Source of the DNA: a virus
Length of the DNA: 34,769 nucleotides
Virus record (IMG/VR): IMGVR_UViG_3300010885_004539
Span: 1-34,769 of that record
Direction: 5' to 3' (one strand)
Shown here piece by piece: positions 1-34,769 of this stretch. Each line of letters begins with the position of its first letter. Positions within the stretch are counted from its first letter, which is position 1. A model generated the notes under the pieces. The model worked only from the letters and a program-made list of their open reading frames with translations, was not told where the DNA came from and did no database searches. The translations under genes and the position numbers were made by a program.

Positions 1-180
1 ACACACCCAGCGCCCGAGATGTGGAATGAACCTACGAGTCCTAGGACGAATCACCAGAGGATGCCGGGGCAGATGTGTGACAGCAACATCATCATCCTCA
101 CCCTCCCCCTGAGATTCCTGGTTGGTTCTATGGAGGGTGTGGAGCGGAAAGTGAGTCAACCAATTTGTATTCATTTGCAT
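1..180 (-). CDS. Hypothetical early protein, 3' end cut by window edge
   Basis: An open frame of 60 codons runs from ATG at 180 to the window edge with no stop, so the C-terminus is missing. The start is preceded by GGTGAG five bases upstream, a good Shine-Dalgarno sequence; a second ATG lies two codons in, at 174. The gene begins just after the stop of the preceding ORF at 183, in the same leftward operon. The visible protein begins MQMNTNWLTHF and is rich in His, Arg and Pro, with an acidic patch (GEGEDDD) in the middle. I recognise no domain. Its position downstream of the inferred genome end suggests an early gene, where T7-like phages keep small host-interaction proteins; that role is inference only. 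Confidence 0.5.
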   Translation of the reverse strand, partial: MQMNTNWLTHFPLHTLHRTNQESQGEGEDDDVAVTHLPRHPLVIRPRTRRFIPHLGRWVC

Positions 181-182
181 GA

Positions 183-461
183 CTACTCACCATCCCCTTC
201 GAGTCCAAACTGTTCCAGCGTGGGTGTGACAGCGTGGGCGTAAGTTACCGCAGCCCATGCAGAGTAGATCAGGCTTAGGGGCACGTTGTCCCTCGTGTTC
301 CGCATGAGGATCAAGAATTCATTGTGGTGTCTCTCGTACGTCCTTCCATCATCGATGTGGTCGTACAGGAAGTCATGTCTCTGACACCGTAGGAAGAACT
401 CACGGGGATTCATCGGGACGAATGGGGCGCTTACTGCTGCTGCTGAATTGATTATGGTCAT
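183..461 (-). CDS. Hypothetical early protein, 92 aa
   Basis: The frame ends with TAG at 183. I chose the ATG at 461 (MTIINSAAAV), which starts just after the stop of the small membrane ORF at 473. The frame is also open from an ATG at 521, but that start would overlap the upstream ORF almost entirely. No clear Shine-Dalgarno sequence precedes either. The protein is soluble-looking, with a central His/Arg/Asp-rich stretch (HDFLYDHIDDGRTYERHHNEF) and a hydrophobic helix (SLIYSAWAAVTYAHA) near the end. I do not recognise the family. It sits in a chain of tightly packed small early ORFs. Confidence 0.5.
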   Translation of the reverse strand: MTIINSAAAVSAPFVPMNPREFFLRCQRHDFLYDHIDDGRTYERHHNEFLILMRNTRDNVPLSLIYSAWAAVTYAHAVTPTLEQFGLEGDGE

Positions 462-472
462 AATGTTTTGAG

Positions 473-571
473 TTAGCGAGAGATCAGGAAGACAACGCAG
501 CCCAGAAGGAGCAGCCACCATGCGCCAGAGATTGCAGCGCGTTTGACACAGGCGATATCGTAGGTAGTCAT
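473..571 (-). CDS. Small single-pass membrane peptide, 32 aa
   Basis: A 32-codon ORF starts with ATG at 571, overlapping the previous ORF's stop by ATGA, and ends with TAA at 473. The N-terminal half is polar and basic (MTTYDIACVKR). The rest is one hydrophobic helix (AAISGAWWLLLLGCVVFLIS) ending in Arg, the layout of a single transmembrane segment. ATGA overlaps on its upstream side suggest translational coupling. No homology is recognised. Such micro-proteins in T7-like early regions are often host-takeover or membrane effectors, but nothing here shows a function. Confidence 0.4.
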   Translation of the reverse strand: MTTYDIACVKRAAISGAWWLLLLGCVVFLISR

Positions 572-648
572 GCCTCTGTCGAGTCCTTGCGAGTCACATG
601 GGAGTCCGTGAAGTCGCCCCAATGGAAGTGATCATTGGTAGTCGTCAT
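568..648 (-). CDS. Micro-ORF, 26 aa
   Basis: ATG at 648 overlaps the stop of the SymE/AbrB-like gene (TGA at 647-645) as ATGA, and its own TGA at 570-568 overlaps the next ATG in the same way. The product is a polar peptide beginning MTTTNDHFHWGDF. It has no recognisable domain and is very short. The only support is its exact fit between two ATGA junctions, so it may simply carry ribosomes from one gene to the next. Confidence 0.3.
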   Translation of the reverse strand: MTTTNDHFHWGDFTDSHVTRKDSTEA

Positions 649-962
649 GCCGATTGCCTCTCCACCTTGGTGATAATCAATACGCCTTGAACAGATACTG
701 GCAACACTTCAACCAGATCACCGGCCTTGCCGAACCGCTCGAGCTTCGCAGTGGAGCAGATATCGATAATCGGACGTAGACCACTGCCCGACACCTTGCG
801 AGTCCCTAAGGGGTCTATGGCCAGCATGTAACCGCCTGAAATGTCTGGCAGCAGGTTGTAGCGAGTGCCGGGTAAGAATCCCCTCTCGATCAATACAGCA
901 CCCTCTAACCATAGACGGGTCTGCCCCTTGTTTGAACCTAGTTTGCGAGTGATCATAGTCAT
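645..962 (-). CDS. SymE/AbrB-like swapped-hairpin domain protein, 105 aa
   Basis: The protein appears to contain two copies of a short beta-rich module. The first (about residues 17-50) reads RLWLEGAVLIERGF, then a G-x-R-Y turn, then GGYMLAI. The second (about 63-100) begins LRPIIDICSTAKLERFG and ends with VLIITK. This resembles the SymE toxin pattern (L-x-G-x-x-L-x-x-A-G-F-x-x-G) and the AbrB-like domain often found at the N-terminus of phage DNA methyltransferases. Here the module stands alone, with no methyltransferase domain. Homology is judged from pattern recognition only. It lies downstream of the GP88-family gene, separated by a strong RNA hairpin, and is followed by overlapping micro-ORFs. 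A DNA- or RNA-binding early regulator is plausible but inferred. Confidence 0.5.
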   Translation of the reverse strand: MTMITRKLGSNKGQTRLWLEGAVLIERGFLPGTRYNLLPDISGGYMLAIDPLGTRKVSGSGLRPIIDICSTAKLERFGKAGDLVEVLPVSVQGVLIITKVERQSA

Positions 963-997
963 GATGATGTTCCAAGTTAGAAGCGGTCTTGCCTCAC

Positions 998-1027
998 TGT
1001 AAAACCCTGCCTAGGCAAGGTCTTACA
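998..1027 (-). promoter_or_regulatory. 14-bp RNA hairpin between early genes (RNase III site or terminator)
   Basis: A 30-base inverted repeat lies between the GP88-family stop (1040) and the next gene (start 962). Read on the minus strand, arms TGTAAGACCTTGCC and GGCAGGGTTTTACA pair over 14 positions with two G-U wobbles and a TA (or CTAG) loop. On the plus strand the wobbles would be A-C mismatches, so the structure fits the leftward transcript. The TTTT lies inside the 3' arm, so it is a poor classical terminator. An RNase III processing site, as between T7 early genes, is an alternative. Confidence 0.5.
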
Positions 1028-1039
1028 ATTAGGGAATAC

Positions 1040-1684
1040 TTAGGCCGAAAGTTTGATCCTGATGATTTTCTTCATGCTCTGACCATGAGTCTGGTAGGCC
1101 ACTAGAGGAACATCCTTCGACCAGCAAGCTCTGCACGAACCACACTTGCCGTCATTAGATGGCGCATGACACATCGTCGCCCCTAGTGACTCTGCAATGG
1201 CTGGCGATGTGACTACCGCACTGCCTGCATTTGGGCCGACTTGATCGATGTTATCTGACGAGACTCGAACGACTACATTCGGGAGAGCCTTCATACGAGA
1301 CAGAACATCGGCAAACTTTGCAAACTTTGCCATCCGGGTGGGGAACCAATGCTGGCAGTGGGGCGTAGCAATCATCACTTGCAGCATCTTTTCGGCGAGT
1401 TTGACTTGGTAGCAATCGCCCGAATCGAACCAGCGAAAGTAGCGATGATTGTCCAATTCGGAGACCATCTCTTGAACCCAGTCCGGGCGTTTCCAGTCCT
1501 CCATATTTGACTCACGCACAGCCTTAACTGTCTTCATACGATAGAACCCTTCGAGGGCGTAACATCCTTGGCAGACTTCTACGAATTGCCCATCGTCACC
1601 CATTGCACCCGGACAGGTATCACCGACGGGAAGAGACCATGAAGCTCCGGGCATTTTGCTAGTTTTGGAAAGACGGACTGCCAT
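1040..1684 (-). CDS. GP88-family protein with Cys clusters (putative Fe-S protein)
   Basis: This 214-residue protein matches the phage GP88 family pattern as I know it: an N-terminal TCPG followed by CxxCYALEGFYR, then RWFDSGDCY, LPNVVVRVSSDN, and a C-terminal CGSCRACW with YQTHGQ. The spaced cysteines suggest an Fe-S or zinc site; relatives resemble radical-SAM proteins in layout. The reaction is unknown to me. I chose ATG at 1684 (MAVRLSKTSK), preceded by AAGGGG about ten bases upstream. A longer frame with ATG at 1729 would start inside the CUGAUGA core of the hammerhead ribozyme and has no Shine-Dalgarno sequence. It is the first gene after the inferred genome end, so probably early and host-transcribed. 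Confidence 0.7.
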   Translation of the reverse strand: MAVRLSKTSKMPGASWSLPVGDTCPGAMGDDGQFVEVCQGCYALEGFYRMKTVKAVRESNMEDWKRPDWVQEMVSELDNHRYFRWFDSGDCYQVKLAEKMLQVMIATPHCQHWFPTRMAKFAKFADVLSRMKALPNVVVRVSSDNIDQVGPNAGSAVVTSPAIAESLGATMCHAPSNDGKCGSCRACWSKDVPLVAYQTHGQSMKKIIRIKLSA

Positions 1685-1700
1685 GATATTTAATCCCCTT

Positions 1701-1758
1701 ATAAAGTTTCGCGCTAAGCTGGCGCTCATCAGTAGGACGAAATAGTCCTAGACTTTAT
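1701..1758 (-). ncRNA. Type III hammerhead self-cleaving ribozyme
   Basis: All hammerhead elements are present on the minus strand, 5' to 3'. Stem III is AUAAAG (1758-1753) paired with CUUUAU (1706-1701), a perfect 6 bp. The cleavage triplet is GUC, with the cut expected between 1751 and 1750. Stem I is UAGGAC (1750-1745) paired with GUCCUA (1738-1733), a perfect 6 bp with the six-base loop UAUUUC. The core strand CUGAUGA is at 1732-1726. Stem II is GCGC/GCGC (1725-1722, 1714-1711) with loop CAGCUUA. The second core strand GAAA is at 1710-1707. Both ends open at stem III, hence type III. The orientation matches the genes. The ribozyme abuts the AAGGGG Shine-Dalgarno sequence of the GP88-family gene and lies in its 5' leader. 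Confidence 0.94.
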
Positions 1759-1868
1759 CCATCGCGGTTGAGGGTATCCATCGGTATGGGCCTCTTATGC
1801 TCCCCTAGTGGCAGAAGGGAGTTTTAACCGGTCGAACAGAGCATCGCTGCGTTCTGTCCATGTGAAGA

Positions 1869-1897
1869 ATTATCGGACTTACGTTACTGCAATGCAA
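1869..1897 (-). promoter_or_regulatory. Candidate host sigma70 promoter for early genes
   Basis: On the minus strand TTGCAT (1897-1892) is separated by 17 bases from GATAAT (1874-1869). The -10 box matches five of six consensus bases; the -35 box matches only three. It lies in an AT-rich patch upstream of the first early gene, and transcription would enter the hammerhead about 110 bases later. Position is the main support. Confidence 0.4.
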
Positions 1898-1902
1898 GCA
1901 TT

Positions 1903-1932
1903 ATTTGAAGAAAGATTGAAAATAAATGTCTA
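1903..1932 (-). promoter_or_regulatory. Second candidate host sigma70 promoter, in tandem
   Basis: On the minus strand TAGACA (1932-1927, five of six) is followed after an 18-base AT-rich spacer by TCAAAT (1908-1903, four of six). Together with the candidate just downstream it would form a tandem early promoter, as with the A promoters of T7. The assignment is tentative. Confidence 0.35.
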
Positions 1933-2048
1933 CTCTCGCTGTATCCATTGGTACGACTGGGGTTTCATCGAAAAAAATAAATGGATAAGTAGTGGTCTGT
2001 GGAGTCTATTTCGAGTATTTCTCTAGTGCAATGCTCTCCCTCTGTGGA

Positions 2049-2110
2049 GTCTCTAAGGGTTCGATGAGACCGACAATGGCTCCTTATAGGTCTCTAAGGT
2101 TCGATGAAAC
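2049..2110. repeat. Two direct repeats containing CTCTAAGG, plus an inverted partial copy
   Basis: A 22-base unit at 2049-2070 (GTCTCTAAGGGTTCGATGAG followed by AC) recurs as a 21-base version at 2090-2110, differing by one base loss and one substitution. The last ten bases of the second copy (TCGATGAAAC) also occur inverted at 1962-1971. On the minus strand the unit contains CCTTAGAG, similar to the CCTAAAG repeats beside the T7 terminal repeat. Confidence 0.6.
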
Positions 2111-2360
2111 GAGTTTCCCACGGGGAGTTGTAAAACGAAAAAAAGCAGCTACACCAGACGACTCGTAGAGACCGGCAAACTTTCGAGCATTGTCCCCTTG
2201 CTACTCTCTAGTTCCTCTTATGTGTCTCTCTCGATGCTCCACTGTGCCTCTCATGTAGCACGGCGGATTCATAGTCCGGCGTTTCAGTGACTCCCATGCG
2301 GTTAATTGGGTGTTTGTGTCATAGGTGTGCGGATTAAGGTACTACTCCAACCATTGGGTT

Positions 2361-2420
2361 GGTGCGCGGCTGGGTGAGCGGGTGCGCGTGGGTGTGCGCG
2401 GGTGCGCGTGGGTGTGCGCG
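2361..2420. repeat. Three tandem 20-bp GT/GC-rich units, Z-DNA prone
   Basis: Two identical 20-bp units (GGTGCGCGTGGGTGTGCGCG) occupy 2381-2400 and 2401-2420; a degenerate copy lies at 2361-2380. The tract is nearly alternating purine-pyrimidine with many CG and TG steps, the type of sequence that can adopt Z-DNA, and it is strongly strand-asymmetric in G. It sits next to a CCAACC/GGTTGG hairpin and upstream of the 22-bp repeat array. Confidence 0.8.
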
Positions 2421-2530
2421 AGAGGGGCCACGGGGGATACTTTGGGCGCTCCGGTCTCATAAGGGGTAAGAAACTTTTGTGATGAAATTATTCGGCTCAT
2501 CATTCGGCTCACTCTCCCCCGCAGTTACTC

Positions 2531-2670
2531 GTATGATTCCAAGCAGGGTCTCGTATGATTCCAAGCAGGGTCTCGTATGATTCCAAGCAGGGTCTCGTAT
2601 GATTCCAAGCAGGGTCTCGTATGATTCCAAGTAGGGTCTCGTATGATTCCAAGCAGGGTCTCGTATGATG
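2531..2670. repeat. Six tandem 22-bp repeats plus a partial seventh
   Basis: Units begin at 2531, 2553, 2575, 2597, 2619 and 2641, each starting GTATGATTCC and ending GGGTCTC. Five are identical and the fifth has one change (GCAGGG to GTAGGG). A partial unit follows at 2663-2670. There are no spacers. The array reads through as an 80-codon open frame on the minus strand only because 66 bases hold three units. The spacing is close to two DNA helical turns, which fits iterons for a DNA-binding protein such as terminase, but function is unknown. Confidence 0.9.
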
Positions 2671-2843
2671 ATTCCCCCTAGGCCGTCAGGCCGGTTCATG
2701 TTGGCCAGTGGCTGTTGGCTCTATAGAGTCTCTACAGAGGCCTTATGCTTGAGAGACCTACGGTAGTCATTCTTCACATCCCTATGTCGCCTATTGCTGG
2801 GGAGCTTGATGAGCTTTCTAGGCTTGATCAAAAGAGTCTTATT

Positions 2844-2873
2844 CATATACCTTCACCACACATAGTCTATCAA
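2844..2873 (-). promoter_or_regulatory. Weak candidate sigma70 promoter in the terminal region
   Basis: On the minus strand TTGATA (2873-2868, five of six) is followed after 18 bases by TATATG (2849-2844, four of six) in an AT-rich patch. It would direct transcription into the repeat arrays and onward to the early genes. There is no supporting signal beyond the two boxes. Confidence 0.25.
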
Positions 2874-3002
2874 TCCTTGATAACACTAAAGAGGTAACCA
2901 CCGGCTGGTGGAGACTCTTTAGAGCTACCTTCTGTCTCTACCTTAGGGGGGTTTAATCTTGGGTGGTAGTGAAGTCTTATAACTCCTAGAGTAAACCTTA
3001 GT

Positions 3003-3059
3003 GGAATCCAAGGAGACTCTTTAGGGGACTCTATAGGGGAATCCAAGGAGACTCTTTAG
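3003..3059. repeat. 22-bp direct repeat at 35-bp spacing with CTCTTTAG motifs
   Basis: A 22-base sequence beginning GGAATCCAAGGAGACTC and ending TTTAG occurs exactly at 3003-3024 and 3038-3059. Related GACTCTTTAG or GACTCTTTGG pieces occur near 2915 and 3060. On the minus strand these contain CTAAAGAG, which resembles the short CCTAAAG repeats that flank the terminal repeat of T7. Confidence 0.75.
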
Positions 3060-3126
3060 AGACTCTTTGGGCTACCCTCTAGACCCCCATAGCTCTCTAT
3101 CTCTATACTCCCTAGTTTTACTCTTT

Positions 3127-3143
3127 CAATAGGGGCGGAGTTA
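3127..3143 (-). promoter_or_regulatory. Phage RNA polymerase promoter downstream of the terminase gene
   Basis: The minus strand reads TAACTCCGCCCCTATTG, differing by one base from the other two copies (24181-24165 and 32963-32947). The layout TAA, a ten-base specificity segment, then TATAG recalls T7-class promoters. It lies about 80 bases after the large terminase stop, like the T7 promoter near the right genome end that has been linked to replication and packaging. Confidence 0.65.
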
Positions 3144-3220
3144 TATGGCATATAGAGATTCACAATTGGATCATAGACTTAACTCACTTTTCGATAGATA
3201 GTTCAACTCTAAAGTTCTTT

Positions 3221-4921
3221 TCACCAATTCTCCATTGGATCAAGGACTTGGCTATTATTGCCCACAACGTGTTCCATGAATACCATTAGGTCTTCCTCAA
3301 GTAATCTATCGTTGTGATCAGCGATGGAAGTGTCCTGATCCTTGGCCATAGCTTCGATCCAGTAGGCCACTGCTTCAGCCAACACATCGAGCCTATCGTC
3401 GTGCAACAGGGAGCCACGATCCTTGGTAATCCTAGTGAGTTGATGGAAGAGTTGATACTTCATCCATGTATCCCCCGGATGCTCATTGAAGTTCGTCTGG
3501 TCTCGAGCGATGAGACACTTGTTGACCACGAGCCTGTGCTGGTTCATTACTGGTTCCAGCGTATCAATGATTCGCTTCTCCTTCTGAGTGGAGTTACGTC
3601 TACCCTTCATAAACTCCTCATCGATAGAGGCTGGGTAGAGGCGCTTGAGGTAGGGCTTGAAGAGTTCTGTAAACATGCCATCACCAAAGTTATCCTCGAT
3701 GATCACATTGTTGACCTTCCACTCCTTCGCTTTCATGGCTAGGTTGGTGAGAGTCGTAGGCGTATAGCCATCCTTGTAGCCTCCCATGTCCAACAGGTAG
3801 AGCATCCCGTGGAGTTGAGCCACGATGCACCAGCCGGTCTCATCCTTGCCCCTCCCTGAGGGATCGATAGCCATGATGATGCCTTGGTACTCGGAATACT
3901 CAGGGGAGACCCACATAGGCTTGTGCCACCTATCACCAACGAACCCTACGGACTCTGCATCTTCCAACACAGTGTCCTTGCCTGAGGCCCATGTAACTCG
4001 AACAGCAGCCACTAGGCGATCCAAGTCCATAGCAATCAGATCACTGATCTTGAGGGGGTAACGATCTCCATCGGCCAAGCTTGTGTCCATCATGAACTGA
4101 AGGGCAAAGCCAGAGCGACCATAGGAGGCCTCCCGTTCAGCAAGGTCTAGGTCGGTGAAGCGTCTAGGGTCGGTACTCATGTGGGAGAGCTTGTCCCCTT
4201 CAGCTTCAATCTTGGCCAGTATCAGGGGGGCCAACCGGTTGTTGTAGCGGGAGGTATCCTTCTGTGCCACATATCTAGCTGGCCAGATACGAACATCGTA
4301 GCCCCGCTCGGGGAGTACGTTGTAGAGAGACATCTCGGTCTGAGGAGTTCCTAGATAGACAATCTCACCATCAGGAACCAGTACAGCATCGAACTCCTTG
4401 ACTGCCTCTGAGAGTTTGTCCCGCTGGGTCTGCGTGAGGGAGTTCTTGGGGACTTCCACGTCATCAGGAATGATGATGGTAGCGCGTCCCCCAGTAAGCT
4501 GCCCATTGATGCCCACAGAGCGCACCGAGGGGGCTTGGTGAGCAGAGCTTGGGCCTACATCGAAGGCAATGTTTGAATCACGGTGGCCCTTGGTGGGGTC
4601 AGGCTGGAGGTGCTTGATGATTGGCACTTCACTAATGAGCCTCTTGAGGAACACACTGAAGGCATCAGCACGATCCTTCGAGGCAGACACCACCAGGATT
4701 CTCTCCTCTGGGTTCTTGAGGAGTCGCCACAGCACGTAAGCTGCGGTGATCCATGACTTGCCCACGCCTCGGAAGGCCTGAACCATACGCCGCTTCTTAC
4801 CATGTTGCAGGTAGAGGGCTATGTCGTACTGAATGGGGGTTGGATCGGGGAGGCCTAAGTGCTTCCAGATCACATACATGAATAGGCGAAAGTCAGCCTT
4901 GATCTTCTCTTCTTGGGTCAA
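3221..4921 (-). CDS. 19: Terminase large subunit (DNA maturase B)
   Basis: This 566-residue protein (T7 gp19 has 586) is the packaging motor and nuclease that moves phage DNA into the prohead and cuts concatemers. The Walker A segment FRGVGKS is at residues 50-56 and Walker B IIIPDDVE around 149-156. The C-terminal nuclease shows IMAIDPSGRGKDETG (Asp353), VIIEDNFGDGMF and HDDRLDVLAEA. The frame starts with TTG at 4921 (reads MTQEEKI), which places the conserved DFRLFMYVIWK region as in T7. There is no upstream in-frame ATG and the Shine-Dalgarno sequence is weak. A 134-base gene-free gap with C-rich hairpins separates it from the small subunit. A phage promoter follows the gene. Confidence 0.96.
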   Translation of the reverse strand: MTQEEKIKADFRLFMYVIWKHLGLPDPTPIQYDIALYLQHGKKRRMVQAFRGVGKSWITAAYVLWRLLKNPEERILVVSASKDRADAFSVFLKRLISEVPIIKHLQPDPTKGHRDSNIAFDVGPSSAHQAPSVRSVGINGQLTGGRATIIIPDDVEVPKNSLTQTQRDKLSEAVKEFDAVLVPDGEIVYLGTPQTEMSLYNVLPERGYDVRIWPARYVAQKDTSRYNNRLAPLILAKIEAEGDKLSHMSTDPRRFTDLDLAEREASYGRSGFALQFMMDTSLADGDRYPLKISDLIAMDLDRLVAAVRVTWASGKDTVLEDAESVGFVGDRWHKPMWVSPEYSEYQGIIMAIDPSGRGKDETGWCIVAQLHGMLYLLDMGGYKDGYTPTTLTNLAMKAKEWKVNNVIIEDNFGDGMFTELFKPYLKRLYPASIDEEFMKGRRNSTQKEKRIIDTLEPVMNQHRLVVNKCLIARDQTNFNEHPGDTWMKYQLFHQLTRITKDRGSLLHDDRLDVLAEAVAYWIEAMAKDQDTSIADHNDRLLEEDLMVFMEHVVGNNSQVLDPMENW

Positions 4922-5055
4922 AACGGGGGGAATCCTCTAGAAGGCCCCTTAGAGGCTCTAGGAGGGGCTAGGTGGTTATGGGAATACCTACACAAGGGTA
5001 AGCCCCCATGTTGACCACCTTGGCCCCTCTCAATAAGTCTCTAAGGGGGTGCTGC

Positions 5056-5343
5056 TTAGTTGGAGTATTGCTGACCAGCGGTGAAGGACGAAGAGTCACT
5101 GAAGTCAGGCAGTGAATCCACCAGATTCTTCAGGGGCTTGCTCGAGCCAATCAGGGCTTGGATGTTGTTGTCCTTGAGGAACTGCCGGGCCACGTTGACC
5201 ATAGCGGCATTGGACTTGTAGCCCACAACCTCACCATCGATAACGATAGGTTCCGGCTGCATACCAACCTTGAGGACTCGAGCGACTTCTCCGTGGAGTT
5301 CGCTGAGTACAGCTTCTGTTGCTGCTGTTGTGTTATCTGCCAT
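5056..5343 (-). CDS. 18: Terminase small subunit (DNA maturase A)
   Basis: The protein has 95 residues (T7 gp18 has 89). It recognises phage DNA and regulates the large subunit during packaging. The identification rests on size, position directly upstream of the large terminase and the recognisable helical middle (AAMVNVARQFLKDNNIQAL) followed by a Ser-rich disordered tail. The gene starts with ATG at 5343, nine bases after the stop of the metallopeptidase-like gene. The leader is A-rich with only a weak Shine-Dalgarno sequence (AAAGAAA). Confidence 0.85.
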   Translation of the reverse strand: MADNTTAATEAVLSELHGEVARVLKVGMQPEPIVIDGEVVGYKSNAAMVNVARQFLKDNNIQALIGSSKPLKNLVDSLPDFSDSSSFTAGQQYSN

Positions 5344-5351
5344 ATTGTTAA

Positions 5352-5681
5352 TTATTTCTTTCTTTCATAAGGAGTGATCAGCCATTGACTGAACTCAGGG
5401 TTATCGAGGAAGACACCAATCAAAGAACTTGCTAGGTGTCTTACCTGTGTTTCTTCAAGACCAAGACCAATGATGTTATCGATGCCGTGGATGACCTCAT
5501 GGAGAACCGTATCGGCCTCCTCAATGGGATGTTGATCATCCTTGATGGTTATCTCCATCGATGCACCTTCACACAACCCAAGCAGACTTGGAGAGCCTAG
5601 TTTGGGTGATGCTTTGTGATACTCAATGTTGTGATCACGGCCAAAGATACGAACACCTGTAGGTCTCTTAGGTCTTCTCAT
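5352..5681 (-). CDS. Putative zinc metallopeptidase (HExxH) in the lysis cassette
   Basis: The 109-residue protein carries a clear zincin motif, HEVIHGID (His61, Glu62, His65), followed by a helix LGLEETQVRHLASSLIGVFL in which Glu76 or Glu77 could be the third zinc ligand. This arrangement is seen in small phage and ImmA-like metallopeptidase-fold proteins. The N-terminus is basic (MRRPKRP). There is no signal peptide or transmembrane segment, so it is not a spanin. The start at 5681 overlaps the holin stop by 14 bases. In T7 the Rz gene lies near this place, between holin and large terminase. The substrate is unknown. Confidence 0.6.
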   Translation of the reverse strand: MRRPKRPTGVRIFGRDHNIEYHKASPKLGSPSLLGLCEGASMEITIKDDQHPIEEADTVLHEVIHGIDNIIGLGLEETQVRHLASSLIGVFLDNPEFSQWLITPYERKK

Positions 5682-5850
5682 CGGTTCCTACCGCAGCCTT
5701 GGAGCGCTTTGAGATAATGAAGTTGATGAGTTGAACTGCTGTCCAGATGATGGAGAGAACAGCAGCCGTTGGAGGTAGGTATCCCATGAAGCTGCTCACG
5801 GCGATACCAAGGGATGCTCCATCGGTGGTTAATACAAGAGGATGGGCCAT
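5668..5850 (-). CDS. Holin (small membrane protein, T7 gp17.5 position)
   Basis: The 60-residue protein contains a hydrophobic region, GASLGIAVSSFMGY, a PP turn, then AAVLSIIWTAVQLINFII, and a basic-acidic tail (SKRSKAAVGTDEKT). Size, charge layout and the location between tail fibre genes and terminase match class II holins of T7-like phages. It would form membrane lesions that let the amidase encoded far upstream (31089-30646) reach the cell wall. No clear Shine-Dalgarno sequence precedes ATG at 5850. Confidence 0.75.
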   Translation of the reverse strand: MAHPLVLTTDGASLGIAVSSFMGYLPPTAAVLSIIWTAVQLINFIISKRSKAAVGTDEKT

Positions 5851-5876
5851 TTGGTTATGGGGGTAGTTAAAGAGGA

Positions 5877-6512
5877 TTACATGAATGAAAAGAAGGCGGA
5901 CGAAATAGAACCAGTGACTGCTTGAGAAAATGCGATAGCAAAGGAGGACATAAAGTTACTGGTTGGGATAGAGGCTGTCCTCACCGTAGTTGCACCAGCA
6001 CTGGCAGCATTCTCATCAACAGCGAGTAACCCATAGATAACACCTGTTCCATTCTGAGTTAATCGTCTAGTAGTCGATGCGGGTGCAGTCCATGTAGAAC
6101 TCGTCTTCTTATGAGCGAATACACTGATAACGAGGTCGTTAGTTTTCGTTGTAGTTATACTGCTGGTGACTACGGAGTTTCCGCCGGCAGAACTATCTCC
6201 GTATCCAGCTATATCCAGCGGAGAGTCTGCAATCCCTCTGTACACCATCATCCCAAAGCTGGAATTGCCAGTTGATTTTCCTGAAGGTACATCAACCTCT
6301 GAACCTGAATCTATCTTGTACCAAAGACTGAGATTGGTATCCGTGGAATTAAAATTCAAGATTCCAACAGTCCAGCCAGAGGGCGTAGCGAAAACCCCGT
6401 TAGAGCTACCTACGATTACCAGCAGATCACCAGCAGCATGTCCCGTGGGGAGAACTGCTGTTGGGGATATTCCAGTTCCTACTGCACCAGCAGCTACGAA
6501 TGACCATGCCAT
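5877..6512 (-). CDS. Putative tail-associated beta-sandwich protein
   Basis: The 211-residue protein starts (MAWSFVAAG) one base after the tail fibre stop. It is rich in Ser, Thr, Gly and beta-branched residues, with a conserved-looking pattern: AAGDLLVIVGSS, PSGWTV, LSLWYKI, MMVYRGI, DLVISVFAHK, TWTAP, LLAVDENA and SFAIAF. I have seen this pattern in phage proteins with a jelly-roll-like domain, often near receptor-binding proteins. There is no signal peptide. The tight spacing after the fibre suggests a second receptor-binding or fibre-tip protein, or a fibre chaperone. The exact role is inferred from context. Confidence 0.55.
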   Translation of the reverse strand: MAWSFVAAGAVGTGISPTAVLPTGHAAGDLLVIVGSSNGVFATPSGWTVGILNFNSTDTNLSLWYKIDSGSEVDVPSGKSTGNSSFGMMVYRGIADSPLDIAGYGDSSAGGNSVVTSSITTTKTNDLVISVFAHKKTSSTWTAPASTTRRLTQNGTGVIYGLLAVDENAASAGATTVRTASIPTSNFMSSFAIAFSQAVTGSISSAFFSFM

Positions 6513-6513
6513 C

Positions 6514-8388
6514 TTAAGCCACCGCCACGCAACGCCACTTGGATGTAGTTACGTTCCAGAAGAACCCAACATCCAAACGAGCGGTAGTCACGGTAGTAGT
6601 TGGCAGAGCAACACCACCAGAGGCTTCAAAGGAGGAGCCAAAGGTCAGTGCAACAGCAGCCGTACCAGTAACACTAATCCGCAGGGTGTCTCCAGCAACA
6701 GGCGTACCTGTCATCGTGAAGCCAGTGATCGCAGCAGTCTGTGCCGTGATAGTTACAACCTCATAGCTATCAGAGTTGATTGCCGGGGCAGGAACATTAG
6801 CAGTTAGTGAGAGGACACGATTGGTCACACGCTTGTTGGTCAATGTCTCGACACCCGTAGGTACAGAGTAGTCATTACCAGCAGTAGCATTCGCAAGAGC
6901 GCCCCCTGATGCAGCTTTGAGCAACGCTGTGCCAGCCGGTGGTGCTAGGTAATCAGTACCAGCAGTAGCATTAGCCAACGCACCACTTGATGCAGCCTTG
7001 AGCATCGATGTGCCTGAAGGTGGTGCAAGGTAGTCAGTACCAGCTACTGCATTTGCCAGAGCGCCACTAGATGCAGCCTTTAGCAACGCTGTGCCAGCAG
7101 GGGGTGCAAGGAAGTCAGTACCTGCAACAGCAGCAACCAGTGCGCTACCAGAGCCACCCTTGAGTACCCCAGAGCCAGCAGGAGGTACAAGGTAGTCAGT
7201 CCCCGCAGTAGCCACCGAGAGGACACCAGAGTTCAGCTTGGGTATCCCCGATTGGGTAGCCCGCTTGATGACCTTGCCGGTAGTCGATGAGTACAGCGCC
7301 AACTCACTATCCACTGAAGCAGAAGCACTCGATGAGGCATCACCATAGTCAGTCCCCAAGGTAGCTACAGAGATGACACCAGCGGTCAGCTTGACGATGC
7401 CGGTCTGGGTTGCTCTCTTGATGATCTTGCCCGTTGTCGAGGAGAAGAGTGCAAGCTCGTTATCAACGGAGGATGCGGAGGTCGAGGTTACATCACCAGC
7501 GCCACTCCCAGAAGCACCTGTAGAACCTGTAGCACCAGTAGCCCCGGTCGGCCCAGTAGCACCATTAGTACCGTTAGTACCAGCAGCACCTGTAGCACCA
7601 GTAAGTCCGGTAGCACCTGTAGCACCAGTAAGTCCGGTAGCACCATTAGTACCAGCAGCACCTGTAGCACCTGTTGTTCCAGTCGAGCCAGTTGGCCCAG
7701 CCCCACCAGTTGCCCCAACAGCACCGTTAGCACCGTTAGTACCGTTAGTACCGTTAGTACCAGCTAGTGCAAGCACATCCCAGTAGGACACATTGGGGGG
7801 AGCATGGTTAATACCTGAAGCATTGGCAACGTATGAGTTTCCAGCAAGAGTGACGGCATCTCTATTGGTATAAGTAATGACGCTATTCCATGTACCAAGC
7901 CAGTTGATCTTGTTTACCACAGCAAGACTTGCCTGAGTGGTAGCTGTACTGGCTGAACCACTTGCAGCAGAAGCACTGGAGGCAGCGGCTGATGCACTCG
8001 AGGCTGAAGCATTAGCGCTCACAACGGCAGCAGCAGCACTAGCGGCTGAAGCAACAGTGGTGGTTCCAATGAGCAGCGCAGTGTCGAGAGACTCTTGCGC
8101 CATGTAGAACATCTGAGTACCGTCAGCGTTAAGCGAACTGGCAGTCAGTACAGAGGCATCTTGGAAGGCGACCAGACGAGTAGCGAGTGAAGTACTGCGA
8201 CGAATATCTACAGTGACTCCAATGGCTGGCGCGGAGGCCAAGTGAATGATACCGGCTGATGCCCATGTGAATGCGGCAACCACACCATTCAAGGTGACAG
8301 CTATATGGCTTTTATTGATGTAGCCGAACGGCACTGCGAAATCGGTAAGAATACCGTTACCCGCATACTGTACGTTTGAGTAGGCCAT
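6514..8388 (-). CDS. 17: Tail fibre protein with collagen-like shaft
   Basis: The 624-residue fibre is built as follows. Residues 1-150 match the T7 gp17 N-terminal tail-attachment domain ([24 protein letters not shown]), followed by an Ala/Ser-rich coiled segment. Residues 163-207 resemble a CBM5/12-type carbohydrate-binding module ([35 protein letters not shown]). Residues 210-293 are 28 Gly-X-Y triplets. Two diverged copies of a 45-50-residue unit ([26 protein letters not shown]) and four 27-residue repeats come next, then [13 protein letters not shown] and a beta-rich tip ending [12 protein letters not shown] at 8388 has GGAGA seven bases upstream. It should be the host-recognition fibre. 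Confidence 0.9.
6877..7200 (-). repeat. Four 81-bp in-frame repeats in the tail fibre gene
   Basis: The fibre holds four consecutive 27-residue units (residues 397-504), each starting T-D-Y/F-L and containing [14 protein letters not shown] and GALANA-AG. Copies two to four are nearly identical; the first is more diverged. They probably form repeating beta or triple-helical shaft elements and could change in number by recombination. Confidence 0.85.
7507..7761 (-). repeat. Collagen-like Gly-X-Y coding repeat
   Basis: About 28 Gly-X-Y triplets (residues 210-293), mostly GAT, GTN, GLT and GPT. On the plus strand this gives long GTA/ACC runs with extra open frames that are only shadows. Collagen-like segments in phage fibres form trimeric shafts. 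The near-identical codon blocks suggest slippage or recombination. Confidence 0.9.
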
Positions 8389-8448
8389 TAAATCTCCAAA
8401 GAGGGAAAACTGGGGAGAGGGCCGTGAAGCCCCCTCACTGCCAGTCTG

Positions 8449-11400
8449 TTAAGGATGTTGAGGTTTCTGCGAAGGATCACTCTTCGGATAATGTGAAGAG
8501 GTGAAGTCAACGATGTTTCTTGCTCCCCATGTATTCACACCGGGGAGAATTCCCATCGCATCATTCATTTCCTGTTTAGTGGTAATAGTGTCGGACAAGG
8601 GGGACATAGCCTGTGTAGCAGCCTGTGCCGTACCCATCATCCTCTTCAGCACCATAAACGAAGGAGTCATCAACAAGTTTCTGTTGTCGGTATTGTTCGT
8701 TCCATTACCAAAGAATGAATGACCAGTAGCGAACTGAGTAGGGGTATCAATAACCATCGATAGAATCCCCAAGGTGGACAGCCGTTGAATAGCTGCCTTT
8801 GCAATCCGATCACCAGTGAGTCTCTTGTTAAGCTCTTCCTGATTGTGAGCGAAGTTAAGAGAAGTCTGTAACGAGTAAGCCAGCATTTCCCCAACGAATC
8901 CCGTGGTGAATACCATCGCCGCTGTACGGTCGCGATAGTGGACATTCTTGAGGAACTGCTTGGCGTGAGCAACCATCATAAAGGTACGCAGCTCACCAAT
9001 GATCTTGCCCGTAGTGGTGTGCATCCAAGGCATCGTTTCACCGATGTTGTGATCTTGAATACCATCACGGGTAAATCGCTCGATGGCTAGGGAGAAGTCA
9101 CCATAGGTCTTGGGATCGTGCTGTTGCCAGCCTTCCCAATCTATGTGCTGTACGACACCCTTTTGGTCAGCGATGGTGTGACTATTGAGGTCAGCGAGTG
9201 TTGCCTTGATGTTGGCGCTATCAATACCCTGCCCTACCAAACGCTCTATGAACCCAGCGTCCATCTTATTCTTGCCCACACTGATATCGAACAAGTGTTG
9301 AATGGAGAACTTGGCTGCAAGATTACGAGTAGCAGCGGTGAATGAGGCATTGCCTGAGATAACATCGACAACGTGTGATGCCTTGTTGGCGAAGTTCTCG
9401 AACTTGGTGAGTCCCCTGTTGTAGCTGAACTCAGACACCTCATGCTCACGTGCATAGCTCATGGCGTATTCATTACCAAAGCCAAGCATGTGCTGAATGT
9501 CTACCCCAAGTTGATCCGCTGGAGCAACCCCGTTGCGCATCATTGTGATGATGTTCCTTAGTGATGGTATCTGTGACCACGTACCATGAAAGGCTGAGAG
9601 AGCCATCGCATTCTTGATCTCGAATCCAGCAGCAATTCCCAACTGACCAAGCATGACTGAGCGGGTATAAGCCCTCATAGCACCAAAGAAGCGATTACCC
9701 ATGGAGAACGTCTGAGTACTCATGGGTTCGCCCACCGTATGCTTGAACATGTCATCGATCAACTTCATTCCAGCTACGTGAGTGTGGGGGTCTGTGTTGA
9801 TTGCATTCCCCGTTGCCCATCCATTCGCTTGCTCAACCCGCGCAGCCCAATCAGAGCGTGACTTGATACCATGCTCTGCCATGCTGATCCAGCCACCCAT
9901 CGTGTTCGTATATTTATCAACGAGCAACCGGGAGTCGTTCTCAAGAAGGTCAGACATGCGGAGAGTTTGGCCATTGCTTTGAATGGTTGCATGTTCATCC
10001 AAGTCAATCCTGTGCTTTAGACTGCCAGTCACAGCAGACTGACTCCCAGCTTTCTTCTGGAACATCACATCAACAATTGCATTGATATCGTGAGCTGCAA
10101 GACCATGCCGAGTGAGTTCGGTGCGTAGCGTCCCCATGTCTTTCCCATTGAGGAGAATGTCAGACACGTCAGCGCGATACTCGAGCTTCAGGATTGCATT
10201 GGTGAATGCTTTACCTACATCCTTGTTGCCCTTCATTCCGGGGGCCATGAATGCTTCCGCGAAGAGTTGGTGAACAGCATCCTCACCATGAAGTTTACTC
10301 ATCTCCCTTATCTTGTTGTGGAGATACACACGGTTGACATAGTTGCCACCGGTAGGGAGATTCTCTGCACCCTCGAGGCCCGAGTCGAGCGCCTTCTTAC
10401 CCATCGTGTCATAGAACGAACGCAGTGCTTTAGAAGCACGTTGGTACGCGGGGGCCAACTCAGGATTCAAGCGGATAATCGCTGTGTCACCACGAGCCAC
10501 CTTGGTCACATTGGAATAGAACTCAGCCATGAATCTGACCTTCTCAGCGAAGTTCATGTTCTTAGCCTTGGCTGCATCATTGAAGGCTTGCTTCATCTCA
10601 TAATGAACAGCACCGGCAGTAACTCTACGGAGCCTCTCCTTGCGTTCCGATACAGTGATCCCTTGAGCCTTCGTCTTCGAGTTACCAATAGGGTCTTTCA
10701 CCAGTTCATGCCCGAGTTGCGAGATGTACGGATTGGGATTTCTATTGAGTACTGCGGAGATGTCGAGCCGGATGGGAACCTTCTTACCACCTATGGTAGC
10801 GAAGGCCATGTACGTCCCCGGTTGCGGCTGTAGGGGTTGAGGAGTGTTGATAGCGTGATCAATCAGTCCATCCATCGACCCTGCTTCGCCACCAATGAAG
10901 TGGGTATTGAGTGAGTCACGGGAGGTTTCTTTAAGGCGGGAACCAATAAGTTGCTCGGTATGAACCATAGCTCTCTTGAAAGCAGACTCATCCATCTCCT
11001 TGCCTATCCCCAAGACCTTCTTCACCTGACTCCAGAAACGGGAGCCAGCAGTTTCAGTCTTGCCTACAGTTATCTGCTCAAGATGCTTTTGGAATTCAGC
11101 ATTAGAGAATGCCTCGGCAACGAACTCCCTGACGTTTGTGAATCCGTAGAAGTTCTTCCCTTTGCTATTCTTGATAAGCCGCTGCTCAGTCCACTTCTTG
11201 GTATGAATAAAGAGAGCATTCAGTTCAATAACAGCGTTTACCTGTTTAGGATTTAGTTCTATATGTCCCCTGAGTGCAGCTACAGTGTGTGCGTGTACCA
11301 ATTCATGTAGATATACCTGCGCACTATCGAAGCCAAGATTCTTGAGTTCACTAGCAGACTTCACGAATGTCACAGCATAGTTATGTTCGCCCCCATAGTG

Positions 11401-12990
11401 GACACCACCCATTGCACCAGTCTGGAGATTACGAGTGACGTTATCGTGAGATATGAAGGTGCGAGTAGTCAGTTCCTTGGTGGCCAGTAACCTAGCGATA
11501 ATAGGGGCCATAGCAGTCCCCTCGAAGTGAGGGGCAATAGCTCGGAGCGTTGCGTGTTGCTTGACCTCGACTGCTGCTCCACTCTTCAGGTTAGCGCGTA
11601 ACCTTCCTATCCATCCCGTTCCCTTCCCATAGTTAGTGGAAGTATTAGCAACGTCTACTCCCTTGGGAATAACATCAGTCAACACAGTGTCCTTTTTGGG
11701 AGCACCCGTAGCACCAGGAATATCTACAGCGGGGACATCATGGGGAATCTCAGAGGGTGTATCGACAACTACGTCCTTACCCAAGGGGACAGTCGGTGGG
11801 GTATCTCCCGGTGGATGCTCACCAGTAGCAGGGGCATTAGGAGGAGGTTCCTCATGGGGAATCTCAGGGGGTGTATCGACAACTACGTCCTTACCCAAGG
11901 GGATAGTTGGTGGGGTATCTCCCGGTGGATGCTCACCAGTAGCAGGGGCATTAGGAGGAGGTTCCTCATGGGGAATCTCACCACCAGCTTCCTGACGCTT
12001 GATCTCTTCCACGTGATACCCATAGGTACGAAGGGTCTCCAAATCATGGGCAGCCAGCGTTTCACCCGTATGCAACCGTTCAAAGATGTTGAGTACATCC
12101 CTCTCCAGCGCGGCTGCTCTGGTCACCTTGCCCATCTGACGAGCGCCAACGAAGGCAAACGGGGCAGAGAAGGCAGCACCCATGAGAGTTGCACTGAGTA
12201 CTTGGTTAGAGTCATGCTCGAAACCAACGCCTTGACGCAGGGCTTCATAACCACCACCAAGGCCAGCACCAGCGACTATACCTGTAGCCACAGCAGTACC
12301 CTTAGCACCCCCAGCAGCAGCCTCTCCAAGGGCAGCAGCAGCCTTTGCCATTTCAGCAGCACGTACAGCAGGGTCTACAATCTTGGAGGCAACACGGGCT
12401 GCTTGGGCTGCACCAGCGAGGGTCATACCGCCCTTCACCGTTGCAGCTATCTTACTGATTCCCGCAGTAGCCAGACCAAGAGCCAAGCTCGAGGGATTGA
12501 CCACGCCAAGACCGAACCGTCCTATCTGGCCAGCACGATCCAGCGTACCCAATAGCTCCTGATCCTTCATTTTATCCATGATGTTTCCACGGATGTAGTT
12601 GGCATGAGCTTGGGAGGTTGTGTTGTAGAACTCCCCATGATATTGCTCAGGGATGCCGGTAGTAAGCTCCTTCCAGTTGGATGCCTCAGTGGGCCTCCAG
12701 TTGTTGTCAGGATTAAACTCGGTATGGCCAACAATCCACCCCATGCCATGCTGGATAATGTCATCCTCGCGGAGCATCGCACCGGCTGCTGCACTTCCAT
12801 AGCCCAGCTTGGTGTAGGAGTTCTCGATCGACAGCTTGTGTTCCAGTGCATCCTTCGAGGAAGAAGGCGGGGTAACATTATCTGCCCCTGAGGGGATCAC
12901 ATTCGGGCCTCCAGCGAGGGTCGCATGGGCTTGCTCGAGTGACACGCCCGGAGGCGCATCTCCCGTAAGGTTATCCAGAATGCTGGACAT
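8449..12990 (-). CDS. 16: Internal virion / DNA ejection protein (gp16-like) with HExxH motif
   Basis: With 1513 residues this is the longest gene (T7 gp16 has 1318). The gp16 protein forms part of the internal core and, after ejection, the channel through the cell envelope. Visible parts are an Ala/Gly-rich region (about 170-260, AAAALGEAAAGGAKGTAVAT), a Pro-rich segment of two 38-residue repeats (about 341-417), and a zincin motif VYLHELVHAH (His562, Glu563, His566) with EFVAEAF (Glu622/Glu626) as possible third ligand. A long helical C-terminal half follows. No transglycosylase domain is seen at the N-terminus, unlike T7. ATG at 12990 follows AAGGAG. The tail fibre gene comes next. Confidence 0.85.
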   Translation of the reverse strand: MSSILDNLTGDAPPGVSLEQAHATLAGGPNVIPSGADNVTPPSSSKDALEHKLSIENSYTKLGYGSAAAGAMLREDDIIQHGMGWIVGHTEFNPDNNWRPTEASNWKELTTGIPEQYHGEFYNTTSQAHANYIRGNIMDKMKDQELLGTLDRAGQIGRFGLGVVNPSSLALGLATAGISKIAATVKGGMTLAGAAQAARVASKIVDPAVRAAEMAKAAAALGEAAAGGAKGTAVATGIVAGAGLGGGYEALRQGVGFEHDSNQVLSATLMGAAFSAPFAFVGARQMGKVTRAAALERDVLNIFERLHTGETLAAHDLETLRTYGYHVEEIKRQEAGGEIPHEEPPPNAPATGEHPPGDTPPTIPLGKDVVVDTPPEIPHEEPPPNAPATGEHPPGDTPPTVPLGKDVVVDTPSEIPHDVPAVDIPGATGAPKKDTVLTDVIPKGVDVANTSTNYGKGTGWIGRLRANLKSGAAVEVKQHATLRAIAPHFEGTAMAPIIARLLATKELTTRTFISHDNVTRNLQTGAMGGVHYGGEHNYAVTFVKSASELKNLGFDSAQVYLHELVHAHTVAALRGHIELNPKQVNAVIELNALFIHTKKWTEQRLIKNSKGKNFYGFTNVREFVAEAFSNAEFQKHLEQITVGKTETAGSRFWSQVKKVLGIGKEMDESAFKRAMVHTEQLIGSRLKETSRDSLNTHFIGGEAGSMDGLIDHAINTPQPLQPQPGTYMAFATIGGKKVPIRLDISAVLNRNPNPYISQLGHELVKDPIGNSKTKAQGITVSERKERLRRVTAGAVHYEMKQAFNDAAKAKNMNFAEKVRFMAEFYSNVTKVARGDTAIIRLNPELAPAYQRASKALRSFYDTMGKKALDSGLEGAENLPTGGNYVNRVYLHNKIREMSKLHGEDAVHQLFAEAFMAPGMKGNKDVGKAFTNAILKLEYRADVSDILLNGKDMGTLRTELTRHGLAAHDINAIVDVMFQKKAGSQSAVTGSLKHRIDLDEHATIQSNGQTLRMSDLLENDSRLLVDKYTNTMGGWISMAEHGIKSRSDWAARVEQANGWATGNAINTDPHTHVAGMKLIDDMFKHTVGEPMSTQTFSMGNRFFGAMRAYTRSVMLGQLGIAAGFEIKNAMALSAFHGTWSQIPSLRNIITMMRNGVAPADQLGVDIQHMLGFGNEYAMSYAREHEVSEFSYNRGLTKFENFANKASHVVDVISGNASFTAATRNLAAKFSIQHLFDISVGKNKMDAGFIERLVGQGIDSANIKATLADLNSHTIADQKGVVQHIDWEGWQQHDPKTYGDFSLAIERFTRDGIQDHNIGETMPWMHTTTGKIIGELRTFMMVAHAKQFLKNVHYRDRTAAMVFTTGFVGEMLAYSLQTSLNFAHNQEELNKRLTGDRIAKAAIQRLSTLGILSMVIDTPTQFATGHSFFGNGTNNTDNRNLLMTPSFMVLKRMMGTAQAATQAMSPLSDTITTKQEMNDAMGILPGVNTWGARNIVDFTSSHYPKSDPSQKPQHP
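11741..11968 (-). repeat. Two 114-bp tandem repeats encoding a Pro-rich linker
   Basis: Units at 11741-11854 and 11855-11968 are nearly identical (a few substitutions) and are followed by the start of a third. Each encodes 38 residues containing IPHEEPPPNAPATGEHPPGD and VVVDTP. The length is a multiple of three, so the frame is kept. It is probably an extended spacer between domains of the gp16-like protein. Confidence 0.9.
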
Positions 12991-13001
12991 AAAGCTCCTT
13001 C

Positions 13002-15974
13002 TTAGTTGAGTACCCCCGCATGTTTCATCCCCAAGTCGAATTGACCGAGGAGCATGTTGAGGCGAAGATTGGTACGGTGTTTATCTACGCGAAGTTGTTT
13101 AGTCTTCGGGTCACGCCAGTTGATAAGCAACGAATCATTGGTAGGAGGTTGCTTTGTCATCATCTGATCAAACAGGGTGGTGAACTTCTTTACGTTCGAT
13201 CCTGATTGATAGGCAATGTCGGTGAGTACTGCTTTCTCCACGGGGGAGAGCTTGTCGTATTCACCAGCTTTGAAGTGACCATCGTAGGCTCCCTTGGCAA
13301 GTGCCTCATAGCGAGGCTGAACCACCTTGTAGAGGCGTACAGCTTGCTCTTGAGAGATGCTTGCCTTGCCTAATTGAATGTCTTCAGCAGAGGCAACAAT
13401 GCCTGACTTGCGAAAGTCCTCCTTGATTGTGGAAGCGTTGGCAGTCATGTTGTATCCAATGCCAATCGTGGGATTACCCTCGGGGGCTGTGTAGACCTTG
13501 AGAGCAACACCCTCACCCATCACAGTCAGCGCAGCACCTTGGTCACCCTGCTTCATCAGCGAGGCAGCAATAGGACGCTTTGCACCAAGATCAGGGATAG
13601 CACTAATGTCATTGGATATAGGACGCGGGGAAAGACCAAGCTCCTTTGCCCTCTTCATCATGGCTCCTACTTCCCGACCAGCAGTGGTTCGGAGTTCTTG
13701 CGTCTGAGTTGCAGCAGCACCATTCCATAGATTGAGCGTATCGAGCTTCTTGATTATGGCGCTGTTATCAGCCAAATCTTGAGCGGTGAGTCCACCATTG
13801 GCTACCTTGTTTTGTAACGTTGCATAGGTGTCCCGCTCAGAGGCTGACAACTGGGACTTCATCTTGAATTTATTCTCGATGATCTCCAGAGAGGTATCAG
13901 GAAAGATACGATAGGGATTGCCAGTAGCTGGGTGTATCACTTCAGCGTAGTTGTTTCCACCAAGGTGATCTAGGGTGATCCTTCCTACTACCTTCACGCC
14001 CTTCTCATTGGTGTATCCCTCGACAGCACGATCCGCTGTGTATGAAGAGATAGCATTGCTGACTTCAGCACTTGCTTTTCCTGGTGGAATCCTGACTACC
14101 GTATTGGTAGTTGCATCATGGACGAAGTTACTCCGCGCCCATGCAGTCAGATGCTCCTCGACCAGCTTGGGATCAGCAATACCCGTTGACTTAATGTAGT
14201 TACCTGCCTCGATAGTAGCCCCAGCGGTTATCGCTGATTGATCTGGGGGGATTGACCCCTGCATTACCTGTCCGATAAACGGGAGGCTCCATCCAGTAGT
14301 ACGTAGCATGTTCGGCCTCCAGTCACCATCCTGTACGCCAACGCCCGTGATAGCGTTGGTTACTGAACTTTTAACCAGAGCAGCACCAGCAGTTGATCCG
14401 AGGAACTCAGCAGACTTCGCTTTGTTCTCAGCAGAGTTCATGCGGAAGGCTTCACGGTAGGCCGTTGCATCATCCTGACCATCAGCCTTGCGCCACTGGA
14501 AGTTATCCATGATGGCTACAGAGTCAGCATCAGCAAAGTACTGACCAACCATCGAACCATTTGGCGCATTCTTCATGGCCTGATAAGCACCAGCCAGATT
14601 CAGGAACCGAGCAGTTGGCTTGGCATCCTTCGAGTTGGGATCAGGAGCCATATTGGAAACTGTTGATGTAAGCTGTTTGAGCCAAGGAACAACTTCACTA
14701 CTCCCTGAATTGGAGTTGATTTTTATGGTACTGGCGATTGCATCAGCAGCAGCATTTCCCGGTTGATCAATAGTCGAGTAGACAACTTGGGACTCAGGTT
14801 GGGTTAGTCGGGTAAGTTGATCTTTCTGATGTTCAGGCTTGGCTGCGGAGAGGTTGCCCCTATTGCTAAGATCATTGAGATGCTCACCAAGACTAGCTTT
14901 GGCTAATTCAGTGTCACGATGGTTTCTCGCAGAGTTATAGGCATTGGCATCATGCAACCAGCCATGCTCACCACGGTAGCTTTGCAGTTGTTCATCAGTG
15001 ACTGACGACCACTTTCCAGCCCTGACGTTATCCATGAAAGTTGCTTCATCATCACCACGCTGCATCATGGTTCCCTTCTGCATCTTGGAGTCATAGAGGA
15101 AGGTCGCTTGATGCCGCGCCGTTTCAACTTTAACTCCCAAGTCTGTATCCATCTCTACGGGAGATTTCCCTGTAACAGGATCAGGCTGATAGAAGATATC
15201 GAATGAGTTGGGGTTACCACCAGCCTTCATTGACGCAGACTCGAAGCTGGCTAGCATTGCAGTATTCATCTCCTTGTTTGTCATCCCCATCCCGGGGACT
15301 CCCGGCTTACCAACACCGTAGGTACTGAAGAGATTTTCTCGGGCAGTAAGAAACGCTGACCCATCAATCTTGTCAATTCTAGAAGGATCAGTCAGTTGAG
15401 CCACCATCCCACTTACGCTGCTACTGAAGTCAGAGTTACGCTGTTCATGGAGCAGTGCTTGCTGATGCTGTTGGAAGTGATTCTTTATCTGAGTACTCAG
15501 GGGGCCAAACGTATCCATGTAGGATGCTATTGCCGTTGGATTGGTAATACCTTCCAAATCCTTGGCAGCATGTTTCTGGAGGAATTCATCAGGGTTGAAG
15601 CTGGGATCATTCTTCGCAGTATCGTATTCAGTACGTGCAGCATCTGCGGAGGTCTGTGCCTGTGTATCCCAGTGGCCCTTGATGTAGCCCTGCTGAGACC
15701 ACGGGGAGCTATCGGGGGACATAGGATCACCCTTCTTGGCTGACGCAAATCCCTGCGCTGCCTCACTATCGTGCTGAACCTTTTCCTCAGCCAGTTGCTT
15801 CTGTTGCAGCATGGGAACCATCGAACCCAGTGCATCCCCCAGACGCTTCAGATCGCTCTCTGCGGGTGAAACATAGGTGGATACCGGCGAAGCTACCACC
15901 TGAGTCTTAACGGGGGTACTGCTTGTATCAACCTGCTTACGCTGATTGAATTGTTCTTGTGCGAATTCAGGCAT
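13002..15974 (-). CDS. 15: Internal virion protein (gp15-like) with C-terminal lysozyme-like domain
   Basis: The protein has 990 residues (T7 gp15 has 747). Most is polar and helical, as expected for an internal core protein ejected into the periplasm. The last 180 residues or so carry a T4-lysozyme-like motif: EGVALKVY, then EGNPTIGIGYN. Aligned with T4 lysozyme, Glu821 matches catalytic Glu11 and Thr836 matches Thr26, but the Asp20 position is Ala830. The later PVEKAVLTDIAYQSGSN segment also fits the fold. It should open the peptidoglycan locally during DNA entry. ATG at 15974 overlaps the gp14 stop as TAATG, implying coupled translation. Confidence 0.85.
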   Translation of the reverse strand: MPEFAQEQFNQRKQVDTSSTPVKTQVVASPVSTYVSPAESDLKRLGDALGSMVPMLQQKQLAEEKVQHDSEAAQGFASAKKGDPMSPDSSPWSQQGYIKGHWDTQAQTSADAARTEYDTAKNDPSFNPDEFLQKHAAKDLEGITNPTAIASYMDTFGPLSTQIKNHFQQHQQALLHEQRNSDFSSSVSGMVAQLTDPSRIDKIDGSAFLTARENLFSTYGVGKPGVPGMGMTNKEMNTAMLASFESASMKAGGNPNSFDIFYQPDPVTGKSPVEMDTDLGVKVETARHQATFLYDSKMQKGTMMQRGDDEATFMDNVRAGKWSSVTDEQLQSYRGEHGWLHDANAYNSARNHRDTELAKASLGEHLNDLSNRGNLSAAKPEHQKDQLTRLTQPESQVVYSTIDQPGNAAADAIASTIKINSNSGSSEVVPWLKQLTSTVSNMAPDPNSKDAKPTARFLNLAGAYQAMKNAPNGSMVGQYFADADSVAIMDNFQWRKADGQDDATAYREAFRMNSAENKAKSAEFLGSTAGAALVKSSVTNAITGVGVQDGDWRPNMLRTTGWSLPFIGQVMQGSIPPDQSAITAGATIEAGNYIKSTGIADPKLVEEHLTAWARSNFVHDATTNTVVRIPPGKASAEVSNAISSYTADRAVEGYTNEKGVKVVGRITLDHLGGNNYAEVIHPATGNPYRIFPDTSLEIIENKFKMKSQLSASERDTYATLQNKVANGGLTAQDLADNSAIIKKLDTLNLWNGAAATQTQELRTTAGREVGAMMKRAKELGLSPRPISNDISAIPDLGAKRPIAASLMKQGDQGAALTVMGEGVALKVYTAPEGNPTIGIGYNMTANASTIKEDFRKSGIVASAEDIQLGKASISQEQAVRLYKVVQPRYEALAKGAYDGHFKAGEYDKLSPVEKAVLTDIAYQSGSNVKKFTTLFDQMMTKQPPTNDSLLINWRDPKTKQLRVDKHRTNLRLNMLLGQFDLGMKHAGVLN

Positions 15975-16483
15975 TACGGTTTCCCTCCGGTTTGTACCCC
16001 AGAACCCGAGGTATTTGGTGTAGCTGCTTGAGAGCCATAGTAGGCTGTAGCGATCTTCAAGCCTGACTCGACAAGGTTTCCTCTCCTGACAGAATTCATC
16101 TGACTCTGAGATTGCGCCCGTATCCCTAGAGCTTGGGCTGATGTTTGATTGATAGTGTTTTTACGGTTACCTTCGAGCGTAGCGTTGTCCTGTGAAAGAC
16201 TTTGTGTCAACTCATTGGCACTACGTTCTACTGAGTTACCAGACACACCAGACTCACCAGCAGCCACTCGTAGCTGGGCCATCTTTGCTTGCTCTGCCTT
16301 GGCTACCTCGGATTCATTCTCGGAGGCTTGTTGATTGATCTGTCCGCGTTGCAGTTGAAGCTGACCCATTTGAGCTTGGTAACTGGCAAGAGTTGATTTC
16401 TCATTGGCAGCAGCCATAGCGTTCTGGGCTTGGTACTGCATAAGAGCACTTGCTCCAGCAACAGCGAGTAGTGGGCTACACAT
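15974..16483 (-). CDS. 14: Internal virion protein (gp14-like)
   Basis: The protein has 169 residues (T7 gp14 has 196). It begins MCSPLLAVAGASALMQYQ, a hydrophobic N-terminus typical of gp14 homologues, and continues with a Gln/Ala-rich helical stretch (QAQMGQLQLQRGQINQQASE) that can form a coiled coil. The tail is Gly/Ser/Thr-rich. It would be ejected first and form the outer-membrane part of the DNA channel. ATG at 16483 overlaps the gp13-like stop as TAATG, and the stop overlaps the gp15 start in the same way. Confidence 0.85.
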   Translation of the reverse strand: MCSPLLAVAGASALMQYQAQNAMAAANEKSTLASYQAQMGQLQLQRGQINQQASENESEVAKAEQAKMAQLRVAAGESGVSGNSVERSANELTQSLSQDNATLEGNRKNTINQTSAQALGIRAQSQSQMNSVRRGNLVESGLKIATAYYGSQAATPNTSGSGVQTGGKP

Positions 16484-16917
16484 TATGGAATTTCCTTAGT
16501 AAAGGGTATGAACACAGCCCCATTGGAAGGAAGGGCAATAGGTGCATGGAACGTGAAGCCACACCAGCGGAGCCAGTGAATAGCCTTCTCATGATCCTGA
16601 TGAACCATGTTTATTAAATGGGGGTAACGCTTGTGGAACAGGGCGATTGCTTCTCTGCAATGCCTAGCGAATCTTCGAGCCTTCAATGGCAAGTCGTCGG
16701 AAGCAATCATCCACGGGATACCCCACGCGGGGGAGTCAGGATGAGACCCAACACCGAACACACACATCACAACTCCACCCTCGACCCATGCGAAGGTTTC
16801 GTCGGATACTCTGAACGATTCTTCAAGGGCCACCTCGGGAGACAAACCTGTAGATAGAAATGCCTCTACTCGATCTGCCTCCCGCATACGTGGCTTCAGT
16901 TGCTCTATGTGATCCAA
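16483..16917 (-). CDS. 13: gp13-like internal virion / assembly protein (DUF2833)
   Basis: The protein resembles the T7 gp13-like DUF2833 family, which has a GNAT-like look: HIEQLKPRMREADRVE, FRVSDETFAWVEGG, GVGSHPDSPAWGIPWMI, then HQDHEKAIHWLRWCGFTFH. It is needed for virion assembly in T7. The coordinates use the TTG at 16917 (144 residues). Homologues usually have about eight more residues before DHIEQL. An ATA codon at 16941 in the same frame lies five bases after a strong AGGAGA and overlaps the gp12 stop as TAATA, so translation may start there and give 152 residues. Confidence 0.8.
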   Translation of the reverse strand: MDHIEQLKPRMREADRVEAFLSTGLSPEVALEESFRVSDETFAWVEGGVVMCVFGVGSHPDSPAWGIPWMIASDDLPLKARRFARHCREAIALFHKRYPHLINMVHQDHEKAIHWLRWCGFTFHAPIALPSNGAVFIPFTKEIP

Positions 16918-16940
16918 GGTACAAGGAACACAGTTGAGTA

Positions 16941-19262
16941 TTACGTTCTCCTGTTACGGGTATGTAGGAATCCTTCCCACTCAGCACTCTGGAAGAAGCT
17001 GGGGAGGTAGGTATCGTTAATCAAATCAATAGTCACCGTGGAGGCATCAGTGATCACCGGGAAGTTGAACACACCACCACCCACCTGATTACTCCCCAGC
17101 ACTGCATCGAGAGTCCCCAGCTTGATACCTGTGTAGTAGTAGGAATTACTGGCACGACCTTCTGGAGTTATCACTCCCCTGAAGTATCCAGAGCTAGTGA
17201 AGAACACGGACATCTTGCGGAGCTTCAGCGTTGCACTGCCAAGAGCCACACCCGCTTGATCCTTGGCATACTGCTGTGAGAATCGATAGCGAGACTCATA
17301 GGAAACACCAGCATAGACAGTACCTGCTGAGAAGTCCCCTGTGGCAGTGAGTGTCGTGGTCGTTGGATGGGCCACTAGCACTTCCATACCGGCGCTACCT
17401 GTGAAGGAACCACCGAGTACTACCCGGGCCACCGAGGAGACATACGGTAGCGTCCAAGTAGTGAGGCCTGTACCAGAGCTATATACCCCCGTGAGTGACA
17501 CCTTGCGATCTAGGTTGACCAAGGTGGGCAGGTCTGTTTCTATCAATCCTGATTGCAGATCGATGTACTCAAGGAATAAGCCATCCGGATTGCTGATTAC
17601 TAGGTACAGTTTCGTACCGATCATCTCCATACTCATCACTGAGGAGTCAGAGGGGAACGTCCACTTTGACCACGCTGATTGAATCTTCTCATTACCCTTC
17701 CAGTAGTACTTGTAGGTATAGATTGCATTGCGCTCAGTACTCGAGAGGACAAAGAGAATGTCCTCATTGGAACTAGCAGCCATCTTCACCACACCACCAG
17801 GAATGTACTTAGGTACGTGAGCGGTAATATCATCAGCATCATAGGTGGCCTGATAGGGGGTCACGAAGTACTCACGCACTCCAGACCAACCAGACTTCTC
17901 TACAACGAAATAGACGTTAGCTCCAGCAGCAACAGGCTTGACACTTCTGGAAGCCTCAAACTCCGTGGTAGGACTCACTGTGACCGTCTTGGGCGTGAGT
18001 ACATCAGTTGCAGTCAAGATGAACTGAGTGAGGTCTGAGAACAGCAATAGGTTCTTGTTGAACGGTATGGCATGTTTCAGGTTGGACACCTTGTTATGCG
18101 TCACAGAGATATCTACAGGATCAGTATCGAGTACCTGCACCATAGTCTCTTGGAAGTAGTTGAAGTATGCCCCTGCACGTGACAGGATCACATTCTCCCC
18201 AGAGAGCATCCCGAATCTATTCCTGAAGAAGAACACGCTCTGAATAGGGGAGCCAATGAAGCTGGGATCGAAGTTGAAAGCTGGATCACCAACGGGTCTA
18301 TTAGCCCACACCACCTTACTGAAGGTGAATGTCCCATTAGCATTACGCACCAAACGATAAGGCATCGTTGTAGCATCAATGATGTACTTACATCCGGGCT
18401 TTACAGTTTCTACCCAAGCATTATTGGAGTACTTCACGTAGTACGTTGTATTCGTACCAGCGAGGTTACCGTTGATTGCCACAGTGAAGCCATCAACGAA
18501 TGCTCGAGGGAGGTCTGAGTACCTCTCCACTCCATTATTCAAGCAGCGGATCAGCGTGTCACCGTAGCCATCGTAGCAAGACTGGGAGGCTATGGAGCCT
18601 GAAGCCTTTACAACACGGATTAAACCACCGCCAAGGGAGGTAGCTACATGGGTTTGCGAAGGGGGGAACGCACTCCCAAACGCAGCATTCATCGCTCCTA
18701 CAAAGTTTACGCAGTTCAGATCAACATCACCACCACTATATTGACCACGGGTAACCATGCTTATTCCATCCACCACAGCATGAACATCAATGTCAATGGG
18801 CCACTGACGAATATGGAAGTAGGCTGTATTCGTAGGGTTAGCTGTTGCTACAGTGGTACTCATGGCTGGGATGATTGATCGATTAGTGATCAGCGTGTAA
18901 TCAGCAATCGTTACTGCATCAAAGCCAGTCTCAGGGGTGGCGTTGGCAAGATAGCCGTAGCCATCAGGGAACGTCACTGTCTTGGCAGCACCTGTAAGTT
19001 TGTCCCACACAGCGAGACCACCATTGGTAATTACTACCTCGTACTTCTCACTGGTGTCCCGATTGATTGAATGGGTGAAGGCTCCTGTGTAGAGACTCGA
19101 GGAGAGCTTTGCTACGTGCTTCGTCGGATGACGCTTGTGTAACCCCTCCACGATGGACGGGAACATGTTTAGTTGTACCTCACCCTGTGATGCTTGTCTG
19201 ATCGTCGGTGACTGCTGAGAGACACCATTGAACAGGTTGGGAATCGAATGACTGACCAGCAT
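16941..19262 (-). CDS. 12: Tail tubular protein B (gp12-like, nozzle)
   Basis: The protein has 773 residues (T7 gp12 has 794). It starts MLVSHSIPNLFNGVSQQSPT, and the NLFNGVSQQ and IRQASQGEVQLNMFPSIVEGLHKR segments are hallmarks of this family. Later landmarks are YHIRQWPIDID-like beta strands and PIQSVFFFRNRFGMLSGENV. The protein forms the tail nozzle below gp11 and anchors the fibres. ATG at 19262 overlaps the gp11 stop as TAATG. Its own stop overlaps the probable gp13 ATA start. Confidence 0.93.
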   Translation of the reverse strand: MLVSHSIPNLFNGVSQQSPTIRQASQGEVQLNMFPSIVEGLHKRHPTKHVAKLSSSLYTGAFTHSINRDTSEKYEVVITNGGLAVWDKLTGAAKTVTFPDGYGYLANATPETGFDAVTIADYTLITNRSIIPAMSTTVATANPTNTAYFHIRQWPIDIDVHAVVDGISMVTRGQYSGGDVDLNCVNFVGAMNAAFGSAFPPSQTHVATSLGGGLIRVVKASGSIASQSCYDGYGDTLIRCLNNGVERYSDLPRAFVDGFTVAINGNLAGTNTTYYVKYSNNAWVETVKPGCKYIIDATTMPYRLVRNANGTFTFSKVVWANRPVGDPAFNFDPSFIGSPIQSVFFFRNRFGMLSGENVILSRAGAYFNYFQETMVQVLDTDPVDISVTHNKVSNLKHAIPFNKNLLLFSDLTQFILTATDVLTPKTVTVSPTTEFEASRSVKPVAAGANVYFVVEKSGWSGVREYFVTPYQATYDADDITAHVPKYIPGGVVKMAASSNEDILFVLSSTERNAIYTYKYYWKGNEKIQSAWSKWTFPSDSSVMSMEMIGTKLYLVISNPDGLFLEYIDLQSGLIETDLPTLVNLDRKVSLTGVYSSGTGLTTWTLPYVSSVARVVLGGSFTGSAGMEVLVAHPTTTTLTATGDFSAGTVYAGVSYESRYRFSQQYAKDQAGVALGSATLKLRKMSVFFTSSGYFRGVITPEGRASNSYYYTGIKLGTLDAVLGSNQVGGGVFNFPVITDASTVTIDLINDTYLPSFFQSAEWEGFLHTRNRRT

Positions 19263-19834
19263 TACCGAGTGAGAATCGACATGGATGTTTTATTGGCAAA
19301 CATGTTGTAGTCGGCTGTATCCGTGTCTGAATCCTTGAGGTAACACAGGGCATCAAGTTCATCTTGAGCAGAGAACTTCTCTAGAGTTTCACTTCCTACA
19401 ACACGGGATTGGAAGATACGGGCAGCGCGTATAGCGATGTAGTACCGAGCAGCCTGAGGGATATCACTAAAGTCCAGCATGAAGGTGATCTGGCATAGCA
19501 CAGACTTAACAAATACAAAGCTGTGTGTCTCCTTGTTGTACAGGCGATTGCCTCGTACCGTTACATCCAACTGCTCTGCATCTTCGGTATCCACACGGAG
19601 AGCATTGAGGGGGGTATATATCTTTCCCTCTATATCGACTACTAGCGGGTAGTTAGACTCACTATTGAATCCCCAGCCTCTCTCCTGTATGGACTTGGAG
19701 ACTTCGCTGAGAATGTTCTGAGCCGTAGCTACGTCACCAAGACCGGTCACCTCGAGAGTGTTCACCGGGGACTCACCAATCACAGACAGCATGATGTTGA
19801 CCGCATCTAGTTCGGTCATGGCAACTAAATCCAT
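19262..19834 (-). CDS. 11: Tail tubular protein A (gp11-like, adaptor)
   Basis: The protein has 190 residues (T7 gp11 has 196). The start MTELDAVNIMLSVIGESPVN, preceded by MDLVA, is typical of the family, as are NILSEVSKSIQERGWGFN and QAARYYIAIRAARIFQ. It joins the portal to the tail nozzle. ATG at 19834 has AAGGA six bases upstream. The gene follows the strong terminator after the capsid gene, so it is expressed by read-through, as in T7. Confidence 0.93.
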   Translation of the reverse strand: MDLVAMTELDAVNIMLSVIGESPVNTLEVTGLGDVATAQNILSEVSKSIQERGWGFNSESNYPLVVDIEGKIYTPLNALRVDTEDAEQLDVTVRGNRLYNKETHSFVFVKSVLCQITFMLDFSDIPQAARYYIAIRAARIFQSRVVGSETLEKFSAQDELDALCYLKDSDTDTADYNMFANKTSMSILTR

Positions 19835-19854
19835 TGGGTATCCTTAATTAAAAT

Positions 19855-19903
19855 GAAAAAAAGCCCCCCTCGATTCCTGTTGTGAAACAAGGGAGGGGGG
19901 CTT
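19855..19903 (-). terminator. Rho-independent terminator after the capsid gene
   Basis: On the minus strand a perfect 11-bp stem (AAGCCCCCCTC paired with GAGGGGGGCTT) closes an approximately 20-base segment and is followed by a run of eight T residues (19862-19855). It lies between the capsid stop (19915) and gp11 (19834), the same place as the T7 late terminator between genes 10 and 11. Partial termination here would favour capsid mRNA over tail mRNA. Confidence 0.92.
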
Positions 19904-19914
19904 ACGTGTTACTA

Positions 19915-20841
19915 CTAGGAGGTCTTCAGTTCGACGCAAGCGTCAGGACGAAGAATGCCGTGGCCTACTGCATAACGAGCAACCATCAGCGTACCTTGAC
20001 GGCGAACCGAGTACTCCGATTGCATCGACAAGTCCATCAGCTTGACCGTACCAACACCACACTTGTGCATAACCAGACCGGCAGTCGTTGCAGCATTGAC
20101 TTGGTACTTGGAGGGGCCAGTGGTGATATTGGTGATCGGGAGATTCAGTGACTTCTGCAAGTTGATACCACCAATCGACACGACAGTACCGTCAGCGAAC
20201 GAACCCTTGCCACCAAACAATTGGTTGATAGCGGTAGTGTTCTGAGCCAACAGGTAGTACTGAGCGGGACGGAAGTAGGCAGTACGGTCAGTCTCAGGGA
20301 TTGCTTTTTCATCCAGAGTCTGAGCAGCCGTGAACAAGCCAGTAGCCAGCACATCCTTGTCAGTCTTGAAGGTTGCACCAACCAGCGAAGCACCACCCGG
20401 CAGGGAGGTAACTACATTGGTAGCACGAGCAGCGAGAACTGCGGTTTGCAGGATGTTTGCATCCATTTGGAAAGCCAGAGCCAAGCCTGATTCGTTCGAG
20501 TAAACCGAGCGAACATCGTAGTGATTCATAGCTTCATCGATATCCGCAATGAAAGCCGGGGAGATCAGAAGTTGATCAATAACGATTACGTTCTCAGCGT
20601 GATCCACAATGTTGCCGAGGATTTCAGTGCCGGGAACATGGTAAGCAGCCGTTTGACGGCCAGTGGCGGGGAACTGTGCACTTTTGCCACTTGAGATTGA
20701 ACGCTGGCTCGTATTCTTGAGAGCCACTACTGCACGTTCAAAGGCGGTGAGAACTTCACCAGAGTAAACTTTCAGGAACAGGGCATCAGTCACGCCAGCG
20801 TGGTTTACCTGACCTAGATTTGATACGGTTGCATCAGCCAT
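19915..20841 (-). CDS. 10: Major capsid protein
   Basis: The protein has 308 residues, somewhat shorter than T7 gp10A (345). It starts MADATVSNLGQVN and contains the T7-class capsid segments LFLKVYSGEVLTAFERA, GKSAQFPATG, VIDQLLISPAFIADIDEAMNHYDVRS and an end in HGILRPDACVELKTS. I chose ATG at 20841 because AAGGA lies seven bases upstream; the frame stays open to a GTG at 20934 that lacks such support. The terminator starts 12 bases after the stop, leaving no room for a T7-type frameshifted extension. A 235-base structured leader with a possible phage promoter precedes the gene. Confidence 0.95.
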   Translation of the reverse strand: MADATVSNLGQVNHAGVTDALFLKVYSGEVLTAFERAVVALKNTSQRSISSGKSAQFPATGRQTAAYHVPGTEILGNIVDHAENVIVIDQLLISPAFIADIDEAMNHYDVRSVYSNESGLALAFQMDANILQTAVLAARATNVVTSLPGGASLVGATFKTDKDVLATGLFTAAQTLDEKAIPETDRTAYFRPAQYYLLAQNTTAINQLFGGKGSFADGTVVSIGGINLQKSLNLPITNITTGPSKYQVNAATTAGLVMHKCGVGTVKLMDLSMQSEYSVRRQGTLMVARYAVGHGILRPDACVELKTS

Positions 20842-21042
20842 TGCTAATCCTTGATATGTGAGATTTGAAGAGACATGTGTGGTGTGGGTGTTATCCCAAG
20901 AGCCACGCGGGGGGTTTCTCTCCAAGATCACCACTTGACAGTAGCTGAGATTGTCCCTCCTCAGAGGGGTAACAGGTAGGGTGCTTGGGTTATCTTGCGA
21001 GTGACAGTAAATTGGGATGCCCCTCCCCCACCCTCATTGGGG

Positions 21043-21060
21043 CTTCTTTAGGGGGAGAGG
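21043..21060 (-). promoter_or_regulatory. Possible diverged phage promoter before the capsid gene
   Basis: The minus strand reads CCTCTCCCCCTAAAGAAG, matching 14 of 18 bases of the promoter at 24165-24181 when its downstream part is aligned (ACTCCGCCCCTATAGAAG). The TAA element upstream is not kept and TATAG has become TAAAG. The position just before the capsid gene is where T7 has its strongest late promoter. A GCCCC/GGGGC hairpin follows at once. Confidence 0.35.
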
Positions 21061-21076
21061 ACTTAGAGTGAAACTT

Positions 21077-21928
21077 TTAGAAGGCTGTGGTACGACCGAG
21101 CTTGGCCATAACTGCCTTGCGGTAGGCGGGATCAACTGCATAGCGATCATCACCCATCGCCTTGGTCATCTCAGCGCGAGACTGGAAGGAATCACCAGCA
21201 GAAGCGGTTACACCACTGCTTTGGCCAGCGAGGAGTCCACTGGGGGGAGAACCGTTGGCTGCGGTGTATTGCGCCTTGAGTCCAGCCACAGCTAACTTCA
21301 TCTGCTCTACATTGCCACTACCTACTGCTGCATTGAATGCAACAATAGCGGCGGGTTGCATAGAGGCCTTGGCCCAAGCAGTCATCGCTGAGAACTGTGT
21401 CTTACCACCAGCCAGATCGTAGCCAGTATTGTCATAGCGTTCAGCCTGAACAACCTGCCCCTCGATGTAAGCGTTGACCATCTCCCTGTCTATCCCTGAT
21501 TTCGCCAAGGACTCATAGGAGGCCTCAGAGAGTGCACCAGAGGTAGCAAACTCAGCGGAGTACGAAGCTATGTCCAGCCCAGCAGGAACCGCAGGAGGGA
21601 CATTAGGATCGGTTACAGGAGGAGCTACCACCGGAGGGGTCACTCCTCGCGTACGTTCCAGTTCAGCGTACGACTTCGCCATATCTTCCGCAGTAGCAAA
21701 CTTCTCAGGGAGCCACGCGGGACGCTCTACTACGGGAGGAACTACGAGAGGATCAGCGGGGGGTAGGGCAGCGGGGTCACCCACATTCACTACACCTCCG
21801 CTACCTACTTGTTGGATCGAAAGGCCAGCAGCCTTTGTAACCATAGCGGCATCATATTCAGCAGTACCCGGCTGGGGAGCCATGAAAGATTCCCCAGCTT
21901 GGGCCGCAACAGGTGCGCCTATATCCAT
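21077..21928 (-). CDS. 9: Scaffolding (capsid assembly) protein
   Basis: The protein has 283 residues (T7 gp9 has 307), lies between portal and capsid, and is acidic and Pro/Ala/Val-rich in the middle (ADPLVVPPVVERPAWLPEKF). The second half has the family's helical segments (AEDMAKSYAELERTRG, YSAEFATSGALSEASYESLA, FSAMTAWAKASMQPA) and ends in a basic stretch (AYRKAVMAKLGRTTAF). It directs procapsid assembly and leaves before packaging. ATG at 21928 overlaps the preceding stop as TAATG. Confidence 0.92.
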   Translation of the reverse strand: MDIGAPVAAQAGESFMAPQPGTAEYDAAMVTKAAGLSIQQVGSGGVVNVGDPAALPPADPLVVPPVVERPAWLPEKFATAEDMAKSYAELERTRGVTPPVVAPPVTDPNVPPAVPAGLDIASYSAEFATSGALSEASYESLAKSGIDREMVNAYIEGQVVQAERYDNTGYDLAGGKTQFSAMTAWAKASMQPAAIVAFNAAVGSGNVEQMKLAVAGLKAQYTAANGSPPSGLLAGQSSGVTASAGDSFQSRAEMTKAMGDDRYAVDPAYRKAVMAKLGRTTAF

Positions 21929-22122
21929 TACCAGTTGTAAACCGTGATGCCATTGACTTCCTCAACCGACTTGGCTTTGGAGTAATCAAACACGGTTTCC
22001 ACTTCAGGAGCTTTGCCTTCAGCAATAGCCTTCACCATTGCATCTGTCGAACCAGCTACATCCACGGTGGCAATTCCATCACCCAATGCAGCGATGATCG
22101 GGTCTTTATCTACTTTAGCCAT
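21928..22122 (-). CDS. Hypothetical small protein between portal and scaffold, 64 aa
   Basis: The protein begins MAKVDKDPIIAALGDG and contains a short helix (TDAMVKAIAEGKAPE), then VFDYSKAKSVEEVNGITVYNW. It is acidic and has no transmembrane segment. ATG at 22122 follows AGGAC. The stop overlaps the scaffold start as TAATG, implying linked synthesis with structural proteins. I do not recognise a family; a minor head or assembly protein is plausible from position only. Confidence 0.6.
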   Translation of the reverse strand: MAKVDKDPIIAALGDGIATVDVAGSTDAMVKAIAEGKAPEVETVFDYSKAKSVEEVNGITVYNW

Positions 22123-22131
22123 ATGAGAGTC

Positions 22132-23703
22132 CTATTGTTGTGGTTGTGTCATTGCTTCTGCACCGGCCTTGGCCAAGTGAGGAGCAGCGGATTGAGCCAT
22201 CTGCATGGCCTGATCTTGTTGTTCTTTAGCAGCAACTTCTTCTGGTGTACGAATCAATCCCTGCATGTCGATCCCGAGGGATGTACCAACACGCTTGATA
22301 AGTTCGTCATAGTTAAAGTACTTCTGCACAACGTCAGGCCCGAGAGGGACAATCTGTTGGATGAGAGTGTTGAGTTTATTTAGATCGTGTCCACGACCAA
22401 GTGCTTCCAGACCGGTAGTAACCATCGGCTTAACCAAGTCCTTGGGCAGCGTTGGGAGTTTCCCTGCGGCAGCCATTTGGTGCATCTCAACCTTGATCAG
22501 AGGGAGTTGAAACTCCTGTGACAGAATCGAGTAGATACCACCAAGTGCATCTTCTAACTCACCAGCCATGTAGCGAATCTCTTCAGCAGTCACTCGATCA
22601 CCCGACCGTTGTACGGAGGAGTTCAGCAGGAAGGCGAAGGACAATCGCTTGGTAAGCTCTTGAGCCTGATCGAATGCAATTCTGAGATCGGCATACTTGT
22701 CCAACTGGAGAATCTTCACATCATCAATGTTGCCATCGATAACTGAACCGTTAGGTGCAGACATGAGTTTCTTCTTGTTGGTGGTGGCAGTAGGCTTGAG
22801 GAAGAATAGGATACGGGCAGCAGCAGCAGATGCTTCGAGCATTGCCTTGCTGAGTCCCTCGAGCGACTTCAGGTCACCCATGTATTCCTCAACATAGCCC
22901 CTGCCATAATCTTCGTTCTCAACTGAAGTGAACCGGAGAGCCAGCCAAGGACATTCATCCAGTGGATAACTACCTTCAGAACTAGGAACACGGATACCAT
23001 TCATCTCTTGGTAGATCACGAAGCCGGGTGCGCCAGCCTCACGATACACACGGGTATAGAGGGAGACATTCGGATGTGCATCCTCGGAGGCATCATCGAT
23101 ACCACAGGCAGCACGAACATCGGCAGGTATTGCTACCGGGGCCAAGTCCTCTTTGACGATGATCTCAAGCACAGTACCCACTGGGTCTCGCTTGACCACA
23201 TAACGGGACAAGGGGAAGACACGCATGGTTCCATCGGGGAGCAAGTGGCAAAGCACGTTACCAGCCACGATGAGTTGCTTGAGGCCTTCAAACATCTTCA
23301 CACGGAGTGCAGAGGTTTCGATACGACCAGTTACAGCACGTTCTATTTGACCAAAAGCCTCCTCGATCTTCCCTCGCATCCCCTTTTGTTTCGTCAGCTT
23401 GGCAAGTTCAAAGTCATCAATAGACAGACGGAAGCATGAAGCGTTAGGTGGGAGTAGCGTGAGTAGGAGCTTGGAGGCTAGATTGTTCACCCCTCGAGCG
23501 CCAAGCGCCTGATAGGGTGTGGGATACAGTGTTCCCGAGTTAGCACCTTCGGGGGGTACGAGGGCCGGTATGGTCAGGGTAGCTGCTTCACGCGCCCTTA
23601 GGAGGAACATGCTACGCAGCCCCATATATTTCGTATACATACCCTGAACAGCACCATCAGCACCCATGCCACCTGTATCCTTTTTGGGGAGAACAAATGT
23701 CAT
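22132..23703 (-). CDS. 8: Portal protein (head-tail connector)
   Basis: The protein has 523 residues (T7 gp8 has 536). It shows the connector family's features: YTKYMGLRSMFLLRAREAATLTIPALVPPEG, GARGVNNLASKLLLTLLPPN, RDPVGTVLEIIVKED, GRGYVEEYMGDLKSLEGLSKAMLE, RVTAEEIRYMAGELEDALGGIYS. The protein forms the dodecameric portal through which DNA enters and leaves the head. ATG at 23703 comes one base after the preceding stop, with AGG eight bases upstream. The C-terminus is Gln-rich (QEQQDQAMQMAQ, TQPQQ). Confidence 0.96.
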   Translation of the reverse strand: MTFVLPKKDTGGMGADGAVQGMYTKYMGLRSMFLLRAREAATLTIPALVPPEGANSGTLYPTPYQALGARGVNNLASKLLLTLLPPNASCFRLSIDDFELAKLTKQKGMRGKIEEAFGQIERAVTGRIETSALRVKMFEGLKQLIVAGNVLCHLLPDGTMRVFPLSRYVVKRDPVGTVLEIIVKEDLAPVAIPADVRAACGIDDASEDAHPNVSLYTRVYREAGAPGFVIYQEMNGIRVPSSEGSYPLDECPWLALRFTSVENEDYGRGYVEEYMGDLKSLEGLSKAMLEASAAAARILFFLKPTATTNKKKLMSAPNGSVIDGNIDDVKILQLDKYADLRIAFDQAQELTKRLSFAFLLNSSVQRSGDRVTAEEIRYMAGELEDALGGIYSILSQEFQLPLIKVEMHQMAAAGKLPTLPKDLVKPMVTTGLEALGRGHDLNKLNTLIQQIVPLGPDVVQKYFNYDELIKRVGTSLGIDMQGLIRTPEEVAAKEQQDQAMQMAQSAAPHLAKAGAEAMTQPQQ

Positions 23704-23704
23704 C

Positions 23705-23908
23705 TTAGGAACCTATGGAAAGGCCAGTACCATTACTAGCACCACCAGCGAGATCAATCTTCAACGAGTTACGACCCTTGAGCTTACGGGGATCAACACC
23801 AGCAGCCGGGGCTGTTGCAGCCTCAGGACTTTTCAGAGCTTCGGGAGCAGCCTCAGGGGGCGGGGGTGGCGGGGGCAATGGGGGAGGCGAGGGAGTCTTT
23901 AGGCACAT
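23705..23908 (-). CDS. Small Pro-rich conserved phage protein, 67 aa
   Basis: The protein begins MCLKTPSPPPLPPPPPPP, a proline run followed by an Ala/Pro linker, and ends with GRNSLKIDL and NGTGLSIGS. Proteins with this layout (Pro-rich start, RRGRNSLRIDL-like end) occur just before the portal gene in many T7-supergroup phages; their function is not known to me. The possibly lipid-accessible Cys2 has no signal peptide behind it. It is tightly packed between the upstream 63-residue gene and the portal. Confidence 0.7.
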   Translation of the reverse strand: MCLKTPSPPPLPPPPPPPEAAPEALKSPEAATAPAAGVDPRKLKGRNSLKIDLAGGASNGTGLSIGS

Positions 23909-23912
23909 GATG

Positions 23913-24104
23913 TTATTTGTCCGTAAATAGGGAGTTGTTGTCTTCCATGTTCTTCAACTGGGCAACAAGCATTCGGGTAACCCTGCGTTCACCAGCCTTC
24001 ATCCAGATTTCTCTCTCGGAGTCACTAGGGTCGGGGGCTAACTCGGGGAACTGCTTATCAAGCAAGTTGATCAGATCGGCGGAAAGCAGGGGGAGATTGT
24101 TCAT
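23913..24104 (-). CDS. Conserved small phage protein before the portal gene, 63 aa
   Basis: The protein begins MNNLPLLSADLINLLDKQFP and contains DPSDSEREIWMKAGERRVTRMLVAQL, a helix-rich pattern shared by small proteins that precede the connector gene in T7-like phages. It is the first gene after the second phage promoter (24181-24165), leaving a leader of about 60 bases, so it heads the late transcription unit. The Shine-Dalgarno sequence is weak. Function is unknown. Confidence 0.7.
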   Translation of the reverse strand: MNNLPLLSADLINLLDKQFPELAPDPSDSEREIWMKAGERRVTRMLVAQLKNMEDNNSLFTDK

Positions 24105-24164
24105 AGTGCGCTAGGGGTCTCCGAGGGTGGGTATAGAGAATCCATAGAGACTCCATAGGTTCTT

Positions 24165-24181
24165 CTATAGGGGCGGAGTTA
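24165..24181 (-). promoter_or_regulatory. Phage RNA polymerase promoter for the late genes
   Basis: The minus strand reads TAACTCCGCCCCTATAG, identical over 17 bases to the copy at 32963-32947. Initiation at the final G is expected by analogy with T7-class promoters. It lies in a gene-free gap between the nucleotide-metabolism gene and the structural cluster, where a class III promoter is expected. Confidence 0.75.
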
Positions 24182-24212
24182 CGGAGAACCGCTCTGGCAC
24201 TGGGGGTGATCT

Positions 24213-24650
24213 TTATGCCACCTTGTTTATTTCCGTGTAATGCTTGGGTGATAGGTGAGCGTATTTAATCCTTATCTCTGCGGTCTTGACATTCAACTCG
24301 TGTAGGAAAGGCTTGCTCTTGGGAGGGCGATCATCCACCCAGTTGTCGTTCATCATGCAGTCACGTAGGACAGTCAGGGATGTGATGGCTTTGGTCACAT
24401 GATTCATCATCGAATCAGGATCAATGTCAGTACCTTCCCACCAGTCCATCAGGTGACGCATGGTTCCATCGTAGTAGACCGAGGCTCGCACACCGACCTC
24501 ACGATAGTTGTGACGGCCATACTTGTTCATTCCCTCGGTCATGGCCACGGCGATCTCCGCGATGACTCCAGCGGGTACTACTGACATTGACACCTTGTTG
24601 ACCCCCACCAAGTCCTTTGGATTCGATAGCTTGGTACTTGGACTACTCAT
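24213..24650 (-). CDS. dATP/dGTP diphosphohydrolase-like protein (DUF5664)
   Basis: The 145-residue protein matches the family I know as DUF5664 or dATP/dGTP diphosphohydrolase N-terminal domain: SNPKDLVGVNKVSMSVVP, AMTEGMNKYGRHNYREVG, YYDGTMRHLMDWWEGTDIDPD, then MMNHVTKAITSLTVLRD. The helical Glu/Asp and His positions resemble all-alpha NTP pyrophosphatases. It may trim dATP or dGTP pools during replication, but activity is inferred from the family name. ATG at 24650 (MSSPSTKLS) has AGGAGA six bases upstream and overlaps the previous stop as ATGA; the frame stays open to 24704 without such support. No PurZ gene is seen here. Confidence 0.7.
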   Translation of the reverse strand: MSSPSTKLSNPKDLVGVNKVSMSVVPAGVIAEIAVAMTEGMNKYGRHNYREVGVRASVYYDGTMRHLMDWWEGTDIDPDSMMNHVTKAITSLTVLRDCMMNDNWVDDRPPKSKPFLHELNVKTAEIRIKYAHLSPKHYTEINKVA

Positions 24651-24895
24651 GCCTTGTCTCCTAAGAGTTTCGTGGGGGTACTGTGGATTAGCGAATTGAA
24701 CCATCGGCGTACCACATAGCTTCGAGCGACACTGATTGCTGTGTATAAAATACCCATGTACAGATTGATCATTAGATCAACTGCCACATTGAAGAACAAC
24801 GGGATTAGGATCAAGTTGGCAATGAAGTTGATGATGAAACCGATCACAGTGTTCATGCAGGATTCCACTAACGAATTGACTTTAGTTTGGGTCAT
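24647..24895 (-). CDS. DUF7220-type small membrane protein
   Basis: The 82-residue protein has two hydrophobic helices, VIGFIINFIANLILIPLFF (about 17-35) and LYMGILYTAISVARSYVV (about 45-62), and a basic end with RRWFNSL. The start MTQTKVNSLVESCMNTVIGF and the SVARSYVVRR motif match a family of phage membrane proteins that I know as DUF7220. Function is unknown; it may act on the membrane or in superinfection. ATG at 24895 overlaps the preceding small ORF's stop as ATGA. Confidence 0.75.
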   Translation of the reverse strand: MTQTKVNSLVESCMNTVIGFIINFIANLILIPLFFNVAVDLMINLYMGILYTAISVARSYVVRRWFNSLIHSTPTKLLGDKA

Positions 24896-25041
24896 TTAGT
24901 TTTCTCAAGGATAGCTGCGATGGAAGCCATCCCAGATGAATGCGTGATAACACCCTGTTTCCAGAGTGTGATCACATGTGTTATTTCTCTTTTGGCCACG
25001 ACAGATTTCTCCGCGTGATCGAGTGTTACTTTGGTAACCAC
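24892..25041 (-). CDS. Small hypothetical protein with GTG start, 49 aa
   Basis: A 49-codon ORF fills the gap after the exonuclease gene. It starts with GTG at 25041, with GGAAG seven bases upstream, overlapping the exonuclease stop, and ends in TGA overlapping the next ATG as ATGA. The peptide begins MVTKVTLDHAEKSVVAKREI and ends ASIAAILEKTK. The perfect fit at both ends and a good Shine-Dalgarno sequence support it. No homologue is recognised. Confidence 0.6.
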   Translation of the reverse strand: MVTKVTLDHAEKSVVAKREITHVITLWKQGVITHSSGMASIAAILEKTK

Positions 25042-25784
25042 GGGCGCACTTCCTTAATCGTAAAGTCATAATCGGTGAAGCGACAGATGCGGGCTACTCG
25101 TGCTTGCACCAATGCGTCTTCTCTAGGCAAACCTTTGCTCTCGAACGCAAGAACCACTGCATAAAAACTGCACTCCACTGCAAGAATCTTCTCGGCCTTC
25201 ACAGGGCCTACCCCCGGGCATCCCTTGTATCCATCGGTGGTGTCCCCCACGAGGGTCTGATAGAGATGGAAGTAGTCAGCTTGATCCTCGGAGATGTATC
25301 GTGGCTTGGTATCCTTTGTAGGATTGAGTAGCCAACCGGGGATCGTCTTCATGTCCTTATCCTCGGAGAAGATGATCTTCTTTCCCTCCACCAGAAATTG
25401 ATGTGTTGAGAGAATCCCCATCACATCGTCTGCCTCGAGAGTGGGGCGCTCGAACACCGGATACATCACCCGCATCCAGTCCTTGATCGGGTTCAGAAGG
25501 ACAGGTTTGACGGTATCCACTCGGTTGTGTTTGTACGAAGGAAGGATTCCATAGCGGAAGTTCTCAGCCGTGGGACACGAGAGACACACGATGACTTCGT
25601 CAGCACCGGCCTTCTGTTTCCACTCTTCGATGTAAGCAGCCACCTCAGGTGTTACTTCCTCGATTCCCCGCACGTCACTCACAACCTGACCATCACCATT
25701 CCAGTCAAAATTCTTCTGGGCAGTGGAGGCGAACTTGTAGGCGATGATGTCGGAGTCGAGAAGTAGCGTTACCTTCTCACTCAT
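25026..25784 (-). CDS. 6: 5'-3' exonuclease (T7 gp6-like)
   Basis: The protein has 252 residues from ATG at 25784 (MSEKVTLLLDSDIIAYKFAS). It shows the FEN/5' nuclease set: LLDSDIIAYK with the first metal-binding Asp, YGILPSYKHNR, LEADDVMGILST, IFSEDKDMKTIP, and the helix-hairpin-helix region GDTTDGYKGCPGVGPVKAEKIL. The enzyme degrades host DNA and removes RNA primers. A start seven codons upstream (25805) is possible; I chose 25784 for the family's usual N-terminus. It follows a 61-residue ORF that it overlaps by a few bases. Confidence 0.93.
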   Translation of the reverse strand: MSEKVTLLLDSDIIAYKFASTAQKNFDWNGDGQVVSDVRGIEEVTPEVAAYIEEWKQKAGADEVIVCLSCPTAENFRYGILPSYKHNRVDTVKPVLLNPIKDWMRVMYPVFERPTLEADDVMGILSTHQFLVEGKKIIFSEDKDMKTIPGWLLNPTKDTKPRYISEDQADYFHLYQTLVGDTTDGYKGCPGVGPVKAEKILAVECSFYAVVLAFESKGLPREDALVQARVARICRFTDYDFTIKEVRPWLPK

Positions 25785-25962
25785 GGTAGGTAACTTCTTC
25801 AACACGGAGAGCCAGCGGGGACTCAGTGAGCAGCAAGTAAATCCTCGCAGCGATCATTGAGGAGAGAGACGTAGCACTGTGATCTGTGCATCCGTTGTTC
25901 TCCGCTGTTCCCCCTGCTTGTATCCCTTGCGGAGTGTCTTCGATGCACAGAAGGAACTTCAT
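25777..25962 (-). CDS. Conserved hypothetical phage protein, 61 aa
   Basis: The protein begins MKFLLCIEDTPQGIQAGGTA and contains NNGCTDHSATSLSSMIAARI, a helix, then a polar tail. Short proteins starting with MKFLLCIEDTP and a CxDH element are familiar between polymerase and exonuclease genes of T7-like phages. The two Cys and His could bind metal but no full site is evident. ATG at 25962 overlaps the previous stop as ATGA, and its end overlaps the exonuclease start. Confidence 0.65.
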   Translation of the reverse strand: MKFLLCIEDTPQGIQAGGTAENNGCTDHSATSLSSMIAARIYLLLTESPLALRVEEVTYHE

Positions 25963-26342
25963 TTCCCAGCGGCCTTCTTCGCGTAGAACATCGTGCGGTC
26001 ACCAAAGAGATAGAAGCCAACAGATGCTGCCATGTTGTCCACGCCATCCCCAGCAACTACAAGACCACTCGTATGGCAGTAGGCCCACGTCACGAGGACA
26101 GCAAGAACTACGGCGGGACGTTGCAGTTTGCGAACAGCTTCAACCCACGGGTAGGTCTCACCACCAGCATCAGCGCCAACCAGCGCCTTGAACCAGTCGA
26201 GGTCAATGTGACGCATCACTTCATAGTCGGCCACGGTAGTAGGCTTGATTTGTTCAGGTGCAATCCAGCGTTGAATAGCAGCGCGTCCAGCTTCGATGAT
26301 CAGAGGTACGCCAGCAGCAGCAATGGTGATTGGATCAATCAT
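25959..26342 (-). CDS. GTA-holin-like membrane protein (3TM superfamily)
   Basis: The 127-residue protein has a hydrophobic N-terminus (DPITIAAAGVPLIIEAGRAAI), a strong transmembrane helix (AVVLAVLVTWAYC, about 77-90), and a C-terminus GFYLFGDRTMFYAKKAAG. The FGxRxxxK end and layout fit the holin family first described in gene transfer agents. A second, gp17.5-like holin lies near the terminase genes, so this one may have a different role. ATG at 26342 has AAGGA nine bases upstream. Its neighbours are DNA polymerase and exonuclease, unusual for a lysis gene. Confidence 0.5.
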   Translation of the reverse strand: MIDPITIAAAGVPLIIEAGRAAIQRWIAPEQIKPTTVADYEVMRHIDLDWFKALVGADAGGETYPWVEAVRKLQRPAVVLAVLVTWAYCHTSGLVVAGDGVDNMAASVGFYLFGDRTMFYAKKAAGK

Positions 26343-26367
26343 TTGAGTATTCCTTTTTTAGATGTAG

Positions 26368-26592
26368 TTATCCCCACAACCCGCATGAGGACACCAGTAC
26401 TTCAACCCCCCGTGGAGTCACCCTCCATTCCTTGGTGAGTGTTCCATCGGGGAGAACGGTTGTAATCAGGCCAAGGCTGGCCGCAGCACCTATCAGTGAA
26501 GCCTTCGTACGAGCGAAGTCAGACTGGATGGTGAAGGGCTTGTCATAGGCCTTGCTGAGTACATCAGTGAGTCTCTTGCCAGTTGTTGCCAA
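26368..26592 (-). CDS. Small winged-helix-like protein with TTG start, 74 aa
   Basis: The frame overlaps the end of the DNA polymerase gene. I chose TTG at 26592, with GGTGAG seven bases upstream; GTG at 26604 is an alternative. No ATG lies near. The sequence KRLTDVLSKAYDKPF, ARTKASLIGAAASLGLITTV, then TKEWRVTPRGVEVL has the helix-helix-wing look of a winged-helix DNA-binding protein. No named family is recognised. It could bind DNA during replication or regulate transcription. The overlap suggests coupled translation with the polymerase. Confidence 0.55.
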   Translation of the reverse strand: MATTGKRLTDVLSKAYDKPFTIQSDFARTKASLIGAAASLGLITTVLPDGTLTKEWRVTPRGVEVLVSSCGLWG

Positions 26593-28426
26593 CGCGATAC
26601 TCACCAGTGATGGGACAAGAGAAGTTGAGTTGTATCCCTGCTTGTTCCAAGGCTTCAACAGCGAACATACCGATTGACCCTGCGATGCTTGCATCACACT
26701 CGATCTGCCATTCATCATGGACATTTGCGACGAACTCATAGTTCACTCCCGGGATATATCCCATTGATTGCAGCTTGTTGTCGAGGATGACCAGAGCGAC
26801 CTTCATTACGATTGCTCCAGCGGCTTGCAGCAGTGTGTTGAGAGCGGAGTGCTGGGAGCGCACAGGGAGCCAGCGACCATCGAGACCCTTGAGTACCTTG
26901 CCGTTCTTTGCCTTGAGCTTCACGGCCTTGATCAGGGAGTTCAGCGCGGGTAGGTTCTTGAGGAAGTTGGCGCGAGACTTCCTTCCCGCCTCCCTAGCTG
27001 CATCGCCTGTTTCCTTGATGGTTACTGAACCTAGCTTCTCGTCCCCTGCCCCATAGATGAATGCGTAGAACCATGTCTTGGCATCATCACGGGAGTCAAT
27101 CTGTAGGGCTTTCCGGTTGACGGTGTGAATCTCAGTGCCGTCTTCCTTCTTACCCGCAACCACCGTGTTGATGTAAGCACCCTTGTCCCATGCAGACATG
27201 TAGCCAGCCAACATGCGTAGCTCGAGGGCAGCAGCATCGATGCCTACTAGCTTCTTTCCTGGTGCTACGATGAATAGACTTCTGCACTCTTTCCCGTATG
27301 GTGAGTAGGAGGCAGGGACTTGGCCCATGTTGGGCTTGGCATGGGTCATACGGCCAGTGACTGCACCGTTGGTGATAACTCCACCGTGGATGCGACCATC
27401 AGCAGCCACGTGCCTGAACCATGCTTCCTTGCCTTCAGCAACTTGGCCCAGTCGCTTGATCACCATGAAGTACTCAGCGAGTATCTTGGCTTCATCCCAC
27501 GGAAGCTGAGAGAGGATCGTATCGTCCACCTTGGGCTTGCCATCGTTGGTATAGGCGAGCGGCGCCCAGCCAAAGAGAGCCTTGAACCACACCGCCACGT
27601 GATCACGACTACTCGGGTTGAACTCGGTATGCTTCACCGGAGTGAAACCAGCCAGCGCCGTGTAGTTAAGCCTCTTGTGGTCTCGCTTGGGGATCATCGT
27701 CTTCCCTGCCCGGAGATACCTAGGGAAGAACACCAGCTTGATCTGTTCCTCGAGCTTGAGCTTGTGAGCAACTAGCTTCACGTGAAGGTCTTGAGCAGCC
27801 TTCTTGTTGAAGAGGAAGCCGTACTGCTCTTGTCGCCAGATGATGCCAGCCACCTGATGCTCCAGCGTGACTGAGTACTCAGCGTAGTTCTGCTTGACGA
27901 GGAAGTTCCACAGGACTTCTAAAGTGTCTACGTCCTGAACGCAGTAGTCCTCCATCGGCTGGTTCCATGTAGCGAACCCACCATCGTAGTCAGCCTTGTG
28001 TTCCCCCAAGCGATAGCCCCATGCCTTTAGGCTTTGCTTGTTGGTGAGGAACGCGGGCATCTTTCCCTTGGCTACTCTTGCTGCATCCCAGTCGTAGAGA
28101 TCGGGGAAAATCAGCCGGGACATGACCAGCGTATCCCTGACGAAGTTCATATCGGGCTTGAACCACGGATACACCTTCTGCATAGCAGGGATGTCGAACT
28201 TGATTCCGTTGTGAGCCACGATGAAGACACCATCGAGAGTTGCATCCATCAACAGCTTCAGCCCTACTTCCACTGAGGGGAGAGTGCCTTGATTGTTGAA
28301 CACGTAGCGCTGCTGGGTGGTTGTGGTCTTGATGACCAAGCAGTGGCACGTATGTGTTTCAGCGAGGAAGCCGTTGGTCTCTGTGTCAAATATCAGAGCC
28401 ATAGGCTTAGGGGGGGTGATGATCAT
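26564..28426 (-). CDS. 5: DNA polymerase I-type replicative polymerase (T7 gp5-like)
   Basis: The protein has 620 residues (T7 gp5 has 704). The exonuclease part keeps FDTETNG (Asp14, Glu16), AHNGIKFD (Asp78) and YCVQDVDTLE (Asp165), so proofreading should be active. Polymerase motifs are VGIDAAALELR (Asp397), DDAKTWFYAFIYGAGDEK (about 447-464) and NVHDEW (Asp571). Between FFPRYL (233) and FTPVKHTEFNPSSRDH (261) only about 30 residues remain where T7 has about 70; this is the thioredoxin-binding part of the thumb in T7. ATG at 28426 follows GGGAGA. The gene's end overlaps a small winged-helix-like ORF. Confidence 0.96.
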   Translation of the reverse strand: MIITPPKPMALIFDTETNGFLAETHTCHCLVIKTTTTQQRYVFNNQGTLPSVEVGLKLLMDATLDGVFIVAHNGIKFDIPAMQKVYPWFKPDMNFVRDTLVMSRLIFPDLYDWDAARVAKGKMPAFLTNKQSLKAWGYRLGEHKADYDGGFATWNQPMEDYCVQDVDTLEVLWNFLVKQNYAEYSVTLEHQVAGIIWRQEQYGFLFNKKAAQDLHVKLVAHKLKLEEQIKLVFFPRYLRAGKTMIPKRDHKRLNYTALAGFTPVKHTEFNPSSRDHVAVWFKALFGWAPLAYTNDGKPKVDDTILSQLPWDEAKILAEYFMVIKRLGQVAEGKEAWFRHVAADGRIHGGVITNGAVTGRMTHAKPNMGQVPASYSPYGKECRSLFIVAPGKKLVGIDAAALELRMLAGYMSAWDKGAYINTVVAGKKEDGTEIHTVNRKALQIDSRDDAKTWFYAFIYGAGDEKLGSVTIKETGDAAREAGRKSRANFLKNLPALNSLIKAVKLKAKNGKVLKGLDGRWLPVRSQHSALNTLLQAAGAIVMKVALVILDNKLQSMGYIPGVNYEFVANVHDEWQIECDASIAGSIGMFAVEALEQAGIQLNFSCPITGEYRVGNNWQETH

Positions 28427-28450
28427 TGCTTGAGTCTCCCTATCGAGAAC

Positions 28451-30085
28451 TTAGAACATAGAGCGCACCTCATCAGCGCCAATGCTCGGGCCACTCGATA
28501 GGGGTACGTCAGGTGTCCCCTCGATGAGTCGGCCAGTGGCTTGCTCATAGATGAGGGGGAATGTGAGACCGGTGGATTGGCCTGTGTAGCGATCCTTCAA
28601 GATGCGGAAGGTGGTGGTCTGTCGTTCAATCAAATCTTCAGCCTGTTGATTGCGCTCCATGCCAAACATGAAGTACGACCAGAAGCCAATCGAACGGGAA
28701 CCTTTGAAGTGACGGATTGATACATGCCCACCCTCCTCATGTGACCTACCCTCGGGAGTAGTCAAGTGGGAGATGAAGAGAATGAAGACATTGAGTTCAT
28801 TGGCTATGCCAGCAAGCTCCTTCATAATCTGCTCGAGACTCTCCCGCTCGTTGCTGGTGTCAGCCATCGCCGTCAAGTGATCAACGTAGAACACAGTGAT
28901 CCCTTGGGATACAGCCATGAACCTGATCTTTGATGCAACAACATCCCAGTCCGTCTGCCCAAAGTTGTCATAGAAGGTCAGCTTCCCCTTCATCTCCTCG
29001 AGTGCGCGGTGGAGGTCAGTGGATTCCCATGAGCCATCGGGAACGTGGAACCTCTTACCAGCAATCTTCCCAGCAATGCGCTTGGCTGTTTCCTTGGGCT
29101 TCTGCTCGAGGAATACACATCCAACGTGGAGGCCGAGGACTTCCGTGTCATAGGCAATCTGCTGGGTGATGAAGTCGGTCTTACCAATTCCTGTACCTGC
29201 ACCGAGTCCAACGATCTCACCCATGCGTCTACCGAAAGTAGCATCGTCGAGTGTCTTGAAGCACCACGGCAATCCTCGCTTGGGTACTGACTCGATGTCC
29301 TCAAGAATATCTTCGAGAGATACCAAGCCATCAGGACGGTACGGCTTTGCTTGCCATATGCTAGAGATAACAGCAGCACCTTGCCCCTCGAGTAAGCATT
29401 CATTAGCATCCTTAAAGGGTAGCGAGGCAACCTTGCACTTGCCCGGTGAGAACAGAGGGGCGCACTCAGCAGCAGCATCGCGTCCAGCTTCGTCCATATC
29501 GAACATCAGGATGACTTCCTCGAACTGCTCGAGCCATTCCAGATTATTCTTCAATGACTTCTTTGCAGATGCAGCACCACTAGGGATAGACACAACGGGC
29601 CACTTGTTACCCTGTAGCTGAGACACGGTGAGGCAATCGATCTCACCTTCAGTGATAATCAGCTTCTTTCCCGGTGACCACAGGTGTTGCCCGTAGAGTT
29701 CGATCCCCTTCTGTTCTCCAGTCCACCAGAAATCTTTGGCAGCAGTGCGGAAGTGTTGAGCAACAGGTTCACCAGCCTTGTAATAGGTGGCTACCTGCAC
29801 ATTCGTATTGCCTGACATACCTATGCCGTACTTGAACTTCCGACAGGTCTCTTCAGACAGGCCACGCTTGACCAGTGATACATATTGAAGATCAATAACA
29901 AATCCTTCGCCCACGGGTGATCTCCTCTTGGTAGTAGTAGATGGAATCCCGTCAGGGGAAGCCTTGAAGCCACAGCCGGGGGTGTAGCAATAGCCATGAC
30001 CATCGTCGTAGATAGCGAGGTTGTTTGAGCTACCACAATCCAGACACGGCATCTTGCAAACAACTTCACTATCTGATTCAGTCAT
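28451..30085 (-). CDS. 4: Primase-helicase (T7 gp4-like)
   Basis: The protein has 544 residues (T7 gp4 has 566). An N-terminal zinc ribbon has CLDCGSS (Cys14, Cys17) and CYTPGC (Cys33, Cys38; four residues between instead of two). The TOPRIM primase shows ITEGEIDCLT (about 144-153) and LMFDMDEAGRD (Asp196, Asp198). The RecA-like helicase has the P-loop GLGAGTGIGKTD (about 293-303), FYVDHLTA and FISHLT. The short acidic-hydrophobic end GADEVRSMF recalls the T7 C-terminus that contacts the polymerase and SSB. It unwinds the fork and makes primers. ATG at 30085 overlaps the preceding stop as TAATG. Confidence 0.96.
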   Translation of the reverse strand: MTESDSEVVCKMPCLDCGSSNNLAIYDDGHGYCYTPGCGFKASPDGIPSTTTKRRSPVGEGFVIDLQYVSLVKRGLSEETCRKFKYGIGMSGNTNVQVATYYKAGEPVAQHFRTAAKDFWWTGEQKGIELYGQHLWSPGKKLIITEGEIDCLTVSQLQGNKWPVVSIPSGAASAKKSLKNNLEWLEQFEEVILMFDMDEAGRDAAAECAPLFSPGKCKVASLPFKDANECLLEGQGAAVISSIWQAKPYRPDGLVSLEDILEDIESVPKRGLPWCFKTLDDATFGRRMGEIVGLGAGTGIGKTDFITQQIAYDTEVLGLHVGCVFLEQKPKETAKRIAGKIAGKRFHVPDGSWESTDLHRALEEMKGKLTFYDNFGQTDWDVVASKIRFMAVSQGITVFYVDHLTAMADTSNERESLEQIMKELAGIANELNVFILFISHLTTPEGRSHEEGGHVSIRHFKGSRSIGFWSYFMFGMERNQQAEDLIERQTTTFRILKDRYTGQSTGLTFPLIYEQATGRLIEGTPDVPLSSGPSIGADEVRSMF

Positions 30086-30255
30086 TAGCCAACTACTCCT
30101 TGGTTCTTCAGTTGATTGAACGTGCGGAACGACAGGCTGTTACTCCAGCCCTTGTCTCCACGTTTAGGACTCCGAGATATGGACTTGGTGAGACTGTCCT
30201 TGATCATCGGGGTGGGATTACTGATGCGGGAGAATGCTTCTTGTATTTGGTTCAT
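30085..30255 (-). CDS. Small basic hypothetical protein, 56 aa
   Basis: The ORF starts with ATG at 30255 (TAATG overlap with the previous stop) and ends with TAA overlapping the primase start as TAATG. The product begins MNQIQEAFSRISNPTPMIKD and is rich in Lys, Arg and Ser (KSISRSPKRGDKGWSNS), with FRTFNQLKNQGVVG at the end. It has no known domain. Basic charge suggests nucleic-acid binding. Its tight coupling to the primase-helicase supports a real gene. Confidence 0.55.
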   Translation of the reverse strand: MNQIQEAFSRISNPTPMIKDSLTKSISRSPKRGDKGWSNSLSFRTFNQLKNQGVVG

Positions 30256-30308
30256 TAGATGTAGCCCACTGATATACAGATGAGTACGATGATCAGGCCG
30301 TATAGCAT
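30255..30308 (-). CDS. Hydrophobic micro-peptide, 17 aa
   Basis: A 17-codon ORF encodes MLYGLIIVLICISVGYI, an almost wholly hydrophobic peptide able to span the membrane. ATG at 30308 overlaps the HTH gene stop as TGATG, and its TAA overlaps the next ATG as TAATG. Its place in the chain of overlapping starts and stops, and its composition, suggest it is translated; it may otherwise just transfer ribosomes. Confidence 0.35.
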   Translation of the reverse strand: MLYGLIIVLICISVGYI

Positions 30309-30550
30309 CAGATGTCCTTCAGCGTTAGTTGAACTTCAACAGCAGCATTGTTATCAACATAGATGTAGCGCACGTAGCGTTGACCAGTGACATCCTTACT
30401 CTGCTTCTTGCTGATCTCATAACCACGTCCACGGAGCGTGGTAATGCGGCGGGACAGTGAGCGAATCTTGTGAATGGCAGCAGCTTCAATTCCTGTGATC
30501 GAACCAACCTTCTTGAGGTGATTCAGTACGATGGTTTCTTGAGTGTGCAT
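30308..30550 (-). CDS. Helix-turn-helix protein (HTH_39-like), 80 aa
   Basis: The protein begins MHTQETIVLNHLKKVGSITG, followed by IEAAAIHKIRSLSRRITTLRGRGYEI and a C-terminal beta hairpin (RYVRYIYVD). This matches small phage winged-helix proteins of the HTH_39 type: a short helix, a turn after GSIT, the recognition helix, then LR-x-x-G-x-x-I. It probably binds DNA as a regulator or replication accessory. ATG at 30550 has AAGGA upstream. A terminator-like hairpin separates it from the amidase gene. Confidence 0.7.
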   Translation of the reverse strand: MHTQETIVLNHLKKVGSITGIEAAAIHKIRSLSRRITTLRGRGYEISKKQSKDVTGQRYVRYIYVDNNAAVEVQLTLKDI

Positions 30551-30586
30551 TTCTCGTTTTCCTTAATAGGTAATAATCGAAAGATG

Positions 30587-30620
30587 AAAATCCCCACCGA
30601 GTTTTCACAGGGCGGGGATT
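30587..30620 (-). terminator. Terminator-like hairpin after the amidase gene
   Basis: On the minus strand AATCCCCGCC pairs with GGTGGGGATT (one mismatch), with a 12-base loop, followed by TTTTCATC. It lies between the amidase stop (30646) and the HTH gene (start 30550). The T run is short, so termination may be partial. Confidence 0.6.
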
Positions 30621-30645
30621 CGTTGGGTACTACGGGGAGGAAGTG

Positions 30646-31089
30646 TTATGCGAGGACGTTGGTATCAACCAACCACTTGCGGGTATCGAAACACGGACAT
30701 GCTTTAGTCACGCCGGGGTAATCACAATGGCCCTTGATCTCTGCGTGTGGATTGTTCTCATGGAGTTCCTTGAGGAGCATCGCAAGGGTGTGATACTGGT
30801 CGTCGGTGTAGTTAGCCTCAGGTTTCCCATCCGCATCTACTCCACCAACCAGACAAACACCAATGTTCTTCCTGTTATAGCCAAGCACATGAGCGCCAGC
30901 CATATCGAGGGGTCGCCCCTTTTCGAGTACTCCATCGCGCTTGATCACGAAGTGGTATCCGATACAGAAGAAGCCACGCTCACGATGCCAGCGATCAATC
31001 ACCTTCGCGTCCACCTTGGCCGTAATGGGAGAAGCCGAGCAATGCACTGTGATGTACAGCGCATCAATGGCCAGTTCTTTATTCTTCAC
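30646..31089 (-). CDS. 3.5: N-acetylmuramoyl-L-alanine amidase (T7 lysozyme, gp3.5-like)
   Basis: The protein has 147 residues (T7 has 151). Zinc ligands align as His16 (ITVHCSA), His121 (KGHCDYPG) and Cys131 (KACPCFD); the catalytic Tyr45 (IGYHFVIKRDG) and Lys129 are present. IGVCLVGGVDADGK is another family signature. It cleaves the amide bond of peptidoglycan during lysis, and in T7 it also binds and inhibits the phage RNA polymerase; the latter is family knowledge, not shown here. ATG at 31089 overlaps the endonuclease stop as ATGA. Confidence 0.96.
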   Translation of the reverse strand: MKNKELAIDALYITVHCSASPITAKVDAKVIDRWHRERGFFCIGYHFVIKRDGVLEKGRPLDMAGAHVLGYNRKNIGVCLVGGVDADGKPEANYTDDQYHTLAMLLKELHENNPHAEIKGHCDYPGVTKACPCFDTRKWLVDTNVLA

Positions 31090-31514
31090 TTGGGTCTTTC
31101 ATGTAGCCATGCAACGGGTATGAACTTGTCAGCATAGGGAATCCCATGCTTGTCACACCACATCCCATAGGTAGTTGTAGAAGTCTTGCTGATCCGTTCT
31201 TTCGAGCGGGAGAAGACGAATCGAATATCCTTGTTAGGATGCTGTTCCTTGACCAGCCTGTGCTTCTTGCGGTCAGCCGTAACGAACCTACCCTTGGTCT
31301 CGATGATGATCCCATTGGGCAAGATGAAGTCCGGGGTGTATTTCCGAACCTCATCCACGCTGTACTCAATCCTTGAATCAGGGTCTTCATACAGCGCAGT
31401 GATACCAGCAGCAGCAAGTTGATCCGCTACCTGCACCTCGAGGCCAGAGCGATAGCCCTCACGGACTCCTCGCTCGGCCAAGGTGGTAGCTACCCTGCGT
31501 TTAGAACTGATCAC
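31086..31514 (-). CDS. 3: Endonuclease I, Holliday junction resolvase (T7 gp3-like)
   Basis: From GTG at 31514 the protein has 142 residues (T7 gp3 has 149). The PD-(D/E)XK core is clear: YRSGLEVQVADQL (Glu), YTPDFILPNGIIIETKGRF (Asp, Glu, Lys), then DRKKHRLVKEQHPNKDIRFVF and YGMWCDKHGIPYADKFIP. It resolves branched phage DNA and breaks down host DNA. The frame stays open upstream to 31682, but that part overlaps SSB and is not gp3-like. GTG overlaps the SSB stop by a few bases; a TTG further in is another option. Confidence 0.93.
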   Translation of the reverse strand: MISSKRRVATTLAERGVREGYRSGLEVQVADQLAAAGITALYEDPDSRIEYSVDEVRKYTPDFILPNGIIIETKGRFVTADRKKHRLVKEQHPNKDIRFVFSRSKERISKTSTTTYGMWCDKHGIPYADKFIPVAWLHERPK

Positions 31515-32238
31515 CAGCAGTAGACTCAGCGGGGCCAGCACTCGGGAGAGTACCGGTGTCTTCAAATTCTCTTTCTTCGTTTTCACTATCTGGTGCAGAG
31601 TAGCCACCATCTTCACCACCAAAGCCAAAGGCAGAAGCAGAGCGATCACCACCACCTGATACCAGCTTGATGACTTGCACACCTTCCATGCGTAGCGTTA
31701 TGCCACACACGCCAGTGCCATCGACGAAGTACGGGAACAGGGAGTAGGCAACCTTCAACTCACTACCGCCCCATATAGCAGCAGCCGTGGGCTTGGGAGG
31801 ATTCGAGGCATCGAACAGGGACAGCTTGATCTGCTTCAGAATCCGAGTCTTCGCATCCTTGTACTCAGCACCGCACTTGAACTTGAAGTCGAAGGAGCCA
31901 TTGCCATCGCCCTCTTCGTCCACTGATTCAGCGTAGGGCTTGCCCAGCTTGAGTGCCTCGAGTGCATCCTTGAACTTCTTCTTGTCCTTACCGGTAGCAG
32001 CAGCCTCGATACGCTCATTCAGCAGCGCCTTGGTGTCAGCAAATACCTTGTCACTCGCTGCATCGATGGAAGCAATCAGGGGAGCAGCATCGTCACCAGT
32101 CAGGGTGAGCGTTGTCTTGTAAGCCTTCTTACCCTTGTAGTCATCGGGGCGATTCAGGAAGGAGAAAGAAGCGATGCCCTTGGGGGTAGTACCTTTGCCG
32201 AGAGACTTGCTCTTGGTATTTGAGTTCGTTGTGGTCAT
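31501..32238 (-). CDS. 2.5: Single-stranded DNA-binding protein (T7 gp2.5-like)
   Basis: The protein has 245 residues (T7 gp2.5 has 232). It has an OB-fold-like core (GIASFSFLNRPDDYKGKKAYKTTLTL, FKFKCGAEYKDAKTRILKQIKLSLFDA, AAIWGGSELKVAYSLFPYF) and an acidic tail (SENEEREFEDTG) ending in Phe, the residue T7 gp2.5 uses to contact the polymerase and helicase. It coats ssDNA and promotes annealing. ATG at 32238 follows a weak GAGAA. Confidence 0.92.
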   Translation of the reverse strand: MTTTNSNTKSKSLGKGTTPKGIASFSFLNRPDDYKGKKAYKTTLTLTGDDAAPLIASIDAASDKVFADTKALLNERIEAAATGKDKKKFKDALEALKLGKPYAESVDEEGDGNGSFDFKFKCGAEYKDAKTRILKQIKLSLFDASNPPKPTAAAIWGGSELKVAYSLFPYFVDGTGVCGITLRMEGVQVIKLVSGGGDRSASAFGFGGEDGGYSAPDSENEEREFEDTGTLPSAGPAESTAGDQF

Positions 32239-32255
32239 ATGTAGGTTCTCGTTAG

Positions 32256-32429
32256 TTAATCAGTTGGGTAGGTCAGGTGCTTGGCTTCGAGCGCAGGTAC
32301 ATCCATGCCTTCACTGGCCATGAGGGAGTACAGGTGGAGGTCAATGGGGAATCCCATTTCCCATGACCCAATGGCTTCTTCGAGTAGCACTTCTGTGTAG
32401 AGGGTCATACCGGAGTAGGGGTTACTCAT
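32256..32429 (-). CDS. Conserved small phage protein, 57 aa
   Basis: ATG at 32429 overlaps the previous stop as ATGA. The product begins MSNPYSGMTLYTEVLLEEAI and contains WEMGFPIDLHLYSLMASEGMDVPALEAKH, a helical, acidic pattern seen in small proteins of T7-like early or class II regions. Function is unknown. It does not resemble T7 gp2, the host RNA polymerase inhibitor, beyond size and position. Confidence 0.6.
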   Translation of the reverse strand: MSNPYSGMTLYTEVLLEEAIGSWEMGFPIDLHLYSLMASEGMDVPALEAKHLTYPTD

Positions 32430-32599
32430 TGATCGTTTTCCCCCAAGTCCATCCCGATCAGAGCGTTGTAGATATCTTGTGAAGTCATCTCAGCCCAGTC
32501 GTCACAGTCAGATGTATCGACTATCTCGAGGAGGTTCTGTGCTTCATAGGTATTGAGGGTGAGTCGAACTTCACCATGCTTAGTAAATTTGACTCGCAT
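32426..32599 (-). CDS. Small hypothetical protein, 57 aa
   Basis: ATG at 32599 overlaps the stop of the 90-residue gene as TAATG; its TGA overlaps the next ATG. The product begins MRVKFTKHGEVRLTLNTYEA and continues as an acidic helix-rich stretch (LLEIVDTSDCDDWAEMTSQD). No family is recognised. The start-stop overlaps on both sides support translation. Confidence 0.6.
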   Translation of the reverse strand: MRVKFTKHGEVRLTLNTYEAQNLLEIVDTSDCDDWAEMTSQDIYNALIGMDLGENDQ

Positions 32600-32871
32600 T
32601 AGATTTCGTCCTTGATGTAATTGATGATGGCGCGGGTGTATTCACCCCGGCCTTGAGACAGGGATTCGGTGAGAGCAGCGCCTGTCTTGAGGAGGACTTC
32701 TCTCGGGTCTTGTTTGAATCGTTGGCACATCAGCAAGAAGAGGAATGAGACCGCATGTACTTGATGACCTACAGGCTGGATGCCTTGGATTGAATCGAGT
32801 AGCCCGAATGCGGCTCGCTGTATCTCTTGTTGTGTCGCTGAGTTGATTTGATCGGTGATGTTCTGTGCCAC
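32599..32871 (-). CDS. Hypothetical protein with GTG start, 90 aa
   Basis: The protein begins MAQNITDQINSATQQEIQRA from GTG at 32871, with AGGA about ten bases upstream. It is mostly helical, with VHAVSFLFLLMCQRF and DPREVLLKTGAALTESLSQG. It is the first gene after the promoter and hairpin that follow the RNA polymerase, so it leads the class II genes. I do not recognise a family. There is no convincing transmembrane segment. Confidence 0.6.
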   Translation of the reverse strand: MAQNITDQINSATQQEIQRAAFGLLDSIQGIQPVGHQVHAVSFLFLLMCQRFKQDPREVLLKTGAALTESLSQGRGEYTRAIINYIKDEI

Positions 32872-32908
32872 TTGGTGGTGTCCTATGTGGGGGGGTAATT
32901 GAAAATGA

Positions 32909-32941
32909 AGAAGCCCCCAGCGGTTACCCGATGGAGGCCTT
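32909..32941 (-). terminator. Hairpin just after the first phage promoter (possible early terminator)
   Basis: On the minus strand AAGGCCTCCA pairs with TGGGGGCTT (one U-G wobble, one bulged G) and is followed by CTTCATTTTC. The pairing is better on the minus than on the plus strand. It lies six bases downstream of the promoter's expected start and 60 bases after the RNA polymerase stop. It could end host RNA polymerase transcripts or cap phage transcripts with a 5' stem. Confidence 0.55.
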
Positions 32942-32946
32942 GTTAT

Positions 32947-32963
32947 CTATAGGGGCGGAGTTA
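32947..32963 (-). promoter_or_regulatory. Phage RNA polymerase promoter for class II genes
   Basis: The minus strand reads TAACTCCGCCCCTATAG, identical to the copy before the structural genes. It begins about 40 bases after the RNA polymerase stop. T7-class promoters share the upstream TAA and the final TATAG; the middle differs, as expected for a polymerase with its own specificity. Confidence 0.75.
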
Positions 32964-33001
32964 AGCTAAATCATTGGAAACACTTGCGTTAGTGGAATAC
33001 T

Positions 33002-34769
33002 CTAGGCGAAGAAATACTCGGAGTCCATGACACCAGCCAAATCCAAGTTGCCCTTGGTAGGCACTGGGGGAATCTTCTCCACCAGATGGCTACTGCCAGA
33101 CATGTTCAGTTGCCCGATGATCTCCTCCCTGAACTTCTCCAGCACATCACCCTCGTACTGCTCGACGAAGGCTTCGCGCAGGAGACTCGAGAGTTGCGTC
33201 ATGTCTGCCGCATGAGTACCGAATGAGTCATGGATGAACGAGAACGAATTGATACCAGCATCGGCACACTTGCTGATGGTACGCATCATGTGACCAGAGT
33301 CACACGAGTGGACGAAATTGGGCGCAACCCCAGCCGCACACTTCCGACCATCGAGCTTCTTGCTATCGACACGCAAGGTGAACTTGACCACACGACCACC
33401 CACTGACAACTCGAGCCGCTTACCGATGGACTCCTGATACGACTGTTGTATAGGGAGGCCAGCGGGGTTAGTCCAGATAAGGGGAAGACCATCGGATGCA
33501 GCAACCCTCGCCACACTCTTGAGCCAATCCATTGCCCTCTTCGCAGCCACCACGGTCTGGCCGATAGCCTTAAGATTGACCCCAGCCAAATAGCCAGCCA
33601 CGCGAAACTCGTCCATACCAAGGGTGTCAACAGGGTTACCCTGCTCGGCCATCTTACGGAACTCCATGATCAACTGATCCTTCATCCCAAACTGGGTGAC
33701 GGAGTAGGCATAGGTCATGCAGTTACGCTTGGTCAGCTTGCGGTTCATCTTGCCGAGGAACACTTCAGCTTCAGCGACACCAGCATGGAAGTCTTCCACT
33801 AGGATTACCTCTGATGCCTTGGCGACCAAGTTGTAGATGTCACTTGGGGTACTCGAGGGGATCAGATTGGTAGCAGCACCACCCACCTCATCCTTGAGCA
33901 TCGCTGAGAAGTTCTGGAGACCATTGCAGGAGCCATCCACCTGTATCGGGAGGTGACTGATGAATGCTTCACCCTGCATCTTGAACCCAAGGTACTCAAA
34001 ACACGCAGCAAGGAACGCAAACGGGGCGTCAGCGGCTTCCCATCCGTTGTTGGTCATAGGGTCAATGGCATAGCTGAAGATGTCACCAGCGTTCTCCTGA
34101 GTCCACTGGATGCGATCATCGAAGGACACCTTGTCATTACCCCATGTGTTCGCTAGGTGTACTGACAGCCATGCCTCACCATCAGCACCCAAAGGTTTCC
34201 CCTTGGAGAACTCGAGCAGACTCTTGCCTTGGTCATCTGACTGAGGCTGGACGAATGTACCCACGGGGTATGCACGACCTCTCCAGTCGAGAGTCCAGAC
34301 GTAGAAGAATTCCTCAATGTCGAGAAACTTTTCTGCCACCCATATCTTCTGGGCCATCCCGACTACCTTGCTCATGTTGCGATGGTTGAACATGTGGACA
34401 GGCTTGGCCTTGCGCTTCCAAGCATTGAGGGCTTCTTGATTAGTGTCAATGTCGAAGGGCTTCTGGGGCATATCCTTGCCGGACTTAGGTGGCAACCCAG
34501 CACGATCCCCACCACGCTCCCACAGTTCCTTCATAACTGACAGGATGCGCTTGTTGATTCTCCAGCCTGTGTTCTGCATGGAGTTGATGGCGGAGTAAAC
34601 CATCGGCATCTCTACATGGGACAACTCTTCGAGATAGTTCTTATTAGGTGTCTTGATCATGTCGAGCTTGATGGTCATGTAGCCACCATCACGCGGGGCT
34701 ACCCAGTCTCGCGGGGGGCAGACCATAGGGAGATAGAGGGGTGAGAGTACTTGGCACTTCGAGTGTTGA
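33002..34769 (-). CDS. 1: Phage single-subunit RNA polymerase, N-terminus cut by window edge
   Basis: The frame is open to the window edge, so the start is outside; the first ATG inside (34726, MVCPPRDWV) lies within a conserved region and is not the start. Numbered from that Met, LDWRGRAY (147) matches T7 Asp421-Arg425, DGSCNGLQNFS (Asp264) matches Asp537, TKRNCMTYAY (Lys333, Tyr341) matches Lys631 and Tyr639, and IHDSFG (Asp500) matches Asp812. The end EYFFA matches the T7 FAFA end. Roughly 290 residues appear to be missing. It transcribes the middle and late phage genes. The specificity loop (KRLELSVGGRV) differs from T7. Confidence 0.97.
   Translation of the reverse strand, partial: QHSKCQVLSPLYLPMVCPPRDWVAPRDGGYMTIKLDMIKTPNKNYLEELSHVEMPMVYSAINSMQNTGWRINKRILSVMKELWERGGDRAGLPPKSGKDMPQKPFDIDTNQEALNAWKRKAKPVHMFNHRNMSKVVGMAQKIWVAEKFLDIEEFFYVWTLDWRGRAYPVGTFVQPQSDDQGKSLLEFSKGKPLGADGEAWLSVHLANTWGNDKVSFDDRIQWTQENAGDIFSYAIDPMTNNGWEAADAPFAFLAACFEYLGFKMQGEAFISHLPIQVDGSCNGLQNFSAMLKDEVGGAATNLIPSSTPSDIYNLVAKASEVILVEDFHAGVAEAEVFLGKMNRKLTKRNCMTYAYSVTQFGMKDQLIMEFRKMAEQGNPVDTLGMDEFRVAGYLAGVNLKAIGQTVVAAKRAMDWLKSVARVAASDGLPLIWTNPAGLPIQQSYQESIGKRLELSVGGRVVKFTLRVDSKKLDGRKCAAGVAPNFVHSCDSGHMMRTISKCADAGINSFSFIHDSFGTHAADMTQLSSLLREAFVEQYEGDVLEKFREEIIGQLNMSGSSHLVEKIPPVPTKGNLDLAGVMDSEYFFA

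Follow-up and report, generated by a model that had tools for sequence, protein, structure and literature searches.

Hammerhead ribozymes of all types have been described in prophages by Perreault and others, who proposed a role in mRNA processing (Perreault, 2011; PMC3088659). In the clusters reported from Agrobacterium, Azorhizobium and Clostridium scindens, several types flank single small phage genes, and the prophage hammerheads cleave in vitro, the Agrobacterium one also in E. coli (PMC3088659). In the haloviruses HF1 and HF2, a variant named HHphage precedes an early gene, its distance to the start codon being 13 nt, and the 5′ end of the transcript falls within 3 nt of its cut (PMC3088659). 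A review published in 2017 noted the link to phages and presented the role of prokaryotic hammerheads as an open question (PMC6155905). The prophage and halovirus cases agree with the statement, made when the present locus was first annotated, that hammerheads are known in some tailed phages.

The copies described here compare with these systems in different ways. HHphage likewise stands shortly before an early gene, but it has a variant core and belongs to an archaeal tailed virus with an unrelated genome. For the prophage clusters neither a phage family nor a rule of position was given, whereas the copies found here belong to the early region of T7-like phages, where the leader copy is as a rule of type III. 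The tail, ardA, marR and integrase genes of the Agrobacterium cluster resemble the marR-integrase order of the temperate T7-like phages RHEph01 and LUZ100, and that cluster may be of the T7-like kind. In a full-text search of literature readable without subscription, hammerheads and T7-like phages were joined only through the use of ribozymes as tools; phage and prophage hammerheads are known already, and the T7-like early-operon pattern is without report in the papers searched. A further point of comparison is the early mRNA of T7 itself, in which RNase III, a host enzyme, cuts long hairpins; one of these sites, R0.3, lies just before gene 0.3. The slot just upstream of the first early gene matches that of the ribozyme described below, and the agents differ: in T7 a host protein acts on a long hairpin, while here the RNA would cut itself.

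The DNA analysed here (the window) is a virus contig of 34,769 bases without end repeats. Its genes lie on the minus strand in T7-like order: RNA polymerase, single-stranded DNA-binding protein, endonuclease, amidase, primase/helicase, DNA polymerase and exonuclease, followed by portal, capsid, tail and internal proteins, tail fibre and terminase. The single-subunit RNA polymerase, the T7-type replication and virion genes and their T7 order on one strand place the contig with the Autographiviridae, and the initial annotation as a T7-like phage is upheld by the T7 type of its RNA polymerase, primase/helicase, DNA polymerase, portal, capsid and terminase. The tail fibre gene contains 81-bp tandem repeats (6868-7212) and also matches collagen repeats. 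The ribozyme lies 1.46 kb downstream of the terminase gene on the same strand, within the 5′ leader of a GP88-like gene whose ATG is 16 nt beyond it (Table 1). This ATG is taken as the true start because homologues begin at the same residue. The AUG within CUGAUGA (1729-1727, minus strand) is in frame with the gene, and the open reading frame listing began the protein there; gene callers may therefore start the protein inside the ribozyme. Searches with the GP88-like protein gave no close relatives among viral contigs and only distant ones among isolates.

Table 1. Features of the window around the ribozyme, with the ligase annotations of two related phages (positions are those of the window unless a locus is named).
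Feature	Position	Strand	Basis
Type III hammerhead ribozyme	1701..1758	-	Direct reading, RF00008 match, descriptor, MFE fold
Predicted cleavage site between C17 (1751) and U1.1 (1750)	1750..1751	-	Hammerhead numbering applied to the sequence
Shine-Dalgarno-like AAGGGG, directly beyond stem III	1695..1700	-	Sequence
GP88-like gene, 214 aa, ATG 1684-1682	1040..1684	-	PF17338 E=6e-30, phrog_1392 E=1e-22
15-bp hairpin at the junction after the GP88-like stop codon	996..1029	-	990-1040 fold -24.6 kcal/mol, z -5.2
22-bp tandem repeats, 6.5 copies, terminase-ribozyme interval	2528..2669		As expected near phage genome ends
Terminase large subunit gene, synteny anchor	3221..4921	-	phrog_38 E=1e-117, PF22530
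T7-type single-subunit RNA polymerase gene, N-terminus lost at contig end	33002..34726	-	PF00940 E=7.5e-109; match from phrog_414 position 237
RHEph21 RNA ligase 2	L149 13906-14523		Annotation
Lo5R7ANS split tRNA splicing ligase	L154 8855-10050		Annotation

By direct reading, the minus strand from 1758 to 1701 is AUAAAGUC UAGGAC UAUUUC GUCCUA CUGAUGA GCGC CAGCUUA GCGC GAA ACUUUAU. Stem III is formed by AUAAAGU (1758-1752) and ACUUUAU (1707-1701), with 7 pairs including the conserved U16.1-A15.1; stem I by 1750-1745 and 1738-1733, with 6 pairs closed by the loop UAUUUC; and stem II by the two GCGC strands (1725-1722 and 1714-1711), with 4 pairs and the loop CAGCUUA. The core strands are CUGAUGA at 1732-1726 and GAA at 1710-1708, with C17 at 1751, and every base of the hammerhead core (CUGANGA ... 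GAA, A15.1-U16.1, H17) is there. Three nested stems of 7, 6 and 4 pairs without mismatch, stem III being the open one, give the type III topology, and the position of the predicted cut follows the established hammerhead numbering scheme. The MFE fold of the stretch is exactly the hammerhead structure, at an ordinary energy (z -0.5). Fast hammerhead cleavage needs contacts between loops, and by eye at most 2 bp could be drawn between loops I and II, a count that takes in canonical pairing.

With the Rfam covariance model RF00008 (Hammerhead_3, known from viroid-like satellites, viroids and some bacteria), the same stretch was matched over the full model (positions 1-54 of 54) with 43.1 bits and E=3.5e-8. 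The window copy shares with this family the core, the open stem III and the full-length match, and differs from it in its loops (6 nt for loop I and 7 nt for loop II, unlike the family consensus) and in its setting, a phage mRNA leader and not a circular RNA. Since 43.1 bits is under the RF00008 gathering score of 48.5 bits, routine Rfam annotation misses the ribozyme, and a scan of the window at the gathering threshold left it unlisted; that score is a database threshold and no property of the molecule. Among 16 similar phage records, 14 were matched by RF00008 at E<=0.01 and none exceeded the cut-off. The gathering score leaves out every phage type III copy examined, including some with E near 1e-10.

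Could the resemblance to a hammerhead be a matter of chance? The ordinary folding energy and the score under the gathering cut-off would allow the question, and the answer comes from simulation and comparison. A descriptor covering the three circular permutations of the hammerhead, run on 60 Mb of simulated sequence with the dinucleotide composition of the window, returned 4 hits in all, of which none had stems of this length, or about 0.005 hits expected per window on both strands. Together with the E value of the RF00008 match and the syntenic copies in many phages described below, this effectively refutes chance resemblance. The initial reading needs little change. Its core bases, their order and their orientation on the minus strand were reproduced base for base; the cut that it had placed between 1751 and 1750 is the one predicted here; the covariance model it had called for gave its hit; its view that a chance origin was very unlikely is matched by the simulation; and the identity as a type III hammerhead is sustained by core bases, covariance model, orientation and comparative evidence. 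For stem III the pairing stands, and the count of 6 pairs becomes 7 with the inclusion of U16.1-A15.1. Whether the copy was catalogued had been left open; like all 16 of the similar records, it falls below the Rfam cut-off. By its sequence, the element is a genuine type III hammerhead, uncatalogued at default thresholds.

The initial annotation also placed the ribozyme in an early leader. From the contig alone, the GP88-like gene could be the last late or the first early gene, and an early placement is unprovable on that basis because the contig breaks off within the RNA polymerase gene and lacks end repeats; synteny with complete relatives, on the other hand, sustains it. The distance from the terminase stop to the GP88-like start codon is 1536 nt, and that from the terminase to gene 0.3 in T7, measured with the genome joined across one terminal repeat, is 1571 nt. 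In near-complete relatives of 40-41 kb, equivalent hammerheads occupy the stretch 0.7-2.8 kb from the left end and the polymerase gene comes after them, and in LUZ100 host-polymerase promoters are annotated just inside the left repeat. A location like that of R0.3, in the leader of the first early gene and upstream of the polymerase gene, was thus found directly in the near-complete relatives and through the terminase offset in the window.

Other elements of this region were recorded as well. Besides the 22-bp repeats, 35-bp tandem repeats occupy 2999-3066 in the terminase-ribozyme interval, and the two sets recall the short repeats at T7 genome ends. A consensus scan upstream of the ribozyme gave no convincing host promoter. 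The minus-strand sequence CCCTTAGAGACTCCACAGAGGGAGA at 2035-2059, 0.28 kb upstream of the ribozyme, agrees by eye with about 13 of 23 T7 promoter positions; it was not called a promoter, as a single copy that is not repeated within the window. The hairpin after the GP88-like stop codon is a candidate RNase III site, terminator or 3′ stabiliser; a hammerhead scan at this junction gave no match, and the window has a single ribozyme copy.

To place the window copy among its relatives, the surroundings of T7-like terminase genes were scanned in virus contigs, isolates and bacterial genomes. The first sample comprised 242 distinct loci, 150 of them with at least 3 kb after the terminase, and a hammerhead was present in 20 of these 150. 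In this sample 37 hammerheads lie downstream of the terminase, all of them on the coding strand, and the other strand has none. Three more were found elsewhere: one in Rhizobium phage RHEph01, where the linear record opens with the early region, and two weak hits. RHEph01 is an isolate, and its early-region hammerhead is of type I. Descriptor hits in L185 and L290 and one overlapping hit in L169 were judged to be chance. Several copies may occur in one phage, with four in L206 and L213 and three in L169 and L223. The second sample, drawn with two new queries after the pattern had been seen, comprised 119 new terminase loci and is dominated by one marine clade; all 71 of its hammerheads lie downstream of the terminase on the coding strand, and 27 of 55 loci carry one. 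Over both samples, 108 of 111 hits fall in the early region in coding orientation, and the opposite strand gave no hit. Only a minority of T7-like loci carry a hammerhead (20/150; 27/55). In the marine T7-like clade L331-L410 (for example L350, L362 and L381), up to five hammerheads of mixed types stand in series in one early operon.

The topology of a copy is related to its place. Distances from the terminase in the first sample are 1.07-1.79 kb for type III copies and 1.78-6.4 kb for types I and II (MWU p=1.7e-6); in the second, type III is again nearest the terminase (p=1.2e-7). In the first sample, a start codon with a Shine-Dalgarno sequence follows within 30 nt for 10 of 12 type III copies and 4 of 24 copies of types I and II, and a stop codon precedes within 30 nt for none of the 12 and 16 of the 24. 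The second sample repeats both relations, with start codons after 24/28 type III and 10/37 type I/II copies (p=3e-6) and stop codons before 2/28 and 15/37, respectively (p=0.004). Random positions fall near starts in 9-13% of cases and near stops in 6-8%. The gene calls behind these counts are heuristic (open reading frames with a Shine-Dalgarno-like start and a minimum length of 40 aa), and the p-values overstate the independent evidence because one marine clade dominates the second sample. The rule of position is strong and not absolute: some type III copies lie at 2.3-2.9 kb in L416, L418, L452 and L455, and the first hammerhead is of type I in L346, L391 and L455. On the terminase tree the type III label changes at least nine times, and the leader slot has therefore been filled or emptied several times.

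In the related marine clade the stems are kept with compensating changes. A comparison of 18 related leader copies showed 269 of 270 inner pairs intact, a figure biased by the stem-requiring descriptor that chose the rows, and changes on both sides at 10 of 15 pairs, a count less affected by this choice. Pairs were counted from the core outward, since MAFFT put the stems out of register when unrelated type III copies were aligned. Within L077, one pair of stem II is A-U in one copy and U-A in the other. Compensating changes, which the initial annotation had set as a check, are thus present in the marine clade and the L077 pair; the search for a close homologue of the window copy itself gave none, and the covariation comes from the related clade. 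The nearest relatives by terminase, L002 (74% identity) and L226, are without a hammerhead, and a scan of hammerhead-free relatives gave no other ribozyme family above threshold. The early gene junctions of L002 and L226 carry long bulged hairpins (z -6.1 in L002; z -8.7 and -5.6 in L226), and T7 RNase III sites look alike in the same scan. These hairpins, together with the one at 996-1029 of the window, suggest that ribozymes and RNase III hairpins may be interchangeable.

On the basis of motif, position, orientation, recurrence and stem conservation, the self-cleaving type III hammerhead probably processes the early transcript of this T7-like phage. Transcription of the minus strand from upstream early promoters would make the leader, which would fold and cut itself after C1751. 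A short 5′ piece would be released and lost, with only leader upstream to lose, and the downstream mRNA would start with a 5′-OH and the blunt hairpin of stem I, after which come stem II, the Shine-Dalgarno sequence and the GP88-like gene. The cut would be the counterpart of RNase III action at R0.3 before T7 gene 0.3. In relatives, type I and II hammerheads would cut between later early genes, type II leaving one hairpin and type I two on the 3′ end of the upstream RNA, where they could be useful behind a gene. Type III would keep both hairpins on the downstream RNA and types I and II would leave theirs on the upstream RNA, which matches where each type sits. Cleavage in the cell, stabilisation or separation of mRNAs and equivalence to RNase III sites are what we infer from this arrangement. 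Counted against it are the lack of a convincing host promoter upstream, the hammerhead-free nearest relatives, the minority of loci with a copy, the single copy of the window, the type III copies that are not first and the loop contacts that are not obvious.

The clustering of type III copies at start codons could also be read as a translation switch, in which initiation is slowed by an uncut stem III beside the Shine-Dalgarno sequence or start codon until cleavage frees the site, with the cleavage rate (through Mg2+, temperature or a ligand) setting the level of early protein. In L077 and L079 stem III runs directly up to the ATG (0 nt between them); in the window 16 nt separate the two, and stem III adjoins the Shine-Dalgarno sequence. 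We nevertheless consider such a switch unlikely: the type I and II copies of the same operons stand at stop codons, where cutting fits better than gating, and the predicted folds do not show a Shine-Dalgarno sequence hidden before cleavage and clearly open after it. A mobile or relic motif that brings the phage no benefit, arises or spreads easily and stays where it does little harm would account for the scattered presence, the repeated label changes on the terminase tree and the absence from the nearest relatives. It is already disfavoured, and quite improbable in our judgement, by the confinement of 108 of 111 hits to the coding strand of the early region, by a core that is kept while the stems covary and by the non-random relation to start and stop codons.

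The several hammerheads per early operon invite another thought, that paired cuts and an RNA ligase might join 5′-OH and cyclic-phosphate ends into circular or re-ligated RNAs. Related phages do annotate ligases (RHEph21 and Lo5R7ANS; Table 1), and these could act on ribozyme ends. However, the window holds a single copy, RHEph21 and Lo5R7ANS gave no intact hammerhead here, and a search for spliced or circular products of prophage hammerheads found none (Perreault, 2011; PMC3088659), which makes this account highly improbable.

Beyond the window, we hold it to be an evenly balanced proposition that a section of T7-like phages has replaced, at least partly, the host RNase III processing of early mRNA by hammerheads whose topology is set by place, type III before a gene and types I and II behind it, with Rfam cut-offs hiding most of them. 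It is the recurrent and ordered set of ribozymes, more than the single molecule, that deserves follow-up. With a constant position in a phage gene programme that is well understood, and with a simple rule of topology, the question of role becomes testable, and the isolate RHEph01 and the comparison with T7 RNase III make it approachable. Default Rfam thresholds hide these phage ribozymes.

Some further observations concern hammerheads at the margins of this survey. BLAST of the ribozyme against phages gave weak matches in Agrobacterium phage JP1 and Rhizobium phage RHEph21, rejected as partial cores inside genes, and one in Vibrio phage 1.179, in a stretch where the descriptor found nothing. 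The notion that bacterial hammerheads are always in T7-like prophages was rejected as well: 397 genomes of one order gave two type II hits, one in a T7-like prophage and one without such a terminase or RNA polymerase in the surrounding 18 kb that were retrieved. A type II hammerhead of the latter description, at L329 (8074-8129, minus strand), shows that the ribozymes are not confined to T7-like phages. Finally, an unusual form of stem III, GAAACC-UA-G...C-GAU-GGUC, is common to many copies of types I and II; in it three pairs and an asymmetric UA/GAU (or UA/GAC) internal loop extend into a long variable helix. It was seen in diverse phages and in both topologies (L152, L162, L198, L181, L206, L213, L223, L421, L422, L452, L455 and L463).
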